Positions 1 through 64,000 of a DNA stretch of 64,000 nucleotides are shown here, one piece after another (the first letter of the stretch is position 1; the number at the start of each line of letters is the position of its first letter). This DNA is from Planctomycetia bacterium. Lineage in GTDB: Bacteria; Planctomycetota; Phycisphaerae; Phycisphaerales; SM1A02. The stretch is taken from positions 1 through 64,000 of the forward strand of contig SYAC01000029.1 of the NCBI GenBank assembly GCA_005787685.1, written 5' to 3'. Below the pieces are notes generated by a model. It made no database searches. It saw only the letters and a program-made list of their open reading frames with translations, and had not been told where the DNA came from. Both the position numbers and the translations under genes were made by a program.

Positions 1-597
1 CAGCCCAAATTGTTGCGCGTGTTGGAAACTGGCGAGCTCATTCGCCTGGGCGCCAACGATCCGCGCAAGGCCGATGTGCGTTTCATAAGCGCCACCAATC
101 AAGATTTAAAAACACGCTCAAATGATGGTCGTTTTCGCCAGGATTTGTATTTCCGACTCAAGGGCGTGGAGATTCATATTCCATCCCTGCGCGAGCGCCG
201 CGAGGATGTTCCGCGCTTGATCAGCCATGCCGTTGGCAAGTGGTGCGCTGAACTTGGTCGCCCGCGCGTCGGCATTTCGCAGCCCGCCATGATGCGCTTG
301 GCCGCCTATGACTGGCCGGGCAATGTGCGCGAGTTGCTGAATCTCATGCACCGCATTGTGGTGACTTGCACCAATAACCAAATTGATCTGTCGGATATTC
401 CAAATGACATTCGCTCCAACGATAATGATGGTGGCGGCGTTGGAAGTTTCGCCGGCGTGGGTTTAGACAAGTTGGAAAAGGAAGCAATTCGACAAACCCT
501 GGCGCTCACGCAAGGCAACCGCGAGCAAACCGCGCAAATGTTAGGCATTGGAGAGCGCACGTTGTATCGAAAATTAAAGGAGTACGGACTCCGTTAA
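1..597 (+). CDS. Sigma-54-dependent transcriptional activator, C-terminal fragment
   Basis: The reading frame is open at the left edge, so this is the 3' part of a longer gene. It shows the end of an AAA+ sigma-54 activator domain: a sensor I-like RFISATN, FRQDLYFRL with the arginine-finger region, RERREDV, and the sensor II motif WPGNVREL. A short linker leads to a C-terminal Fis-type helix-turn-helix covering roughly the last 45 residues (GNREQTAQMLGIGERTLYRK region). By family, such proteins remodel RNA polymerase-sigma-54 open complexes from enhancer sites. The receiver or sensor domain that would name its signal lies outside the window. The stop is 30 bp before the LptF-type gene, so the two may share a transcript, although their functions need not be linked. 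Confidence 0.93.
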   Translation, partial: QPKLLRVLETGELIRLGANDPRKADVRFISATNQDLKTRSNDGRFRQDLYFRLKGVEIHIPSLRERREDVPRLISHAVGKWCAELGRPRVGISQPAMMRLAAYDWPGNVRELLNLMHRIVVTCTNNQIDLSDIPNDIRSNDNDGGGVGSFAGVGLDKLEKEAIRQTLALTQGNREQTAQMLGIGERTLYRKLKEYGLR

Positions 598-627
598 CGC
601 CCCGCGTTATCCGAGTTTCATTTCATC

Positions 628-2268
628 ATGCCATGGATACTTTGGCGGCACATGACGGCGGAACTGTTGCGGGTTCTGTTGTTCACCACAACCATCATTG
701 TTGTGGTGGTGGCCTTTGGCGCGGCCATTAAGCCATTGGCGGATAGTTCGCTTGGCTCGGGCAGCGTGGTGAAATATGTGGCGCTGGCCATGATTCCCAT
801 GTTGCAATTCGCCTTGCCATTTTCAGCTGGTTTCGCCGCAACCTTGGTGCTTCATCGATTCGCCGCCGACAACGAGTTGGTGGCTATGAGCACCAACGGC
901 CTGCGTTATCGCACAATTTTTGTCCCCGTCTTCGCGGTGGGTTTCGCGCTTTTGATTGGCATGTTTATTTTGCTGCACACCATTGTTCCTCGATTTTGGG
1001 GACGCATGCAGGACCTGTTGGCGAAAGACGCAACCACCATTTTCATGTCGGCCGTTTCGCGCGGCGAGGCGCTTGAAGTTGGCCAAGTCAGCATTTACGC
1101 CGACACCGCCATGATTGATCCAGTTCCACCCGACAACGGCGCGGAGCAGCGGTTGCTATTGCAAGGCGTGGCCGCCATTCAAAAAAACGGCGCGGGTCAA
1201 CCTGTCAGCGAATTCACCAGCGAGTTTGCAACCGTCGATGTGCATCGTGGTCGCGAAGGCGTGATCATGAAACTGGCCATGAGCAATGGCTCTGGTTTCA
1301 ACGCCGCCGAAGGCACGGTGGTCTTTGTTCCCACGGCGCAACCGCAAGCCGTGCAATTGGGTCGCGCACTCGAGGCCGACGCCAAGAGCATGACCTATTT
1401 CGAGTTGCAAGGTGTGCGCAATGATTTGCCCAATCACATTGAGGTGCAACCAGTGCGTCAGTCGGTTCTGTTGTCGCTCACGCGCGCGCAAGTGTGGCAA
1501 TGTATCGCGCGTGAACTTGAAACATCGGGAAAGATTGAATTGGTTGAGGAAGGGGGCCGTCGTTCCTATCAAATCCAGGGCGCAACGTTGGTCAATGACA
1601 CGCTGCAACCTCGAAGTCCCAACACGACTGTGCGCATTGTTGAGTTGGACCGAGCCAAGCCCATTCGTGAAGCGTTGTGCTCGCAAGTGGTCATGCCATT
1701 TGACAGCGAGGATTCCAGCGCTGGCCGTGTTGATTTGATCGCCACCGCGCCAATCGCCAAGGATTTGCTGCGCTCCCAGGGACTTTCATCGCGTTGGCCG
1801 GCGCGAATTCGCGGCCTCAGCGCCGCGCCGTGCTCCACCAGCAATATCGCGGATCTTGAATTTGCACAGCTTGCGCCAAAGGTTGGCCAACTCGCGCAAC
1901 TGGATTCCAATGTTCCAAAAACCATTCAAGGGGCCAGTTCCTCCGCCTTGGCAAATTTGTTGAAGAAGATGAACGAAGTCAATGTGGACGCCTTTTCGCA
2001 TTTGTGCCAGCGCGCGGCCCTGGCATGGTCCGCACCGCTGATTATTTTATTGGGCGCGTCTTTGGCCGCATGGAAACGCAACAGTCTTCCATTGACCATG
2101 TATCTCATCGCGTTCATTCCAGGCATTCTCAACATTGTCATGATCGCCGGTGGGCAACAAGTGATTCGCGCGGAAAGTCTGGTTTGGGGCGTGATCATTT
2201 CGTGGACGGGCAACGCCATTCTTCTTTTATGCTCCATGTATGCGTTTCGACAGATGGCTAGAAATTAA
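628..2268 (+). CDS. lptF: LptF/LptG (YjgP/YjgQ) family permease, enlarged periplasmic domain
   Basis: This 546-residue protein has three hydrophobic segments near the N-terminus (about residues 12-34, 50-78 and 92-115) and three near the C-terminus (about 465-545), with a long soluble region between. That is the architecture of the LptF/LptG permeases, which extract lipopolysaccharide from the inner membrane with the LptB ATPase. The middle region is about 340 residues, much longer than in the roughly 360-residue enterobacterial proteins. The gene is followed after 3 bp by a second permease of the same family, matching the usual lptF-lptG pairing. Which paralogue is F and which is G is assigned here only by order. 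Confidence 0.85.
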   Translation: MPWILWRHMTAELLRVLLFTTTIIVVVVAFGAAIKPLADSSLGSGSVVKYVALAMIPMLQFALPFSAGFAATLVLHRFAADNELVAMSTNGLRYRTIFVPVFAVGFALLIGMFILLHTIVPRFWGRMQDLLAKDATTIFMSAVSRGEALEVGQVSIYADTAMIDPVPPDNGAEQRLLLQGVAAIQKNGAGQPVSEFTSEFATVDVHRGREGVIMKLAMSNGSGFNAAEGTVVFVPTAQPQAVQLGRALEADAKSMTYFELQGVRNDLPNHIEVQPVRQSVLLSLTRAQVWQCIARELETSGKIELVEEGGRRSYQIQGATLVNDTLQPRSPNTTVRIVELDRAKPIREALCSQVVMPFDSEDSSAGRVDLIATAPIAKDLLRSQGLSSRWPARIRGLSAAPCSTSNIADLEFAQLAPKVGQLAQLDSNVPKTIQGASSSALANLLKKMNEVNVDAFSHLCQRAALAWSAPLIILLGASLAAWKRNSLPLTMYLIAFIPGILNIVMIAGGQQVIRAESLVWGVIISWTGNAILLLCSMYAFRQMARN

Positions 2269-2271
2269 TCC

Positions 2272-3393
2272 ATGAAGATCATCGATCGATATGTCTGCGC
2301 GCGGTTCCTGATGAACTTCTTTCTTTTAGGCGCGGCGCTCTATGTTTTTGGGGTCAGTGTGGATGTGGTCATTCAGGCGTCGCGCTTTCTGGATGCCGCC
2401 GACGCCGCAGTGACCGCGGGGCGTTACGGGTCCCGGGTCTACGCCTTCTGCATGATGGTGCTGGATTTTCACGGGCCGCGCATCTTTCAATTTTTCCAGT
2501 TCATGCTTGGATTTGTTTCTATTGGCGCCATGGGTTTCGCCGTGGCGCAAATGCACCACAACCGTGAACTCACCGCGCTCATGGCTTCCGGGGTCAAACT
2601 TCGCCGCTTGGCGTATGTGCTGATCATCACCGCGGGTGTCCTTCAGTGTCTGCAATTTTTCAATCAAGAATTCATTCTGCCAAATCTCGCGGCGCGACTG
2701 GTGCGCGATCACAGCGGATTGAAGTACGACACCGTGAGTCAATTTCCAATTCCGTTAACGCGGGACAGCCGCGGCACGCTCATTCAAGCCAGTCGCTTTG
2801 ATCCCGCGCTCAACACCGCCACGGAACTTGTGGCCATTGAACGCGATGAAAAGGGGAATGCCATGCGCCGCATCAGCGCGCGGAGCGCGGTGTGGAATAC
2901 GCAAGACAAGAAATGGATGCTCACGGGTGGCTTTGCCATAGAGCCCTTGAAACCTGGCAGCGCCGTGCAACAAAAGGCGGCCTTCACAACCAGCGTTGAC
3001 CAACTGGAGTCCGACTTGGGTCCCGAACTTATTTTAAGCCGCCGCTATCGGCTCTATGGTCCCATGCTTTCCACGCGCCAAGTTTTCGAGCTCATGGGTC
3101 GTGGCGGTGACAATCAAAATCAAGGGGTTCGCTTGTTGTGCGCCCGCTTCATGGGGCCGCTTGCAAACTTGCTTATTCTTGCGGCAACTATTCCATTTTT
3201 CTTGCGGCGCGAGCCTTGCAACATGTTGCTTCAAAGCGTGCGCGCTGCGGCATTTTCCATTCCGACAATGATCAGCGCTGCCGTCATGTTGCTGGTTCCA
3301 ACCGAAGGCCTCAGCATTTCAATCGCTGCCGCGATTCCATTCGCGTTGTTGCTTCCTTTGGCGGCGTATCGACTTACCGCGCTGCGTTCTTAA
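2272..3393 (+). CDS. lptG: LptF/LptG (YjgP/YjgQ) family permease
   Basis: This 373-residue protein is close to the usual family length. It has an N-terminal membrane block (FLMNFFLLGAALYVFG and two further segments up to about residue 125), a periplasmic jellyroll-sized region (about 130-275), and a C-terminal block of three membrane segments ending near the last residue. It starts 3 bp after the preceding permease, so the two are almost certainly co-transcribed and form the heterodimeric membrane part of the LPS exporter. Its last 20 bp overlap the 3' end of the convergent isomerase gene. The matching ATPase (lptB) lies about 31 kb away in this window. Confidence 0.85.
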   Translation: MKIIDRYVCARFLMNFFLLGAALYVFGVSVDVVIQASRFLDAADAAVTAGRYGSRVYAFCMMVLDFHGPRIFQFFQFMLGFVSIGAMGFAVAQMHHNRELTALMASGVKLRRLAYVLIITAGVLQCLQFFNQEFILPNLAARLVRDHSGLKYDTVSQFPIPLTRDSRGTLIQASRFDPALNTATELVAIERDEKGNAMRRISARSAVWNTQDKKWMLTGGFAIEPLKPGSAVQQKAAFTTSVDQLESDLGPELILSRRYRLYGPMLSTRQVFELMGRGGDNQNQGVRLLCARFMGPLANLLILAATIPFFLRREPCNMLLQSVRAAAFSIPTMISAAVMLLVPTEGLSISIAAAIPFALLLPLAAYRLTALRS

Positions 3394-4450
3394 CGCGGGT
3401 CCATCCGTCCAAAAGCGAATCATCAAAGATGGTCACATTGCGCTGGGCTTGGCGAAGTTGCTTGGCCAAATTTTCCATTAAAATTCGCTCTTGTGCGCGA
3501 CGAACCGCGCGATCCGCACCCGCTCTTGCGCCCGCCGCGGCGGCGGGGTCTCCAGCAATTTCATCCTCAAAGCGGACAAACACATAGCCATTGTCAATTA
3601 ACACCGGCGAACTTACCTTTCCCTTTTGCAAAGACCACAATGTTTGGCGAAATGAACTTGGCCAACTTGGATCCAGACGGCTCACTGGCAACACAATACC
3701 TCCTCGCGCCGCGGATCGATCCGTGCTCATATCGGCGGCGACTTCTCCAAAGGCTTCGCCCGCATCTAGACGCATGCGTGCTTGCGCGCAACGATCAAGG
3801 TCTGGCAGCGCCATCACTCGACATTGGCGCTTGGCGCCATGTTGCGCGTCAATCACGGCCTCAATTGCCTCGGGGGTTACCTTGACATCTTCTTGTACCA
3901 ATAAGCGCATGGCGGCATTGCGTTTCAGCAATGATTTCCAGCGCTTTTCGCCTAATCCTTGCGCTGCGCGTAATTCACGCAGCAGAACTTGCGCGCGCGC
4001 CGGATCTTCCGACAACGACGCCAACAGTTCACGCTCCTCGCTGTCAAGAAGCTCCTGCGAAACTACTTTTGTCCGCAGTGTCACCATGCGATCCAATTGG
4101 CGCTCAAGAAATAGTTCCTCCAGAATGGAAGCCCCAGCACGCTCGGCAAGCAGTGGACGTAACTCCTCCCAAGTCACGGCGCTTCCATCCCACAACGCGG
4201 GCGGACGAACAATGACGGGTGGCACCGTCGCATCCATGGTTGGTGGCTCGATCAGCGGCACAATGGGCGCGCTACTGGACAAAGACCCGGAAGCATTTGT
4301 GGATGTCGCCGTCAACGAATCGTTGGACGCATTCTTTGATTGGTTCGCCGTGTCGCAGGCGCACAAGAAACCGCTGGCGTACATTGCAAGACATACCATT
4401 CGCTTTGGCAATGGGACGCGTCCGTGATGGTTTATGTTTTTTTTCTTCAT
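3374..4450 (-). CDS. Parvulin-type peptidyl-prolyl isomerase lipoprotein (SurA/PrsA-like)
   Basis: This 358-residue protein has a lipoprotein-type N-terminus: basic start, hydrophobic stretch, then LCAC with the likely lipidated cysteine near residue 32. A low-complexity Ser/Thr/Asn linker follows, then a helical chaperone-like region (about 85-200). A parvulin domain (about 205-305) contains CRVMALPDLDRC, DRSAARGG and VSSPVLIDNGYVFVR, which resemble the PpiC fold core. Such proteins assist folding of exported or outer-membrane proteins. The start codon is followed by an A8 run (codons 2-5), a possible slippage site. The gene is divergent from the secreted protein gene at 4486 and overlaps the lptG 3' end by 20 bp. 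Confidence 0.8.
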   Translation of the reverse strand: MKKKNINHHGRVPLPKRMVCLAMYASGFLCACDTANQSKNASNDSLTATSTNASGSLSSSAPIVPLIEPPTMDATVPPVIVRPPALWDGSAVTWEELRPLLAERAGASILEELFLERQLDRMVTLRTKVVSQELLDSEERELLASLSEDPARAQVLLRELRAAQGLGEKRWKSLLKRNAAMRLLVQEDVKVTPEAIEAVIDAQHGAKRQCRVMALPDLDRCAQARMRLDAGEAFGEVAADMSTDRSAARGGIVLPVSRLDPSWPSSFRQTLWSLQKGKVSSPVLIDNGYVFVRFEDEIAGDPAAAAGARAGADRAVRRAQERILMENLAKQLRQAQRNVTIFDDSLLDGWTRVKNAAR

Positions 4451-4485
4451 CGATCATTCTCGCCAAAGTGCTAGGCTTGCGTTCA

Positions 4486-5031
4486 ATGTATAGTCTGCCC
4501 CTCTTTCTGTTGGTTGGTTCTTTCGCAGTGGGTGTCTACTCGGCGCACGCGGCGGCACATGCGCAACCACAATGGCTTGCCAGCGCGCGCGCGCATCGAT
4601 CCAGCGCATTTCAAAATGGAACTTCAAACACAGGCGCTTTTTCAAGTCAGCCCGGTGGTTCCACCCCATCGCCTTCACAACAGCAAGCTCCAATGGCCAA
4701 GCCGGCGCCATTTCAAAGCAAGGCCGGCGGGCAATCTATCCCTTCCAATTCACCGCCAACGCCAAGCGCGACAAGCACCCCGAACATTTCCGCGCCACCA
4801 CCCACGAGTCCAATTCTTGCCAGTCTTGTCAAAGCGCGTGACATAAAATTATCCCTTGTCGATCGCGCCGCGGCGTTGGCTCGCGCGCAAAGTGAAATGA
4901 ATACTTTACCTGCGGCGGATCAAGCCGCCTATCTTGAACTTATCAACGCAAGCCGCCAACGCCTTGTCGTGGACACATTTTTAGTCCACAGCGGGCAAGT
5001 CCAACACACTATTCCCGCGAAGACCAAGTAA
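4486..5031 (+). CDS. Secreted Ser/Pro/Gln-rich hypothetical protein
   Basis: I do not recognise this family. The ATG at 4486 is chosen because it starts a good signal peptide (MYSLPLFLLVGSFAVGVYSA, then an AHAAAHA cleavage region). The reading frame is open further upstream, but an earlier start would give a poor signal. The mature part (181 residues total) begins with a Ser/Pro/Gln/Asn-rich linker of about 90 residues, then a short helical segment rich in Ala, Arg and Leu (about 120-165). The start is only 35 bp from the divergent isomerase start, suggesting a shared promoter region. The last 51 bp overlap the convergent membrane protein gene. Confidence 0.6.
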   Translation: MYSLPLFLLVGSFAVGVYSAHAAAHAQPQWLASARAHRSSAFQNGTSNTGAFSSQPGGSTPSPSQQQAPMAKPAPFQSKAGGQSIPSNSPPTPSATSTPNISAPPPTSPILASLVKARDIKLSLVDRAAALARAQSEMNTLPAADQAAYLELINASRQRLVVDTFLVHSGQVQHTIPAKTK

Positions 5032-7098
5032 AATTTTTCCGCCCGTCAACTGCGCCACATGTGGCAGCGACTTGGACAAGGCTTTCAGTTGATCCAAGTT
5101 GATCTTGGGTGATAGCCATCCACTACGCTGCCAACGCTCCAACATAGGAACATCCAGCAGGATGGCGTCGAAATTTTTTTCAAGCAGGGCGGTGGTCTCG
5201 GCTACGGAAAGACCATCGCATGCTTCAATGGCGTTGCGATCCCAAACGCTTGACCATGTCAATGGCGCACCGGGACGAATCCAAAATGGCGCGCTCCACC
5301 CCACGCTGAGCACGCGCCATTGTGGGCGCCAATAGTTCATCACCAACTCGGCAGTGCTATTCTTTTGGGCCGCCGCGCGCAGTACCGCGTCCTTTGAACG
5401 CAAGTCTTGCCAGTCAATTTCCCCTTCAAAGTATTGGTTTTGTCCAATGAAATACAGGGCATTTGGCGTGTCGGTGGCCAAAGACCAGGCGGGCAAACAC
5501 GCCCATGCGCACAAGAGCAGCGAGACGTGGCCATGCCTGACCGCGCCCGCAGTCCAAGTGCTTCCACCCACCGCGCCTGCCGCCATGCGGGCGCAGGCAA
5601 GTCCCACCCCCAGCGAAAGTGGAACGGATAATGGAACTAAAAATCGGCTTTGTAAGTGTGTCGCAAATATCCAGCCAAGCACAATCAACGCGCTGCACAC
5701 GGACAGCGCCATCGCCACAGGTCTTGTGGCGGGCCGCACCGACAGTGCGACTAAGGAGCCCGCGCCAATCCAAGGCAGGGGTCCCCAGAACCATCTCCAT
5801 GGTTCGCCCAATTTTGGATTTTCGCCTACACCAAAAATAAAAAGTTGATTCCACAATGCAAGCGCCCGTTGCATCAGTGACGCGTCGCTCGCGTGGGCCA
5901 AATTCCATCGCGCACATTGTTCACCGCTCCACCATCCTGCGCCCATGAAGGTGGTTGCAAATGGAAATAATGGAGCCCCCGTGTAATACCAATTGCGCGC
6001 AAGCCATGGAGTCAATCCAATGATCAAGGCCAACGCGCTCCACACCAGTGATTTCCAATGTATCCATGCGGAATTTCTGCGCAACACATGCCACGCAACA
6101 ATCGCAGGCAAAACTAGAAGAATAGAACTTGCCTTGCTTCCCACCAACACGCCAACAAACACCCCAAGCATGGTTGCGCCCCAGGTCAATGACCGTGGCG
6201 CCCGCGCCATAACATTCAAAATGCTCGCAAATGCAAGCACTATTCCAGATTCGCTGTAGGCCAGCGAGCCAGTCACTATGAGCCACGGCGTCCCCATGAT
6301 GGCACACAATGCGCCAACTTTTGCAACGCCTTCATGCAAGCCCACCTCACGCGCGATCATTGCTGCGGTGTCTGCCAGCACAAATGCCGCTACCAGCAAC
6401 ATGCTGGCGTGCAACAACTGGCACGCTACGGCGCCATCGCGCGCGTCGTTTGAAAAGCACATGACATGTAGAAATCCGCCTTCCACAAAGTTAGGCATTG
6501 CCGCATAGGCCATAAATTCAAGCGGCCGAATCGCCTCAATCGCCATCCATTCTTTGGGTGCTTGCAAGTGATACGACAGCGCGTCATAGCCAGCAAATTC
6601 CGTGCTCCACAGAACCCCTGGAGAAACACTTGCTGCAACGAACAGCGCTGCCATGGCAATACACGCGGGCCACCACCAATTTACATTCGCGTGGTCCTGC
6701 TTTTTATAATTTTGTTGGCGCAACACAAATTGCAGCGTTAAGACCCATCCTGGAATCAAGGCGACTATGGCAATAACGCCATGCAAAATTCCAAGTGAGC
6801 CCAACCATTGATCAATCACCAAGAGCATGGCAATTCCAAACGCCAACGCCAACGCGCCACTGTGCGCCGCGCGTTCAAAAACTTTTTCTTGCGCAAATAC
6901 GCCCAATCCAAACGCGCCAAGCAGCCACGCCGCGCATTTCCAGCCGTTGAATATCCATGCCTGCCACAATTCAAAGCCGCAATTCCAGCCGCCACATAAC
7001 CACGCCAACCCAGTTGCCGCCAAGCACACCCCAACTGCGTTGCGCGCCAAAAATGTCCACCGCAAGGGTTTCATGATGGGCAGTATGCCCAAATTCAC
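4981..7098 (-). CDS. Large polytopic membrane protein, probable GT-C-type glycosyltransferase
   Basis: This 705-residue protein has about a dozen hydrophobic segments spread through the first 500 residues and a soluble C-terminal part. The sequence GYDALSYHLQAPKEW at about residue 180 resembles the Asp-containing periplasmic loop of polytopic (ArnT/PMT-like) glycosyltransferases that use lipid-linked sugars. The assignment rests on topology and this motif only. A second in-frame ATG at 7074 (MKPLRWT) could be the true start, because the first eight residues add nothing recognisable. It is divergent from fliW and overlaps the 3' end of the secreted protein gene by 51 bp. Confidence 0.65.
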   Translation of the reverse strand: MNLGILPIMKPLRWTFLARNAVGVCLAATGLAWLCGGWNCGFELWQAWIFNGWKCAAWLLGAFGLGVFAQEKVFERAAHSGALALAFGIAMLLVIDQWLGSLGILHGVIAIVALIPGWVLTLQFVLRQQNYKKQDHANVNWWWPACIAMAALFVAASVSPGVLWSTEFAGYDALSYHLQAPKEWMAIEAIRPLEFMAYAAMPNFVEGGFLHVMCFSNDARDGAVACQLLHASMLLVAAFVLADTAAMIAREVGLHEGVAKVGALCAIMGTPWLIVTGSLAYSESGIVLAFASILNVMARAPRSLTWGATMLGVFVGVLVGSKASSILLVLPAIVAWHVLRRNSAWIHWKSLVWSALALIIGLTPWLARNWYYTGAPLFPFATTFMGAGWWSGEQCARWNLAHASDASLMQRALALWNQLFIFGVGENPKLGEPWRWFWGPLPWIGAGSLVALSVRPATRPVAMALSVCSALIVLGWIFATHLQSRFLVPLSVPLSLGVGLACARMAAGAVGGSTWTAGAVRHGHVSLLLCAWACLPAWSLATDTPNALYFIGQNQYFEGEIDWQDLRSKDAVLRAAAQKNSTAELVMNYWRPQWRVLSVGWSAPFWIRPGAPLTWSSVWDRNAIEACDGLSVAETTALLEKNFDAILLDVPMLERWQRSGWLSPKINLDQLKALSKSLPHVAQLTGGKILLGLRGNSVLDLPAVD

Positions 7099-7213
7099 GC
7101 CAAATGTTCAGTTCTCTCATGCTTTGAAGCCTCTTTAGCCGATTGCAATGCGCGGTCACGGATGGCCGTTTGTGCCCTTCAGGCAATCACTGACTTTGGC
7201 GACAGGAGGTCGT

Positions 7214-7660
7214 ATGCAAGTTGAAACAACACGATTTGGCAGCGTTGAGGTGGATGATTCCCGTCTTCTTCATTTTCCAGCAGGACTGCTTGGCTTTGGC
7301 AGAGTCCACCAATTTGCGCTTTTGCAACCAGATGATCGCGGCGTGTTCTTCTGGCTTCAAAGTATTGAAAGTCCCGATGTCGCGTTTGTGGTCACTGATC
7401 CGCGTCTTTGGTGCGCCGATTACGCGGTCTCCATGCGACGCGAGCAAAGCGAGGAAATTGGTTTGCGCGGCGATGCCACCCCGGAAATTCTTGTCATTGT
7501 CAATCGCCGTGAAAGTGGCATTACCGCCAATATGCAGGGACCATTGGTGATCAATTCAGCCAGCAGAACTGGAATTCAAATTGTGTTGACGGATCGTCGA
7601 TGGACAACTCGCCATGAACTGGTGTCCGTGTCGCCAGTTGCTCGGGCAGTGTCCGCGTAA
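7214..7660 (+). CDS. fliW: Flagellar assembly factor FliW
   Basis: This 148-residue protein has the FliW signature: an N-terminal [20 protein letters not shown], then [14 protein letters not shown], a central [14 protein letters not shown] and the FliW-type DPRLW. The ATG at 7214 is selected because a perfect AGGAGG (7204-7209) lies 4 nt upstream and homologues begin at this point. An upstream ATG at 7148 would add unrelated residues. In other bacteria FliW binds flagellin and allosterically inhibits CsrA, coupling flagellin level to translation. The csrA gene follows 38 bp downstream, the classic pairing, so the same circuit is likely here. No flagellin gene is in the window. Confidence 0.92.
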
Positions 7661-7698
7661 AAAGATTCGCGTATTCCATTTCTCATCCATCGTATTCC

Positions 7699-7992
7699 AT
7701 GCTTGTTCTTTCCCGCCAAATTGATGAACGAATTGTGATTGGTGATGACATTGAAATTGTCATCGTTGATATTCGCGGCGACAAGGTTCGTCTTGGCATT
7801 GTTGCGCCAACCTCCATTTCGGTGCATCGCAAGGAGGTCTATGAAGCCATTCGCAAAGAGAATGAGCACGCCGCGACTTTGCGTGGCGATGTTCCAATGA
7901 TTCACGCGCCCTCGCATTCACCCGATAGCTTGCAACGGTTGTCCAGCGGGCCCGCGCCCAATATCAATCTATTTCGCCGCGAAAGCGCCTGA
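7699..7992 (+). CDS. csrA: Carbon storage regulator CsrA with C-terminal tail
   Basis: The first 60 or so residues are a canonical Csr[21 protein letters not shown], then [10 protein letters not shown] and [11 protein letters not shown]. CsrA dimers bind GGA motifs in mRNA leaders and usually repress translation. At 97 residues it is longer than the roughly 61-residue E. coli protein. The extra 35 residues ([20 protein letters not shown] onward) are Pro/Ser-rich and probably disordered. FliW antagonism of CsrA in other phyla acts through C-terminal features, so the extension fits the presence of fliW next door. Confidence 0.95.
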
Positions 7993-8039
7993 TATTTGCC
8001 CCGGGTTTGCGCCGCTTTATCCATTGTGCAACATCATCC

Positions 8040-8073
8040 AAAAATAAAACCCGCCAAGTGGATGACTTGGCGG
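8040..8073 (-). terminator. Rho-independent terminator of rpmI-rplT
   Basis: A perfect 9-bp stem, CCGCCAAGT (8051-8059) with ACTTGGCGG (8065-8073), closes a 5-nt loop. Read on the minus strand, the stem is followed by a T-rich tract (complement of 8040-8049). It lies 25 bp past the rplT stop codon. On the plus strand no T-run follows the stem, so it is mainly a minus-strand terminator, although it also sits 58 bp after csrA. Confidence 0.8.
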
Positions 8074-8098
8074 TTGTGGTTGTAAAGAAAAGATGTCT

Positions 8099-8473
8099 TT
8101 ACGCCGCGCGTGCCTTGGCGGCCAAATGCTTCTTGGCCATGTCCACCAGCACATCGAATGTGGTTGGATCTTGAATGGCAAGCTCGCTCAGCATTTTGCG
8201 ATTCAGCAGCACGCCAGCGCGTTGCAGTCCGCCAACAAACAGGCTGTAGCGATAGTCACGCATTCGGCAAGCCGCGGTCAAGCGGGCGATCCATAGTGAG
8301 CGCATGTCGCGGCGACGAAGCCGCCTGTGCGTCCACGCGTTGCGACCAGCGCGCATCAACGCTACTTTGGCTTGTTGCTTGTGACGACTCTTTGTTCCGT
8401 AATAACCCCTGGCCTCGCGTAGAACGCGGCGGCGAGCTTGTGTGCGGGCTGCTCCTTTACGTGCGCGTGGCAT
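8099..8473 (-). CDS. rplT: 50S ribosomal protein L20
   Basis: This 124-residue basic protein matches L20 along its whole length: MPRARKGAARTQARRRVLRE, YYGTKSRHKQQAKVALMRAG, then WTHRRLRRRDMRSLWIARL and the LAIQDPTTFDVLV C-terminal part. L20 is needed for early 50S assembly on 23S rRNA. It lies 3 bp after rpmI and ahead of a strong terminator. In many bacteria L20 represses its own operon by binding the leader, but I cannot see a clear mimic site here. The usual upstream gene infC is not next to it. Confidence 0.97.
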   Translation of the reverse strand: MPRARKGAARTQARRRVLREARGYYGTKSRHKQQAKVALMRAGRNAWTHRRLRRRDMRSLWIARLTAACRMRDYRYSLFVGGLQRAGVLLNRKMLSELAIQDPTTFDVLVDMAKKHLAAKARAA

Positions 8474-8476
8474 GGA

Positions 8477-8710
8477 TCAATCCTTCCCGCCAGTTGCGGC
8501 TGGTTTTTGAGCTGTTCGCAATGAGCGACCCAGCATTTTTGACAAAGCGATCAGATCAGTCGCGCCCAGGTATCGCGACTTGCGATAACTCTGGACTGTG
8601 GTGCCTTTTTTGTTGCTTTTGAGATGGCGTGAATTTGGTGAATGGAAGCGAACCTTGCCTGTGCCGGTCACTTTAATTCGCTTGAGTAGTCCTTTATGGC
8701 CTTTTTGCAT
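8477..8710 (-). CDS. rpmI: 50S ribosomal protein L35
   Basis: This 77-residue basic protein has the L35 signatures KGLLKRIKVTGTGKVRFH and SRHLKSNKKGTTVQSYRKS. It is slightly longer than the usual 64-66 residues because of a C-terminal tail rich in Arg, Thr and Ala. It is the first gene of the rpmI-rplT pair and has a sigma-70-like promoter about 32 bp upstream. The pair ends at the terminator at 8040-8073. Confidence 0.95.
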   Translation of the reverse strand: MQKGHKGLLKRIKVTGTGKVRFHSPNSRHLKSNKKGTTVQSYRKSRYLGATDLIALSKMLGRSLRTAQKPAATGGKD

Positions 8711-8741
8711 TGATGTTCGACGCTTTCGTTAAGGATCGACA

Positions 8742-8769
8742 AGTGTAACGAAATTATAAAATTGGTCAA
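8742..8769 (-). promoter_or_regulatory. Candidate sigma-70 promoter of rpmI-rplT
   Basis: On the minus strand a -35-like TTGACC (complement of 8764-8769) is separated by 16 bp from a -10-like TACACT (complement of 8742-8747). Transcription would start roughly 25 nt before the rpmI ATG. The surrounding 130 bp between rpmI and the next gene is AT-rich and holds no other feature. This is pattern-based only. Confidence 0.45.
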
Positions 8770-8841
8770 GGGATGATTGGGGTAAAGACACAAACTCCTC
8801 AAATACGGCTTATTTCTAGGGTTTATGTTGTTGAATGCGCT

Positions 8842-9801
8842 TTATTGCGCCAGGAATATGTCATTCACCGCGGTGGCTTGGGGTGACAGCGGCAGTGACT
8901 GGAAATCTTTCACTCCATCAGGCAAATAAATATTGTCGCCATTGATGACCGGATTGACCAACCAAATAATAGAGACATCCGCAAACAAAACATTTTGTCC
9001 ACGCTGTTCATGATTCAAGGAGCACTGCGAAGCGGTGGTTGTGAGTTGCGCTTTGTTGCCAACGCGTCGCATGTGAATGATGGGGTTGGCATCGGCGACC
9101 AATGGCGTTCGCCCCATCGCTTGAAGTCGAAACGGAGTTTTGGCATTTGGCACACGGAAAGAAAAAGTTCCACACGCTGGAAGTGCGCTGCAAGCGGGGC
9201 AATGCAACGAGTCGTGTTTGGCATATCCATTGCGCTCCAACAACAGCAGGTGTCCGCTGTGTTCATAATTGCTCCAGTCCAATTTGGAGGTGGTTGGGGT
9301 TTCAAACAGTCCACCCAAACTCGCCGTCGCGGGAAGATTGCCACGATGATCGACCGCGTAAGCAGCAATGCTCGATCCAACGGTGCGAAGATTGTTGGCG
9401 CAATTTTGTTCAAGGGCCGCCGCGCGCATACGCTGGGCGATTGGCCAGCCCACGCCGGTTGCGATCAACGCCACCGCGGCCACGGCGCCAAAGTCGGCCC
9501 ATTGCGTTCGCTTGCCCCATGCTGGCGTGTGTATTTCCATTCGGTCGCGGCGGGCTCTTTCTTCGCGGGCAATCAGCGCCATGGTGGCATCCACCAACAG
9601 GGCATCCGGTTCTTTGACGGGGTAGGCCTCTAATTTTCGAAGTAAAGACAAAGCTGCGGTTTTTCGCTTGCTTTCAGGGGATTCACTGGTGTTGTGAACG
9701 GCATCGTCACCATCCACTAGACCGGCTTCAAGCAATGCGTCAATGGCTCGGCAATCTTCGGCGCTAAGGATTTTTGGCGGGTCGTTGCTTGGCGGTGTCA
9801 T
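8842..9801 (-). CDS. Membrane partner of ECF sigma factor with pseudopilin-like extracytoplasmic domain
   Basis: This 319-residue protein starts at the ATG of an ATGA overlap with the upstream sigma factor, which fixes the start at 9801 and implies translational coupling as in sigma/anti-sigma pairs. The N-terminal 110 residues are soluble and charged. One membrane segment follows (FGAVAAVALIATGVGWPI). The outer part begins with RAAALEQNCANNLRTVGSSI and AAYAVDHRGNLP, closely resembling the conserved start of planctomycete type II pseudopilins. Near the C-terminus NHEQRGQNVLFADV resembles the H-x9-DG end of the same family, with the Gly replaced by Val. I infer an anti-sigma or signal-sensing role from position. 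No canonical zinc anti-sigma motif (HxxxCxxC) is visible. Confidence 0.7.
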   Translation of the reverse strand: MTPPSNDPPKILSAEDCRAIDALLEAGLVDGDDAVHNTSESPESKRKTAALSLLRKLEAYPVKEPDALLVDATMALIAREERARRDRMEIHTPAWGKRTQWADFGAVAAVALIATGVGWPIAQRMRAAALEQNCANNLRTVGSSIAAYAVDHRGNLPATASLGGLFETPTTSKLDWSNYEHSGHLLLLERNGYAKHDSLHCPACSALPACGTFSFRVPNAKTPFRLQAMGRTPLVADANPIIHMRRVGNKAQLTTTASQCSLNHEQRGQNVLFADVSIIWLVNPVINGDNIYLPDGVKDFQSLPLSPQATAVNDIFLAQ

Positions 9802-10421
9802 CCGTGATCCCTGGGTGTTTGATGTGTTGATTGTGCCCAACTATCGGCGAACAGCGCGACTGCGGAATGCAATCGACTTTTGACGGTGCCTAGCGGAATA
9901 TTCAACATGTCCGCAATGTGTTGATAGCTGAAGCGCTGGAAGTACGCCATAAGTAAAATTTCGCGGTGCAGCTCTGGAAGCGAGTCCACAACATCTTTGA
10001 CCTGCGTGGATTCTTCACGCGCCGAAAGCGCTTCGCCCGGTTGATCGGTTTTGCAGGAGACCACATCCATTAACGTAAATTCATTTTCGCCATGCCCCAT
10101 GGTCTTGTCCAAACTTAAAGTTGCGCGCCGTTTATGGTGGCGATACCAATCGCGCGCCTTGTTGGACGCAATGGTGTATAGCCAAGGACGAAGGGTGCGT
10201 GTGACATCAAAGCTGGCGGCGGAAAGATGGATCTGCAAAAATGTTTCTTGAAAAACATCGTCGGCCGCGGCGGCCGAACCAAGGAAGCGTTGCAAATAGC
10301 CATGCAGTTGAATTCGATACCGCTCAACCAGCATGGGGAAAGCGCGTACATCGCCGGCTTGGTGGGCAATCATGAGTTGCTCATCAGTTGTTTCCGCTCC
10401 CTCACGCTCCACCATGGACAT
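9798..10421 (-). CDS. ECF-type RNA polymerase sigma factor
   Basis: This protein of about 207 residues has a region 2 with FPMLVERYRIQLHGYLQRF, ADDVFQETFLQIH and LRPWLYTIASNKARDWYR. Region 4 carries LPELHREILLMAYFQRFSY and NIPLGTVKSRLHSAVALF. It would direct core polymerase to stress or envelope promoters. I chose the ATG at 10421 because domain-flanking residues fit this start. A GTG at 10499 would add 26 residues and sits just after a TTGCAA-N16-TATCGT promoter-like pair (complement of 10509-10536), so a leaderless GTG start is a real alternative. The stop overlaps the start of the membrane partner gene. Linker residues between regions 2 and 4 are unusually acidic. Confidence 0.9.
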   Translation of the reverse strand: MSMVEREGAETTDEQLMIAHQAGDVRAFPMLVERYRIQLHGYLQRFLGSAAAADDVFQETFLQIHLSAASFDVTRTLRPWLYTIASNKARDWYRHHKRRATLSLDKTMGHGENEFTLMDVVSCKTDQPGEALSAREESTQVKDVVDSLPELHREILLMAYFQRFSYQHIADMLNIPLGTVKSRLHSAVALFADSWAQSTHQTPRDHG

Positions 10422-10569
10422 TGTAGTGTCGTTATTCACAGGATTGACTCCGTGACAGGCGGCAAATGGATGCAGGGAATCTTGAGGAAACGCAGTCACA
10501 CACTTGCTACGATATACCCCGTTTTCGTGTTTGCAAGAATCGCAGTAATTTGAGGAGTATTCAAAATTT

Positions 10570-11703
10570 ATGGGTGTGCCAATTAGCCAAATGTGGACGG
10601 TTGCGAGTTATGTTCTGAAGCAAAGACTCGCTGGACGCAAGCGATATCCCTTGGTTTTAATGCTTGAGCCACTCTTTCGATGCAATCTGGCTTGCGCTGG
10701 TTGCGGAAAGATTCAGTACCCAGCCCACGTCCTAAAACGCAACTTGACGGTTCAGGAGTGCCTAGACGCCGTCGACGAATGTGGCACCCCTATGGTCAGT
10801 ATCCCTGGCGGGGAGCCGCTGTTGCACCCCGACATTCAGCAAATTGTGGAGTCCTTGGTGGAGCGTAAGAAATATATTTATCTATGCACCAACGCCTTGC
10901 TCTTGAAGGAAAAACTCGAGGCTGGCACATTCAAACCCAGCAAATATTTGACCTTTAGCGTGCACATGGATGGTCAAGAAGAGAACCACGACTTCGCGGT
11001 CTGCCGCGAAGGCACGTATAAACGAGCCGTGGACGGAATTCGTCTGGCTGTGAAGATGGGCTTCCGCGTTACCACCAACACAACGCTCTTTGAGGGTGCA
11101 GATCCAAATTCAGTTCGCGCATTCTTTGACGAGATGATGTCCCTTGGCGTTGAAGGCATGATGATTAGTCCCGGCTACGCCTATGACAAGGCGCCGGATC
11201 AAACCGCTTTCTTGAAGCGCAAGGAAACCAACGAGCTCTTTGAAATGATTCTTTCCAATCGCAAGAAGGGTTGGAAGTTCAATCAGAGTCCGCTGTTCCT
11301 TGAGTTTCTCATGGGCAAGCGTTCGTATGAATGCACGCCGTGGGGCATGCCTGCCTACAATGTATTTGGTTGGCAAAAGCCCTGCTACTTGTTGCAAGAA
11401 GGCTACGCCGACACGTTTCAAGAATTGATCGATGAAACTGATTGGGCCAACTACGGTCACGAAAGTGGCAACACCAAGTGCGCTAATTGCATGGTGCACA
11501 GCGGCTATGAAGCCACCGCGGTGGACCACACATTCTCTGGATTTCAGGGCATTTGGGGCAATATCAAGGCCATCGTGTTCAATCGCTACGCCAATCCTGG
11601 GGCGGTGAAAAAATTGGCGGTCGAAGCCAAGAAGCCTCATGGACCAATGAAGCATTTGGTGCAACTTGGCTTGGCGCAGGATATTCATCGGCCCGCGGCT
11701 TAA
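10570..11703 (+). CDS. hpnH: Hopanoid-associated radical SAM protein HpnH (adenosyl hopene synthase)
   Basis: This 377-residue protein matches HpnH: MGVPISQMWTVASYVLKQRL, PLVLMLEPLFRCNLACAGC with the CxxxCxxC cluster motif, GGEPLLHPDI, and a C-terminal Cys-containing SPASM-like region (CTPWG, NTKCANCMVHSGYEA). HpnH adds a 5'-deoxyadenosyl group to diploptene, the first step to extended C35 hopanoids. No squalene-hopene cyclase or other hpn gene lies in the window, so this gene is separated from the rest of its pathway. A GAGGAG lies 12 nt before the ATG, a rather long spacing. Confidence 0.93.
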   Translation: MGVPISQMWTVASYVLKQRLAGRKRYPLVLMLEPLFRCNLACAGCGKIQYPAHVLKRNLTVQECLDAVDECGTPMVSIPGGEPLLHPDIQQIVESLVERKKYIYLCTNALLLKEKLEAGTFKPSKYLTFSVHMDGQEENHDFAVCREGTYKRAVDGIRLAVKMGFRVTTNTTLFEGADPNSVRAFFDEMMSLGVEGMMISPGYAYDKAPDQTAFLKRKETNELFEMILSNRKKGWKFNQSPLFLEFLMGKRSYECTPWGMPAYNVFGWQKPCYLLQEGYADTFQELIDETDWANYGHESGNTKCANCMVHSGYEATAVDHTFSGFQGIWGNIKAIVFNRYANPGAVKKLAVEAKKPHGPMKHLVQLGLAQDIHRPAA

Positions 11704-11805
11704 CGCGCTGTTCGTGCCCATGTGGTCAAGTGGCGTGAGCTGCGAATGTTTTTATGTTCACAGGAACAAACGCAATCAACATTGCAGCTGCGTTGTGCGT
11801 GGGAA

Positions 11806-12534
11806 TTAAAGTTGCTCAAATGAAGTGGCGGACACGCTTGCAAAGACAGAGGAAATTTCCGCTTGCACGCCGCGCGCGTTCGCTATGAAGTCTTGAACTT
11901 TGGCAAAGTCCTTCACGCCGCGCGAACTTTCCACGCCGCTGCTGACATCCACAGCCCATGGCTGCGTTTGTGTCATTGCGGCAGCAACATTGTCGGGTGA
12001 AAGTCCGCCGGCAAGAATGAGTGGCAAGCGATTGGTCCAAGGCGCGCTTGAGCGACTCCAATTCCAGCCAACACCCGCGCCGGCGTTGGGCGCATCCACC
12101 AAGAGTGCGCTGATCTGTTCATGCGGACAGTGTTCGAGCAGGTTCAACTGTTCCAGCCGGCAGCCATAAATACGCTTGCGCTGAGGTCCTCCAGTGGCTT
12201 CATACACCTGAAGGGCTCCCGGCCAAGCCTGCAACTGGCTCGGTGTCACTTGCGACCAACTTTGCATGACCAAAACAGGCGTTGCATGCTTCGGCAGGGT
12301 TTCACGGGGGTTATTCAAATTGGCATTGTGCAAGGTTAATTGCGGCTGAATGCGGGTTGCCATGTGACCAGCGATCTCCAGGGCGCTTTGGAAGCCAATG
12401 TGCCGCGGCGAGCCTGGCGCAACCACAAATCCCACCGCGTCCGCGCCAAGTTCGCAAGCGCGTAGGGCGTCATCCAAGGTTCGAAGTCCGCAAATTTTCA
12501 CCAATGTTTTCAATTTACCACTTCGATTTTGCAT
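11806..12534 (-). CDS. trpF: Phosphoribosylanthranilate isomerase
   Basis: This 242-residue TIM-barrel protein contains the TrpF signatures VKICGLRTLDDALRACELGADAVGFV (first strand and loop), LLVDAP, LILAGGLSPDNV and AVDVSSGVESSRGVKD. It carries out the third step of tryptophan synthesis, the Amadori rearrangement of N-(5'-phosphoribosyl)anthranilate. It stands alone, divergent from citrate synthase with 42 bp between starts. The other trp gene in the window, trpB, is 45 kb away, so the pathway genes are dispersed. Its length is a little above the usual 200-220 residues because of the C-terminal tail. Confidence 0.9.
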   Translation of the reverse strand: MQNRSGKLKTLVKICGLRTLDDALRACELGADAVGFVVAPGSPRHIGFQSALEIAGHMATRIQPQLTLHNANLNNPRETLPKHATPVLVMQSWSQVTPSQLQAWPGALQVYEATGGPQRKRIYGCRLEQLNLLEHCPHEQISALLVDAPNAGAGVGWNWSRSSAPWTNRLPLILAGGLSPDNVAAAMTQTQPWAVDVSSGVESSRGVKDFAKVQDFIANARGVQAEISSVFASVSATSFEQL

Positions 12535-12543
12535 GCTTATAGA
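12514..12543 (+). promoter_or_regulatory. Candidate promoter of citrate synthase
   Basis: A TTTACC (12514-12519) and a TATAGA (12538-12543) are separated by 18 bp, giving a likely transcription start near 12550 and a leader of about 27 nt. The -35 part overlaps the start of the divergent trpF. Pattern-based only. Confidence 0.35.
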
Positions 12544-12576
12544 CTACGATCTTCCTTCAATCTTGAAAGACCAACA

Positions 12577-13737
12577 ATGAGTATTGCTACGCCAACCACA
12601 CCAGTCATACCCGCGTTTGATAAAGGCCTTGGAAACACCGTTGCGGCTGAAACGCAAATGTCGTTTATTGACGGCGGGCGAGGTGTTCTTGAATATGTTG
12701 GAATTGAAATTGACGCGCTTGCGCGCAACAGCACATTTGAAGAGACGGTGTTCTTGCTCTGGAATCGTCGATTGCCAAAGCAATCGGAGTTGAACGCCTT
12801 CAGCGAGCAATTGCGCGCCGAGTACGCGCTGCCGCAAACGCTTGTCAATCTGATCCGTGAAATGCCGCGCGCTGCGGGACCAATGCATGTGTTGCGAACG
12901 CTTGTCAGCGCGCTTTCCTTGTTCGACAGCGAAGTGGACAACGACAGCGTCGAAGCCAACAATCACAAAGCCATTCGCTTGCTGGCCAAAACTCCTGCGC
13001 TGATCGCGGCATTTGATCGCCATAGAAAAGGCAAGCCCATTGTGGAAGCAGACACGTCGCTGACCATGGCGCAAAATTTCTTGTACATGCTCAACGGCTC
13101 CAAGCCCACCGAGTCCATGGCCAGGGCGCTTGATGTGTGCTTGATTTTGCACGCGGACCACGGTCTGAACGCCAGCACCTTCGCGGCGCGCGTGACCATT
13201 TCAACGCTCAGCGACATGTATTCCGCCATGGTGACTGCCATCGGCACGCTCAAGGGCCCGCTGCACGGCGGCGCCAATGAGGAAGTGATGATCATGTTGA
13301 ATGAAATTGGAAGCATTGAAAATGTAGACGCCTATATCGCTGAAAAACTGCGTAAAAGAGACCGCATTATGGGATTTGGCCACCGCGTGTACAAGGCAAT
13401 TGATCCGCGCGCCACCTATTTGAAAACATTCTCCAAGCAAGTTGCCGCCGATACGGGCAATCTAAATTTGTTTGAAATGAGCCGCCGCATTGAGGAGATC
13501 ATGGCCAAGGAAGTTGCAGCCAAGGGCATCTACCCCAATGTGGATTTTTATTCCGCGACCACATACCACTCCATTGGCATTGACCTGGATTTATTCACAT
13601 GCATGTTCGCCATGAGCCGCATTGCTGGCTGGGCAGGACATTGCATTGAACAACTCGATGGAAACCGCTTGATCCGCCCAAACGCGGCGTACATTGGTCC
13701 GCATCAGCAGCCCTATGTCGCTGTTGATCAGCGTTAA
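12577..13737 (+). CDS. gltA: Citrate synthase
   Basis: This 386-residue protein carries the citrate synthase active-site segments: LKGPLHGGANEEV (substrate His), IMGFGHRVYKAIDPRA (second His) and NVDFYSATTYHSIGI (catalytic Asp). AGWAGHCIEQ and NRLIRPNAAYIGP complete the C-terminus. It condenses acetyl-CoA and oxaloacetate in the TCA cycle. The ATG at 12577 is preferred to an upstream in-frame TTG because it gives the standard N-terminus and lies downstream of a plausible promoter. The absence of the long N-terminal NADH-binding extension of enterobacterial enzymes suggests the shorter type I (dimer) form. 2-Methylcitrate synthase is a possible alternative. Confidence 0.92.
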   Translation: MSIATPTTPVIPAFDKGLGNTVAAETQMSFIDGGRGVLEYVGIEIDALARNSTFEETVFLLWNRRLPKQSELNAFSEQLRAEYALPQTLVNLIREMPRAAGPMHVLRTLVSALSLFDSEVDNDSVEANNHKAIRLLAKTPALIAAFDRHRKGKPIVEADTSLTMAQNFLYMLNGSKPTESMARALDVCLILHADHGLNASTFAARVTISTLSDMYSAMVTAIGTLKGPLHGGANEEVMIMLNEIGSIENVDAYIAEKLRKRDRIMGFGHRVYKAIDPRATYLKTFSKQVAADTGNLNLFEMSRRIEEIMAKEVAAKGIYPNVDFYSATTYHSIGIDLDLFTCMFAMSRIAGWAGHCIEQLDGNRLIRPNAAYIGPHQQPYVAVDQR

Positions 13738-13812
13738 GGCAAAGCGTCCGTCTTATCCATACATTCTGAATTTGTCCCGCGCCCACATGGCATGGGATCC
13801 ACTCGCCTGCGA

Positions 13813-14544
13813 TTATATTGAAATTACTTCGCCTTCTTGAAGGCAAGGAATGGTCGTAGACGCTGGATCAAATTCATCGTTCATATGCATCAGGCGCATC
13901 TTCAAACGGATTTTTGGCGCAAGTGAGTTGAGCAACTCAACCGGCGTGTGGGTGGGGGGTGGACTGGTCTCGTGAATGATCAAGTCCGCGTCCTTGGCTA
14001 ACCAATCAATCAATGAGGGATCAAATGGAGTGTCCGAACTCCACGCAATCACCTTTCCATCCGCCTTGAATTTCAGCGCGCTGGTTGGAATTGGGTGTTG
14101 CGTGCCGCGGCAAGAAACTTTCATACCCCCAATCAGGCTTTCGCGTTCTTGATTGAGAAAGTGAATTTCAAAATAATCGCTCAATTTGGCCGCCCCCGAT
14201 TGATCCATGGCTGGAGCAAGCCGCTCCCAAAGTCGATCCGCAACCGGCTTCCAGAGATGAAGTTTGGGAAGCGACGCGCCAGTTTCGCGGTGGTGCAACC
14301 AACGCAAAAAACCAAGGCTTTCAAGTCCGTTGCAGTGGTCGCCATGCAGATGAGTCACAATGACATCAGTGATGGCAAGTTGATCAATCTTCCAACCCGA
14401 CTTTTCCTGGGCCTGGCGTAGCGCCATTGGATATGAGTCTGGACAATCAATCATGATTTGGCCAGTGGGACCTTGGATGATGGCGGAGCATCCAAATCGC
14501 CGCGCGGAAAATGCGTTTCCAGTTCCGATGATGAGCAATCGCAT
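13813..14544 (-). CDS. MBL-fold metallo-hydrolase, RNase Z-like
   Basis: This 243-residue protein has LIIGTGNAFSARRFGCSAII, the metal motif THLHGDHCNGLESL, a later CRGTQHPIPTSA, SSDTPFDPSLIDW and IHETS. The order and spacing match the RNase Z/ElaC group of metallo-beta-lactamase folds. The true RNase Z exosite is not visible, so a nuclease role in tRNA 3' processing is uncertain and a small-molecule phosphodiesterase is equally possible. The gene is convergent with citrate synthase and divergent from the beta-barrel gene at 14662. Confidence 0.85.
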   Translation of the reverse strand: MRLLIIGTGNAFSARRFGCSAIIQGPTGQIMIDCPDSYPMALRQAQEKSGWKIDQLAITDVIVTHLHGDHCNGLESLGFLRWLHHRETGASLPKLHLWKPVADRLWERLAPAMDQSGAAKLSDYFEIHFLNQERESLIGGMKVSCRGTQHPIPTSALKFKADGKVIAWSSDTPFDPSLIDWLAKDADLIIHETSPPPTHTPVELLNSLAPKIRLKMRLMHMNDEFDPASTTIPCLQEGEVISI

Positions 14545-14661
14545 TGCAAAATGGTAGCAGCAAATATGAATTTATTTGAAGAATACATAATTTCGGCTTT
14601 TGGTCGTGCGCACGGTTCGGCGCGGTCCTGTGTTCAATATGATTACGGTTATTATGGGTTG

Positions 14662-16149
14662 ATGGCAAGAGGAGTTGTGGTCCTGATCATTGGCGCGCTC
14701 TTAGGCTTGGTTCAGCAAGCCTACGCGCAAAATGTGAACGCGCTCGCCAATAATCTTCAGCGTCAACTGAATTCGGAGGATGCGCAATATCGCCAGGACT
14801 ACTTCAAGGAAACTCCAATCGCCGACCGATTGATGTTGGATGCGGGCGGAACATTTCGCTACGCCTACAACATGATTCAAAATTCACAAAGTCAAAGCCA
14901 ATATTTGACTACCCCGGATGTGCGGCTATTTCTGCGCGCTGAACTTGACGGTGGTCTGCGTTTCTTTGGTCGATTGCGATTTTTGTACAACGAATGGGAC
15001 ACCAACGGCAGCCGCTATTTAGCGCCGGATGCCAAAGAGCGCGGGTGGCAGAATCCAATCGGTGAAATTTATTGGGGCACATTTGATCTTGGTGGTTTTA
15101 CCCACGCCACCGCCGCCGAATCAAAGCAGTTCAACATTGTGGTGCAAGGTGGGCGCAACTATGTGATTTGGGGACAAGGCTTGGTCTTGAGCAATTATAT
15201 GTACGCGATCAAGACTGAATTAACGCTGGGCGATCTTGGCATTGAGGGAATGTTCGCTCAAACCGCGGGTGAGGACACCGTTGATTGGGATACTTCGCGG
15301 CCAGGCTTTGACACAAATACCTCGCGGATTTATTCCGGCATGAAAATTGATTGGCGGGGGTTCGCAGCGCACAAGCCCTATGTATACGCGCTTTGGCAAA
15401 CGGATCAGAACGGCGGGCAACAAAATAATCTTGGCTCAAACGCGTTTCCAATTCCAACCACATTCAATTACAACAGCGGCTATGCGGGGGGCGGTAGCAT
15501 TGGAAGTTTGGGACCCAATTTGGTGTATCGCGGGGAATTTGCCTATGAATTTGGCTCCACATTGAGCGACTCGCTTAATCCGAGTAGCCCAAGCCTTTCA
15601 CAACCGCAAGTGGAAACCGACATCAGCGCCGCCGCCGGAATTGCTGGGTTGACCTATTTGCTGCGCGACGAGGGCGACACGCGATTTGATCTTTCGGTGC
15701 TTGCAGGAAGTGGCGACAAGAATCGCTTGGATAGCGGCACAACCTTTGGTGGCATCGCTCCGAACAATGTCGATCGTTCATTCAACTCGCTTGGGTATAT
15801 CAATACTGGGTTCGCTTTGGCGCCGGATCCGGCGAATTTACTCTGTCCATCGGTGGGGCTGAGCACCAATCTGTTGCCATCCGTATCGTGGACCCGCGAT
15901 TTGCGCTTAGGCATGACTGGCTACTTGTTCACCAAGATCGACAATCAAGCGCCCATCAATATTCTCACCCGCCCTGGCGGTTCCAATCTTATTGGCGGTG
16001 AAATTGACACCACTCTAGATTGGCGCATTTCGAGCGACATTAATTTCAATATTCGCTACGGTGTTTTTATTCCAAACAGCAGCGTTTTTTACAATAATCA
16101 AGGGGCAATTCGCCAATTTTTTTATGTGGGGATGACCTATGCGTTTTAG
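14662..16149 (+). CDS. Outer-membrane beta-barrel protein, alginate-export-like
   Basis: This 495-residue protein begins with a signal peptide (MARGVVVLIIGALLGLVQQA, cleavage near AYA-QN), which is why the ATG at 14662 is chosen over upstream in-frame starts. The rest alternates short polar and aromatic-rich strands, for example GGTFRYAYNM, LRFFGRLRFLYNEW and NFNIRYGVFIP. It ends in a C-terminal Phe (YVGMTYAF), typical of outer-membrane barrels handled by BamA. The central region resembles the alginate-export type barrel family. The next gene starts inside its last 11 bp, so it is translationally tied to the lipoprotein. It likely forms a channel or surface partner for the FecR system downstream. 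Substrate unknown. Confidence 0.7.
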   Translation: MARGVVVLIIGALLGLVQQAYAQNVNALANNLQRQLNSEDAQYRQDYFKETPIADRLMLDAGGTFRYAYNMIQNSQSQSQYLTTPDVRLFLRAELDGGLRFFGRLRFLYNEWDTNGSRYLAPDAKERGWQNPIGEIYWGTFDLGGFTHATAAESKQFNIVVQGGRNYVIWGQGLVLSNYMYAIKTELTLGDLGIEGMFAQTAGEDTVDWDTSRPGFDTNTSRIYSGMKIDWRGFAAHKPYVYALWQTDQNGGQQNNLGSNAFPIPTTFNYNSGYAGGGSIGSLGPNLVYRGEFAYEFGSTLSDSLNPSSPSLSQPQVETDISAAAGIAGLTYLLRDEGDTRFDLSVLAGSGDKNRLDSGTTFGGIAPNNVDRSFNSLGYINTGFALAPDPANLLCPSVGLSTNLLPSVSWTRDLRLGMTGYLFTKIDNQAPINILTRPGGSNLIGGEIDTTLDWRISSDINFNIRYGVFIPNSSVFYNNQGAIRQFFYVGMTYAF

Positions 16150-16921
16150 TTCCCTGCCATTTTTGGGCTGCGTGTTGTTGCTTTGCGCATGCCAGCCCTA
16201 CATGATGAAATCGTCAGCGGTGGACCAGTTCGCCGGGCCACAGCAAGAAATTGAATTTCTTGACGCGCTTGAGGACATGTCCGCGGTGACCAACAACGAC
16301 GCGTTGCATGGCTTGCTCATACTTGCGGATGGAACGGATCCCTCCAAGGATTATCAAGACCGCGTTGCGGAGGGCGTGCGCCGTAAATGGCTTTCAAGTT
16401 CATTTGATCAACAAGCCAACGCGAGCGCGGATCTTGGTTGGATGGCGGGGGCTGGTTGCCGCATCATGAAAATTCAAGGCGGCTTCACCATGAGGATCTT
16501 CGGGCCCATAGATCGCTATGCGTTGAAGGAGTTGATCTACATGGAAATTCTTCCAATGCGCACCGACAATCAATCGCTGACTGGCGCGGAATTTATCGAC
16601 TACATGAATCGTCTTGAGCGCATCGCCTCTCGGACCTCGTTGAAGGTGGGCGAACTGCAACTTGATCAAACCGCGGGGCAGTCCGCCGTGACGCCCGCCA
16701 ATGAAGCCGCAATTCAAGAGGGAACAATGCCCGCCGCTGGGCCATTGGAAGAGCCGCTGGTTGTGCCCCCAGCATTTGAGCCCGCCAATCAACCCAATGC
16801 GCCATCAAACCCGATAAATGATTTTCCAGAACCCATCAACTCGGCTACCCCAAAAACGCCACCTTTGCCCATGAGCGGCTCAATTCGGTTCATTCAAGGG
16901 GTATTTTTGATTGTTATATGA
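16139..16921 (+). CDS. Lipoprotein of unknown function, partner of the beta-barrel
   Basis: This 260-residue protein has a clear lipobox (VLLLCACQPYMM), with Cys at about residue 19. The body holds a mixed alpha/beta region (about 35-165) with DALHGLLILADGTDPSKDY and CRIMKIQGGFTMRIFGPIDR. It then ends in a Pro/Asn/Ala-rich tail (about 185-260). I do not recognise the family. The start overlaps the barrel gene by 11 bp, so both are probably made together and meet at the outer membrane. The Pro-rich tail could reach other envelope partners. The gene is followed by a 118-bp gap and then the FecR-domain gene. Confidence 0.7.
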   Translation: MRFSSLPFLGCVLLLCACQPYMMKSSAVDQFAGPQQEIEFLDALEDMSAVTNNDALHGLLILADGTDPSKDYQDRVAEGVRRKWLSSSFDQQANASADLGWMAGAGCRIMKIQGGFTMRIFGPIDRYALKELIYMEILPMRTDNQSLTGAEFIDYMNRLERIASRTSLKVGELQLDQTAGQSAVTPANEAAIQEGTMPAAGPLEEPLVVPPAFEPANQPNAPSNPINDFPEPINSATPKTPPLPMSGSIRFIQGVFLIVI

Positions 16922-17039
16922 CTTGCATTGCATGAATTAAATTAGATAGTAAATGAATATAGATTGAATTTAAGTGCCAATGAAAGTTCTAAATCAGGTT
17001 GAAGTGCGTAGGTCAACAATAGAGGAAAGCGTGATTGAT

Positions 17040-19859
17040 ATGAAAACAACAAATACCATCAATCTTGCGGGCGGAACACTCACACTAGCCATGTCTATTG
17101 CCGTAGCGTCTGTTGCACAGCACGCCTGGGCGGATGACATGACGCAAAGCGTGCCAGCCGAGGAGGTTCAAGACGCAAATGGCGCCGATGTGGTCGCATT
17201 GCAAGCCATCTTTATGGATGTGCAAGGCAAAGTTCGTTGGAGAACAAGTGAATCCTCGCCTTGGACAGAAGCGAAAGTGAACGATCTGCTTGACGCGGGC
17301 GCTGAAATTAGGACCGGGTTGAAGAGTCGCTCTACTTTGCGTGTTGGAAAGAATGCAACCATTTTGGTGGATGCTGGAACTACATTCCAATTGCCAGAAA
17401 TGGTGCAGGATGGCCAAACTCTGCGCACTTTGGCAACGGTCAAAAGTGGGCGCGCGGATTTTAAAGTTGACCATGTGGGTTTCTCCAATGATTTCAACGT
17501 GGTCACACCACAAACCACTCTGGCAGTTCGTGGAACAGGTTTTGCGCTGGCCTCCGGTCCTCTCAAAGGCGTTGATGTTGCGGGAGCCAACACCAACACA
17601 ATCAATGCGATCGAGGTGAAATACATCGCCGCAAACATGTCGTACTTCGTTTCTGGTCAAGGTAAAACATCTTCCGAAGTTGGCAAGCAAGACCCCGTGC
17701 AGAATGCCTGGGTAAGCACCATTGGTCCGCCCCCCATTGTAGGAACCCTGGTGAGCCAGTCCGATGTTCAGCAGCAAGTTGCCCAAGGCATAGCGGGCGC
17801 AAATCCAAGCTCAAATATCCAGCAAATTCAGCAGACTCAAGCGGGTGAGGCCAATCAAAATGCAATTGATACGGCGCTTGTGTTGGCCTCTGATACGGGT
17901 GGTGACACAGGCGACAGCGGGGGCGGTTATTCGCTGTTTCAGGCCGATGCGGAGTCAAACAATCTTGGCATTTCATTATTAAATGCCGACGCGCAAAGCA
18001 ACAGACGTCAAAGCGACCGTGATTTGCAGAGTTTCAACCAAAATTTTGCGGCGTATGAAAGTGGTCAATGGACGGAGTCATTGCTGGCGTTGAACACCTT
18101 GTGGAATGGATCAAGCATTATTGTGCAAGATGGCGGCTACAACTATGGGTTCACTTCAAGGAGTGGCGTACGGGCATTGTTGGAGAATATAAAATATCAA
18201 ACTCTCCAGGGTCTTGCGGAATCGGATAACAAATTGAACTCGATCAGCTTTGATGCCGGCGCCTATTTTAATGCAGATAACTCTAGTGCCGTCATTTCAG
18301 AGTTGGCTTTCCAAGACGGAGCAAAGTTGAACGGCGCGACAAATAGTCTTTTGTCGCTCAGCCAAAGCGCGCTGGACAATCGAAATATTGCCGAAAATCT
18401 CAATGCGTCCGTGCAGACGGCATTTGGGCTTGTGAATGTTTCCCACAACAATCTCATCAACGCTCAAATCGCCCTGAATGGGTTGCAAACTGGAAGTGAT
18501 TTATCCGTTGGCTACACCAACTTGTTCAGAAGTGAGTTTGCCAAGATGACCAGGTTTCTTAGCAACTTGGAAAGTTTAATCGGTACTTCCACAAGCGCCC
18601 TATCGCAACAGGCCTACGCCAAGCTGGCTGGCGTGGTGGCTTCCGCGTCCATCAATGTTGCGCAGGGTTTAGTCGCGGCGCAAATCGCTCGTGACAATTT
18701 CAACAATGCAAGCAACCGTGGCACTCGGGCATTGTTCCAAGCCGAAGAGCAAAAGTATTTGGAGGCGGTGCGCATTCGTTTGGACTCGATCGCCTATCTC
18801 ACCAAGGCAAGAACAAATCCGGATGGTTCGCCCGCGCCCGATGGTGCCGATGGCATACGGGAATTGACCGCGCAGATTATCGATAATTTCAATCAAGCCA
18901 ACAGCCAATTTGCTTATGACAGTTTCAGTGATTACGCCAGGCCACATGTGAACGAAGCTGGAATTGCCAAGGATACAATTGTGGCATTGGCAGGTGTGTC
19001 AACGGACAATTCTGCTTTGGCCATGGCAGAACTTGAGGATGGCAGTGCCAATAAAGCTGCTATTGATGATCAGTTGGCAATCATGACAAACGCAGTGGAC
19101 ACCATGCGAAATCGATTTGGCAACGCGGATGCTCAAGGCCAATTTCAAGATGCGACACTCATGGCCTTGAGTTCGCAGAGCGATTTAGATTTTATCAGTT
19201 CGAATTTATTCAAGAGCAACTTCGACCAATTGTTCGCTAATGGCGCAAGGCAAAATAGTTTGGATAGTGATTTAAATGGATTGCAAGGCTTAAACGACCT
19301 GTATTCGGGAGCTACTTCAGTTCAAGCAAGAGCCGATCAAGTCTTTGGTGAGATTCACAGCGCACATAACAGCGCTATTGCCGCCAATGGTGAGATTAAT
19401 GGTTTGACTCAAACATACAACTCGCGTTTATCTGAAGCAAATTCAAATGCGTCCGCGTCAAATACGACATTTCAGGAGCAATTTGCCAACAGCCAAGCCA
19501 CCGCGGATAAATATCTTCAAGATTTTACAACAATTGTGGGAGCGAACACCACAGCCGCCGCCACACAAGCCTTGCAGGCTGTGACTGCTTTGGTGGGGGA
19601 GCATAATGCCTATGTGACCCAAGCCCAGGTTGCCGTCAACACGGCTTTGGCAGCGGCCGGTACAGCGAGTACGCGTGGTCAACAGGTTTACATGGGCGCT
19701 GTGGCGGCGCGAATGAGTGAGGCTGCGATCATTCAGGCCAATGCGATTCAAGCCAGGTTGAATGTCATTACCAACGGCAGCGCAATACAAGATAATTACG
19801 CTCAAGCCCAAGCAGATTACAACTCACTGGGGAACTCTGACAATGGAGATGACATTTGA
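17040..19859 (+). CDS. Very large FecR-domain exported protein
   Basis: This 939-residue protein (from the ATG at 17040) has a signal peptide (TLTLAMSIAVASVAQHAWA). A FecR domain follows at about residues 50-175: VRWRTSESSPWTEA, LRVGKNATILVDAGTTFQL, and TPQTTLAVRGTGFAL. A Gly/Ser/Asp linker follows. The remaining 650 residues are Ala/Asn/Gln/Ser-rich and predicted mainly helical, without Cys or recognisable catalytic motifs. A GTG at 17031 is a good alternative start because GAGGA (17022-17026) lies 4 nt before it. FecR domains usually relay periplasmic signals. Here the next gene is a CHASE2 cyclase, so the FecR protein may be its periplasmic input. Base composition resembles its neighbours. 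Confidence 0.8.
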   Translation: MKTTNTINLAGGTLTLAMSIAVASVAQHAWADDMTQSVPAEEVQDANGADVVALQAIFMDVQGKVRWRTSESSPWTEAKVNDLLDAGAEIRTGLKSRSTLRVGKNATILVDAGTTFQLPEMVQDGQTLRTLATVKSGRADFKVDHVGFSNDFNVVTPQTTLAVRGTGFALASGPLKGVDVAGANTNTINAIEVKYIAANMSYFVSGQGKTSSEVGKQDPVQNAWVSTIGPPPIVGTLVSQSDVQQQVAQGIAGANPSSNIQQIQQTQAGEANQNAIDTALVLASDTGGDTGDSGGGYSLFQADAESNNLGISLLNADAQSNRRQSDRDLQSFNQNFAAYESGQWTESLLALNTLWNGSSIIVQDGGYNYGFTSRSGVRALLENIKYQTLQGLAESDNKLNSISFDAGAYFNADNSSAVISELAFQDGAKLNGATNSLLSLSQSALDNRNIAENLNASVQTAFGLVNVSHNNLINAQIALNGLQTGSDLSVGYTNLFRSEFAKMTRFLSNLESLIGTSTSALSQQAYAKLAGVVASASINVAQGLVAAQIARDNFNNASNRGTRALFQAEEQKYLEAVRIRLDSIAYLTKARTNPDGSPAPDGADGIRELTAQIIDNFNQANSQFAYDSFSDYARPHVNEAGIAKDTIVALAGVSTDNSALAMAELEDGSANKAAIDDQLAIMTNAVDTMRNRFGNADAQGQFQDATLMALSSQSDLDFISSNLFKSNFDQLFANGARQNSLDSDLNGLQGLNDLYSGATSVQARADQVFGEIHSAHNSAIAANGEINGLTQTYNSRLSEANSNASASNTTFQEQFANSQATADKYLQDFTTIVGANTTAAATQALQAVTALVGEHNAYVTQAQVAVNTALAAAGTASTRGQQVYMGAVAARMSEAAIIQANAIQARLNVITNGSAIQDNYAQAQADYNSLGNSDNGDDI

Positions 19860-19948
19860 TACGGCGAGGATTGTGAACCAACAGCGACGCGTCTTTGCTT
19901 TTGAGTAACTCCGAGGGCTCTTTCAATGAAATGTTATAGACTCTCGTA

Positions 19949-22639
19949 GTGAAGAATATTCGCTCGATCGCGTTATGGGTTGGTGGCGCCGTTGTGGCGA
20001 TGGTGTTGGTATTGAATGCCATTGACATATTTCGGTGGCTTGAAGAGTGGACGCTTGATTTACGTTTCCGTTATGGAAGGTGGGAAATTGAGGATCCCGG
20101 CGAGCAAATCGCATTGGTGGCGATTGATGATGCCAGCCTAGACACGATTGGTCGTTGGCCGTGGAAGCGCGAGTTGTTGGCACAAGCCACGCGTGAAATA
20201 GCGCGCGCAGGCGCCAAGACCATCGCCTACGACATTTTATTTATGGAGCCCGAGGAAGGTACAACTGGTAATGCCAATGGGGACGCTGATTTAGCGGCCG
20301 CCATGGAGCAGTCGCAGTGCGTTGTGGCGCTTTCCGTGCGCGAGGAAAAAGTGTTAGACCCAGTTTGGGAAACACCCTTGGGACAGGAGCAACTGTACGC
20401 ATTCACAACCGCGGTCGCCGCGGGCATACATAGGGATATTAAAGTAATTATCGCCGAGGCGGGGTTGGTTGATCCCTTTAAGTCAAGAGTTCTGGAGCGG
20501 CCATTGGCGCTGAAAGGTTTGGCGGCTTGGCTCACGCTTGAGCGCTTGCGATTACAGGGCAAGTTGCCCAGTACGCTGGATGAGTTTGTGGCTGTGATGC
20601 TTGGTGGCGCAACCAAGGCCGAGTATGTGGGTGAATTTGGAGAAAGAAAAATCCTGGAGCGGGTGTGGTTGCGTGGGGAAAGTTGGAGAGCCATTGAAAA
20701 TAAATTTTTGGTCGACGCCCTATCCAAGGGAACTCCGCAAGATCTGCCGCCCATTCCTCTCATCGCCAAAGTTGCCAAGGCCGCCGGGGTGGTGAACGCG
20801 GAACCCGACAAATTTGACGGTAAATTACGCAGAATTCCACCTTACTTTCCAACTGATTATGGTCTGGCACCGCAATTTGGTTTGGCGGCGGCCCTGGCGT
20901 TCCAAGGTCAAAGCGTTGCCGCCACGCAGTTGAATCAGGATGGTTTGATGAGTGGCGACAAGGTTATTTCCATACGCGATGGCAAGGTGTTGGTGAATTG
21001 GCCAACACAACTTCTCACGGGCTACGGGACTCAAGCAGGCCGCAATGCCACGGTGAGCATTGGGCGCTTGATTGAGCAAGCGCGCGCGCGCGCAACCCTT
21101 GCCAGGCAAGAGGCACGCTTGCGAGAATTGGGAATTGAAATCGCAACTGGGGTGCTTGGAAAAACTCCCCAATGGTTTGAAGGCGCCTACAAAGATGGGC
21201 GCTTGAAAAGTGAAATTTTGGATATTTGGAAAAATGATTATGAGGAACATTCCAAAGATTTGGATATGGAGCCGCAACTTAAAAAAGCCGTGGATGGATT
21301 GCGTGAATGGGTCATTGCCCAGAAGGTATTTGAGGAGGATCGCACCAAAGTCGAGGAGGGCGATGGTGAACTGCGCCAGAGGCTTGGTGGAAAATTGGTA
21401 TTTGTGGGGTTCACCGCCACGGGCGTGATGGCCGACATGATCAACACCATCTTTGGTCCGCGCACGCCCGGAGTATTTGGGCACATTGCGATGGCTGATA
21501 TGGTGCTGAATCAACGGGTGCTGCACTACGCCCCGCAGTGGCTTTGTCCCTTGGCCATTCTTGTTCTTGGTCTTTCATCCACCTTGGCGGCATCGCGATT
21601 TGGCGCGGGAATAGGCGCGTTCGTGGTGTTTTTTGTTGCGGCACTCTATGTTGGATTGTTTGGAGTTGTTGGCTTTGATTGGGGTGAATTGATTTGCCCA
21701 ATGGCCGCGCCGGTCACGAGCGGGTTTGGCGCGTGGATTGTGACCACCGTGGCGGTGGCGGTGATTACGCAGCGCGAAAAGCAGCGCGTCACACGGCAGT
21801 TTCGCGCCCGCGTGTCGCCACAGTTGGTTGAGATGCTGTCCAAAAATCCCAACGCGCTCTCCATGGGTGGCGTCGAGCGCGAGGCAACTATTTTATTTGG
21901 CGACTTGGCGGGCTTCACAAGCATCAGCGAAGTGCTAGGCGGACCCGCCGTGGTGAGCACCTTAAATTTATACATGGGAGCCATGACGAAGGAACTCACC
22001 GATCGCCGTGCCTATGTCAATAAATTTTTAGGCGACGGAATTCTTGCTTTCTGGAGCGCCTTCGGCCAGGAACCAGAACAGGGACGCCTAGCCGTGGAGG
22101 CCGCTTTGGCGTGCCAAAAAGTTGTGAATGAAATTGGAACAAGACCGGATCGGCAAGGCTTGCCACTGGTGTCGCTGCGACTTGGAATGGCAACGGGCAA
22201 GGTGGTCATTGGTGATTGTGGCGCGCCACCAGACCTGAATGATTACACCATGATCGGCGACGCTGGAAATTTGGCGGCGCGTTTGGAGAGCGCGAACAAA
22301 CAATTTGGTACCGTGATTTTAATTGACGGCCGTACCGCGGAGTTGGCAAAGGCGAGCGGTTTAGCATTGCTCTCGTTGGGTCGCGTGGTGGTGGTGGGGC
22401 AAACTATTCCAATTGATCTGTATGAAGTGTGCATGGAGAATGACCCTGCGGCGCGCATTGCCACCACGGAATCAATGGTGCGCTTATTCACCGCCTGCAA
22501 ATTTCAGGAGTGCCGCGCAAGTTTGGCCGACATGGTGAGGACATTGCCGGGATCTGAAAAACTTGTTCACGCCTTCATGGACGCCTTGGATAATCCAGAT
22601 GACCTGCGTGATGGCGTGTTGCGCTTGCGCGCCAAATAA
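19949..22639 (+). CDS. CHASE2-domain membrane adenylate/guanylate cyclase
   Basis: This 896-residue protein starts with one membrane segment (about 5-27), then a long extracytoplasmic CHASE2 sensor (about 30-500) with IALVAIDDASLDTIGRWPW and KTIAYDILFMEPEE. Three membrane segments follow (about 530-610) and a class III cyclase domain (about 640-800). The cyclase has metal-binding Asp residues in LFGDLAGFTSIS (Asp near 652) and NKFLGDGILAFW, plus the ribose/transition-state segment NDYTMIGDAGNLAARLE with Asn and Arg. It is therefore probably active and makes cAMP (cGMP is possible). The GTG start sits 8 nt after TATAGA, compatible with a leaderless mRNA. It lies directly after the FecR gene. 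Confidence 0.88.
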   Translation: MKNIRSIALWVGGAVVAMVLVLNAIDIFRWLEEWTLDLRFRYGRWEIEDPGEQIALVAIDDASLDTIGRWPWKRELLAQATREIARAGAKTIAYDILFMEPEEGTTGNANGDADLAAAMEQSQCVVALSVREEKVLDPVWETPLGQEQLYAFTTAVAAGIHRDIKVIIAEAGLVDPFKSRVLERPLALKGLAAWLTLERLRLQGKLPSTLDEFVAVMLGGATKAEYVGEFGERKILERVWLRGESWRAIENKFLVDALSKGTPQDLPPIPLIAKVAKAAGVVNAEPDKFDGKLRRIPPYFPTDYGLAPQFGLAAALAFQGQSVAATQLNQDGLMSGDKVISIRDGKVLVNWPTQLLTGYGTQAGRNATVSIGRLIEQARARATLARQEARLRELGIEIATGVLGKTPQWFEGAYKDGRLKSEILDIWKNDYEEHSKDLDMEPQLKKAVDGLREWVIAQKVFEEDRTKVEEGDGELRQRLGGKLVFVGFTATGVMADMINTIFGPRTPGVFGHIAMADMVLNQRVLHYAPQWLCPLAILVLGLSSTLAASRFGAGIGAFVVFFVAALYVGLFGVVGFDWGELICPMAAPVTSGFGAWIVTTVAVAVITQREKQRVTRQFRARVSPQLVEMLSKNPNALSMGGVEREATILFGDLAGFTSISEVLGGPAVVSTLNLYMGAMTKELTDRRAYVNKFLGDGILAFWSAFGQEPEQGRLAVEAALACQKVVNEIGTRPDRQGLPLVSLRLGMATGKVVIGDCGAPPDLNDYTMIGDAGNLAARLESANKQFGTVILIDGRTAELAKASGLALLSLGRVVVVGQTIPIDLYEVCMENDPAARIATTESMVRLFTACKFQECRASLADMVRTLPGSEKLVHAFMDALDNPDDLRDGVLRLRAK

Positions 22640-22653
22640 TTTTTATTGGAGTT

Positions 22654-23985
22654 TTATTTTAGAAGGCGCTTCAAAATAATCGCCGTGCGATCATCGGCGG
22701 CGGGAGCCGCTGCCGTCCAATCCATCAATGAATCATTGATGGCGCGTAAAATAAATTCCGCGCTTTCATCGCGGTGCTTGCGTACCAAATCCATAACGGG
22801 TTGCTCTTGATATTGCTGGCCATTGGTTCCCTCGGATTCGTAATAGCCGTCGGTCAAGGCGATTAAAATATCACCGGTATGCATGGTGATCACGGTGGAG
22901 TCGCCGCTTTCTTCGTCGATCATCACGCCAAGCGGAGCGTTGTCGGTGGGCAGGATTACAAAATCATTGTCGCGTCTTCGATAATGGATGATTGGTCCTT
23001 GTCCTGCCGCGTAATTTTCAACCACGCCGTTGTGAAGTGAAACGCGCGCGTACCACGCCGTGACAAAGCGCCCCATGGGCAAATCTTGGCAGAGTTGGCG
23101 ATTGGCCTCTTGGGCAATGCTGCGCACATCTTGCTTGAAGCGCAGACCAATGCGTAACATTCCCCGCACTTGCATGGCGGAAAGCGCGGAACCAATGCCG
23201 TGCCCGGTGGCGTCCGCCACCAACAAAACCAGTTCGTCAATGTCGTGGTCCGGCTCCACAATGGTGTTGTTGAGCAGAGGAATGACATCAAAGGCGTCAC
23301 CACCACATTGCTCCGCGGGAATTCCGGAAGCCGCGACTTGCCAGTTGTTCATGGGCGGCAAGGCCCGGGGAAATGAACTTTGCTGAATGGAGCGCGCGGC
23401 CATCAGGTCGCGCTCCATGCGTTCACGCTCCATTCGATCCTCCATGAGTCGACCGCGGCGAATGGCGACCGCTGCTTGCGCTGAAAGTCCAAGCGCAATC
23501 TCCTGATCTTGATCGTTAAATGGACCATTGGAACTGTTGAGCACTTGCGCAACCCCAACTAATCCTCCTTCATGGTCTATCAGTGGAATGGCCAGCATGT
23601 TGCGCGTTCGAAAGCCAGTGGAATGATCAACGGATTGGTTGAATCGCGGGTCGGCATATGCGTCTGGAATGTGGATCAATTTCTTGGATTGCGCCGCGGC
23701 GCCGGCAATGCCGCGGTCGGCGGGAATGCGGATGACATTCGATCCGGTATTGGAAATGCCATGCGCGACTTGCGTGAAAAGTTGATTGGCATCTGCGTCA
23801 AATTCAAAAACGGTGGCGCGTTCAGCGTTGAGCAAATCCCGCAGCGCGTCAATGACGGTTGAAAGCACCACAGACAGTTCACTGGACTCGGATAAGCGTC
23901 GTGAAACCATGAGCAATTTGGTTATGACTTGCGATGGAATATTTTTCAGTTCCTGCTGTTCAATTGGGTCGATTGGCGTGGACAT
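22654..23985 (-). CDS. GAF-SpoIIE (PP2C-type) serine/threonine phosphatase
   Basis: This 443-residue protein has an N-terminal GAF domain (about 25-185: LLNAERATVFEFDADANQLF, IPADRGIAGAAAQSKK, TRNMLAIPLIDHEGGLVGVA). A short coiled linker and an RsbU/SpoIIE-type PP2C domain (about 215-440) follow. The phosphatase core shows CGGDAFDVIPL, LLVADATGHGIGSALSAMQV and ILIALTDGYYESEG, all carrying the metal-binding Asp residues. Proteins like this dephosphorylate anti-anti-sigma factors or other regulators in response to a small ligand or redox signal. No anti-sigma kinase or STAS partner lies nearby. It converges on the CHASE2 cyclase with only 14 bp between stops. Confidence 0.88.
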   Translation of the reverse strand: MSTPIDPIEQQELKNIPSQVITKLLMVSRRLSESSELSVVLSTVIDALRDLLNAERATVFEFDADANQLFTQVAHGISNTGSNVIRIPADRGIAGAAAQSKKLIHIPDAYADPRFNQSVDHSTGFRTRNMLAIPLIDHEGGLVGVAQVLNSSNGPFNDQDQEIALGLSAQAAVAIRRGRLMEDRMERERMERDLMAARSIQQSSFPRALPPMNNWQVAASGIPAEQCGGDAFDVIPLLNNTIVEPDHDIDELVLLVADATGHGIGSALSAMQVRGMLRIGLRFKQDVRSIAQEANRQLCQDLPMGRFVTAWYARVSLHNGVVENYAAGQGPIIHYRRRDNDFVILPTDNAPLGVMIDEESGDSTVITMHTGDILIALTDGYYESEGTNGQQYQEQPVMDLVRKHRDESAEFILRAINDSLMDWTAAAPAADDRTAIILKRLLK

Positions 23986-24038
23986 TCTTTTTCACATGTT
24001 GGTGTGCGATAATTTCAGTATGAGCGGGGACTGATTCG

Positions 24039-24058
24039 ACATTCATAAACATGAATGT
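24039..24058. other. Inverted repeat between enolase and the phosphatase start
   Basis: ACATTCAT (24039-24046) and ATGAATGT (24051-24058) form an 8-bp stem with a 4-nt loop in the 113-bp gap downstream of enolase and upstream of the phosphatase (both minus strand). No T-run follows on either strand, so a classical terminator is unlikely. An operator for the phosphatase is possible. Confidence 0.3.
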
Positions 24059-24098
24059 GTTTGGGGAAGTGGGGCAGGAGTTTCATATGGATAATGGA

Positions 24099-25403
24099 TC
24101 ACATTGTGTGAAGTGAGCGTCCTGCAAAGCGCGCGTGCGCGCCAAGTTCCTCGGCGATACGCAGCAATCGATTGTATTTGGCGGTGCGATCGCTGCGGCA
24201 AGGCGCACCGGTTTTAATTTGGCCGCAATTGGTGGCGACCGCCAAATCGGCAATGGTGTGGTCCTCTGTTTCGCCGGAGCGATGGCTGAGAATGACATTG
24301 AAAGAGGACTTTTGCGCCATGGCCACGGCCTCCAGTGTCTCCGTGAGCGTGCCAATTTGGTTCACTTTGACCAGGATCGCGTTGGCGCAGCGCTCGTGAA
24401 TGCCGCGCGCTAAAAACTTGGGATTGGTGACGAACAAATCGTCACCCACAAGTTGCGTTGTCTTTCCCAAGCGCGTGGTCAGAGATTGCCAGCCGCTCCA
24501 GTCATCCTCGCCAAGACCGTCCTCGATGGATCGAATGGGCCAACGCTTGCGCCAATCGCTCCATAGGTCGATCATCTCCTGACTGCTGGCGATGTGGTTG
24601 GAATTGCTCTTGAAAAACTTGTAGCCGGTTTTATTTTCTTTCTTCGCCTCGTTCACCAGCTCGCTGGTGGCAGGATCAAGACAAATCATGATGTGGCTGT
24701 CTAGTTTGTAACCGGATCGTTCAACCGCCGTGGCGATCAGGTCGCACGCGTCCTCATTGCGCTTGAGATTTGGCGCGAAGCCGCCCTCATCTCCAACCGC
24801 CGTTGAAAGATGCTTCTCATGCAGCACATCTTTAAGCGTGTGGTAAATCTCCACGCCCGCGCGCAGGGCTTCTTGGAAGCTGTCAAAGCCCACAGGCTGG
24901 ATCATGAATTCTTGAAAATCCACAGTGTTGTCCGCGTGTTTTCCGCCATTGAGAATGTTCAGCATGGGCGCGGGCAAGGTGTTGGCCCCATCGCCCCCAA
25001 GATATTTGTAGAGCGGTTGATGGGAATGCGCCGCCGCGGCGTGGGCATTCGCAAGACTGACTGCAAGCATGGCGTTGGCGCCCAAGGCGGCTTTGTTGGG
25101 CGTGCCGTCCAGATCAATCATGAGACGATCAATGGTGGATTGATCAAGTGCGTTCAGTCCCTTGAGTGCGGCCGCGATTTTTGTATTGACATGATCCACG
25201 GCCTTGGTCACGCCTTTGCCCCGGTATTTTTTCTTGTCGCCGTCACGAAGTTCAACCGCCTCATTTTCGCCAGTGCTGGCGCCGGAAGGGACTGCGGCGT
25301 TGCCTTGAGTTCCATCGGCAAGGGTGAGTTGACATTCCACGGTGGGGAAACCCCGCGAGTCCAGAATTTGGCGGGCGTGAATATGTTGAATGGCTGACTT
25401 CAT
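24099..25403 (-). CDS. eno: Enolase
   Basis: This 434-residue protein is enolase over its full length: [52 protein letters not shown], the metal and catalytic region KNKTGYKF to [21 protein letters not shown], and the signature [20 protein letters not shown]. It interconverts 2-phosphoglycerate and phosphoenolpyruvate, and is cytoplasmic. Length matches the family. It is preceded on the minus strand by a 2-hydroxyacid dehydrogenase gene 135 bp upstream. Nothing in the sequence indicates special regulation. Confidence 0.97.
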
Positions 25404-25538
25404 GGTGTTTTCTAGGTTGGTGCGGTCATTTGCAGGGCAAGACTGCGGGAGGCAACATCATAGGGAGCGACCTATTTGCATTGCGCAGTTGGACAAATGG
25501 GCATTATAAGTTGTTCCTCCAATACGCGTGCGCGCCAA

Positions 25539-26477
25539 TCAAACTTGAAATTGCGCGGGGCGTCCTTGCAACACGGCAACAAGATCGCGCACCACCCAAC
25601 TCATGTTGCGCACGGCGGTTTCGCTGCGGCTGGCCAAATGCGGCGCAAGATGCGCGTTGGATATGCCAAGCATGGGGCAATCTGATTGAAATGGCTCTGA
25701 TTCATGCACGTCCAGCAGTGCTTGTGCCGCGGTGTTGATGCTTAAAAATTTTGCCAAAGCGTGGTGATCAATCACTCGTCCACGGCTGGTGTTAATGAGT
25801 GTCACGTCCGGTTTCATGGCCTGGATCACATTCGCATTGACCCAATGAAAGTTGCTGTCGCGGCCATCAACATGAATGGAAAGAATGTCGGCTTGCTTGA
25901 ATAATTCTGGCGCCGAAACCGAAGCGGCGCCGTGACGCGCGCGCGGCTCAATGTCCAACAGGTCATGAAACAGAACTTGGCAACCGATCGCGTTCAGCGC
26001 CAGCGCCAATCTTTTGCCAATTCGCCCCATGCCAAGAATGCCGAATGTCATTTCACTGAGTTGACGCTTGGCGGTCAATTCCTCACGCAGGCTCTCCCAC
26101 TGTGGCGCGTCCATTGGCGAGGAAATAAATACACGCGGACGGATGGCGTCAAAAACAAGCGCGAGAACATATTCAACCACGGCCTGTGTGTTGGCGTCCG
26201 GCGTATGCACCACATGGACGCCGCGCGCCTTGCATGCCCCAAGATCAATGTGGTCAACGCCCACGCCCGCGCGTGCGATCACTTTCAGTTGTGGCAGTTG
26301 TGACAAAAGTTGTTCATCAACGCGCGTGGCGGTTCGAATGGCAAGTCCTTGGGCGCGTGGCGCGGCGGCGATAAATTGAGCCTGTCCAGGAGCCGCTTGA
26401 ACCACCTCGCATTCATTGGCCAGCCATTGCGTGGGCTGGTTGGCGAACGGTTCGGTGACAATGACAAGGGGTTTCAT
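25539..26477 (-). CDS. D-2-hydroxyacid dehydrogenase (phosphoglycerate dehydrogenase-like)
   Basis: This 312-residue protein has the two-domain fold of NAD-dependent D-2-hydroxyacid dehydrogenases. The early segment VIARAGVGVDHIDL is followed by the dinucleotide motif GILGMGRIGKRLALALN. INTSRGRVIDHHALAKFL, LLDVHESEPF (catalytic Glu region) and the catalytic His in AHLAPHLASRSE complete it. The absence of the C-terminal ACT domain of long SerA proteins makes phosphoglycerate dehydrogenase possible but not certain. Glyoxylate/hydroxypyruvate reductase is an alternative. It is next to enolase, consistent with a 3-carbon acid substrate. Confidence 0.85.
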   Translation of the reverse strand: MKPLVIVTEPFANQPTQWLANECEVVQAAPGQAQFIAAAPRAQGLAIRTATRVDEQLLSQLPQLKVIARAGVGVDHIDLGACKARGVHVVHTPDANTQAVVEYVLALVFDAIRPRVFISSPMDAPQWESLREELTAKRQLSEMTFGILGMGRIGKRLALALNAIGCQVLFHDLLDIEPRARHGAASVSAPELFKQADILSIHVDGRDSNFHWVNANVIQAMKPDVTLINTSRGRVIDHHALAKFLSINTAAQALLDVHESEPFQSDCPMLGISNAHLAPHLASRSETAVRNMSWVVRDLVAVLQGRPAQFQV

Positions 26478-26751
26478 GTGTTAAATGTAGTCACGGAAAA
26501 TAATTTGCGCCTGTTGACCACAAATGAGTTGTGCATTTTTTCAGAATGGCGAGGTTGCAGCATTCGCCAGGCATGTTCTGAATTGTACGCGGCTGAAAGT
26601 GACCCCAGGAAAAAATAGTACGACAGATGAACAAGCACGGTGTTGTCGTGTTTGCCGTGACCTGTCTGGAGCCAGCATGCTGCCAGCGCTTGGACCGTTG
26701 ACAATATCGAAATCACCCTTAGTTCAGCACGATTGGACATACACTGAGCGC

Positions 26752-28545
26752 GTGACTGGACAAGGCCGACAACGCGCTCAATTATTTTTCTTGTTGGCAA
26801 TTTTTGCAAGTTGCCTGCTATGGCCGTTGTGGTTGGTCTTGCGCGGAGCGTTCCTAACGCTGGATGGATCATCATGGACCCTGTGGCATGTCGGGGATGT
26901 GCTGCGTGATCCAACCACGCGCGCCGGCTTATTCAACGCGCTTGGGATTGCGTTGTGCGTGACCGTGGGAACGCTGTGTTTGGCCACGCCGTTGGCGTTG
27001 GTGACGGCGCGGTTTCAATTTGCAGGCAAAGGATTGTTGACGGCGTTGCTGTTGTTGCCCTTGATATTGCCGCCCTTTGTGGGCGCGATTGGCTTGCGCC
27101 ATTTGTTGGGGCGCGAGGGGGCGTTGAACGCCGTGTTGCGCACATTGGGCGTGCTTGAGCAGGGTATTGATTTCACCGGTCGCGGCGGTTTTTGGGCGAT
27201 TGTGTCGCTTGAAATATTGGCGCTGTATCCCATTGTCTATTTAAATTTGAGCGCCGCGCTAGCCAATGTGGACCCCGCGTTGGAGGAAGCCGCGCGCAAT
27301 CTGGGCGCGGGCGCCTGGACGCGGTTTCGTCGCATCACCATGCCCTTGGTCACACCTGGGGTGTTCGCTGGCGCTGTGATTGTGTTCATCTGGAGTTTCA
27401 CGGAACTTGGAACACCGTTGATGTTTGAATATCGCAATGTCACCAGCGTGCAAATTTTTGATGGCTTGAAGGACATGCAATCCAACCGCCGACCATACGC
27501 GTTGGTCGCGGTCATGTTGGCGATCGCGATATCTTTGTATGTCGCGGGAAAAATAGTGGTGGGTGGAAAATCGCACGCCATGCAGTCCAAGGCCAACCAT
27601 GCGCGTCAAGAAAAAAGAATTGGATTGCGTGGCACTATCCTGTGCTGGTTTTTTGTGGGCGCCGTGGTGTGCGTGGCTGCGCTGCCACACATGAGCACGG
27701 CGCTGGCAAGCCTTACCCTGCCAGGGCAGTGGCAGGCAACAATACTTCCGGCGTCGTTCACGCTAGAGGGTTGGACCTTGGCTATGAGCCATCCGCTAGC
27801 GGTTTCAAGCATTCGAAATAGTTTGATCTTGTCGCTTTGCGCAACGGTGGCGGCGCTTGCGGTGGGCATGATCGCGGCGCGCTTGATTGTGCGCGGGACC
27901 ATTCGCGGCCGTGGCCTGATTGATGTGATGATCATGTTGCCGCTTGCAATTCCTGGATTGGTGATGGCGTTTGGCTTTATCGCCATGAGTTTGGAGTGGC
28001 CATTTGCCGGCGTCATGCCGCGCATGTTGGAGGGTGTCACAAGCGTGATTCCACAAACTTGGGGCGATTGGTTGCGCAACGCGCCGCTCAAATCCGTGGT
28101 GGATATTGTGGGCGCCAATCCAAATCCATTTCCACTGTTGGTTGTTGCCTACGCCATACGACGCATGCCGTATGTGGCGCGCAGTGCCGTGGCAGGCTTG
28201 CAGCAAACCAGTTTGTCGTTGGAGGAGGCTGCGCATGGTTTGGGAGCGGGAGCTTTTCGCACCATGCGAAAAATTGTCGCGCCCTTGATCGCCGCCAATG
28301 TGGTGGCCGGAGCGTTGCTGGCCTTCAGCTTCTCCATGCTTGAAGTAAGCGACAGTCTGTTGCTGGCCCAGCGCGAAGGGGACTATCCAATGACCAAGGC
28401 TATTTACACCTTATATGACCGTTTAGGCGACGGTGAATTGATCGCAAGCGCCATGGGTGTGTGGGGTATGGCGTTGCTGGCCATCACATTACTGGGCGCC
28501 AGCAGCTTGATCGGCAAAAAAATGGGCGCTTTGTTTCGAGCCTAA
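26752..28545 (+). CDS. Double-length ABC transporter permease, iron/thiamine (FbpB/ThiP) type
   Basis: This protein of about 597 residues contains two homologous halves, each with about six membrane segments and an EAA loop: LEEAARNLGAGAWTRFRRI in the first and LEEAAHGLGAGAFRTMRKI in the second. This architecture belongs to permeases for ferric iron, thiamine or similar ligands. The GTG at 26752 is favoured because it immediately precedes the first membrane segment and a TACACT lies 6 bp upstream. An ATG at 26677 would add 25 residues. No ATPase or binding-protein gene is adjacent, so the permease is orphaned in this window. The 270 bp upstream holds no convincing gene. Confidence 0.85.
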   Translation: MTGQGRQRAQLFFLLAIFASCLLWPLWLVLRGAFLTLDGSSWTLWHVGDVLRDPTTRAGLFNALGIALCVTVGTLCLATPLALVTARFQFAGKGLLTALLLLPLILPPFVGAIGLRHLLGREGALNAVLRTLGVLEQGIDFTGRGGFWAIVSLEILALYPIVYLNLSAALANVDPALEEAARNLGAGAWTRFRRITMPLVTPGVFAGAVIVFIWSFTELGTPLMFEYRNVTSVQIFDGLKDMQSNRRPYALVAVMLAIAISLYVAGKIVVGGKSHAMQSKANHARQEKRIGLRGTILCWFFVGAVVCVAALPHMSTALASLTLPGQWQATILPASFTLEGWTLAMSHPLAVSSIRNSLILSLCATVAALAVGMIAARLIVRGTIRGRGLIDVMIMLPLAIPGLVMAFGFIAMSLEWPFAGVMPRMLEGVTSVIPQTWGDWLRNAPLKSVVDIVGANPNPFPLLVVAYAIRRMPYVARSAVAGLQQTSLSLEEAAHGLGAGAFRTMRKIVAPLIAANVVAGALLAFSFSMLEVSDSLLLAQREGDYPMTKAIYTLYDRLGDGELIASAMGVWGMALLAITLLGASSLIGKKMGALFRA

Positions 28546-28581
28546 TTCCAACTTGAAATTCCTGTCTATACTCGACTTTCC

Positions 28582-29871
28582 ATGCCTTACACCCTGTCGC
28601 CCGACGAAACCTACGGACTTGATGTCGAAAATACGGACTACCTGAAAGACCATGTCCAGTCGCCCGATCGATGGATATTGAATTTTGGTCCCGCGCATCC
28701 CGCCACGCACACCACATTGCGCATTGTGTTGGAATTGGATGGCGAGCGCATCGCGCGCGTGACGCCGCACATTGGATATTTACATTCGGGGTTTGAGAAG
28801 TTGGGTGAGCACCATGATTGGAATCAATATGTGTGCACCGTCAGCCGCATGGATTACTCCAGTCCCATTGTGAATGACATTGCGTGGCACAATTCCGTGG
28901 AGAAGTTGTTGGGTATTGATGTGAATCCGCGCTGCAAAGTGATCCGCACCATCATGGCGGAAATGGGCCGCTTGCAAAGCCATTTGCTGTGCGCGGGCGC
29001 GGCGGCGCTGGACTTGGGCGCGTTCACCGGTTTCTTGTACGGGTTCAACGAGCGCGAATTTATCTACGATATTGTTGAATATGTCAGCGGTCAGCGTTAC
29101 CACCCCGATTGGACGCGCGTGGGCGGAGCATGGCGTGATTTGCCCGATGACGAAGTCTTCAAGCGCATGGTGAAAAATTTCATCCATGTGCGCATGGCCA
29201 AGTCGCTCACGGACTTGGAGTCGCTGCTGAATCGCAACCGCATTTTTCGCGATCGTTTGGAGGGCGTTGGCGCCATTTCAATGCAGGACGCCATTGCATG
29301 GAGTTTGACGGGTCCAGTGGCGCGCGCCAGCGGTGTGCGCCGCGATGTGCGCAAGAACGAACCGTACTTGTGCTTTGAAAATAATTGGGACGGCCAAGGT
29401 GCCGAGGCCGTCAAATTTAATGTGGCTGTCGCGAGCGCCGGCGATTGTTTCTCGCGCTATCTGGTGCGTATGGAGGAGATGAAGCAAAGCATTGCCATTA
29501 TCGATCAACTGATCGACAAGATTCCCGGAGGCTCCATTAATGTGGGCGCCGATTCCAAGACCGTCATTCCAGAAAAAGGCGATGTATACGGCAGCATTGA
29601 AGGCACAATTCAGTTGTTTGAATTGGTCATGCACAACCGCGGCTGGGATGTTCCACTTGGCGAAAGTTATTCCTGCGTTGAAAGCCCCAATGGCGAACTT
29701 GGCTTCTTTGTGGTGGGGGGCGGCGGAAAATATCCATGGCGCGCGCGCTGTCGGCCGCCCTGTTTTGTGAATTATCAAAGTATCGCCAAGTTGTTGGAGG
29801 GCCATCAACTTGCTGACGCCGTGGCCGTCATTGGAAGTTTAAACATTATTGCAGCCGAACTTGATCGTTAA
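28582..29871 (+). CDS. nuoD: NADH-quinone oxidoreductase subunit D
   Basis: This 429-residue protein matches the 49-kDa/NuoD subunit: LNFGPAHPATHTTLRIVLEL, PHIGYLHSGFEKLGE, NQYVCTVSRMDY, the quinone-site region HLLCAGAAALDLGAFTGFLY, and the C-terminal NIIAAELDR. It forms part of the quinone-reducing Q module of complex I. It is the first gene of a chain nuoD-nuoE-small ORF-nuoF. NuoA, B and C are not upstream here; an ABC permease is. A TATACT lies 10 bp before the ATG, so transcription may begin close to this start. Confidence 0.97.
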   Translation: MPYTLSPDETYGLDVENTDYLKDHVQSPDRWILNFGPAHPATHTTLRIVLELDGERIARVTPHIGYLHSGFEKLGEHHDWNQYVCTVSRMDYSSPIVNDIAWHNSVEKLLGIDVNPRCKVIRTIMAEMGRLQSHLLCAGAAALDLGAFTGFLYGFNEREFIYDIVEYVSGQRYHPDWTRVGGAWRDLPDDEVFKRMVKNFIHVRMAKSLTDLESLLNRNRIFRDRLEGVGAISMQDAIAWSLTGPVARASGVRRDVRKNEPYLCFENNWDGQGAEAVKFNVAVASAGDCFSRYLVRMEEMKQSIAIIDQLIDKIPGGSINVGADSKTVIPEKGDVYGSIEGTIQLFELVMHNRGWDVPLGESYSCVESPNGELGFFVVGGGGKYPWRARCRPPCFVNYQSIAKLLEGHQLADAVAVIGSLNIIAAELDR

Positions 29872-29891
29872 ATTATTTCAGGAGCAGAACT

Positions 29892-30440
29892 ATGGCATGG
29901 ATTGCCAAAGCATCATCGACACAAAAAATAGAGCGACGTGCCGAACCTTATGTGACGGCGGCCATGAAGGCGGCGTGGGAAAAGGACATCCTGCCACGCT
30001 ACGCCACCAAGCATGGCGCGCTGATGCCCATTCTGCATGAGGTGCAACACGCATACCGCCAGGTGCCGTATCAGGCCATGATCGAGATTGCCCAATTCTT
30101 GTCGATCAAGCCCGCGGATGTGCTGGACACCGTGACCTTCTACGAGGAATACACCACGGAAAAGATGGGCGAGTGCGTGATTGGTATTTGCCAAAGCATC
30201 GCCTGTGAAGTGTGCGGCCATTGCGCCATTTTGGACCATGTGCGCAAGCGCCTGAATTTGGAGCTGCATGAAACCAGCGATGATGGCAAGTTCACATTGT
30301 TGGCCATGGAATGCCTTGGCAGTTGCGACACCGCGCCCGTGGCCTTGTTCAATGACAAGTTGTACGAGAACTTGACCATTGAAGGCGTGGACCGATTGAT
30401 CGACGCCGCGCAAAAATCTTCTGGAAGTGACCACGCATGA
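29892..30440 (+). CDS. nuoE: NADH-quinone oxidoreductase subunit E
   Basis: This 182-residue protein is the 24-kDa/NuoE subunit with a [2Fe-2S] cluster. The cluster region is ECVIGICQSIACEVCGHCA, then LLAMECLGSCDTAPVALFN. The thioredoxin-like fold is preceded by the usual helical start (LMPILHEVQHAYRQVP, VTFYEEYT). It works with NuoF in NADH oxidation. The gene follows nuoD by 20 bp. Its stop overlaps the start of a 77-residue ORF by ATGA, so translation is coupled. One extra Cys pair in the first cluster region (CEVCGHC) is worth noting. Confidence 0.95.
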   Translation: MAWIAKASSTQKIERRAEPYVTAAMKAAWEKDILPRYATKHGALMPILHEVQHAYRQVPYQAMIEIAQFLSIKPADVLDTVTFYEEYTTEKMGECVIGICQSIACEVCGHCAILDHVRKRLNLELHETSDDGKFTLLAMECLGSCDTAPVALFNDKLYENLTIEGVDRLIDAAQKSSGSDHA

Positions 30441-30670
30441 ACGGCAAGATTGGTGTGATGCGAAGTTTGGGGCAGGCGGTTGGAATTGTGGTGAAGGCAA
30501 TTCGCACGCCCGTACAACGCGACACGGTGGTGGAAGTTTCGCGCGCCACCCAAAGCCAGCAGCACGACCAAGTCACCCTGCGGCGCACGGTGGTGGATGA
30601 AATTATTTGGAAAGAACAATCGCACGCAGGCGCGGGCTCAAGCGATTCGCATGCAAGTCAAACCGCGTAA
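30437..30670 (+). CDS. Small hypothetical protein between nuoE and nuoF
   Basis: This 77-residue protein is basic in its first half (GKIGVMRSLGQAVGIVVKAI, RTPVQRDTVVEVSRAT) and rich in Ser, His and Gly at the C-terminus. It overlaps nuoE by ATGA and ends 26 bp before nuoF, so it is embedded in the complex I operon. I do not recognise a family. Codon choice matches the neighbours and the translational coupling argues for a real gene. A role as an assembly factor or accessory subunit of the NADH module is a guess from position only. Confidence 0.6.
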   Translation: MNGKIGVMRSLGQAVGIVVKAIRTPVQRDTVVEVSRATQSQQHDQVTLRRTVVDEIIWKEQSHAGAGSSDSHASQTA

Positions 30671-30696
30671 CGCATTCATGAATCCATAGGTAAAAT

Positions 30697-32049
30697 ATGT
30701 CCCTAAACCAACCCATTCTCACCAAGCGCATTCCAACCTCTCCCTGGGCTGATCCCAAGACTCGCAGCACCATTTCATGGGAGCAATCCATCGCCACTGG
30801 CGGCTACAAAGCCTTGGAAAAAGCCTTGGATATGCAGCCACCCGAGGTGATCAACGTGGTCAAGGACGCGGTCATTCGCGGCCGTGGCGGCGCGGGCTTT
30901 CCCGCTGGCTTGAAGTGGAGTTTTTTGGCGCCCATGGATGGCGGCCGCCGCTACTTGGCGGTGAACTGCGACGAGGCCGAGCCTGGAACATTCAAGGATC
31001 GCTTGCTGGTCGATTTTGATCCGCACCTTGTGCTGGAGGGAATCGCCATCGCGTGCTGGGCGTGCCAACTTGACACCGCGTACTTTTTTATCCGCGGCGA
31101 GTACCACCACCAGGCGCGCGTGATGGAGCGCGCTATTCAAGAGGCGTACGCTGGCGGAATTTTTGGCAAGCAAGGACTTATGCGCGGCAAGCAAAAGCTC
31201 GCCGTTGATTGTTTCATGCATCGCAGCGCTGGCGCCTACATTTGCGGCGAGGAAACCGGTTTGCTGGAGGCCATTGAAGGCAAGCGCGGATGGCCGCGCA
31301 TCAAGCCACCGTTTCCAGCGGTGAAAGGGCTGTTTGGTCGGCCAACCATTGTGAACAATGTTGAAACATTGGCCGCGGCCGTTCCAGTGTTGGAGCATGG
31401 CGCGGCTTGGTGGAAGGGCATTGGCGTGGAAAGTAAATTTCCTGGCGGCATGCCAAGTTACGGCTCCAAGTTGATGGGCGTGAGCGGCCATGTCAATAAG
31501 CCGGGCGTGTATGAAATGCCACTTGGTATTTCGCTGCGCACTTTGGTGGATCAATATTGCGGCGGCATGCGCGGCGGCAAAAAATTCAAGGGTGCAATTC
31601 CTGGCGGCGTGAGCATGGGCGTTCTTGGCACCGATCAATTTGACGCCGCGCTTGACTTTGATATTGGCCGTAATTGCGATGTGCTTGGACTCGGCACAGC
31701 GTGTCCAACCGTGTTCGATGAGGACACCGACATGGTGGCCGTAGCCAGAAACATAGCGCGCTTTTTTAAGAATGAATCCTGCGGTCAATGCACGCCATGT
31801 CGTGAAGGCAGTGGATGGATGCTCAAAAGCTTGGAGCGCATTGAGCGCGGGGATGCCACAAGTGGCGACCTTGATTTGTTGCTTGAAGTGGCTGGCAGCA
31901 TGGGCTTGACTCCTGGCACAACTATTTGCGGATTGGCCGACGGAAACAATTGGGCCGTTCGCACCATTGTGAACAAGTTTCGCGGTGAATTTGAGGCGCG
32001 CGTGAAGCCACAATATGTGCCTGTGTATGTCACCGCGGGCGGACATTGA
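30697..32049 (+). CDS. nuoF: NADH-quinone oxidoreductase subunit F
   Basis: This 450-residue protein is the 51-kDa/NuoF subunit. It has the NADH/FMN-binding Gly-rich loop IRGRGGAGFPAGLKWSFL, NCDEAEPGTFKDR, AGAYICGEETGLLEAIEGK and the [4Fe-4S] motif ESCGQCTPCREG followed by the distant Cys in TTICGLADG. It accepts electrons from NADH. The stop overlaps the possible TTG start of ybeY by 4 bp. The catalytic and cluster residues I can see are all present. Confidence 0.97.
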   Translation: MSLNQPILTKRIPTSPWADPKTRSTISWEQSIATGGYKALEKALDMQPPEVINVVKDAVIRGRGGAGFPAGLKWSFLAPMDGGRRYLAVNCDEAEPGTFKDRLLVDFDPHLVLEGIAIACWACQLDTAYFFIRGEYHHQARVMERAIQEAYAGGIFGKQGLMRGKQKLAVDCFMHRSAGAYICGEETGLLEAIEGKRGWPRIKPPFPAVKGLFGRPTIVNNVETLAAAVPVLEHGAAWWKGIGVESKFPGGMPSYGSKLMGVSGHVNKPGVYEMPLGISLRTLVDQYCGGMRGGKKFKGAIPGGVSMGVLGTDQFDAALDFDIGRNCDVLGLGTACPTVFDEDTDMVAVARNIARFFKNESCGQCTPCREGSGWMLKSLERIERGDATSGDLDLLLEVAGSMGLTPGTTICGLADGNNWAVRTIVNKFRGEFEARVKPQYVPVYVTAGGH

Positions 32050-32081
32050 CGGGTGTTGTGTTGGCGTACGATGCGCGTTCA

Positions 32082-32549
32082 ATGATCAACCATCGCGCCG
32101 ATTCTTTGCTTGACGGTCACCAGATCACCGTTCTTCATGGCGGACTTGTCAGCGAGCAAGTGGCGGGATGGCTGGTTGAAAAATTGCGCGCGCTGCAACA
32201 GGCGGGCGCGCCACAACTGAAACGATTCACCGTGCAATGCGTCAATGATCAAACCATGAGTCAGTTGCATATGCGCCACATGAATGATCCGTCCACCACC
32301 GACGTGCTGACATTCAACGACGGCGACCAGGCTGATGTTGCCGTGTGCGTGGATGAGGCCGCTCGACGCGCCAAGGAATTCAATCACGAACTGCGTGAAG
32401 AATTGCTGCTGTATTGCTTGCACGCAATGCTGCACGCCGGTGGCATGGATGATCAGACGCCCGCTGATTTTGCCGCCATGCATGGCGAGGAAAATCGGCT
32501 ACTGCGCGCGATTGGTCTTGCCGAAATTTTTGGCGAGGTGAATCCATGA
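32082..32549 (+). CDS. ybeY: Endoribonuclease/rRNA maturation factor YbeY, variant metal site
   Basis: This protein of about 155 residues matches YbeY: FTVQCVNDQTMSQLHMRHM, STTDVLTFNDGDQADVAV, then LLYCLHAMLHAGGMDDQT. The usual zinc motif H-x3-H-x5-H appears as HAMLHAGGMDDQ, with Asp or Gln where the third His should be. YbeY acts in 16S rRNA 3' processing and ribosome quality control. The start at 32082 gives the normal length. A TTG at 32046 overlapping the nuoF stop would add 12 residues. The stop overlaps the next gene by ATGA, and the ybeY-corC pairing is common in bacteria. Confidence 0.88.
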   Translation: MINHRADSLLDGHQITVLHGGLVSEQVAGWLVEKLRALQQAGAPQLKRFTVQCVNDQTMSQLHMRHMNDPSTTDVLTFNDGDQADVAVCVDEAARRAKEFNHELREELLLYCLHAMLHAGGMDDQTPADFAAMHGEENRLLRAIGLAEIFGEVNP

Positions 32550-33820
32550 CCTGGGTGTTGCTAACCACTGTCGTGGATTTGCTGGTGACCATGCTTCTTT
32601 CCGCCATTAACTTGGCGATTGTGCAGGTGAGTGACAGCGCGTTGCAGCGGCGCTTGGAGCGTGGCGGGCGCGTGGCCACAGAGCACTGGATCTTCAAGCG
32701 CAAGAGCCAAGTTGATCACGCCGTGGCTTTCTTGCGCGCTATTGGTCGCGTAGGTTTCTTCGCCTTGTTGTTGATTGCTATTGTTGGTTTGGGCGACAAT
32801 GAGGGCCGCTTGACCTGGCAAAGTTTAAGTATCGCATTTGTGATTGCGGCCAGTTGCATTTGGCTGTTCACAAGCGTGATCAGCGCGGCATTGGCGCGCT
32901 ACGCGGCGGTTGGCTTAATAGTGAACACCTTACCATTGCTGCGCGTGATTGATTTTGTTTTGCGACCGCTTGTGACCGTGGCGGAAATTATGGACGAAGG
33001 CGTGCGTCGACTTGTGGGGGCAAAAACTCCAGTCAACGAATCGGGCGCGGACTTGCTTGAAAGCATTCAAGACACCAAGCGCCTAGGCGGAATTGATTCC
33101 GCCAGCGCGGCCATCATGTCAAATGTGGTGGAGCTCAGCCAGACCATGGTGGGCAGCATCATGACGCCACGCACCGGGGTGGAAGGTATTGAATACACCG
33201 ATGATTTGGCGCAAATTCGCTCCGTGATCCACGAGGATGGCCACAGCCGCATTCCCATTTATGAGGGGAGTTTGGATCATGTGGTGGGCGTGTTGTATGT
33301 GAAGGATTTGGTGCGATGGCTTGGGGCCACCGCGCCCGACTTTTGTCTGCGACCCTTGCTGCGCCAACCGATTCGTGTTCCAGAAACCAAACGCGTGCGC
33401 GACTTGCTCAAGGATTTTCAACGCGGCAAAGTGCACATGGCGTTGGTGGTGGATGAGTATGGCGGCACCGCAGGGTTGGTGACCATTGAGGATGTGTTGG
33501 AGGAGATCGTGGGTGAAATCCGCGACGAGCACGAGCCGCTAAGCGATCTTGATCCGGCGATTCGTGAATTGGCGGTTGGCCGCATTGAAGCCGATGGGCG
33601 TTGCTCCATTGCACAGGTGAACGCCAAAGTGAATTTGAATATTTCAGGGGACGAGGGCTTTGACACCATCGCGGGATTTGTGTTGAGCGTGCTGGGGCGC
33701 GTTCCCGAAACCGGGGTGGTTTTTGAAAGCCATGGCGCGCGCTTTCGCGTGCTTGAAGCCACGCCCACGCTGGTTTCAAAGGTGGCCATTGAGGCCATTG
33801 CCAAGCCCATTCGTCATTAA
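32546..33820 (+). CDS. CorC/HlyC-type CNNM transporter-like protein (DUF21-CBS pair-CorC domain)
   Basis: This 424-residue protein has an N-terminal membrane domain with about four hydrophobic segments (to about residue 150), then two CBS domains. The first shows SIMTPRTGVEGIEYTDDL and HSRIPIYEGSLDHVVGVLY. The second is marked by MALVVDEYGGTAGLVTIEDVLEEIVGEI. A C-terminal CorC/HlyC domain (from about 345, GRCSIAQVNAKVNL, DTIAGFVL) completes it. Members are linked to magnesium/cobalt homeostasis. It overlaps ybeY by ATGA and ends 12 bp from the lptB stop on the opposite strand. Confidence 0.88.
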   Translation: MTWVLLTTVVDLLVTMLLSAINLAIVQVSDSALQRRLERGGRVATEHWIFKRKSQVDHAVAFLRAIGRVGFFALLLIAIVGLGDNEGRLTWQSLSIAFVIAASCIWLFTSVISAALARYAAVGLIVNTLPLLRVIDFVLRPLVTVAEIMDEGVRRLVGAKTPVNESGADLLESIQDTKRLGGIDSASAAIMSNVVELSQTMVGSIMTPRTGVEGIEYTDDLAQIRSVIHEDGHSRIPIYEGSLDHVVGVLYVKDLVRWLGATAPDFCLRPLLRQPIRVPETKRVRDLLKDFQRGKVHMALVVDEYGGTAGLVTIEDVLEEIVGEIRDEHEPLSDLDPAIRELAVGRIEADGRCSIAQVNAKVNLNISGDEGFDTIAGFVLSVLGRVPETGVVFESHGARFRVLEATPTLVSKVAIEAIAKPIRH

Positions 33821-33832
33821 TTCAGCCGCAAT

Positions 33833-34570
33833 TTAATCAAATTCATTGCCACGGAAGGTGCCGGCCAAATAGGCCTCGCGCACCATTGGATCATTGATGA
33901 TGCTCTTGGGATCGCCTTCGCGCAGATTCTTGCCTTCGTGAATGATGTAGGCGCGGTCGCAAATGCGCAGCGTTTGTTGCACATTGTGGTCCGTCACCAA
34001 AATTGCGATTCCAGTTTTGGCAAGTTTACGAACTTCTGTTTGCAACTCCTCCACAGTGTGTGGATCGACGGCGGCGAAAGGCTCATCCAGCAGAATGAGC
34101 GCAGGTTGCGTCACCAACGCGCGCGCAATTTCTAAGCGACGACGCTCGCCACCAGAACATGTGCGCGCCTGATCCTTGCGTTTGATTTGCAAACCAAATT
34201 GATCTAGCAACGCGTCGCAGCGTGTCCCACGGTCCTTGGATGACAGTTGGGGTATGGTTTCCAATATGGCCAGTAAATTTTCCTCCACGCTGAGCCGTTG
34301 AAATACGCTTGGCTCTTGGCTGAGGTAGCCCATGCCCAATTTGGCGTGGCGCCACATGGGTAAATAGGTCACATCTTCGCCCCGAAAGCTCACTTGCCCG
34401 CTTTCAGGCGTGATCATGCCCATGGCCATGCGGAAACTGGTGGTTTTTCCAGCGCCATTTCGACCAAGCAGCCCAACAATTTCACCTTCGCTGACATGAA
34501 ATGTGACTTGATCCACGACGCGGCGGTGACCATAGGTCTTCTGCAATGCGTTGGCTTCTAGGAGGGGCAT
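33833..34570 (-). CDS. lptB: LPS export ABC transporter ATP-binding protein LptB
   Basis: This 245-residue ATPase (ATG at 34570) has Walker A GLLGRNGAGKTTSF, a Q-loop in GYLSQEPSVFQRLSVEENLL (a LptB-type sequence), signature CSGGERRRLEIARAL, Walker B LILLDEPFAAVDP and switch VTDHN. The reading frame is open further upstream to 34909, but the residues added there match nothing in LptB and an ATG at 34570 gives the standard N-terminus. It powers LPS extraction with the LptF/LptG permeases at 628-3393. It is separated from kdsC-lptC by about 8 kb. Confidence 0.93.
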   Translation of the reverse strand: MPLLEANALQKTYGHRRVVDQVTFHVSEGEIVGLLGRNGAGKTTSFRMAMGMITPESGQVSFRGEDVTYLPMWRHAKLGMGYLSQEPSVFQRLSVEENLLAILETIPQLSSKDRGTRCDALLDQFGLQIKRKDQARTCSGGERRRLEIARALVTQPALILLDEPFAAVDPHTVEELQTEVRKLAKTGIAILVTDHNVQQTLRICDRAYIIHEGKNLREGDPKSIINDPMVREAYLAGTFRGNEFD

Positions 34571-34609
34571 GGTGTGGATGCTAGCGGCAGAATTCGCTAC
34601 AGTGTTCGC

Positions 34610-35107
34610 ATGAGATTGCTGATTTGCATTCTTCTGTTTGGTTTCATGGGCGCTTGTGTCCGCCGCACCATTGAAATCACCAGTGACCCCGAGGGCGCAT
34701 TGGTGTGGTTGAACGACCGCGAAGTTGGACGGACGCCATGCTCCATTGAGTTCACCTATTACGGCCGTTACGATGTGCGCCTGCGCCGTGATGGTTTTGA
34801 ACCGATTTCTGGATTTGGCGACGCCGATGAACCCGCCTGGGATTTTATTGGCGCGGATCTTGTGGCTGAAGTTATTCCCGCCAAATTCACCAGTCGTGTG
34901 AAGTGGCATTTCACCATGATTCCAACCGATAGCGATGAAGCCGCAGTTCTTCAGCGCGCGCGCAATATGCGTTTACGACTTTTTGATTCGCCCGAATTGG
35001 AAACCGCCGAGGCGCAAGTTGTGCCAATCAAGAATGCGCCAGTTTCCAAAGACCGAATGCCCGTGCCCAGTTCCGTGCTGCCTGCGAGCGAACAAACGCC
35101 CAATTAA
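34610..35107 (+). CDS. PEGA-domain lipoprotein
   Basis: This 165-residue protein starts MRLLICILLFGFMGACVRR, a lipoprotein signal with Cys near residue 17. A PEGA domain follows (TSDPEGALVWLNDREVGRTP then YYGRYDVRLRRDGFEP). PEGA domains are small beta-sandwich modules found in envelope proteins of unknown binding role. The tail (about 120-165) is charged, then Pro/Ser-rich. The gene is divergent from lptB with 39 bp between starts. A TACAGT lies 7 bp before the ATG, so the transcript could be nearly leaderless. Function unknown. Confidence 0.8.
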   Translation: MRLLICILLFGFMGACVRRTIEITSDPEGALVWLNDREVGRTPCSIEFTYYGRYDVRLRRDGFEPISGFGDADEPAWDFIGADLVAEVIPAKFTSRVKWHFTMIPTDSDEAAVLQRARNMRLRLFDSPELETAEAQVVPIKNAPVSKDRMPVPSSVLPASEQTPN

Positions 35108-35439
35108 TTTTCCAGCCACCATTGGCAATTTCTTGAACTCTTTGAGAATGCGGCCTTTTGACCAAACGGCTTGCGCCCTTTTATTTGGGTAAAAGTGGTG
35201 GTTTTGAAATGCACTCGCGCTAAATAAACTCAAAATCGGCATTTGGGATTTGCCATTTCCAAGGACCTCTTACCAGGTCGGCAATTTGAGGAGTTATCTG
35301 GTAGTTTTATTGTAAGTATTTCAAAAGCAATGACTTACACTCTTAAAAATAATTTACAAAGAATCCAAGGAAGTTTGCTTTCAGCCATTGATTATGACCA
35401 AATTGGGTAGATACTGTGACTCTTAGGAAATCAACATCA

Positions 35440-35510
35440 GCGCAATCCGATTGGGTTGCGCGAGCCGCCGTCTGTGCGTGTCGGAGCGACCAGACGGCGG
35501 TGTTATTTTT
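35440..35510 (+). ncRNA. Candidate structured RNA: tandem hairpins ending in a terminator
   Basis: Hairpin 1 pairs GCGCAATCC (35440-35448) with GGGTTGCGC (35453-35461), a 9-bp stem with one G-U pair and a 4-nt loop. Three bases later hairpin 2 pairs CCGCCGTCTG (35465-35474) with CAGACGGCGG (35491-35500), 10 perfect base pairs around a 16-nt loop, followed by TGTTATTTTT. The upstream coding gene ends 330 bp earlier, so the structure is either the end of a long 3' UTR or of an independent small RNA. The RNA 5' end is not defined. A weak TTGTAA-N20-TACACT at 35310-35341 could start it. Confidence 0.3.
35465..35510 (+). terminator. Probable Rho-independent terminator
   Basis: A perfect 10-bp GC-rich stem (35465-35474 with 35491-35500) with a 16-nt loop is followed by a T-rich stretch including five consecutive T at 35506-35510. 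It points along the plus strand, upstream of the promoter-like pair of the PagL-like gene, so it isolates that gene from upstream transcription. Confidence 0.6.
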
Positions 35511-35590
35511 ACGCTTGATGTTGCAGTCAGGCATGTAAGCATGTGGGAACTTTGGACTGTTCGCGCAAGTCATAGCCAATACGCGCATGC

Positions 35591-35620
35591 TTGAACCTTG
35601 CTGCTTGAAGAGTGTTAATA
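35591..35620 (+). promoter_or_regulatory. Candidate promoter of the PagL-like gene
   Basis: TTGAAC (35591-35596) and TTAATA (35615-35620) are spaced by 18 bp. Transcription would begin close to 35627, essentially at the GTG start codon, implying a leaderless mRNA. No Shine-Dalgarno sequence is visible, in agreement with that. Confidence 0.4.
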
Positions 35621-35627
35621 TTTCAGT

Positions 35628-36308
35628 GTGCCTATTTCATCTGCGGTGACAGCATTTGCCGCCATCACAAATTTATCAAGCGTGCCTTATGTGGCGCCAT
35701 CCGAATGCGCCACATTTCGCAATTCAATTTTAAGCGATAGCCCGCCCATGATTGGTTTGCTTTCCCCAAGCGCGCAGAACGCAATCGTGCCATCCAAGAT
35801 TTCAGATAAAACCGTGGTGACCAAGGACAACGCGCCAGCAAGATTTGGCGCCAAAGGTTCTTGGCGATGGGAACTTGAAGGTAGTTGGATGAACGACTTT
35901 GACAGCGATAATCAACTGCAAGGCGCGTGGTATGTCAGTTGGTTCTTAATTGATAATTTTAGTTTTGATTTTGGCCCTGAAGTCGCCTGGTTTTCCCAAG
36001 GTGGCGGCAACACCTGGGGCGCGGGACCTGCGTTCATGTTTCGCTGGCACTTTCTGGCGCGCGCAACTTGGAGCGTGTATGCCGACGCCGGAGTTGGGCT
36101 CATGTTCAGCGGTTCCAATGTGCCTGCGGCAGGATCATCGGTGAATTTCACTCCGCGCATTGGCGTGGGCGCGTCATTTGAAGTAGCCGCAAATGCCCGC
36201 ATTCTTGCAGGAATTCGCTGGGCGCATATTTCCAACGCCAATCTTGCCGACAACAATGACGGACGCAACAGCATTCAGTTGTACGCCGGTATTTCACTTC
36301 CGTTTTAG
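35628..36308 (+). CDS. PagL-like lipid A 3-O-deacylase (acyloxyacyl hydrolase family)
   Basis: This 226-residue protein is an eight-strand-barrel-sized protein that ends in Phe (YAGISLPF). The C-terminal WAHISNANLADNNDGRNS matches the PagL active-site segment with the catalytic His and Ser (H-x-S-N-A). The acidic residue expected about 14 positions after the His is not obvious (Asn there). Family members remove the 3-linked acyl chain of lipid A at the outer membrane. The start is a GTG at 35628, because a stop codon lies just upstream in frame. The N-terminal signal is weak. The barrel core begins near residue 75 (RFGAKGSWRWELEGSWMND). Confidence 0.7.
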   Translation: MPISSAVTAFAAITNLSSVPYVAPSECATFRNSILSDSPPMIGLLSPSAQNAIVPSKISDKTVVTKDNAPARFGAKGSWRWELEGSWMNDFDSDNQLQGAWYVSWFLIDNFSFDFGPEVAWFSQGGGNTWGAGPAFMFRWHFLARATWSVYADAGVGLMFSGSNVPAAGSSVNFTPRIGVGASFEVAANARILAGIRWAHISNANLADNNDGRNSIQLYAGISLPF

Positions 36309-36375
36309 CGCGGCCGCAATTCGATTTTTTTGTACTTGGCAACCCACGGTCGACGGCTGGACAGCCACTTGACAT

Positions 36376-37383
36376 TCATTTGGCGAACCACCGCCACGCG
36401 CTTTGGGTCATGCGCTCAAGCGATGAACGCGTTGGGCGCCATGGAGTTAGGCGAAATATTTTTTCTGGATTTGAAATCAACCGCGGCGGATCGCCATCGC
36501 GTCGGGCGCCCATGCGAAATGGAACCTTACTTCCCGCGGCCAGTGAGCATGCGCGTAACACTTCAAGCACGCTTGCGCCCACGCCTGTTCCCACATTCAT
36601 GGCCAATGTTTGCCGCAGGGGGATCACTTTGATTGCTTCGACATGCGCCGCGACTAAATCTTCCACATGGACATAGTCGCGAATGCATGTTCCATCTGGC
36701 GTTGGATAATCACTGCCGTACACCACCAGTTCCGGGTGACGCCCCGTGGCGGCGCGCATACATATTGGAATGAGATGCGTTTCAGGATCGTGGTCCTCGC
36801 CAATGCGGTCCAAGTGATCGCCGCCAGCGACATTGAAGTAGCGCAAGAACACAGCGCCTCGATCGCGATTGGCAAGCGCGTGCGATTGCACCCACGCGTT
36901 GATCATTCGCTCGCACGCCAGTTTGCTTTCTCCATAGGCGTGGGTTGGTTGCTGCGGACAATCTTCGCTCATCGGAATATGCGTGGGCGCGGGCTCGCCG
37001 TAGGTGGCGCAGGTGCTTGAAAAGATCAACTTTTGAACGTCCGCCGCGTCCATGGCGTGCAGCAATGAAACCGTTGCGCCCACATTGTTGCGCCAATAGA
37101 GCAGGGGAAATTGCACGCTTTCGGGCACCACGGCAAAGGCCGCAAAGTGCAGCACGATTTCTGGCACATGCAATCGCAACGCCGCGACCGTGGCGTCTTG
37201 GTCGTTTAGTTCAACTTGCGTGAAATGAAATCTCTCTCCACCCGCGCGTTGCAGGGCGGCGACGGTGCGTGGAAAACTTCGAGAAAAATTATCCAGGCCA
37301 TGCACCTCATGGCCATCATCAAGCAGCCGTAAGCAGGCGTGAGAACCAATGTATCCAGCAGCACCGGTGACAGTTATTTGCAT
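36376..37383 (-). CDS. galE: UDP-glucose 4-epimerase
   Basis: This 335-residue short-chain dehydrogenase-fold enzyme has the NAD-binding start VTGAAGYIGSHACLRLLDDG, HFAAFAVVPESV, FSSTCATYGEP with the catalytic Ser/Thr, YGESKLACERM with Tyr-x3-Lys, YFNVAGGD, and GTCIRDYVHVEDL. It interconverts UDP-glucose and UDP-galactose, supplying sugars for surface glycans. Length fits GalE. It is divergent from the gene at 37483. Neighbouring envelope genes (PagL-like, LpxL-type, Lpt) suggest a role in LPS or exopolysaccharide. Confidence 0.93.
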   Translation of the reverse strand: MQITVTGAAGYIGSHACLRLLDDGHEVHGLDNFSRSFPRTVAALQRAGGERFHFTQVELNDQDATVAALRLHVPEIVLHFAAFAVVPESVQFPLLYWRNNVGATVSLLHAMDAADVQKLIFSSTCATYGEPAPTHIPMSEDCPQQPTHAYGESKLACERMINAWVQSHALANRDRGAVFLRYFNVAGGDHLDRIGEDHDPETHLIPICMRAATGRHPELVVYGSDYPTPDGTCIRDYVHVEDLVAAHVEAIKVIPLRQTLAMNVGTGVGASVLEVLRACSLAAGSKVPFRMGARRDGDPPRLISNPEKIFRLTPWRPTRSSLERMTQSAWRWFAK

Positions 37384-37482
37384 TGGTAAAAGTCCGAATT
37401 GTAATTATGTAGCCACAAAACAGGAATATCTGCGAAATAAGGCGCCTTGCCTAATTCCCGATAATTTGAGAAGATACCATGC

Positions 37483-37845
37483 ATGGATGGATCCTTATTG
37501 GGGCAGCCAGTGATGGCGACCCGTCTGACAGAAGTAAAGCTCTCCGAGGAGCCGAAGACCTCACTTGGACTTTCAGTGACAGCGGCCCTTCATGGAGTCG
37601 CAAGCAATGATCCAAGGCTGCAAGCCTTGCGTGAAGCATCCTTTTTGGCGCAAAGCCTGAGGGATCTTGACAGCGCATTGACCGCTCGCAGCCAAAGCAA
37701 GGGCGTCAAAGATCCAATGACCGTGGTTCAGGGAACCAATGCCATGCAGAAAGCCATTGCGGATGTAGAGGCGTTGATTTGCCAACTTGATCAAGCACTC
37801 GCCCAGCAAGCGCAGTCCGACACAGCGTCGGTCATGCACACATGA
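37483..37845 (+). CDS. Hypothetical protein, helical
   Basis: This 120-residue protein is not one I recognise. It is Ala/Gln/Leu-rich and predicted mostly helical (LQALREASFLAQSLRDLDSA, AIADVEALICQLDQALAQQA). It has no signal peptide or membrane segment. An alternative start is the ATG at 37513 (MATRLTEV). A GATAAT lies at 37460-37465, about 18 bp before the first ATG. It is followed after 33 bp by another small plus-strand gene, so the two may be co-transcribed. Confidence 0.55.
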   Translation: MDGSLLGQPVMATRLTEVKLSEEPKTSLGLSVTAALHGVASNDPRLQALREASFLAQSLRDLDSALTARSQSKGVKDPMTVVQGTNAMQKAIADVEALICQLDQALAQQAQSDTASVMHT

Positions 37846-37878
37846 TCCAAATCAGATACAAGCCAAGCACAAATAAAT

Positions 37879-38241
37879 ATGACTGCCAAAGTAGAATTAG
37901 AAACAACTCGCGTTGAGAGCGCAAACACCGCCGCATTTGAGGAGGCCCTGGTGGCGGCGTGCGGCTTTCGTGGCGATGTCACGCTGGAACTGAAAGACGG
38001 CAGCGCTATTGAGGGCTATGTGTTTGATCTCAAGCGCACCAAGGCCGCTCCGCACGCCGTTCGCATTCTTCCAAAGGACGGTCGAGGGCGTCAGACGATT
38101 GAGCAATCCAACATCCAGACTTTATGTTTTACGGGCAAGGATGCGGCCGCGGGAAAAAGTTGGGAAAATTGGATGCGACGCTACGCGCAAATGAAGCTCA
38201 AGGGTGAAGCCGCCGGCATTGAGAGCGAGCCTCTGGAGTAA
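37879..38241 (+). CDS. Hypothetical protein with a small beta-barrel-like region
   Basis: This 120-residue protein has the segment GDVTLELKDGSAIEGYVFDL (about residues 32-53), then HAVRILPKDGRGRQTIEQSN and IQTLCFTG. This reads like a five-strand SH3/Sm-type small barrel: alternating hydrophobics and a DG turn. The last 25 residues are basic (WMRRYAQMKLKG). I infer a possible nucleic acid- or peptide-binding role, but no family is recognised with certainty. It follows the helical gene by 33 bp and converges on the gene at 38255. Confidence 0.65.
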   Translation: MTAKVELETTRVESANTAAFEEALVAACGFRGDVTLELKDGSAIEGYVFDLKRTKAAPHAVRILPKDGRGRQTIEQSNIQTLCFTGKDAAAGKSWENWMRRYAQMKLKGEAAGIESEPLE

Positions 38242-38254
38242 CCCAGTTGGAGAT

Positions 38255-38566
38255 TTAGGGGGGCGTTAATTCCCGCGCGCTGACGGGATCAAGTAATTTC
38301 CATTGCAAATCTTTGGCCAATCGCAAAATCACAGGCCACGCGATGTCTTCATCGGTGATGGTCAAGAGCATTTGCTGAATTGGATCTTGGCCAGGCGGTA
38401 ATTGAATGTCCACGCCTGGTCCATACAAAATGTCACCGCCTTCAATGTCTGCAAGCGTGTTGCGCATGGCAAGCGCATTGACCACATCCACACGACTTCC
38501 AATTGGATCTGGGACGCCATTTTTGTAGCTGGTTCGTGAAAGAATGACAAGTTGACGCTGCTGCAT
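38255..38566 (-). CDS. Hypothetical cytoplasmic protein
   Basis: This 103-residue protein contains ILYGPGVDIQLPPGQDPIQQ and LLTITDEDIAWPVILRLAKD, ending LQWKLLDPVSAREL. There is no signal or membrane segment. The acidic DEDIAWPV element and the GPG turn look conserved-type, and the sequence composition is that of a real protein. I cannot assign a function. It is a single gene convergent with 37879-38241, and 73 bp downstream of the acyltransferase gene on the same strand. Confidence 0.65.
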   Translation of the reverse strand: MQQRQLVILSRTSYKNGVPDPIGSRVDVVNALAMRNTLADIEGGDILYGPGVDIQLPPGQDPIQQMLLTITDEDIAWPVILRLAKDLQWKLLDPVSARELTPP

Positions 38567-38639
38567 AATGGAATTTAAGAGTAACCATACTCAGCGTATA
38601 TGTGTTGGCAATGCAATGTTTGGTTGGCGCAAAGATTGA

Positions 38640-39668
38640 TCAGGTCGCGCTCACAGGCGCCACTTGCGGATTGAATAGGCTCTGTAATTCCGGCTCGGTT
38701 AACCAGGGAAGGGTGCGCAATTTCGCTCGAATGCGCTCCGGCATTGGACTGCCTTCGCGTTCCCACTTGGGGCGATTTTTCCAGCGGCGGTGCACCCATA
38801 AATATTGCTCGGGGGCCATTCGTATGGCGGTTTCAATGCCGCGGTTGAAGCGAGCCGTGATGTAAAACAAAGGATCTTCAAAGGGCTCCCAGTCTTGAGG
38901 ATTGATTCGATCGACAATTTCCAGCCGGTAATTCAGGCGGTTTGGTTCTCGAATGGCGGTACCCACTAATACGGGAATTCGATAACGCATGGCAAGAAGT
39001 CCAATGCTCTTGTAACTGCTGGCGAGTTGTCCAAAGAAGGGGACAAACAGTCCGTCATCACCCGCATTTTGATCGGCGATAAAGCCAATGCGGCCACCTT
39101 CCAAAATAATGTTTTGCAATTCCTGGGTGGCGTTCCATTTGGAAAGAATGCTTAAGCCCCGCCGCCGACGCATATCAAGCAGCCAGCGATCCAAGTAGGG
39201 ATTATCCAAAGGACGAGCCAGCGCCGTGAGATGGAAATCAAGAACAGCCAAGGCGAAGCCAAGCAATTCCCAATTTCCGCAATGGCCAGTGACAAGAATG
39301 GCCGGCTGCTTTGAAAGAAGGAAGTCCATGTGCGGACCAACCGAACCCAAAGTCAGTGAATCCGCCCAATTTTGTGAATGCAGGCGCTGCGGTGTGACTA
39401 AACATTCCACCATGAAAAGTTGGAACATGCTTATGACGCTGTCTTGCGCCAGTTGTTCGGCTTGCGCATGGGGCATGTCTGGAAACGCGCGGCGAATATT
39501 CACGCCCGCTCTTTGAAGGCGATGCGCCCCAATACGCGTGAAGATTTGAGCCACCGCCGACGCTGTGCGCATATTTTGCTCACCTTCAAAGAGGTGAAAA
39601 AGAGCGGCGAAGCCACGGGCAAGAGCGTATTGCGAAAGGTGCGTGAGCCGCTTGGTGGCGGCGCTCAT
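38640..39668 (-). CDS. Lipid A biosynthesis (LpxL/HtrB-family) acyltransferase
   Basis: This 342-residue protein has the acyltransferase catalytic motif in ILVTGHCGNWELLGFALAVL (H-x4-E), a second block ARPLDNPYLDRWLLDMRRRR and a third GGRIGFIADQNAGDDGLFVPFFGQ. YLWVHRRWKNRP near the C-terminus is typical of LpxL-type enzymes. It would add a secondary acyl chain to a Kdo-lipid A precursor at the inner face of the membrane. Together with the PagL-like gene, kdsC and the lpt genes, it shows that the organism makes lipid A-type LPS. An N-terminal amphipathic segment anchors it to the membrane. It is 3 bp downstream of the coiled-coil gene (both minus strand). Confidence 0.9.
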   Translation of the reverse strand: MSAATKRLTHLSQYALARGFAALFHLFEGEQNMRTASAVAQIFTRIGAHRLQRAGVNIRRAFPDMPHAQAEQLAQDSVISMFQLFMVECLVTPQRLHSQNWADSLTLGSVGPHMDFLLSKQPAILVTGHCGNWELLGFALAVLDFHLTALARPLDNPYLDRWLLDMRRRRGLSILSKWNATQELQNIILEGGRIGFIADQNAGDDGLFVPFFGQLASSYKSIGLLAMRYRIPVLVGTAIREPNRLNYRLEIVDRINPQDWEPFEDPLFYITARFNRGIETAIRMAPEQYLWVHRRWKNRPKWEREGSPMPERIRAKLRTLPWLTEPELQSLFNPQVAPVSAT

Positions 39669-39671
39669 GTG

Positions 39672-40907
39672 TTAGTTGCCTTGGCCAGTTAAGGTCTTGA
39701 AGCGATTCCAATTCAACATGGGAATGCGCGCGTCCATGGCTTCCTTGGTGATGCGCTCGTAGGTGTCGTACTCGTTCTTGGCCTGGGTGTACGCCTGTGT
39801 TTCTATGTCGTCCGCAGTGCTAGATAGTGGAGTCGGCTTTGGTGGAGGATTACCAATGACAATAAAATCTAGGTCGCCCGTGACTTTTTCGCTGTCAATC
39901 ACTTGGCCTCCCCAATCTTGAATTCGATTACGAATGACTGCAGCTTCGCCAACGGAAGGCTTGCCATCATTGTTCACATCAAATTTTCCATAGACCAGCA
40001 TGCGGTAGGTGTAGGTTGGACTGTAGACAGCGTTGACCAGCACGTCATTGCGACTCACGGGCTGATTTGGAGAACTACGCGTCACACGCGCGGTGGACGT
40101 GTCGTTGGTGACGCGCAAGACTTGAATGCTGGCTTTGCCGCGCAACGCGCCATTCTTATTGTTTTGAACCTGCTCGGGCGTGGAGAAAACTTCGAATGTC
40201 ATGCCCGGCACAACACGGTGCTTTTGTCCAATGTCTAAATAGACCGTTGAATCGGGTCCGCCAACTTCAATGATGTGGCCGTCGACAAGGCTGGATGGGT
40301 CCTCTGGCTTCACCTCGAACAGCGCGAGTTTTTTCTCGGCTTGTTCAAGCTTTGTCCGCAGCGTGTCGCGTTCCGCGCTCAGGCCGTCGGCATTTTTTTG
40401 TAAATCCTGAATGCGTCCCTTGTAGTCTTGCTCCATTGCCGCTTTAGAGTCGCTTGCGATCTTTTGCATTTCCTCCACACTTCTGCTGTAGTCAGTCGTT
40501 GCATTGGTGAGTGGCGCAATTGTGTTTTTCGTGTCCTCCACGGCTTTGAGATGTTCAGCGGTGGCGTCTGCGAGGGATTTATTCAGGCCGTCAATCTGCG
40601 ATTGAAGTTCCGCAGTTTTTTTATCAACTCCTTGCAGGATGCTTTCTTGTTGCGCCACGGTGGACTTCAATTGATCTCGCTCCGTGGTCAATTCGGATTT
40701 GATGGTGTTCAGACTTTCCTCCTGGGTCTTGGCGGTCGCCAATCGGTCGGTCAAGGATTTGTTGGTGACTTTGATTTTCTGCAAATCTTCTTGGGCAGCC
40801 GATGTTTGTCCAAGCACAACAACAAATGCGACCATGAATGCGACAGTGGTCAAGACAAAAACAACAAGGGTCACGAGTACGCCGGAACCGGCGGGACGAG
40901 TAGCCAT
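39672..40907 (-). CDS. Membrane-anchored coiled-coil protein
   Basis: This 411-residue protein has one N-terminal membrane segment (about 8-32: VLVTLVVFVLTTVAFMVAFV). A long coiled coil follows (about 35-205) rich in Gln, Lys, Glu and Leu (AQEDLQKIKVTNKSLTDRLA, ELQSQIDGLNKSLADATAEH). The C-terminal domain (about 205-360) has beta-rich segments such as DGHIIEVGGPDSTVYLDIGQ and VPGMTFEVFSTPEQV, resembling a periplasmic barrel. A short helical end follows. I do not recognise the family. It may be a periplasmic scaffold. It ends 3 bp before the acyltransferase gene, an apparent two-gene operon. Confidence 0.75.
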   Translation of the reverse strand: MATRPAGSGVLVTLVVFVLTTVAFMVAFVVVLGQTSAAQEDLQKIKVTNKSLTDRLATAKTQEESLNTIKSELTTERDQLKSTVAQQESILQGVDKKTAELQSQIDGLNKSLADATAEHLKAVEDTKNTIAPLTNATTDYSRSVEEMQKIASDSKAAMEQDYKGRIQDLQKNADGLSAERDTLRTKLEQAEKKLALFEVKPEDPSSLVDGHIIEVGGPDSTVYLDIGQKHRVVPGMTFEVFSTPEQVQNNKNGALRGKASIQVLRVTNDTSTARVTRSSPNQPVSRNDVLVNAVYSPTYTYRMLVYGKFDVNNDGKPSVGEAAVIRNRIQDWGGQVIDSEKVTGDLDFIVIGNPPPKPTPLSSTADDIETQAYTQAKNEYDTYERITKEAMDARIPMLNWNRFKTLTGQGN

Positions 40908-40995
40908 TCGAGGGGGGGTCTCCCGGGCGATATTGCCCGAAATGGCAGTTTGATGCTTAGAGCCGTTTTCGTCAAGAGGAAAATGGAATAGCCCC

Positions 40996-41024
40996 TTGCC
41001 TTTCTTGGGGAAATTGTGGATACT
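40996..41024 (+). promoter_or_regulatory. Candidate promoter of rpsT
   Basis: TTGCCT (40996-41001) and GATACT (41019-41024) are spaced by 17 bp. Transcription would begin near 41031, giving a leader of about 16 nt that contains the GGAG ribosome-binding site. It also argues against an upstream ATG in frame (at 40996) being the start. Confidence 0.5.
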
Positions 41025-41046
41025 TGCTAACCCATCGGAGAATCAA

Positions 41047-41376
41047 TTGCCAAACAGTAAATCAGCAGAAAAAAGAGTCCGTCAGAACAAGAAGCAAAAC
41101 GCCGTCAATAACCACCGCAAGCGGTTGGTCAAAGAGGGTACTCGCCAGTTCATGGTCGCAGTACAAGCTGGCGATGTTGCAAAAGCGGAACTTGAACTTC
41201 GATCAGCCACCGCTATTTTGGATCGCGTCGCTGGAAAGCGAACTATTCATCCAAACACCGCGGCTCGTCGCAAGAGTTTATTGGCTCGCAAGTTGAACGC
41301 ACTGCGTGCTCCTGCGGCGAAAACCGAAACGGAAAAGCCAGGCAAGTCCAAGTCCAAGGTCAGTAAAACCGCTTGA
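41047..41376 (+). CDS. rpsT: 30S ribosomal protein S20, UUG start
   Basis: This 109-residue basic protein matches S20: NSKSAEKRVRQNKKQNAVNN, HRKRLVKEGTRQF, then KRTIHPNTAARRKSLLARKL. The start is a TTG at 41047, preceded by GGAG (41037-41040) with a 6-nt spacer, and the protein then begins exactly like S20. The upstream ATG at 40996 would add 17 unrelated residues and lies on the promoter. E. coli rpsT also uses UUG, which is tied there to autogenous control. The C-terminal 20 residues are a Lys/Ser/Thr tail beyond the usual length. The stop overlaps the protease start by ATGA. Confidence 0.93.
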   Translation: MPNSKSAEKRVRQNKKQNAVNNHRKRLVKEGTRQFMVAVQAGDVAKAELELRSATAILDRVAGKRTIHPNTAARRKSLLARKLNALRAPAAKTETEKPGKSKSKVSKTA

Positions 41377-42200
41377 GAAATGCCGCTCGCCGCGGCGTTT
41401 CATTTGGCGTGAGGGCTGCGGCACCGCCACGGCATGGTCAGCGCTTTGATTACGCGCAGGACTCCAATAGACCCCTTGAAATTTTGGTGTTCTTGGCGCC
41501 ACTTGTGGCATTGTACGAAATTGGATTGGTGTTCTGGTTGCGACATGATCAGCTTGTGCTGACCAATCGCGCGCACGGTGGGTTGGTGAATTTTTTTCGG
41601 CTCTTTGGCGTGCGTGCCCAGGATCTGCATGTGTCCGCCATGTCATTGCCCTCCGTGGCGTTGGTGCTGACCTTGTTGATATGGCAACTTGCGGCGCGGT
41701 CGCCATGGACCATTCGATGGCGCGCTGTCGCGTTCATGTGGCTGGAAAGTTTCGCCTTGGCGGCGCCGCTCTTGGCGGTGGCGGCGGTCATTGGCCGCGC
41801 GCATTTGTTCATGGCCACCAGTCAAGTTGGTGAGGAGGCAATCCGCTCGCTTGATTTTGTGGGGCGCGCATCCATGGCGGCTGGAGCGGGAATTTATGAG
41901 GAATTGCTCTTTCGCATGGCGCTCATGGGCGGTGTGCATATGTTGCTGTTTGATGTTGCCAAGATAAAAGATTCAAGCGCCTGGTTGATCGCGCTGCTTG
42001 TGAGCTGCGTTTTGTTCACCATGTATCACCCATTGCGCGATATGACTGGCGCATTGCAATGGGGTCGAGTGATTTTTTTAATGTTGGCGGGGGCTTGGTT
42101 TGGAATCATCTTTCAACTGCGTGGGTTTGGCGTTGCTGCGGGCACGCACGCCGCCTACGACGGCACAGCGCTGCTGTTTTTTACTTCCAGCGCGGCTTGA
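41373..42200 (+). CDS. CPBP-family intramembrane metalloprotease-like protein
   Basis: This 275-residue protein has about seven hydrophobic segments and the CPBP (CaaX protease/bacteriocin processing) motifs: EELLFRMALMGG (EExxxR), FTMYHPL (His), and GVAAGTHAAYD (His, Asn-like position). CPBP proteins cleave or modify membrane substrates, and some are scaffolds. An N-terminal basic region precedes the first segment. It overlaps rpsT by ATGA, so it is translated from the same message. Substrate unknown. Whether it is an active protease cannot be told from sequence alone, but the key residues are present. Confidence 0.82.
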   Translation: MRNAARRGVSFGVRAAAPPRHGQRFDYAQDSNRPLEILVFLAPLVALYEIGLVFWLRHDQLVLTNRAHGGLVNFFRLFGVRAQDLHVSAMSLPSVALVLTLLIWQLAARSPWTIRWRAVAFMWLESFALAAPLLAVAAVIGRAHLFMATSQVGEEAIRSLDFVGRASMAAGAGIYEELLFRMALMGGVHMLLFDVAKIKDSSAWLIALLVSCVLFTMYHPLRDMTGALQWGRVIFLMLAGAWFGIIFQLRGFGVAAGTHAAYDGTALLFFTSSAA

Positions 42201-42301
42201 TGGCCAAGTGCCGATTGCCTTCAACGCGCCATGAATCTATGAATCCACGAATCCATGCGCGCGCTTTCCAATTAAATCCGTGATTGCGTTACTCTTGCGG
42301 C

Positions 42302-42820
42302 ATGGTCAAGGAAGTTTTTCCAAATAACATTCAACTTTTAATTTTGGACGCCGATGGCGTTCTCACCGACGGCGGCATCTTTGTGGATGACAGCGGTTGC
42401 GAGACCATGCGATTTCATGTTCGCGATGGTTTTGCGATTCGCGCCTGGCTTGCCGCCAAAAAAGAAATCGCAGTGATCACGGGGCGTGGAGGTCTGGCTT
42501 TACGCCACAGGTTGGATGGTCTTGGCGTGAAAAATCTGATTTCAGCTAGCGGTCCCAAGCAGAAAGTTCTGGAGGATCTCTTGAGCACATTTGGAATTGA
42601 GGCGCGCCATACGGCGGCGCTTGGCGATGACTTGCCGGACCTTCCCATGTTGAAGATGGTTGGATTTCCGATGGCCGTCGCCGATGCCGCCGATGAGGTC
42701 AAGGCCGTCGCGAAATGGCGTTCCAGCAGGAATGGTGGACATGGCGCGGTGCGCGAATCCATTGAACTTTTACTCAAAGCATCGGGTCAATGGGAGCGTG
42801 CGGTGGAGGCGTGGGGCTGA
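42302..42820 (+). CDS. kdsC: 3-deoxy-D-manno-octulosonate-8-phosphate phosphatase
   Basis: This 172-residue HAD-superfamily phosphatase has the motif I LLILDADGVLTDGGIFV, motif II in AVITGRGGLALRHR, and motif III/IV in ALGDDLPDLPMLKMVGFPMA and VKAVAKWRSSRNGGHGAVRE. KdsC removes phosphate from Kdo-8-phosphate, giving Kdo for LPS inner core. The ATG at 42302 is preferred; an earlier one at 42284 adds six residues. The stop codon overlaps the next ATG by one base (TGATG), so the LptC-like gene is coupled, as kdsC-lptC is in proteobacteria. Confidence 0.9.
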   Translation: MVKEVFPNNIQLLILDADGVLTDGGIFVDDSGCETMRFHVRDGFAIRAWLAAKKEIAVITGRGGLALRHRLDGLGVKNLISASGPKQKVLEDLLSTFGIEARHTAALGDDLPDLPMLKMVGFPMAVADAADEVKAVAKWRSSRNGGHGAVRESIELLLKASGQWERAVEAWG

Positions 42821-45800
42821 TGTCCTTGCGAAGGAATCGCCTGTTGCCTTGGGTTGCGGCGGCGGTTGGACTTGCAACTGGTTTGATCGTGATTGTGGTT
42901 GCCTCACAAGTTGGCGACGCGCCGTCATCCGCCAAACGCGCGCCGCGCATTGTGGATGCCAAAGATATTCCCAAGCCTGAGGCGCTGACCAGCGAGGAAT
43001 TGCAAAGCACAACCAAAGTGTTGCAAGCCGACCAGATTTCACTGCAGTCCGGAGCGTGGGTGCAAGTGGCGGATGACAAAGGCCGCTTGGAGCAGCAGTA
43101 TCACGCCTCGCGAATCGATCCCGAGCCCGACAAGTGGTTGCGCATGCAAGCGCCGCAAGCGGTCATGTATCCATCCGGAGGCCGCATGGTCACCATGAGC
43201 GCCGATCGAGGACGCATGCGTGTTCCCAAACGCGCCCTTGAAAGCGGGCAACTTGAAGGACATGTTGTGATTCAGGTTTTCAAGCCCATCGATGGCCGCG
43301 CGATTGATCTTGCCAAAGATCAACCCGCCATTGTCATTCAGGCTCCAGAGGCCAGCTTTGACAGCGTGCTTGGTGAAATTCGTTGCGACAAATCGGTGAA
43401 GGTGGTCACGCCAGAATTGAGATTTGAGGGCGAAGGCTTGAACATGTTGTTGACCGAGGATGGAAAGGGAATTGAGCGCCTGACTGTGGAAAGACCTTTA
43501 AGCGCGATCGAGATTGAGCGTGTGGTGGCCGCGCCCACCTCGACTGCCGCGATAAACATGGCGCCGGCCACGACTCAGGCGCAAACACCAAGTGCGCCGA
43601 TTGGTTACGCCGCCGTCCAAGCAACAACGCCGGCAGCCACGGCAGTTGCGCCGGCACAGACCGCTGCGCCGGCGCAAGCATTGACTCCATCTTCCAAACG
43701 CTTTTACAAACTCATCTTGGAAAATGATGTGCGCGTATTTCGAACATCAGTCCAAGGAAACACCCAGATCAATGGCGATCGTTTGGCGATTGTGTTCAGC
43801 ATGGAAAGCGACTCGGTCGGACAAAATCTAACGCGCATATTTCCCGCGCCACCGGCGGCAACGCCCGACTTGCGAATGGCCTGGGCTCCACATTGGCGAG
43901 TGGCGCCATTGCTGTTGGCCATGGCCGCGCCCGACGCGCAACCCGATCACATTCAAATTCAATATAAAGGGCGGTTGGTCATGACCGTGGTCACCGATGC
44001 CCAGGATGTGTTGCCCAATTCAAACGATGTCAGGCTTGATATAGAGGGAATGCCCGCGAAGTTGTATGACGAAAAAAGCCAGGCGCGCATTGATTGCGGA
44101 CGCATGCGCTACCAAACTGGAATAGAGAATGTGTCGTTGCGCGGATACGGCGCGCGGCCATTCTTACTTGTGAGTCCGCGCTTGGACTTGGAGGGTCAAG
44201 CCTTTGATCTTGCACGCAAATCGGGGCAAGGACATTTAGAAGGCGCGGGTCGCATGCGCATTGGAAGTGGCGACGCCGCGATTGACGCCATGGCCGCCGC
44301 GCCCAACATGGCGCAGGAAGCCATCAAGAGTGGTGATGCGACCAACGCCGTTGTGGGTCCGCCCAATTTGGGCGAAAGCGCGCGTACCGTTCGCATTCAA
44401 TGGAGCAAGTCCGTTGATTTAGAATTTGAGCCAGGCGAAAATTCAAGCAAACTTTACAAGGCGGATTTTAATGGCGATGTGAACGCCGACGCCGAGGATG
44501 TCCGCCTGCTGGCGCAAAGGTTGCTTGTGAATTGTTTCAAGACGGGCAAAGGTTCGGCGGTTGAGCGCATTCTTGCCGATGGCGGCGCCATGGCGATTCG
44601 TCAGCCGCAGGGGGCAAGCTTGGCCGCAAAGACCATTGATCTGTCCATGGAGCAAACTGAAAATGGAAGCTCCAAGGCCAAGCGATTGCTGGCAACGGGT
44701 GGAGTGGAGGCGCAGGACAAGGGCCAGCGCTTATGGACGGATTCGCTGGATTGCTCTTTCCGCCCCGCGGTTGGAAAAGATTCCGCGACGGAAAATATGG
44801 AATTATCGGTGGTGCAATCCAAAGGCGCGGTGCAAGCGTTGCTGGCCGAGGACGCACGCTTGTGGGCCGCCACCATGGATGCGGATGTTCCAGCCAAGCG
44901 GGTCGCGTTGCGTGGACCTGATTTACTTTTAGTGCGCGGCAATGTTGTTGCGGATTTCATGAAAGAGTTGACGGTCGACGAGGAATCTGGCAGCGCGATC
45001 GCGCCCGGAACTGGACGCTTTCGATATTGGCCAAAGGCCATCGCGGATTCCGCGCCGACCCCAGTTGCGCGACCAGTGATCCCTGATAAACCGCAAATGG
45101 AGGCGTTATGGAATGAGGGGCTGAAGTATGTCAAAGATAAAATTGGCCGTGCCACCCTTGATCTGCGCGGCCAAGTGCGCGCCACGGCCGATCGAACCCC
45201 GCGTGAATTAGATCAATTCATTGCGAATCAAGCCATTTTAACTTTGGGACGCGACACCAACGCGCTGGAGCAGGCGCAAGACGCCGCAAAGCGCACTGGC
45301 CTGAGTTCTGAAACTTCTTCCCTGCAACAAATTCATGGCATTGGTGAAGTGCGCATTGAAAGCCGCGCGTGGAGCCGTGATGATCGCAGCGATGAGCCGC
45401 GCCTGTTTCGATTGATGTCCAGCGAGGTGATCCACAATGTGATTACGGGCGAGTCGAATGTTCCAACCGCCGGAACAATGTTGATCTTTGACCGTGATGA
45501 TGAAGGCGCTACACCCGCGCCACCTTCTTTGTTTGATGTGCGTGGTTCCACTCGATTTCGCTGGGATAATTCATTGGTGATGAATCGGGATGGTGAAACC
45601 CGCTATCGCATAACGCTGGATGGAGGCGTTGAATTGATCCACGCGGGCTTGCGTGCGCAAGACACCCTGACGCTCACGGCGGATCAACTGGAAAATACGG
45701 TGGAGCGTTTGGAGCCCGCGCCCGCGAAGGCCCAAGCCACCGAGGCGACGCCGGTTGATTTTGGCGCGCCCGTGAAATTGTTGCGTATTCGCGCGCTTGG

Positions 45801-46017
45801 AAGGGTCTTTGTCAGAACGCCCGATGTGGATGTGGAGTGCGACGCGTTTGATTATGACTTACGCACCAAGGTGGCAACGCTGACGGCGCGTCCAGGTCGC
45901 AACATCAGCGTGATGCAGAAGGGCAAGGGTTCGCCCATCAAAGCCGAGGCCGCGGTCTGGGATTTGGACAATGGACGGGTGCGCGTGACCAACGCCGCGG
46001 GAAGTTCATTCCGCTAA
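42820..46017 (+). CDS. Giant LptC/OstA-like periplasmic protein
   Basis: This 1065-residue protein has one N-terminal membrane segment (about 10-32, LLPWVAAAVGLATGLIVIVV) and a long beta-rich periplasmic part. The first region resembles LptC (VMYPSGGRMVTMSADRGRMR, LEGHVVIQVFKPIDGRAI). Later regions repeat OstA-like motifs: KLILENDVRVFRTSVQGNTQ, LYKADFNGDVNADAEDVRLL and LLRIRALGRVFVRTPDVDVE with DFDYDLRTKVATL-like spacing. A low-complexity Ala/Pro/Thr linker divides them (about 250-300). Enterobacterial LptC is about 190 residues and LptA about 185, so this looks like an anchor plus several stacked OstA modules. It is coupled to kdsC by a TGATG overlap. LptA and LptD are not in the window. Confidence 0.75.
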   Translation: MSLRRNRLLPWVAAAVGLATGLIVIVVASQVGDAPSSAKRAPRIVDAKDIPKPEALTSEELQSTTKVLQADQISLQSGAWVQVADDKGRLEQQYHASRIDPEPDKWLRMQAPQAVMYPSGGRMVTMSADRGRMRVPKRALESGQLEGHVVIQVFKPIDGRAIDLAKDQPAIVIQAPEASFDSVLGEIRCDKSVKVVTPELRFEGEGLNMLLTEDGKGIERLTVERPLSAIEIERVVAAPTSTAAINMAPATTQAQTPSAPIGYAAVQATTPAATAVAPAQTAAPAQALTPSSKRFYKLILENDVRVFRTSVQGNTQINGDRLAIVFSMESDSVGQNLTRIFPAPPAATPDLRMAWAPHWRVAPLLLAMAAPDAQPDHIQIQYKGRLVMTVVTDAQDVLPNSNDVRLDIEGMPAKLYDEKSQARIDCGRMRYQTGIENVSLRGYGARPFLLVSPRLDLEGQAFDLARKSGQGHLEGAGRMRIGSGDAAIDAMAAAPNMAQEAIKSGDATNAVVGPPNLGESARTVRIQWSKSVDLEFEPGENSSKLYKADFNGDVNADAEDVRLLAQRLLVNCFKTGKGSAVERILADGGAMAIRQPQGASLAAKTIDLSMEQTENGSSKAKRLLATGGVEAQDKGQRLWTDSLDCSFRPAVGKDSATENMELSVVQSKGAVQALLAEDARLWAATMDADVPAKRVALRGPDLLLVRGNVVADFMKELTVDEESGSAIAPGTGRFRYWPKAIADSAPTPVARPVIPDKPQMEALWNEGLKYVKDKIGRATLDLRGQVRATADRTPRELDQFIANQAILTLGRDTNALEQAQDAAKRTGLSSETSSLQQIHGIGEVRIESRAWSRDDRSDEPRLFRLMSSEVIHNVITGESNVPTAGTMLIFDRDDEGATPAPPSLFDVRGSTRFRWDNSLVMNRDGETRYRITLDGGVELIHAGLRAQDTLTLTADQLENTVERLEPAPAKAQATEATPVDFGAPVKLLRIRALGRVFVRTPDVDVECDAFDYDLRTKVATLTARPGRNISVMQKGKGSPIKAEAAVWDLDNGRVRVTNAAGSSFR

Positions 46018-46075
46018 AGCGCATAAGACCCAGGTGTGCGATCTCGCCTAGGCATGCGGCGTGGGCGCACCGGGA

Positions 46076-46858
46076 TCACAGTTGCGCGCGAATTTCCCAA
46101 AGATCCGGAAACACGGGTTGAAACAACGTCGAGCGCAAATACTCCACGCCCGGTGAGCCACCAGTTCCCACTTTTGTACCAATGGTTCGCTCAACCATTT
46201 TGACATGTCGATAGCGCCATTCTTGAATGCCCTCGTCAAAGTCCACCAGCATTTCACACATGCCGCGCAACGGTCCAGGCGTGCGGTACACATGCAGCAA
46301 CAATTCTTGCAGTTTTACATTCGCAACGGTGGTGGCGGTTGCCTCGTGTTGCAGGGCGCAGGCGGGCACATTGTGCCCCAATTTGACCAAGCATTGGACG
46401 AAGCCCGACCACAGGGTTGGAAGCTTTGCGTGTTCTTCAAGCGCTTGGCGCTCGGCGCTGTGCGCGGGGTAACGATCAAGCACTTTTAGATTTCGCTTGC
46501 CCAGTAAAAATTCAAACGCTCGAAATTGCCAGCTTTGAAATCCACTGGCGTTGGTTAGGAAATTGCGAAACGCCAGGAATGAAATGGGCGTCATGGTTTC
46601 CAGCACATCAATTTGCGCCACCATGGTCTTGAGAATCTTCAGCATGCGCGCCAATGTATTGGCCGCCTCCTCCAAGCGTCCTTGGACCAGCATTTCGCGC
46701 AGGCGCTGTCCCTCATGAATTTGTTGCTTGAACCACAGTTCATACACCTGATGGATAATGATGAACAGCGTTTCGTCATGCTCCACGGGCGTGCCGACAG
46801 GCTGTTGCAGCGAAAGTAATTCTTGAACTTTTAGATATTGACCGTAGGTGATGTCCAC
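46076..46858 (-). CDS. kynA: Tryptophan 2,3-dioxygenase
   Basis: This 260-residue protein matches TDO: FIIIHQVYELWFKQQIHEGQ with the active-site His, the FRNFLTNASGFQSWQFRAFE signature with the substrate-binding Arg, and EWRYRHVKMVERTIGTKVGT with the proximal heme-ligand His. It opens the indole ring of L-tryptophan to give N-formylkynurenine. Length matches bacterial TDO. Its start overlaps the 3' end of the upstream desaturase gene by 28 bp on the same strand, so the two are co-transcribed. No other kynurenine-pathway gene (formamidase, kynureninase) is in the window. Confidence 0.92.
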   Translation of the reverse strand: MDITYGQYLKVQELLSLQQPVGTPVEHDETLFIIIHQVYELWFKQQIHEGQRLREMLVQGRLEEAANTLARMLKILKTMVAQIDVLETMTPISFLAFRNFLTNASGFQSWQFRAFEFLLGKRNLKVLDRYPAHSAERQALEEHAKLPTLWSGFVQCLVKLGHNVPACALQHEATATTVANVKLQELLLHVYRTPGPLRGMCEMLVDFDEGIQEWRYRHVKMVERTIGTKVGTGGSPGVEYLRSTLFQPVFPDLWEIRAQL

Positions 46859-48444
46859 GATCGAAGCATACCGCTCTGGCGAATTCGTGGCGCATCAAGC
46901 GCGCATGACAGGCCAAGCTCCGCGCACAGCAGGCGCGCCGTAATTTGCGAGGACAGGAAGATCACTGGCAATCCCGAGCCCGGATGGGTTCCTCCGCCCA
47001 CAAACCAAGTGCCTTCCAAGCCGCGCATTTTGTGTTGCGCACGTTTATGCAGCATTTGTCCAAGTGTGTGCGCCAAATTAAAGGTGGCGCCATATTGAAT
47101 TCCCTCGGCGGCCCAATCGTTGGGAGTTATATTTTTCTCGGCGCGGATGCGCCCGCGGATATCCGAAAGACCAAATGTGGTTTCAAGTTGCTCCAATGTT
47201 CGCTGGCGCAGCGAGGCGCTAGAGGTATTCCAGTCCACATGGTTCACGCCTGGTTGCGTGTTGGGTGTGGGCACCAGAATATAAAGCGCACTGCCGCCGC
47301 GCGGAGCCATGGAGGCGTCCAAGCGCGATGGATTGCATACATACATGGACGGGTCTTCGCTCAGCACGCCGTTGTTGGAAATGTCGCGCAAATTCTGCTC
47401 GTAATTGCGGCTGGCGTAAATGGTGTGGTGTGGAAGGTCAACTTCACCGTCCAAGCCCAAATACATCATGAACGTGGAGCAGGAATATTTTTTGCGGTCG
47501 ATGCTTTCATCGCTCCAAGCGCCGCGCAGCGAAGCCGGAATCATGCGCTTCATGGCCGCAGCGGCGTCAGCGTTAATGACCACGTGCTTGTGCCGATGGA
47601 GCGAACCGTGCACGCGCACGCCCACGGCTTGGCGACCTTGAAATTCGATTGCGTCCACTGGCGAATTGAAATGAAATTTCACGCCAAGTTCCTCCGCAAT
47701 GTCGCGCATGGCGTTCATGATGGCGTTGCAGCCGCCGCGAGGATGCCAGATTCCATATTCATATTCAATGAATGGCAGAATGCTGAACAATTCAGGGCAC
47801 TCGAAAGGACTCATGCCCAAATATTTGCTTTGAAATGAAAGCGCCAGGCGAATTTGCGGATTTTTGAAATAACCACGCAGGTGGTCGTACAAGCTTTGCC
47901 ACGGACGAAGGCGCGTTCCGGCGCGCATGTTGTCCACGGTGCACAAATCCAGCACGCTACGAATTGGGCTGCGCAACAGCGGAGTCATAGCCTCTAATTT
48001 GCTGCGGTTATCGCTGATGAATTTCAGAAACGCCGGACCATCATGTGGTTCGATGGCGCATAGGCGCTGCTCCATCAAATGAAGATCCTGCGTGGTGTCC
48101 AGAGTGATGGGCTCTTGATCAGGCCGTCCAAGCAGCAAGCGATACATGGGATCAAGCCGTTGCAGTTCCACCCGATCGGATAATTTACTGCCAGCGGCCG
48201 CCAAAATTTCATCAAGCACATAGGGCATCATGAAAAAAGTTGGCCCAAGGTCAAAGTGATATTGACCTTGATCGCCTTCAAGGGTGAGACGACGTGAGCG
48301 TCCACCAACAACTGGTTGCGCCTCGTAGACATCCACGCTGGCGCCACTGGCGGCAAGCAGAAGGGCCGCCGCAAGTCCGCCAGGACCAGCGCCCACAATG
48401 GCGACATCTGAACCGTGGTGTGAGTGGAATTGCGAAGAAATCAT
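46831..48444 (-). CDS. CrtI/CrtN-type FAD-dependent carotenoid desaturase (paralogue 1)
   Basis: This 537-residue flavoprotein has the N-terminal dinucleotide fold VAIVGAGPGGLAAALLLAAS, then VVGGRSRRLTLEGD and FDLGPTFFMMPYVLDEIL. Its C-terminal part has TWFVGGGTHPGSGLPVIFLS, the FAD-binding end typical of phytoene/diapophytoene desaturases. By family, it introduces double bonds into, or oxidises, a linear carotenoid. It is divergent from the aldehyde dehydrogenase gene (116 bp apart) and overlaps TDO. Whether it is CrtN-like (desaturase) or CrtP-like (terminal methyl oxidase) cannot be decided from sequence by eye. Confidence 0.88.
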   Translation of the reverse strand: MISSQFHSHHGSDVAIVGAGPGGLAAALLLAASGASVDVYEAQPVVGGRSRRLTLEGDQGQYHFDLGPTFFMMPYVLDEILAAAGSKLSDRVELQRLDPMYRLLLGRPDQEPITLDTTQDLHLMEQRLCAIEPHDGPAFLKFISDNRSKLEAMTPLLRSPIRSVLDLCTVDNMRAGTRLRPWQSLYDHLRGYFKNPQIRLALSFQSKYLGMSPFECPELFSILPFIEYEYGIWHPRGGCNAIMNAMRDIAEELGVKFHFNSPVDAIEFQGRQAVGVRVHGSLHRHKHVVINADAAAAMKRMIPASLRGAWSDESIDRKKYSCSTFMMYLGLDGEVDLPHHTIYASRNYEQNLRDISNNGVLSEDPSMYVCNPSRLDASMAPRGGSALYILVPTPNTQPGVNHVDWNTSSASLRQRTLEQLETTFGLSDIRGRIRAEKNITPNDWAAEGIQYGATFNLAHTLGQMLHKRAQHKMRGLEGTWFVGGGTHPGSGLPVIFLSSQITARLLCAELGLSCALDAPRIRQSGMLRSWTSPTVNI

Positions 48445-48559
48445 GTTGAGTTACTTTGGGCTTGTTCTATGGCTCTTTGAGTATCGAAATCCAATATGTG
48501 CAAATGAATCTATGAGCGCCATATGATCGAACCATCCTATAGTCTAAACTAAATCGCTC

Positions 48560-50017
48560 ATGGTTACTTTGAAGTCTATACATCCATCGCCGTTATTTCC
48601 CTGGCATTCCCGTCAAACTTGGCTGCGCAAGTTCAAGCAGGCTGTCGCCTTTCATGCCTTGGAAATGGCGCAACAAATATCCCATGAGATTGGCAAGACC
48701 AAGGAAGAAGCGTATGTCAGCGAATTGTTGCCCTTGATCGCGGCTATTGGTTGGCACAGCAAGCGCGCGCGCCACATTCTGAAGTCGCAACGCATGGGCG
48801 GCGCGCCGTGGTGGATGATGGGTCGATCATTACGCGTGAGCCGCGTTCCGCTGGGGCGTGTGTTGATTATTGCCACATGGAATTATCCGGTGGGACTTTT
48901 GGGAATTCAGTTGTTACAAGCCATTGTGGCCGGCAATACCGTGGTGGTGAAACCCTCGGAACGAAGTCCGTGCAGCCAAGCGCAGTTGCTGAATATTGCG
49001 CGGGCTTGCGGTTTGCCAGAAGGCGTGCTGCAGGTGGTCGGTGCATCGCCACAAGCGGGCCGCGACGCGTTGAATGCCGGCGGATTTGATCATGTGATGT
49101 TCACTGGCGGAACGCCAACTGGAAGAGCCGTGGCAGCGCACTGCGCCGACACGCTGACTTCCTCAACCTTGGAACTCAGCGGGCAAGATTCCGCGTTTGT
49201 GCTTGCCGATGCCAACATGGTCAAAGCGGCCAAAAGTATATGGATGGCGTGCACAATGAACGCGGGACAGACATGCATGGCGCCGCGGAGAGTTTTTGTC
49301 GAGCGCGATTGCTACGGAAAATTTCTGCAGGCGCTTGCGCCGCTGGCCGCGGGCGCGCGGCCGCTTCAAATGATCGATCACGCTGCGGCCCAGCACTGCG
49401 AGCAACTTGCACGCGATGCCGTGTCCAAGGGCGGGCGCAGTCTTTCGGCGGTCATGGATAGCGCCCGCGACAGTTGGTTGCGACCACTAGCGATTGTGGA
49501 TTGCCCGTTGCAGTCGGATTTGTTGCTGGGAAATTATTTCGGCCCGGTGCTTGCGGTTGTGCCAGTTGAGAATTTGGAACAGGCACTTCAATTGCATGGA
49601 CAAGGCAGGCATCATCTTGCCGCCAGTATTTTTACGCGTGACACACGCCGCATTGCAAGAGATGAACAATTGCGAACGCGCCTTGGCGTGAGCGTGATCA
49701 CCCTGAATGATTGCGTATTGCCCACGGGACATCCGGCGCTGGCGATCGCTGGATTTGGCCAAAGCGGTTGGGGAACCAGCCGCGGGGTAGAGGGTTTGTT
49801 GCAACTAACTCGCGCCGTGGCCACCACCACCACCGCGCGCTGGCTGCCTGTGGCCGACATGCCAAGCGCGAGCGTGGTGCAGGGACTCAGCACTTTCATA
49901 AAGTGGATCAGCCAAGCCACTCCCGTTGCGTGGAAAAACAAATCAAGCGCACCGGAAACACCGCGCCAATTCGAAATACATCAACCTGCCGCGGCGCGCA
50001 AAGAGTATTCACAATGA
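48560..50017 (+). CDS. Carotenoid-cluster aldehyde dehydrogenase
   Basis: This 485-residue NAD(P)-dependent aldehyde dehydrogenase has LIIATWNYPVGLLGIQLLQA, VVVKPSERSPCSQ, VMFTGGTPTGRAVA, the catalytic Glu region TLELSGQDSAFVLAD, and the catalytic Cys in MNAGQTCMAPRRVFVE. Between two carotenoid desaturase-type genes it probably oxidises a carotenoid aldehyde to the acid, as AldH does in staphyloxanthin synthesis. It starts 17 bp after a TATAGT and its stop overlaps the next gene by ATGA. A Ser/Ala-rich tail (about 440-485) is beyond the usual length of this class. Confidence 0.88.
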   Translation: MVTLKSIHPSPLFPWHSRQTWLRKFKQAVAFHALEMAQQISHEIGKTKEEAYVSELLPLIAAIGWHSKRARHILKSQRMGGAPWWMMGRSLRVSRVPLGRVLIIATWNYPVGLLGIQLLQAIVAGNTVVVKPSERSPCSQAQLLNIARACGLPEGVLQVVGASPQAGRDALNAGGFDHVMFTGGTPTGRAVAAHCADTLTSSTLELSGQDSAFVLADANMVKAAKSIWMACTMNAGQTCMAPRRVFVERDCYGKFLQALAPLAAGARPLQMIDHAAAQHCEQLARDAVSKGGRSLSAVMDSARDSWLRPLAIVDCPLQSDLLLGNYFGPVLAVVPVENLEQALQLHGQGRHHLAASIFTRDTRRIARDEQLRTRLGVSVITLNDCVLPTGHPALAIAGFGQSGWGTSRGVEGLLQLTRAVATTTTARWLPVADMPSASVVQGLSTFIKWISQATPVAWKNKSSAPETPRQFEIHQPAAARKEYSQ

Positions 50018-51615
50018 TCAACGCCCAGTCAAAGCCAACCGCAATTTTAATTGGTGGAGGATTAGCCGGACTCTCGTGCGCGGTTGAATTAACCAGCGCC
50101 GGTTTCGCCGTGACGGTGGTTGAAAAGAACGCTCACCTTGGCGGCAAAATGAATGTGTTGCACGAGGGTGGATTCAAGTTTGACATGGGACCCACCATTC
50201 TCACAATGCCGGATGTGGTGCGTGGGATTATCACGCGCAGCGGTCGAAGCGTGGCGGATTATCTGGAGTTGGTGCGTCTTGATCCGCAGTGGAGATGCTT
50301 CTACGAGGACGGAACAAAAATAGATTTGCTGTCCGATGTGGCGGCCATGAAGAGCGCCATGAATTCGCAGTTTCCAGGCACGAATGTTGGTCATGGCTGG
50401 GAAAAGTTTGTGGCGTGGAGTCGCCGCATGTATGGCTTGAGCGAGAAAGTTTTTTTCTACAAAGACTTGCAGGGCATTTCAGACCTCATGCGCAAGCCGC
50501 CGCCGCGTGGCCAGGGACTCATGGGCGATGTGTTGGCCATGCGCCTGCACAGCACCGTGGCTGCGACCGCGCATCGATTGATTCATGAGCCGCATCTGCA
50601 GCAACTGAGCGAGCACTTTTTACAATATGTCGGATCAAGCCCATTTTTAGCGCCAGCCATTCTTGGTCTCATTGCCGCCGCCCAAGTGGACCACGGTTGT
50701 TGGTACAGCATGGGCGGAACCCGCGAAGTCGCCAAAAGTTTGGAGCGCATTCTGCGCCAAGAGAACGCCACGCTTCTCAATGGAGTGGGTGTGACAAAAA
50801 TAATTGAGCAGGGTGGACGCGCCACGGGCGTGGCGCTGGAAGATGGCCGCGAATTATTTGCCGATGTGGTGGTGAGCAATTGCGATGTGCAGCGCACCTA
50901 CCGTGATCTCGTTTCGTCCGTTGGCGGCGCGCGCGAGCAGCGGCGCATCGCCAAAAAATATACGCCCGCATGCAGCGGGGTTGTGTTGTATCTGGGGTTG
51001 AATCGCCAGTACGAGCATTTACTGCACCACAACTTCATGTTCAGCCAAGACTCCACCCAGGAGTTCGAGGATATTTATCGCACGGGTATTCCTGCGCGCG
51101 ATCCGTCGTTGTATGTGTGCGTGCCTAGCCGCAGTGACGCGCGGCAAGCGCCCGCGGGTTGTGAGTCGCTTTATATTTTGGTGCACACGCCCTATCAGCG
51201 CGCCCATCAAGTGTGGGAAGGTCCAGGCGGATTGCTGGAGAGCTATCGACCAGTCATTTTGGAAAAACTCAAGCGCTTCGGAATGGGCGACATTGAGAGT
51301 CACATTGTGGTTGAAAAAAATCTCACCCCGACCGCCATCGACCGCATGTACAACGCGGAGGGTGGCGCCATTTATGGTTTGGCAAGCCACGGGCGCTTGC
51401 ATGGTGGTTTCAAGCCGCGCAACCGCAGTCGTGTGCTGCGCAATCTCTATGTCACCGGCGGCAGCACCAATCCTGGTCCCGGCGTACCCATGGTGCTGAT
51501 GAGCGGCGTCACCGCGGCGCGCGCCGTGTGCGAAGACATGGGCGTGGTCAGCGCGGGCGATCCGTTGCAGGTCACCGCGGCACGTTCAGGGAAAGAAATG
51601 GTTTCGACGCTGTGA
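50014..51615 (+). CDS. CrtI/CrtN/CrtP-type FAD-dependent carotenoid oxidoreductase (paralogue 2)
   Basis: This 533-residue protein (ATG at 50014, overlapping the aldehyde dehydrogenase stop) has AILIGGGLAGLSCAVELTSA, AHLGGKMNVLHEGGFKFDMG and PTILTMPDVVRGIITRSGRS. The C-terminal end NLYVTGGSTNPGPGVPMVLM is diagnostic of the CrtI group. Upstream in-frame residues from 49711 lie inside the aldehyde dehydrogenase gene and are not part of it. Together with paralogue 1 it parallels CrtN and CrtP of the C30 staphyloxanthin pathway. Its stop overlaps the GTG of the acyltransferase gene. Confidence 0.9.
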   Translation: MINAQSKPTAILIGGGLAGLSCAVELTSAGFAVTVVEKNAHLGGKMNVLHEGGFKFDMGPTILTMPDVVRGIITRSGRSVADYLELVRLDPQWRCFYEDGTKIDLLSDVAAMKSAMNSQFPGTNVGHGWEKFVAWSRRMYGLSEKVFFYKDLQGISDLMRKPPPRGQGLMGDVLAMRLHSTVAATAHRLIHEPHLQQLSEHFLQYVGSSPFLAPAILGLIAAAQVDHGCWYSMGGTREVAKSLERILRQENATLLNGVGVTKIIEQGGRATGVALEDGRELFADVVVSNCDVQRTYRDLVSSVGGAREQRRIAKKYTPACSGVVLYLGLNRQYEHLLHHNFMFSQDSTQEFEDIYRTGIPARDPSLYVCVPSRSDARQAPAGCESLYILVHTPYQRAHQVWEGPGGLLESYRPVILEKLKRFGMGDIESHIVVEKNLTPTAIDRMYNAEGGAIYGLASHGRLHGGFKPRNRSRVLRNLYVTGGSTNPGPGVPMVLMSGVTAARAVCEDMGVVSAGDPLQVTAARSGKEMVSTL

Positions 51616-52415
51616 GTGGCGCCATTCTGCATGACGCTTGGAACACGCGCTTTGCCGACATGGTGTGTTGGTACGCCAAGCGTTTGATCCAAAAAAAATT
51701 CCACTCGGTGCGGGCGCTCTGCGGAAATATTTCAGCGTTTGATGAACTCGCGCGCGAGCCAAATGCCAGCATGTTGATTATGAATCACTGCAGTTGGTGG
51801 GACCCCATGTTCATGATGTCGCTGCGGTATTTGTATTTCAGGAATCGCACCAACATTTCGCCCATGGATCGAACACAGTTGGAGCGATTTCAATTTATGC
51901 GCAAGTGCGGACTCTTTGGAATGAATCCTGATGGCGCAAAGTCGCTTGAGCTGATGACGGACTATGTGCAAACTCGGTTGCGTGAATTGCCCAATCCCCT
52001 GATTTCTTTGACGCCACAAGGGCGCTTTGTCGATGTGCGCAATGAAGTGCGACCACGACCCGGAGCCGCGTCCATTTTGGCAAGAAACCCCGGCATGCGC
52101 GTGTGGCGCATCTCGGTGGAGTATGGCTTTTGGCAGGATCAACGCCCCGAAATATTTTTCAGCGTGGCGGAAATTGAGCCGCCCCTTCAAACTTCCACCG
52201 CAAGTTGGCAGCGGCAACTTGGCGAAGTCATGGAATCGCATCAACGCCTGCTGGCGCAGGCCGTGCAATCGCGCGACCCGCAACTGTTTGAATCGATCCT
52301 TGGGCAAGGTCGCACAACAATCAATCCCGTTTATGACTTGTGGCTTTGGGCTCGTGGCAAATCTCCTGGCATAGATACCAAACATCGGCATGCTTATGTC
52401 AATTCGCGCAGCTAA
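51612..52415 (+). CDS. PlsC-type acyltransferase of the carotenoid cluster
   Basis: This 267-residue protein has the acyltransferase H-x4-D motif in LIMNHCSWWDPMFMMSL, followed by ISLTPQGRFVDVRNEVRPRP (a family substrate-binding block). The GTG at 51612 overlaps the preceding stop (GTGA) and gives a normal N-terminus. An upstream in-frame start would be inside the oxidoreductase gene. In the carotenoid context it probably acylates a glycosylated carotenoid, the role of CrtO in staphyloxanthin synthesis, although it belongs to a different acyltransferase type. A general lysophospholipid acyltransferase is an alternative. Confidence 0.78.
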   Translation: MSGAILHDAWNTRFADMVCWYAKRLIQKKFHSVRALCGNISAFDELAREPNASMLIMNHCSWWDPMFMMSLRYLYFRNRTNISPMDRTQLERFQFMRKCGLFGMNPDGAKSLELMTDYVQTRLRELPNPLISLTPQGRFVDVRNEVRPRPGAASILARNPGMRVWRISVEYGFWQDQRPEIFFSVAEIEPPLQTSTASWQRQLGEVMESHQRLLAQAVQSRDPQLFESILGQGRTTINPVYDLWLWARGKSPGIDTKHRHAYVNSRS

Positions 52416-52446
52416 GCAGAACGCCCCATGAAATTGAGTATTGAAC

Positions 52447-53583
52447 ATGCTGCTTGAAGCAATCGCCATTGGCTCCCTGTGCTGCGCCGCCTTGCCCATG
52501 GCTATGAGTTGCGTGAATTTGGTTTTGTTTCGAACGCCAACGCTCCGTGGTCGGCGCGCGCCCGCCAACGCGGAAGTTTCGGTGTGCGTGCCAGCGCGCA
52601 ACGAGGCCGCCAACATCCGCGCCTGCGTGCAATCCATTCTGGAGAGCCAGCACGCCGCCGTTGAGGTGCTTGTATACGACGATCAAAGCACGGATGACAC
52701 TCCGGCGATCATTGCCGATATGTCCATGCGTGACCAACGCTGCCGCAATGTGGCAACTCTTCCCATGGAGGCGGGTTGGAATGGAAAGCAGTGGGGTTGT
52801 CAGCAAATGGGGCAGGCTTCGAGCGCGTCATGGTTGCTGTTCACCGACGCCGACGTGCGCTTTACTCCACAAGCCGTGGCGCTTGGCTTGCAATGTGCGC
52901 AGGACTCGGGCAGCGATCTTGTGAGCACATTTCCTCGACAAATCTGCGCATCTGTGGGTGAGGCCATGGTGGTGCCGTTGATCCACTTCATGTTGGTTGG
53001 CTATTTGCCAATGGCGCTGATGCGCAGGGACAACAGAAAAAGTTTGGGCGCTGGCTGCGGACAATTTTTATTGGTGAAACGCGAGGCGTGGCTGCGCGTC
53101 GGCGGGCACCGCGCCTTTCAGAACAGCATGCACGATGGCATTCAATTACCCCGCGCCATTCGCGCCGCGGGTGGCCGCACGGATTTATTCGATGCCACGA
53201 ATTTTGTGAGCGTGCGCATGTACAACGGCTTCGCCGCCACATGGAGAGGTTTTGCGAAGAACGCCTTTGAAGGCTTGGGCTCCATGGCTACATTAATGGT
53301 GTTCACAACGCTGCATGTCCTGGGGCATATTGTTCCAGCCGCATTATTACTGGCGTGGTTGTTTGGAATGCAACTTTCAAACTTGGCGTTCGCCTGCTTG
53401 GCCGCTGCGTTGCTTGCGGGCATTTTGACCCGCACAATGCTTGCCATTCGATTTCATCAGCCATGGATTGGGGTGGCGTTGCATCCACTGACCATATTGT
53501 TGATGACCATGATTCAGTGGCGCAGTTGGTGGCTGGCAAAAACAGGCCGGCGCGCATGGCGTGGGCGCGTGTCAGGCGCGTGA
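52447..53583 (+). CDS. Family 2 glycosyltransferase, CrtQ-like
   Basis: This 378-residue membrane glycosyltransferase starts with a hydrophobic segment, then a GT2 domain with VSVCVPARNEAANIRACVQS, VLVYDDQSTDDTPAIIADMS and the metal-binding LFTDADVRFTPQAVALG. Two or three hydrophobic segments close the C-terminus (about 280-365). It resembles CrtQ-type carotenoid glycosyltransferases and lies at the end of the cluster, 31 bp after the acyltransferase gene. Its last 12 bp overlap the 3' end of the convergent ABC transporter gene. The start is the ATG at 52447; a TTG at 52441 is also possible. Confidence 0.82.
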   Translation: MLLEAIAIGSLCCAALPMAMSCVNLVLFRTPTLRGRRAPANAEVSVCVPARNEAANIRACVQSILESQHAAVEVLVYDDQSTDDTPAIIADMSMRDQRCRNVATLPMEAGWNGKQWGCQQMGQASSASWLLFTDADVRFTPQAVALGLQCAQDSGSDLVSTFPRQICASVGEAMVVPLIHFMLVGYLPMALMRRDNRKSLGAGCGQFLLVKREAWLRVGGHRAFQNSMHDGIQLPRAIRAAGGRTDLFDATNFVSVRMYNGFAATWRGFAKNAFEGLGSMATLMVFTTLHVLGHIVPAALLLAWLFGMQLSNLAFACLAAALLAGILTRTMLAIRFHQPWIGVALHPLTILLMTMIQWRSWWLAKTGRRAWRGRVSGA

Positions 53584-55557
53584 GGCAACAAACGGTGTGG
53601 AAGATGGCGCAACAGTCGGGTCATTCTTAGTTTCTGGCCGCGAAGTTTGAATCACCACCATGTCGTGATATGGACCACCGCGCGCCATCAACTGCTCGTG
53701 GGAGCCAACCTCGGCCACCAATCCGTTCTTGAGCACCACAATCTTGTGGGCGTTGCGAATGGTTGAAAGTCGGTGCGCGATGACAAATGAAGTTCGATTG
53801 CGCATCAGGTTGACCAAGCCCTCCTGGATGAACAATTCACTTTCAACATCCAGGTTGCTGGTGGCCTCATCCAGAATCAATATGCGTGGATCCGCAAGCA
53901 CCGCCCGCGCTATGGCAAGGCGTTGGCGCTGGCCACCCGAAAGACGAACGCCGCGCTCGCCAATACGCGTGAGATATTGCTTGGGCATTTCGCTGATGAA
54001 TCCATGACAGCACGCCAACAAAGCGGCTTGCTCAATGTCACTTTGCGTGGCGTGCTTGCGGCCGTAGGAGATATTGTCGGCAATGGTTCCATCGAATAGA
54101 AAAACATCCTGCTCCACAATGCCAAGCAGACTGCGCCAATCATGCAGGCGGTATTCGCGCAAATCAATGCCGTCGATCAAGAGTCGTCCCTCGCTGGGAT
54201 CAAAAAAGCGTGCGATGAGATTGCACAGCGTGGTCTTACCCGCGCCGCTTGCGCCAACAAACGCCACAGTTTCACCTGGTTGAACATCAAAGGTGACACC
54301 GTTGATCACGGACACGCTTGATTTGGGATAGCGAAATTGCACATCTTCCAAGCGCATTGCGCCAAGCATGTGCGAGCGGTCAAGCCGCAGGGCGTTGGGG
54401 CGGTCGGGCAACTCCGCGGTTTCATTCAGCACATCCAGCGTGCGGTCATAGCCGGCGAGATTGGTTTGAAAGTTGGTTGCACTGCTGGCCAGGGCTTCGA
54501 GTGGTCCAAGTAACATGGCCAAATAGGTGAGAAACAGCACCAAATCGCCTGGAGTGAGCGTTCCAGAAATCACCTGGTTGCCCCCAAACCACAGCAGCAG
54601 CGCGCTCGCGGTCGGAATGAGCAGCGCCCACGCCAATTCAATTCCGCGGCTCCACCACCATGTCAAAATTTCTTGACGCGCCATCAAATGGCTGCCGCGC
54701 AGAAATCGCGACGACTCGCTTTGCTCGCGCGCGAAAGCCCGCACCACTCGCATTCCGCCAAAGGCTTCGGTGGCGTGTGAGTCAACATCCGTGCGCTGTT
54801 GACGAATGTCGCGGTAGAGCGGACGAATGCGTCCAATCCAAGTCCAATGGCTCAGCCACACAACCGGAAGCAACATGGTTGCGCCAAGCAGCAAGCGATA
54901 ATCCGTGATCGCCAAAATGATGAGAATGCCAAGCAGTTGCACAATGGCGCGAAACGGGTTGTACAACATGTTGAACACAAGTTCGGCAACTCCGCCAGCG
55001 TCCTCACGCAGCAAACTCGCCACGCCACCTGATTTCATTTGCCACACCCGGTTCAGGGGTAACCGCACGGCGTGTTCAAAAGTTTTGCGGCGAATGTGCG
55101 CCTGCAATCGCTTGGTGATGCGCGTGGCTTGCCAGCGCCCGGAAATACTGATGGTGGTCGCCACAAAACTGACCGCCAATATGCCCACGGCGATCCACCC
55201 CAGCAGCGCCGCGCGGTCGTTGATGATATTGGCGGGTAGAAGTTCAGCGATCCATTGCGGCAGCGGCGATCCAATGAAGACATTATCAATGGCAAGCTTG
55301 GTTGCCGCCGGCGGAAAAAGCGTTAGGCCAGCGCCTAGCGCAACAGTGATGAGCGTGAACACCATGGACGCTTGGTGCGGACGCAATTCACCCAGAAACA
55401 ATTTGAACAGTTGTCCAAATGTTCGATTGCGTCGCAAACTGCGCTCGGACCCATGCCATGAAATAGCCATGGGCTCCAGCTTGGCTTTCTTCTTACGCTC
55501 ACGCAGGGTGGCTAAATACTCACGATACAAACGGCGGCTGCCGCGTCGAAGGGACAT
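53572..55557 (-). CDS. ABC transporter, fused membrane and ATP-binding domains (MsbA-like)
   Basis: This 661-residue half-transporter has a type IV exporter membrane domain (about 60-380, six hydrophobic segments). Its ATPase domain has VAFVGASGAGKTTLCNLIAR (Walker A), LSGGQRQRLAIARAVLADPR (signature) and ILILDEATSNLDVESE (Walker B). The first 55 residues are a basic soluble extension. Proteins of this type export lipids, peptides or drugs as homodimers. MsbA, the lipid A flippase, is a reasonable candidate given the LPS genes, but the sequence alone does not fix the substrate. The gene is divergent from the EEP-family gene and convergent with the glycosyltransferase gene. Confidence 0.88.
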   Translation of the reverse strand: MSLRRGSRRLYREYLATLRERKKKAKLEPMAISWHGSERSLRRNRTFGQLFKLFLGELRPHQASMVFTLITVALGAGLTLFPPAATKLAIDNVFIGSPLPQWIAELLPANIINDRAALLGWIAVGILAVSFVATTISISGRWQATRITKRLQAHIRRKTFEHAVRLPLNRVWQMKSGGVASLLREDAGGVAELVFNMLYNPFRAIVQLLGILIILAITDYRLLLGATMLLPVVWLSHWTWIGRIRPLYRDIRQQRTDVDSHATEAFGGMRVVRAFAREQSESSRFLRGSHLMARQEILTWWWSRGIELAWALLIPTASALLLWFGGNQVISGTLTPGDLVLFLTYLAMLLGPLEALASSATNFQTNLAGYDRTLDVLNETAELPDRPNALRLDRSHMLGAMRLEDVQFRYPKSSVSVINGVTFDVQPGETVAFVGASGAGKTTLCNLIARFFDPSEGRLLIDGIDLREYRLHDWRSLLGIVEQDVFLFDGTIADNISYGRKHATQSDIEQAALLACCHGFISEMPKQYLTRIGERGVRLSGGQRQRLAIARAVLADPRILILDEATSNLDVESELFIQEGLVNLMRNRTSFVIAHRLSTIRNAHKIVVLKNGLVAEVGSHEQLMARGGPYHDMVVIQTSRPETKNDPTVAPSSTPFVASRA

Positions 55558-55603
55558 GAATTGATGGTAGCCAAAGTGCGCGTGTCATTCGTACACTGTG
55601 TGG

Positions 55604-56974
55604 ATGAATTATGTGCGACAACCGTCGACCGTGTGCGCCGCCTTGGCTATTTGGTGTGTTGCGGCGGTTGCCCCGCCAGTTGCGCCGCCGTCCCAGCCGC
55701 AATCCGCGCCCGCACAAAAGGATGCAGCCCAAAAGGACTCCGCCAAGAGCAAGGACAATTCCAAGGCGGCGCCCAAGGCAACCGCCAAGCCCAAGCGCGA
55801 AGCGGGTTTGATCTTTGGAATTGCAAAGGCACCGACGAAAGCGCCCGGCACAATTCGCCTGGCCGCGTACAACATTGAAAATTTCTTTGACGGCGTTGAT
55901 GATCCCACTTTGTCGGGCGAATATGACGACATCAACATGCAAACCAGCGAGGACCGCTGCAAATCCCTGGCCAAAGCCATTCATGATTTGGACGCCGATG
56001 TGCTGGCGCTTGAGGAGGTGGAAGGCGAGGACGCGTTGCGTTGGTTTCGCGACACCTATCTCAAGGACATGGGCTACGAATTTCTGGCCAGCAAGGAAGT
56101 TGGGTATTACCGCGGTGTGGAGCAATCGCTGCTGAGTCGCTTTCCAATCAAGGATGTGCAGGTGTGGACCAGTGAGGATTTGGCGCCCATGGAAAAATAC
56201 ATTCCTAAGGATGCCGACCAACGCAAGAAGGAGGGATGGGGCGAGGACCCCAAGGAGAAGGAGCCTTTGCAATTTCAACGCAGTCCCTTGAAGGTGTCGA
56301 TTGGGTTGCCCGATCACACAACATTGATCGTGTATGTGCTTCACCACAAAGCGGGTGGCAAAGCCACGGTGCATCACCGCGAGTTGGAGGCGCTGCGCAT
56401 GAATGAATTGGTGCGGGCGGATTTGCAACAAAACGCCAACGCATTGGTAGCGGTGGTGGGTGATTTCAACGCCACTCCCAATGAGAAGGCGGCGAAGTTG
56501 TACCGCGACAAAAAATTCGCGGGCCTAGTCAGCGCGTACGAGTTTCGACCCGAAGCCGCCAAGACCAAAAAATCCGCGGCGCAAGACTCCACGAATTCGG
56601 GCGATACTGCGCAGGCGGATGAATCGGCGGATGATTCACTGGACAAGGCTGACGCCCCCTCAAAAGATGATGACGCAAAGAATGCCGCGGATAAAAAAGC
56701 CGCCAAGAATTTGTATCTCACACACATCACCAATCGCTGCATTGACTACATAATGCTTTCGCCGGCGCTGGTGAAATTGGCGGTGCCAAAGTCCTTCTTT
56801 GTGCTTGGAACATTAATGCCTGGATCGAATTACGACTACAAAAAAGACAAGCCGCCCGCGGGCTACGCCAGCGATCATTGCCCCATAGCGCTGGACTTCA
56901 CAGTGGAGACGGCCAAGACCGCCAAGCCAAAGACCAATGCGGATGTGCCCGCCGCCAAGGAAGTTGTCAAGTAA
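55604..56974 (+). CDS. Secreted endonuclease/exonuclease/phosphatase (EEP) family protein
   Basis: This 456-residue protein starts with an N-terminal signal-like hydrophobic region (about 8-30: TVCAALAIWCVAAVAPPVAP), then a Lys/Ala/Pro-rich linker. The EEP fold follows: IRLAAYNIENFFDGVDDP, DVLALEEVEGEDALRWF, YVLHHKAGGKATVHH, VVGDFNATPNEKAAKLY, and the final ASDHCPIALDF with the catalytic Asp-His. About 45 residues of Asp/Ala/Lys/Ser-rich low complexity (near 325-370) interrupt the fold before CIDYIMLSPAL. Substrate could be nucleic acid, phospholipid or phosphoester. The ATG at 55604 follows a GTG at 55598. Confidence 0.85.
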   Translation: MNYVRQPSTVCAALAIWCVAAVAPPVAPPSQPQSAPAQKDAAQKDSAKSKDNSKAAPKATAKPKREAGLIFGIAKAPTKAPGTIRLAAYNIENFFDGVDDPTLSGEYDDINMQTSEDRCKSLAKAIHDLDADVLALEEVEGEDALRWFRDTYLKDMGYEFLASKEVGYYRGVEQSLLSRFPIKDVQVWTSEDLAPMEKYIPKDADQRKKEGWGEDPKEKEPLQFQRSPLKVSIGLPDHTTLIVYVLHHKAGGKATVHHRELEALRMNELVRADLQQNANALVAVVGDFNATPNEKAAKLYRDKKFAGLVSAYEFRPEAAKTKKSAAQDSTNSGDTAQADESADDSLDKADAPSKDDDAKNAADKKAAKNLYLTHITNRCIDYIMLSPALVKLAVPKSFFVLGTLMPGSNYDYKKDKPPAGYASDHCPIALDFTVETAKTAKPKTNADVPAAKEVVK

Positions 56975-57038
56975 TTGGGAGGTGGCTTGAAAGCACCGCA
57001 ATGAAGCTGTCGCAATAAATCCGCATCAATGCGTTTTA

Positions 57039-57083
57039 CAAAGCGCATCGCCTCGCAAAGCGCATCGCCTCGCAAAGCGCATC
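57039..57083. repeat. Tandem repeat, 17-bp unit, 2.6 copies
   Basis: The unit CAAAGCGCATCGCCTCG occurs at 57039-57055 and 57056-57072 and again as the first 11 bases at 57073-57083, without mismatch. It lies between the EEP gene stop (56974) and the trpB stop codon (57082-57084), which the last copy touches. No protein-coding function is apparent. Confidence 0.9.
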
Positions 57084-58311
57084 AAGGCATCTTGGTGCTC
57101 AGTGAATCGCCGCGCAATTCAAGCAAGCGAATGGCCTCGGTCACATCTTTGTCGCCGCGGCCTGAAACATTGATCACCACAATCTCGTGGGCGGGGCAAG
57201 CGCGCGCGTGCTCTATGGCGGCATGCACCGCGTGGGCGGTTTCAAGAGCGGGAATAATTCCCTCTTCCTGCGAAAGAATGCGGAACGCGTCCAGCGCTTG
57301 ATTGTCGGTGGCGCTGACATAGCGCACGCGCCCTGAATCTTTCCACCAACTGTGCTCGGGACCAACACCGGGGTAATCCAAACCAGCACTGCATGAATGC
57401 ACATCGGCGGTTTGACCAGCCGCGTCTTGCAAGACATACGAAAGCGATCCATGCAGCACGCCAGGACTGCCATGCGCGAGCGGCGCCGCGTGATCGCCAG
57501 CACTGACGCCACGGCCGCCCGCTTCAACTCCAATCAAACGCACGGAGGCGTCTTGAACAAATGGAAAGAAAATGCCCGCCGCATTGCTGCCGCCACCCAC
57601 GCACGCGATCACCGCGTTTGGAAGACGGCCCGTGGCGGCCAAACATTGCTCGCGGCACTCGCGTCCCATCACGCTTTGAAAGTCGCGCACCATCATGGGA
57701 AATGGATGCGGGCCAACCACGCTGCCAATGATGTAGTGCGTGTTGCCCACGCTGCCCATCCAATCGCGCATGGCTTCGTTGGTCGCGTCCTTGAGGGTGC
57801 GGCTGCCGGTTTCCACCGCATGCACCGTGGCGCCAAGCAGACGCATGCGGAAAACATTCAACGCTTGGCGGCGAATATCTTCCGCGCCCATGTAGACCTC
57901 GCACTGCAAGCCAAGGCGAGCGCACGCCGTGGCCGTGGCTACGCCATGTTGACCCGCTCCAGTTTCGGCAATGATGCGCGTGCGACCCATGCGAAGCGCC
58001 AGCAGCACCTGGCCCATGGGGTTGTTGATCTTGTGCGCGCCAGTGTGCGCAAGGTCCTCCCGCTTGAGCCACACTTGCGCGCCTCCAGCGCGTTTGGTCA
58101 GCCGCGGCGCCAGTGCGAATGGAGTTTCACGCCCCACAAAGTCGCGTAACAGTTCATTTAATTGCGCGGTGAATGTTGGATCGGCGCGCGCCTTGAAATA
58201 GGCAAGTTCCAGTTGCTCCAGCGCCGGCACCAAAGTCTCTGGAACATATCGGCCACCGTATGGTCCGAAGCGTCCAAGTGCGTCGGGAACTGTTGAAAGC
58301 GCGCTTGTCAT
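57082..58311 (-). CDS. trpB: Tryptophan synthase beta chain
   Basis: This 409-residue enzyme has [20 protein letters not shown], the PLP-lysine motif [53 protein letters not shown] and the C-terminal SGRGDKDV. It condenses indole (from TrpA) with serine to give tryptophan. Length and motifs fit the TrpB1 form, which normally works with TrpA, but trpA is not adjacent. It follows pssA by 22 bp on the minus strand, in an apparent operon of otherwise envelope-type genes. The stop codon touches the tandem repeat at 57039-57083. Confidence 0.97.
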
Positions 58312-58333
58312 GGATGAATTCTAGGGCTGTCAT

Positions 58334-59260
58334 TCAGGGCGCGGTTGTTGATTCCGGCGCGGCTTGGTCAAGCGTATTTGATCGGCGCAGTTTTTTGGTC
58401 AAGGCCGCAATAGGTCCATACACGGTGTAGGTGGTGAAGCAAATTGCCAGCGCCACATGCATCCACCAGATAGCCATGATGATTGGAATGACAATTTGCA
58501 CCAGCACGGAGAATGGTTTGCGCCCACGCAGACCGCGGTTGATGATGTGCGGATAGCGGATGGTGCTGACCATGGCCAAGGCGCACAGCAGCGTGATGGC
58601 GGGAATAACCAAACTGGAGGTCGCTTCGATGCGCGGAGGCAAGATGCCGCCATAGCGCTTGACCAACAAATGTTGGTGCAACAAAATGAAACTTGCAACG
58701 CAACCCGCGGCTCCCGGCGAAGGCAGGCCGCGGAACCACATGTGCGCGGTGACATCATCCTCAACAGTTTCTGAATTAAAGCGCGCCAAGCGCAACGCCG
58801 TGCAGCAGATGTACACGGCGGCGATGGTCCATGTGGCTTTGGCGTAAAAACTGTCGGCGTCTGGACCAAGAATATTTGTTCCATGTTCGGCGCCGTAGTA
58901 ATGACTGACCAAGCGCAACATCATGAAGGCGGGGGCCACGCCAAAGGTGACCATGTCGCAGAGCGAATCCAACTGCGCGCCCAGGTCGCTGGTGCTGCGC
59001 GTCAATCTGGCCACGCCGCCATCCAACGCGTCGAAGAACATGCCAAAGAAAATTAATATGCCCGCGACCGTGAGCGTGCTCCAGCCAAAGAACTGGCTGG
59101 CCTCCACAGACTTGGCGGCGTAGTGGATAGCCGCAAAACCGCACAACAAATTTCCAAGCGTCAAGAGCGTGGGCAACACCTTGATGCCGCGCGCCACGCG
59201 CGTGTCGCGAAATTTGCGGCGCGTTTTTTTGCGTTTGATTTTGGAGGGTATTTCAAGCAT
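58334..59260 (-). CDS. pssA: CDP-diacylglycerol-serine O-phosphatidyltransferase
   Basis: This 308-residue membrane protein has the CDP-alcohol phosphotransferase motif MFFDALDGGVARLTRSTSDL followed by GAQLDSLCDMVTFGVAP, with the Asp residues in the D-G-x2-A-R-x8-G-x3-D-x3-D arrangement. Five to seven hydrophobic segments surround it. It makes phosphatidylserine, precursor of phosphatidylethanolamine. It starts 17 bp after the lipoprotein gene and ends 22 bp before trpB, so it is mid-operon. The N-terminal 25 residues are very basic. No phosphatidylserine decarboxylase (psd) is in the window. Confidence 0.92.
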   Translation of the reverse strand: MLEIPSKIKRKKTRRKFRDTRVARGIKVLPTLLTLGNLLCGFAAIHYAAKSVEASQFFGWSTLTVAGILIFFGMFFDALDGGVARLTRSTSDLGAQLDSLCDMVTFGVAPAFMMLRLVSHYYGAEHGTNILGPDADSFYAKATWTIAAVYICCTALRLARFNSETVEDDVTAHMWFRGLPSPGAAGCVASFILLHQHLLVKRYGGILPPRIEATSSLVIPAITLLCALAMVSTIRYPHIINRGLRGRKPFSVLVQIVIPIIMAIWWMHVALAICFTTYTVYGPIAALTKKLRRSNTLDQAAPESTTAP

Positions 59261-59277
59261 GGATCAATTTGAATCGA

Positions 59278-60138
59278 TCAGGGATTCACCAGCGGCTTTG
59301 CGTAGGCGGCTGGATCAAGCGCTGGTTTTTTGGTTGGTTGGATTGAAGCGGACATGTGGGGTACGAACGCCAAAAGAGTAACGCCTTTTAGGGGAGTTTC
59401 CTGCCCCGATAGATCGGCTGATTCTCCGAGTAGAAAGTGACCAACTGTGGGGGGCAAGGGTAATTCGGAGCCAGGGCCACGGCCACTTTTCAATGGGCCT
59501 TGATTGGCGCTGAGCACAATGAACACCTCATTTGCTTGTAAACAAGTTTCTATTCCAGTATTGTGAATTGAAGTTCCTTGTGGGCGATCGGCGCGCGCGA
59601 GTGAAGCGTCTTGCTCATTGGTCATGGGGACAATGGACGCGGCGATTTCAAGTTGAAAACATCCGCCCGATTCCGTGGGTGTAGACCAACCGCGCGCGGC
59701 GAGTTGCAATATTTCATTGGAGCTCGCGTGGCCGCGTCCGTTGACGGAAATGACTTGCCCCGTGGTCATGGTTCTCTTGAAGACTTGGCGCCAACTTGGA
59801 ACTATTCCATACATGGTTCGAATTTCCATTGAACTCGATCCAAGTTTTTCCCGCAGCACGGACATATCGGCTTGGTCCACAATCGACACAAGGAATCCCT
59901 CTTGCAACAATCGTTCCGTGGCCAGGGAGCTCATCACGGGGCGCTTTTGAAATCCAACCACAAGACCTTCCAATGTTGATGTGTCCCGCGTGGTTGTCCA
60001 GCGAATCACTTCTAGGCCATCCATTGCTTGCCGCGCAGAGCGCGGGGTGTCCGTGGTCGTGTCGCTGGCACAATGCGCAAGCGACAGTGTCGCGCCCAGC
60101 AGCAACATGTATGGAGCGCGGCGCAAAGGTGGCATCAT
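59278..60138 (-). CDS. Hypothetical lipoprotein
   Basis: This 286-residue protein begins with a possible lipoprotein signal (PYMLLLGATLSLAHCASD, Cys near residue 23), although the -1 His is unusual. The body is a mixed alpha/beta region (GLEVIRWTTTRDTSTLEGLV, SSMEIRTMYGIVPSWRQVFK, NGRGHASSNEILQLAARGWS) with an internal Cys pair (GGCFQLEI, IETCLQANEVF). The last 50 residues are Pro/Ala/Lys-rich. I do not recognise the family. It overlaps the LOG gene by ATGA and precedes pssA by 17 bp. Envelope location is inferred from the signal. Confidence 0.65.
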   Translation of the reverse strand: MMPPLRRAPYMLLLGATLSLAHCASDTTTDTPRSARQAMDGLEVIRWTTTRDTSTLEGLVVGFQKRPVMSSLATERLLQEGFLVSIVDQADMSVLREKLGSSSMEIRTMYGIVPSWRQVFKRTMTTGQVISVNGRGHASSNEILQLAARGWSTPTESGGCFQLEIAASIVPMTNEQDASLARADRPQGTSIHNTGIETCLQANEVFIVLSANQGPLKSGRGPGSELPLPPTVGHFLLGESADLSGQETPLKGVTLLAFVPHMSASIQPTKKPALDPAAYAKPLVNP

Positions 60139-61220
60139 GGTGAAATGGAACTGTCTTCTGGGAAATGATTGATGCGGTCAATGAGACGCCGCAATAAACC
60201 GAACGCTCGTTTGGAATAATGGAATTGCAGGCGTGGCAAATGGTGGTGTTCATTTTCGGCTTCTAAAGCCGCGGTTTGCGTGATGTGACCACTCTTGATC
60301 AATGGACGAAACTCCGTGTCCAATTGCGTGACTTGATCAGGCAATAGTTTGCGCTTGAGGCGGATGACAAGTTGATCACCCACATAGCGGCTGCTGTGGT
60401 AGCGATGATAAAAACGAAGTATGCGCGCCACCGCGTCGGCGGGGCTTGAGGCAAATTCATACAGTCCGGGATCTTCGGCGCTGATCCAGCCTTGCGCGAG
60501 CAGATTTTCCACAACGCCGTATTCCCATTGGCGCCAATAGCCACGCGGTTTGCCATTGATATCAGCGCCCTCCACTAGCACGATGGGGACAATGGGGCTC
60601 TTGCCAGTTTGAATCAGCGTGAGCACTTCAAAAATTTCATCCATGGTTCCAAAGCCGCCAGGGAAAACCGCAACGGCGTCGGAGTGACTGACAAACATAA
60701 GTTTGCGCGTAAAAAAGTATTTGAAAGAGATCAACTTGTCGTCGCCGGCGATAATGTCGTTGGCGTTGGTCTCAAAAGGGAGGCGAATGGACAATCCAAA
60801 ACTAGATTCGCGGCTTGGGCCCTCGTGGCCAGCCTTCATAATTCCGTCGCCGGCACCTGTGATTGCCATCCAATGCTCCGCCGCCATGGATTGTCCAAAG
60901 GAGCGCGCCGCAATGTAGTCGGGGTGGTCCTCTGGCGTGCGCGCGCTGCCAAAAATGCTCACCTTTTGCACGCCACGAAAGCGGTTGAACACGCGGTAGG
61001 AGCGGCGGATTTCCTTGACCGCGTTCTCGATCAATTTAATTTGCGCGACATCGCAACCATCGGACAATAATTTTAATCCCGTGGCCAACAGTTCCTCCAC
61101 ATGGCGTCGCCTGCGAGCGCCAGCTTCTCCCTCATGGCCGGCGTGAGCGGCCGAGGCCTGCGTGACAATCTCGGCGAGTCGGGTGCGGATGGCATTGTCA
61201 AGTTCGGGTGTTTCACTCAT
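60135..61220 (-). CDS. LOG-family nucleotide hydrolase (Rossmann fold)
   Basis: This 361-residue protein contains the LOG/TIGR00730 core: VSIFGSARTPEDHPDYIAAR, ITGAGDGIMKAGHEGPSRES (usually ITGGGxGIMxAAN), VAVFPGGFGTMDEIFEVLTL with the catalytic PGGxGTxxE, and DPGLYEF. The family cleaves nucleotide monophosphates (cytokinin activation in plants; PpnN in E. coli). It has a helical N-terminal region of about 80 residues and a long C-terminal region (about 270-361), so it is longer than simple LOG proteins. It overlaps the AsmA-like gene start/stop by ATGA, the lipoprotein gene likewise. In E. coli PpnN is regulated by (p)ppGpp. Confidence 0.85.
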   Translation of the reverse strand: MSETPELDNAIRTRLAEIVTQASAAHAGHEGEAGARRRRHVEELLATGLKLLSDGCDVAQIKLIENAVKEIRRSYRVFNRFRGVQKVSIFGSARTPEDHPDYIAARSFGQSMAAEHWMAITGAGDGIMKAGHEGPSRESSFGLSIRLPFETNANDIIAGDDKLISFKYFFTRKLMFVSHSDAVAVFPGGFGTMDEIFEVLTLIQTGKSPIVPIVLVEGADINGKPRGYWRQWEYGVVENLLAQGWISAEDPGLYEFASSPADAVARILRFYHRYHSSRYVGDQLVIRLKRKLLPDQVTQLDTEFRPLIKSGHITQTAALEAENEHHHLPRLQFHYSKRAFGLLRRLIDRINHFPEDSSISP

Positions 61221-64000
61221 GGTGTTGCTGTTGGTGTTGTTGAAGTTGCTTGCATGTGATCACGCGATGGATCCGCTCCTAAAATAGGAAGAGGGCTGAC
61301 GGTAATGTTTGGATCCGTGATCAAACCCTTCACATCGACAGCCAATAAAAGATCAGTTGCCGCGCCAAATATGTCGCTGGCAATTGGAATAATTCCACGG
61401 TTCTTAAATCGCATGCTGATTGTCCCAGTATCAATGTCAACCGACCCTGATCCTAGGAGTTGTAGTGTAGGGCAACTGAGATCGAACTTCTCAAAGCGAA
61501 TTGTCTTGTCACGAAGATAGAAATCTATTTTTGCGTCGTCCAAAGTCTGAGAGAGTGGCGGCATGAATTGCATGACTTGAAGCAGGCGCAGCGCCAACGG
61601 CAAATCGCCCAATTTGGCGTTGGAACCATGGATCATTCCGCGACCCTCGCGCTCCTGATCCCCGTCCATTTCGCCTCCAAGAGTGAGCATGCCAGCGATA
61701 TTGCCATCGAGTGTGTTTGGCGCTTCGAGGGCAACGCCGCCTTTGAGAACTTGGGACAGGTCGGTGCCAACCACGCCAAGATTCATGTTCCATGGTCGCT
61801 TGTGCTGACCAAGCACGCGTGCGTCCATGCAAATGCGCCCACCGTACAAATAGCCCTTCAATGTGTCGATGGTGAAATTCCCGTTGGTGGAGTCTGAGTA
61901 AAGCGTGCCTTCAATTTGCGTGATGTTGCGATTGTGAATGGACAAACTGGCGTCCTTGAAATCCAAACGCATTCCATAAATGGGACCGCCAATATCGCTG
62001 GACAATTTCACAAGCCCGTTGATGTGATCCAGCCAAGGACCGCATTGCAGTTGCGCGTCGCAAAGCAGAATGTCGCCAGAAAAAGACGCCTTGCCAGTGG
62101 TTATAGGTATGGTGAATTTGGAGTTGGTGATCTCAAACGTGTCGTTGCTTTGAAATGCAAGTTGGCGCAGACTTTCCCGCAATGAGCTGGGCAACACTTC
62201 AAAGAACACTGAATCGATAAAGTGAAAGTGGGCGTCCATGGTGATCGCATCGTCATTGGATTTATTATTCAGTCCGTAGTCCACGGAGCCATTGGCCTCT
62301 AGATATCCAATGTGCGCCTCCATGTCTAGGAATTCCAGGCGCATGTGATGCACATGTAAAGAATCATCGATCAATTCGAAGTAGCCGCAGGGAATCTGAA
62401 TATTTGCCATGCCTGGATCAAGGTCGAATTGCACATTGGTTGGATCAACCATGACCCGGCGCTCGGCAGGTAGCCCTCGACCGTCCTGCAAATGAACATC
62501 CACGCTGATCGTGCCCGTGGGGTTGCAGCCGCCCCAAGTCATGATGGATTCATCGCGGGTGTCCGCGGGAAGAAAGCCAAAAACCCAGCGATCAATTGGC
62601 ACATTGTTGGCGGTGGCTTCAAACCATCGTTTACTAGAGTCCAATTTGGCAAAGCCACGCGCCTTCACCTGTCCATCGCCAATCAATCCTGTCAGCGAAG
62701 AAAGCGAGGTGAAATCATCGGTGACATTCACGCGCGCGGCGACTTTCGTGAGGTTAAACCCGCTGGGCAAAATTTGATCGGCGTCGGAGGAACCGTTCTC
62801 CGTCTTGTTGCGCGGCGTGATAGTTCCATTGTCCAACGCCAAATTGAAATCCCATGTGGTGGTTTCATCGGCAAGCGCGCCGATTTTTCCATGAGCATTC
62901 AGTTCGCCTTGTAGATTGATTTGCTTGAGCATGCGCGCGGCGGGCGATAGCGCTGACCCGGGCCACCCCGGGACTGCGGGCGCGTTCTTGGTTTCAAATG
63001 GAATTGCTGCGAGTAATAATTCGTTCACGCTGTCGTGTTCAAGGGTGATGGTCAAATCTGGAAAAACTTTCCGGTCCTCGCCGTCGCGCGGGATGTCAAT
63101 AGATCCGCCAATCGTGACGGTGGCGTTGGATGACGTGGTGAGTTTCCATTTCTCCTCTGGCAGGCGCACGACTGTGTCCTCCAGAATAATGCTCCCCGCA
63201 GTCACATGCACTGGATAGGGAAAGCGCGAGCAAATCACATTCGCTTCGCGCAAACTAACGTCGCCTGTGGTCTTGACATTGGCTCCACCTTTGACGGCGC
63301 GTTCCACCCGCAAATGAACCGTGCAGCGCCCTTGAAATGGAAATTCATTGGGCTTCAACAACCCCGCAGCGATGAGATTCGTTTGGGCTTGATGGTCGTA
63401 GAGAAGTTCGAATACTTTTTTGGGACCAAACAAAAATGATTTTTTTAGGGCTTCATCAATCGGTAAATCAGCGGCGGTAATTTGTAAATCAACGCCGGCG
63501 TCGTCGCCAGGCTCGGTCACCGTGCCAGAAATTTCCACAAGCTTGCCTTCACTCCCTTTGCCTTTGAGCCACTCAATCTTCACCGCGTTGTTATCCAATA
63601 GAATGCTGGCTGTCACATCACTGAGCAAGTATGGAAAAAGAAAATATCCGCCTGACGCGGAGCGAATGTCTAACTTTCCTTTGTGGGTCAAATTGGACAT
63701 GGCTGCGGAGCCCGTGGTTTTATTTTTCACCATGGCTCGTGAAATGTTCACATTCAGATCAATATCCCACGATGTGGCCAGCAAGTTGCCAAGCACTTGC
63801 ACCGCTGACTTGGGCAATTCGACGCCATCGAAGTCCTTCTCATTCTCTTTGGTGAACGCAAAGTGATGAATTTGTATGGTGGCCTCCACGCCACTGCGTT
63901 CAAAGGCGTCTTCAAACCACGCGGGCGTATCCTCAAGCGAAGTGGGTTGATCCTGCGAGGGCAGCGTGATGTCAAGACTGAGTTGAATGGGCACCGGCAA
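61217..64000 (-). CDS. AsmA/YhdP-like envelope protein, N-terminus missing
   Basis: The gene runs off the right edge, so only the last 927 residues are visible. They are beta-rich with repeated long beta-strand patterns (KLTTSSNATVTIGGSIDIPR, LRVERAVKGGANVKTTGDVS, SMRFKNRGIIPIASDIFGAA). The C-terminal part (AKLGDLPLALRLLQVMQFMP, LQLLGSGSVDIDTGTISMRF, DVKGLITDPNITVSPLPIL) matches AsmA-like bridging proteins (YhdP/AsmA type), which carry phospholipids between inner and outer membranes. The stop overlaps the LOG gene by ATGA. A Ser/Thr-rich tail follows the conserved end. The missing N-terminus should carry a membrane anchor. Confidence 0.78.
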   Translation of the reverse strand: MPVPIQLSLDITLPSQDQPTSLEDTPAWFEDAFERSGVEATIQIHHFAFTKENEKDFDGVELPKSAVQVLGNLLATSWDIDLNVNISRAMVKNKTTGSAAMSNLTHKGKLDIRSASGGYFLFPYLLSDVTASILLDNNAVKIEWLKGKGSEGKLVEISGTVTEPGDDAGVDLQITAADLPIDEALKKSFLFGPKKVFELLYDHQAQTNLIAAGLLKPNEFPFQGRCTVHLRVERAVKGGANVKTTGDVSLREANVICSRFPYPVHVTAGSIILEDTVVRLPEEKWKLTTSSNATVTIGGSIDIPRDGEDRKVFPDLTITLEHDSVNELLLAAIPFETKNAPAVPGWPGSALSPAARMLKQINLQGELNAHGKIGALADETTTWDFNLALDNGTITPRNKTENGSSDADQILPSGFNLTKVAARVNVTDDFTSLSSLTGLIGDGQVKARGFAKLDSSKRWFEATANNVPIDRWVFGFLPADTRDESIMTWGGCNPTGTISVDVHLQDGRGLPAERRVMVDPTNVQFDLDPGMANIQIPCGYFELIDDSLHVHHMRLEFLDMEAHIGYLEANGSVDYGLNNKSNDDAITMDAHFHFIDSVFFEVLPSSLRESLRQLAFQSNDTFEITNSKFTIPITTGKASFSGDILLCDAQLQCGPWLDHINGLVKLSSDIGGPIYGMRLDFKDASLSIHNRNITQIEGTLYSDSTNGNFTIDTLKGYLYGGRICMDARVLGQHKRPWNMNLGVVGTDLSQVLKGGVALEAPNTLDGNIAGMLTLGGEMDGDQEREGRGMIHGSNAKLGDLPLALRLLQVMQFMPPLSQTLDDAKIDFYLRDKTIRFEKFDLSCPTLQLLGSGSVDIDTGTISMRFKNRGIIPIASDIFGAATDLLLAVDVKGLITDPNITVSPLPILGADPSRDHMQATSTTPTATP

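Follow-up and report, generated by a model that had tools for sequence, protein, structure and literature searches.

The four genes at positions 14662–22639 of the window (the 64,000-nucleotide stretch of DNA analysed here, with position 1 as its first letter) form an old, conserved unit that probably acts as a trans-envelope receptor with a cyclic-nucleotide output, comparable to the NsrA–CyaK pair of Sinorhizobium meliloti but split into separate proteins. This kind of relay is itself known. What is new here is the split architecture, an unnamed lipoprotein family, insertions in the CHASE2 region, a FecR protein with a variable tail and a divergently encoded MBL-fold candidate.

An earlier note on this DNA had described four same-strand genes, and all four open reading frames are indeed intact on the + strand. 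The first (14662–16149, +; 495 residues) encodes an outer-membrane β-barrel with a signal peptide and, as had been noted, a C-terminal Phe. It matches the Pfam family Alginate_exp (PF13372) at 28.9 bits against a gathering cut-off of 25.2, over profile positions 132–377 only, and the match recurs in three further barrel homologues that were tested. An alignment of 18 barrel sequences contains 38 invariant columns, and the N-terminus carries a conserved, helix-like LxRQLxxxD segment. The second gene (16139–16921, +; 260 residues) encodes a lipoprotein and starts, as reported, inside the end of the barrel gene with an overlap of 11 nt; the offset of −10 from the barrel end recurs in most relatives. 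It is followed by genes for an exported FecR-domain protein (17040–19859, +; 939 residues; PF04773, 26.8 bits) and for a CHASE2 receptor with a class III cyclase (19949–22639, +; 896 residues; CHASE2 134 bits, Guanylate_cyc 40 bits). A possible, weak intrinsic terminator lies at the end of the cyclase gene (22612–22634, +), but sites of this type are fewer in the observed sequence than in shuffles, so that the site alone is no evidence. No Rfam elements were found between positions 12000 and 26000 of the window. The block is flanked by a divergent gene for an MBL-fold hydrolase (13813–14544, −) and by a convergent gene for a GAF–SpoIIE (PP2C-type) phosphatase (22654–23985, −).

The conservation of this arrangement was assessed by searching 298 genomes of the class for cyclase homologues; the neighbourhoods of the closest ones showed the block. 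The named genomes were scanned with the barrel alignment, giving 80 loci, nearly all in records titled as planctomycetes or as unnamed bins, and the ratios below count those loci with enough DNA. The lipoprotein gene follows the barrel gene in 75 of 75 testable loci and a FecR gene is present in 66 of 68. A search for the same gene order in relatives had been set beforehand as a check on the earlier note, and the order held: the whole block is present in 43 of 45 testable loci, with FecR preceding the cyclase in 38, a pair of FecR genes preceding it in four and the cyclase preceding FecR in one. The order recurs down to 31% barrel identity, well beyond what chance would give. The cyclase regularly adjoins both FecR and barrel genes, contrary to the outcome named as damaging to the proposal, a CHASE2 homologue never found beside either. 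The link between barrel and lipoprotein, put forward as an oddity, is instead the rule in Phycisphaerae with the block. At four loci (L132, L134, L136 and L140) the two FecR genes stand in tandem between the lipoprotein and cyclase genes.

Full flanks are available at 31 loci. All 31 have both the lipoprotein and the cyclase, 22 have the MBL gene and 17 the SpoIIE gene, while the other flanking (housekeeping) genes are retained in 0–13. Across the class, the lipoprotein was found in 120 of the 298 genomes and the cyclase in 146, with the cyclase in 117 of the 120 lipoprotein genomes (Fisher P of about 3e-50, not corrected for phylogeny); 29 genomes have the cyclase without the lipoprotein. The two genes lie close together in 56 of the 107 genomes in which both could be placed, and in the rest the cyclase is elsewhere or on another contig. 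When eight genomes with an unlinked cyclase were checked, the barrel adjoined the detected lipoprotein in seven, and FecR was detected beside them in four. One locus, L159, has the lipoprotein (183 bits) followed by the FecR domain (81 bits; E = 3e-27 for a search of this sequence alone, with a model built without L159) in a single open reading frame (11052–12986). The cyclase at this locus is on the opposite strand.

The lipoprotein is a new component from a previously unnamed family, with no match to any Pfam family. Its lipobox Cys18 is invariant across 67 homologues. The core of the AlphaFold model has a pLDDT above 90, and in a Foldseek search against the PDB the top 13 matches are all SLH domains, mostly with a probability of 0.99–1.00, although E is about 0.02–0.12 and the TM-scores to the query are modest (0.26–0.38). 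The SLH profile (PF00395) matches none of the 67 homologues at E ≤ 1, and no PF00395 proteins were found in the relatives. The predicted fold appears to resemble that of SLH domains, and we describe the protein as SLH-like without assigning it to the SLH family.

The catalytic residues of the class III cyclase are all present (the metal-binding Asp652 and Asp696, Lys692, Thr767, Asn774 and Arg778), confirming the earlier description of an intact enzyme. The Lys/Thr pair suggests an adenylate cyclase of class IIIb. The messenger would be cAMP, or possibly cGMP. The MBL-fold protein carries a THLHGDH motif, which agrees with the metal motif [T/S]HXHXDH, the signature of the atypical class II phosphodiesterases Rv1339, YhfI and CpdA (PMC9293780). 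Its best NCBIfam model is that of a cyclic-nucleotide phosphodiesterase (NF041851), although the score of 57 bits is far under the equivalog cut-off of 400. At 38 of 66 loci the MBL gene lies divergently to the barrel gene, and within the family it is found in 21 of 23 genomes with the block against eight of 38 others. The protein is a candidate cAMP or cyclic-nucleotide phosphodiesterase that would serve as the off-switch of the system. The GAF–SpoIIE gene had been suggested to belong to the same response; it is present on the opposite strand as described, but it adjoins the block in 19 of 39 loci and is an optional associate, and the MBL-fold gene, missed earlier, is the likelier partner.

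The closest known analogue is NsrA–CyaK. On genetic evidence, nsrA and cyaK are needed for the cAMP response of S. meliloti to a plant signal protein (PMC7529298), cAMP signalling through CyaK depends on nsrA, and the C-terminal region of NsrA is described as a β-barrel (PMC7529298, PMC13001267). These genetic results are the chief functional footing for the comparison. The gene that overlaps cyaK is recorded as a FecR domain-containing protein and encodes a FecR domain (residues 66–160), TPR repeats and a C-terminal region (annotated record and profile search); its size, position and domains lead us to identify it as nsrA. The two systems share a FecR domain, a helical middle, an outer-membrane barrel and a CHASE2 class III cyclase encoded in one operon, and the window has both the intact cyclase and the exported FecR protein encoded beside it. 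However, barrel and FecR form one chain in NsrA, whereas the window and the examined relatives encode them in separate open reading frames; the annotation shows no lipoprotein gene next to nsrA and cyaK; and two large insertions in the CHASE2 region (about 130–268 and 365–470) are absent from CyaK. The FecR domains match at the profile level only, and the barrels belong to different families, with no sequence similarity detectable by profile comparison (probability 0.1%). The window block very plausibly works as NsrA–CyaK does, but because its barrel is unfused and shows no homology to that of NsrA, we treat it as a variant of this kind of system and not as a member.

FecR beside CHASE2 has already been described in Burkholderia and Campylobacterota and is present in rhizobia. 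In Campylobacterota, genes for CHASE2 cyclases are grouped with those for a cAMP phosphodiesterase and a FecR outer-membrane protein (PMC9239204), a set comparable to that of the window with its candidate phosphodiesterase, but with an extra TPR protein and no such lipoprotein reported. The Burkholderia BiofilmReg operon likewise pairs an exported FecR protein (LysM–FecR) with a CHASE2 receptor (PMC5192318), although its output is a histidine kinase with a response regulator and it has no barrel. In FecA–FecR–FecI a FecR-type domain is also coupled to an outer-membrane barrel, whereas the block lacks a TonB-dependent receptor and a sigma factor, and the window FecR protein consists of a signal peptide, the FecR domain and helices without a cytoplasmic anti-sigma part. 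No ECF sigma gene lies beside the block, the adjacent genes being the MBL and GAF–SpoIIE genes. A literature search that covered few subscription papers returned nothing joining FecR, Planctomycetes and adenylate cyclase.

In the relay that we infer, with its ligand, signal-binding protein, physical contacts and direction of signalling, the barrel, with the SLH-like lipoprotein at its periplasmic side, would respond to a ligand outside the cell or to the condition of the envelope; the lipoprotein may also be bound to cell-wall glycan. The exported FecR protein would use its helical tail to span the distance between this outer-membrane assembly and the CHASE2 domain in the periplasm. There the FecR β-domain would alter the cyclase dimer and so the output of cyclic nucleotide, and the MBL-fold enzyme would remove the messenger. 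A relay from barrel and lipoprotein through FecR to CHASE2 had been proposed in the earlier note. It gains support from the conserved order and the flank control, the co-occurrence (also with an unlinked cyclase), the fusions, including that of lipoprotein and FecR, the requirement for nsrA in the analogous system, the Campylobacterota gene cluster, the catalytic residues and the MBL motif. Against it count the lack of similarity to the NsrA barrel, the profile-level FecR match, structures predicted as single chains, the 14 of 23 block genomes of the family in which no recognised cNMP-binding protein was found and the 29 cyclase genomes without the lipoprotein. Nor would a fixed docking partner be expected to diverge as fast as the FecR tail does.

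The FecR β-domain (about 54–182) is confidently predicted by AlphaFold and is followed by a low-confidence linker (about 200–300), by helices predicted with mixed confidence and, at 627–931, by an all-helical region that is again confident. The earlier note had singled out a 650-residue helical tail as unusual; the model supports its helical nature, while its great length proves to be lineage-specific. Total length ranges from 143 (likely a fragment) to 2001 residues in relatives, with tails of about 100 to 1800 residues, although close relatives mostly keep it (1263 and 1263; 939, 942 and 958; an exception is 460 against 1231). The tail in the window has no internal repeats by self-comparison and no detectable homologue beyond its nearest relatives, and matches of the helical part in the PDB are generic helical bundles. 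The GC content drops to 0.486 at positions 18001–20000, and the hypervariable tail (17940–19859 in the window, and the tails of loci L084–L142) lies beside a highly conserved domain and neighbours. The tail diverges far faster than the neighbouring sequence: between the window and locus L110 it is 37–52% identical, against 92% for the FecR domain and 87% for the barrel. This contrast, and a variation in length often seen in exposed proteins, would suit the main rival reading of the tail. Here the FecR protein would form a fibre on the cell surface: its β-domain would be retained in the periplasm as a plug, the tail would reach the exterior by way of the barrel, and the cyclase would sense surface contact when the plug is pulled or set free. 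In the model, a stretch of 65 residues also matches a 'Cell surface anchoring domain' (PDB entry 5ix9; TM-score 0.75 on the target, r.m.s.d. 1.7, E = 0.22). We nevertheless consider such a fibre unlikely: the helices of NsrA are N-terminal to its barrel and hence presumably periplasmic, most close pairs show purifying selection on the tail, and Alginate_exp-type barrels are not known to export proteins. Positive selection on the tail was rejected, as dN is below dS in all pairs compared, and a single short pair is alone in having a ratio near 1. These observations agree with a spacer or rod whose sequence is weakly constrained.

The Alginate_exp match above the cut-off, shared by the three further members, raises the alternative that the barrel is no receptor but a transporter or exporter, for example of polysaccharide, with the lipoprotein as its accessory and the cyclase adjusting the process. 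This too seems improbable, since genes for polysaccharide synthesis were not seen among the conserved neighbours (the flanking genes tested being those of the window), the neighbours that are conserved encode a candidate phosphodiesterase and a phosphatase, and the barrel is tied to the FecR and CHASE2 proteins. Least credible, and only very slightly probable, is that the genes adjoin by inherited synteny without a joint function. The relatives are metagenome-assembled genomes and thus non-independent samples, which would favour such an account, but the flanking genes decay while the block stays, fusions exist (at L159 and in NsrA) and the genes still co-occur where the cyclase is unlinked; chance or inherited synteny was rejected on these three grounds.

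How a signal passes from the outer membrane to a CHASE2 receptor in the inner membrane is an unsolved problem, and the environmental factors recognised by CHASE2 domains have been described as unknown (PMC5192318). The separable barrel, lipoprotein and FecR parts make each step of the preferred relay testable, and the spread of the lipoprotein in the sampled genomes suggests that this form of signalling is widespread in Phycisphaerae. More tentatively, such receptors may extend across the planctomycetes, with the SLH-like lipoprotein coupling the barrel to a FecR protein whose length differs between lineages, and with a cyclic nucleotide reporting surface contact or the state of the envelope.

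Within the family, cNMP-binding proteins occur in nine of 23 genomes with the block and in four of 38 others (P = 0.012), a distribution that led us to reject a universal downstream receptor. The sole cNMP-binding protein found in the window's genome (contig C35, L163, 1348–2886, −) is fused to an MscS-like channel and resembles bCNG channels; it is shared closely by just four genomes and is a possible direct target of the messenger. The same genome encodes two cyclases, the second being a class III enzyme with a HAMP-like region located away from the block (C42:6719–7228, L164).
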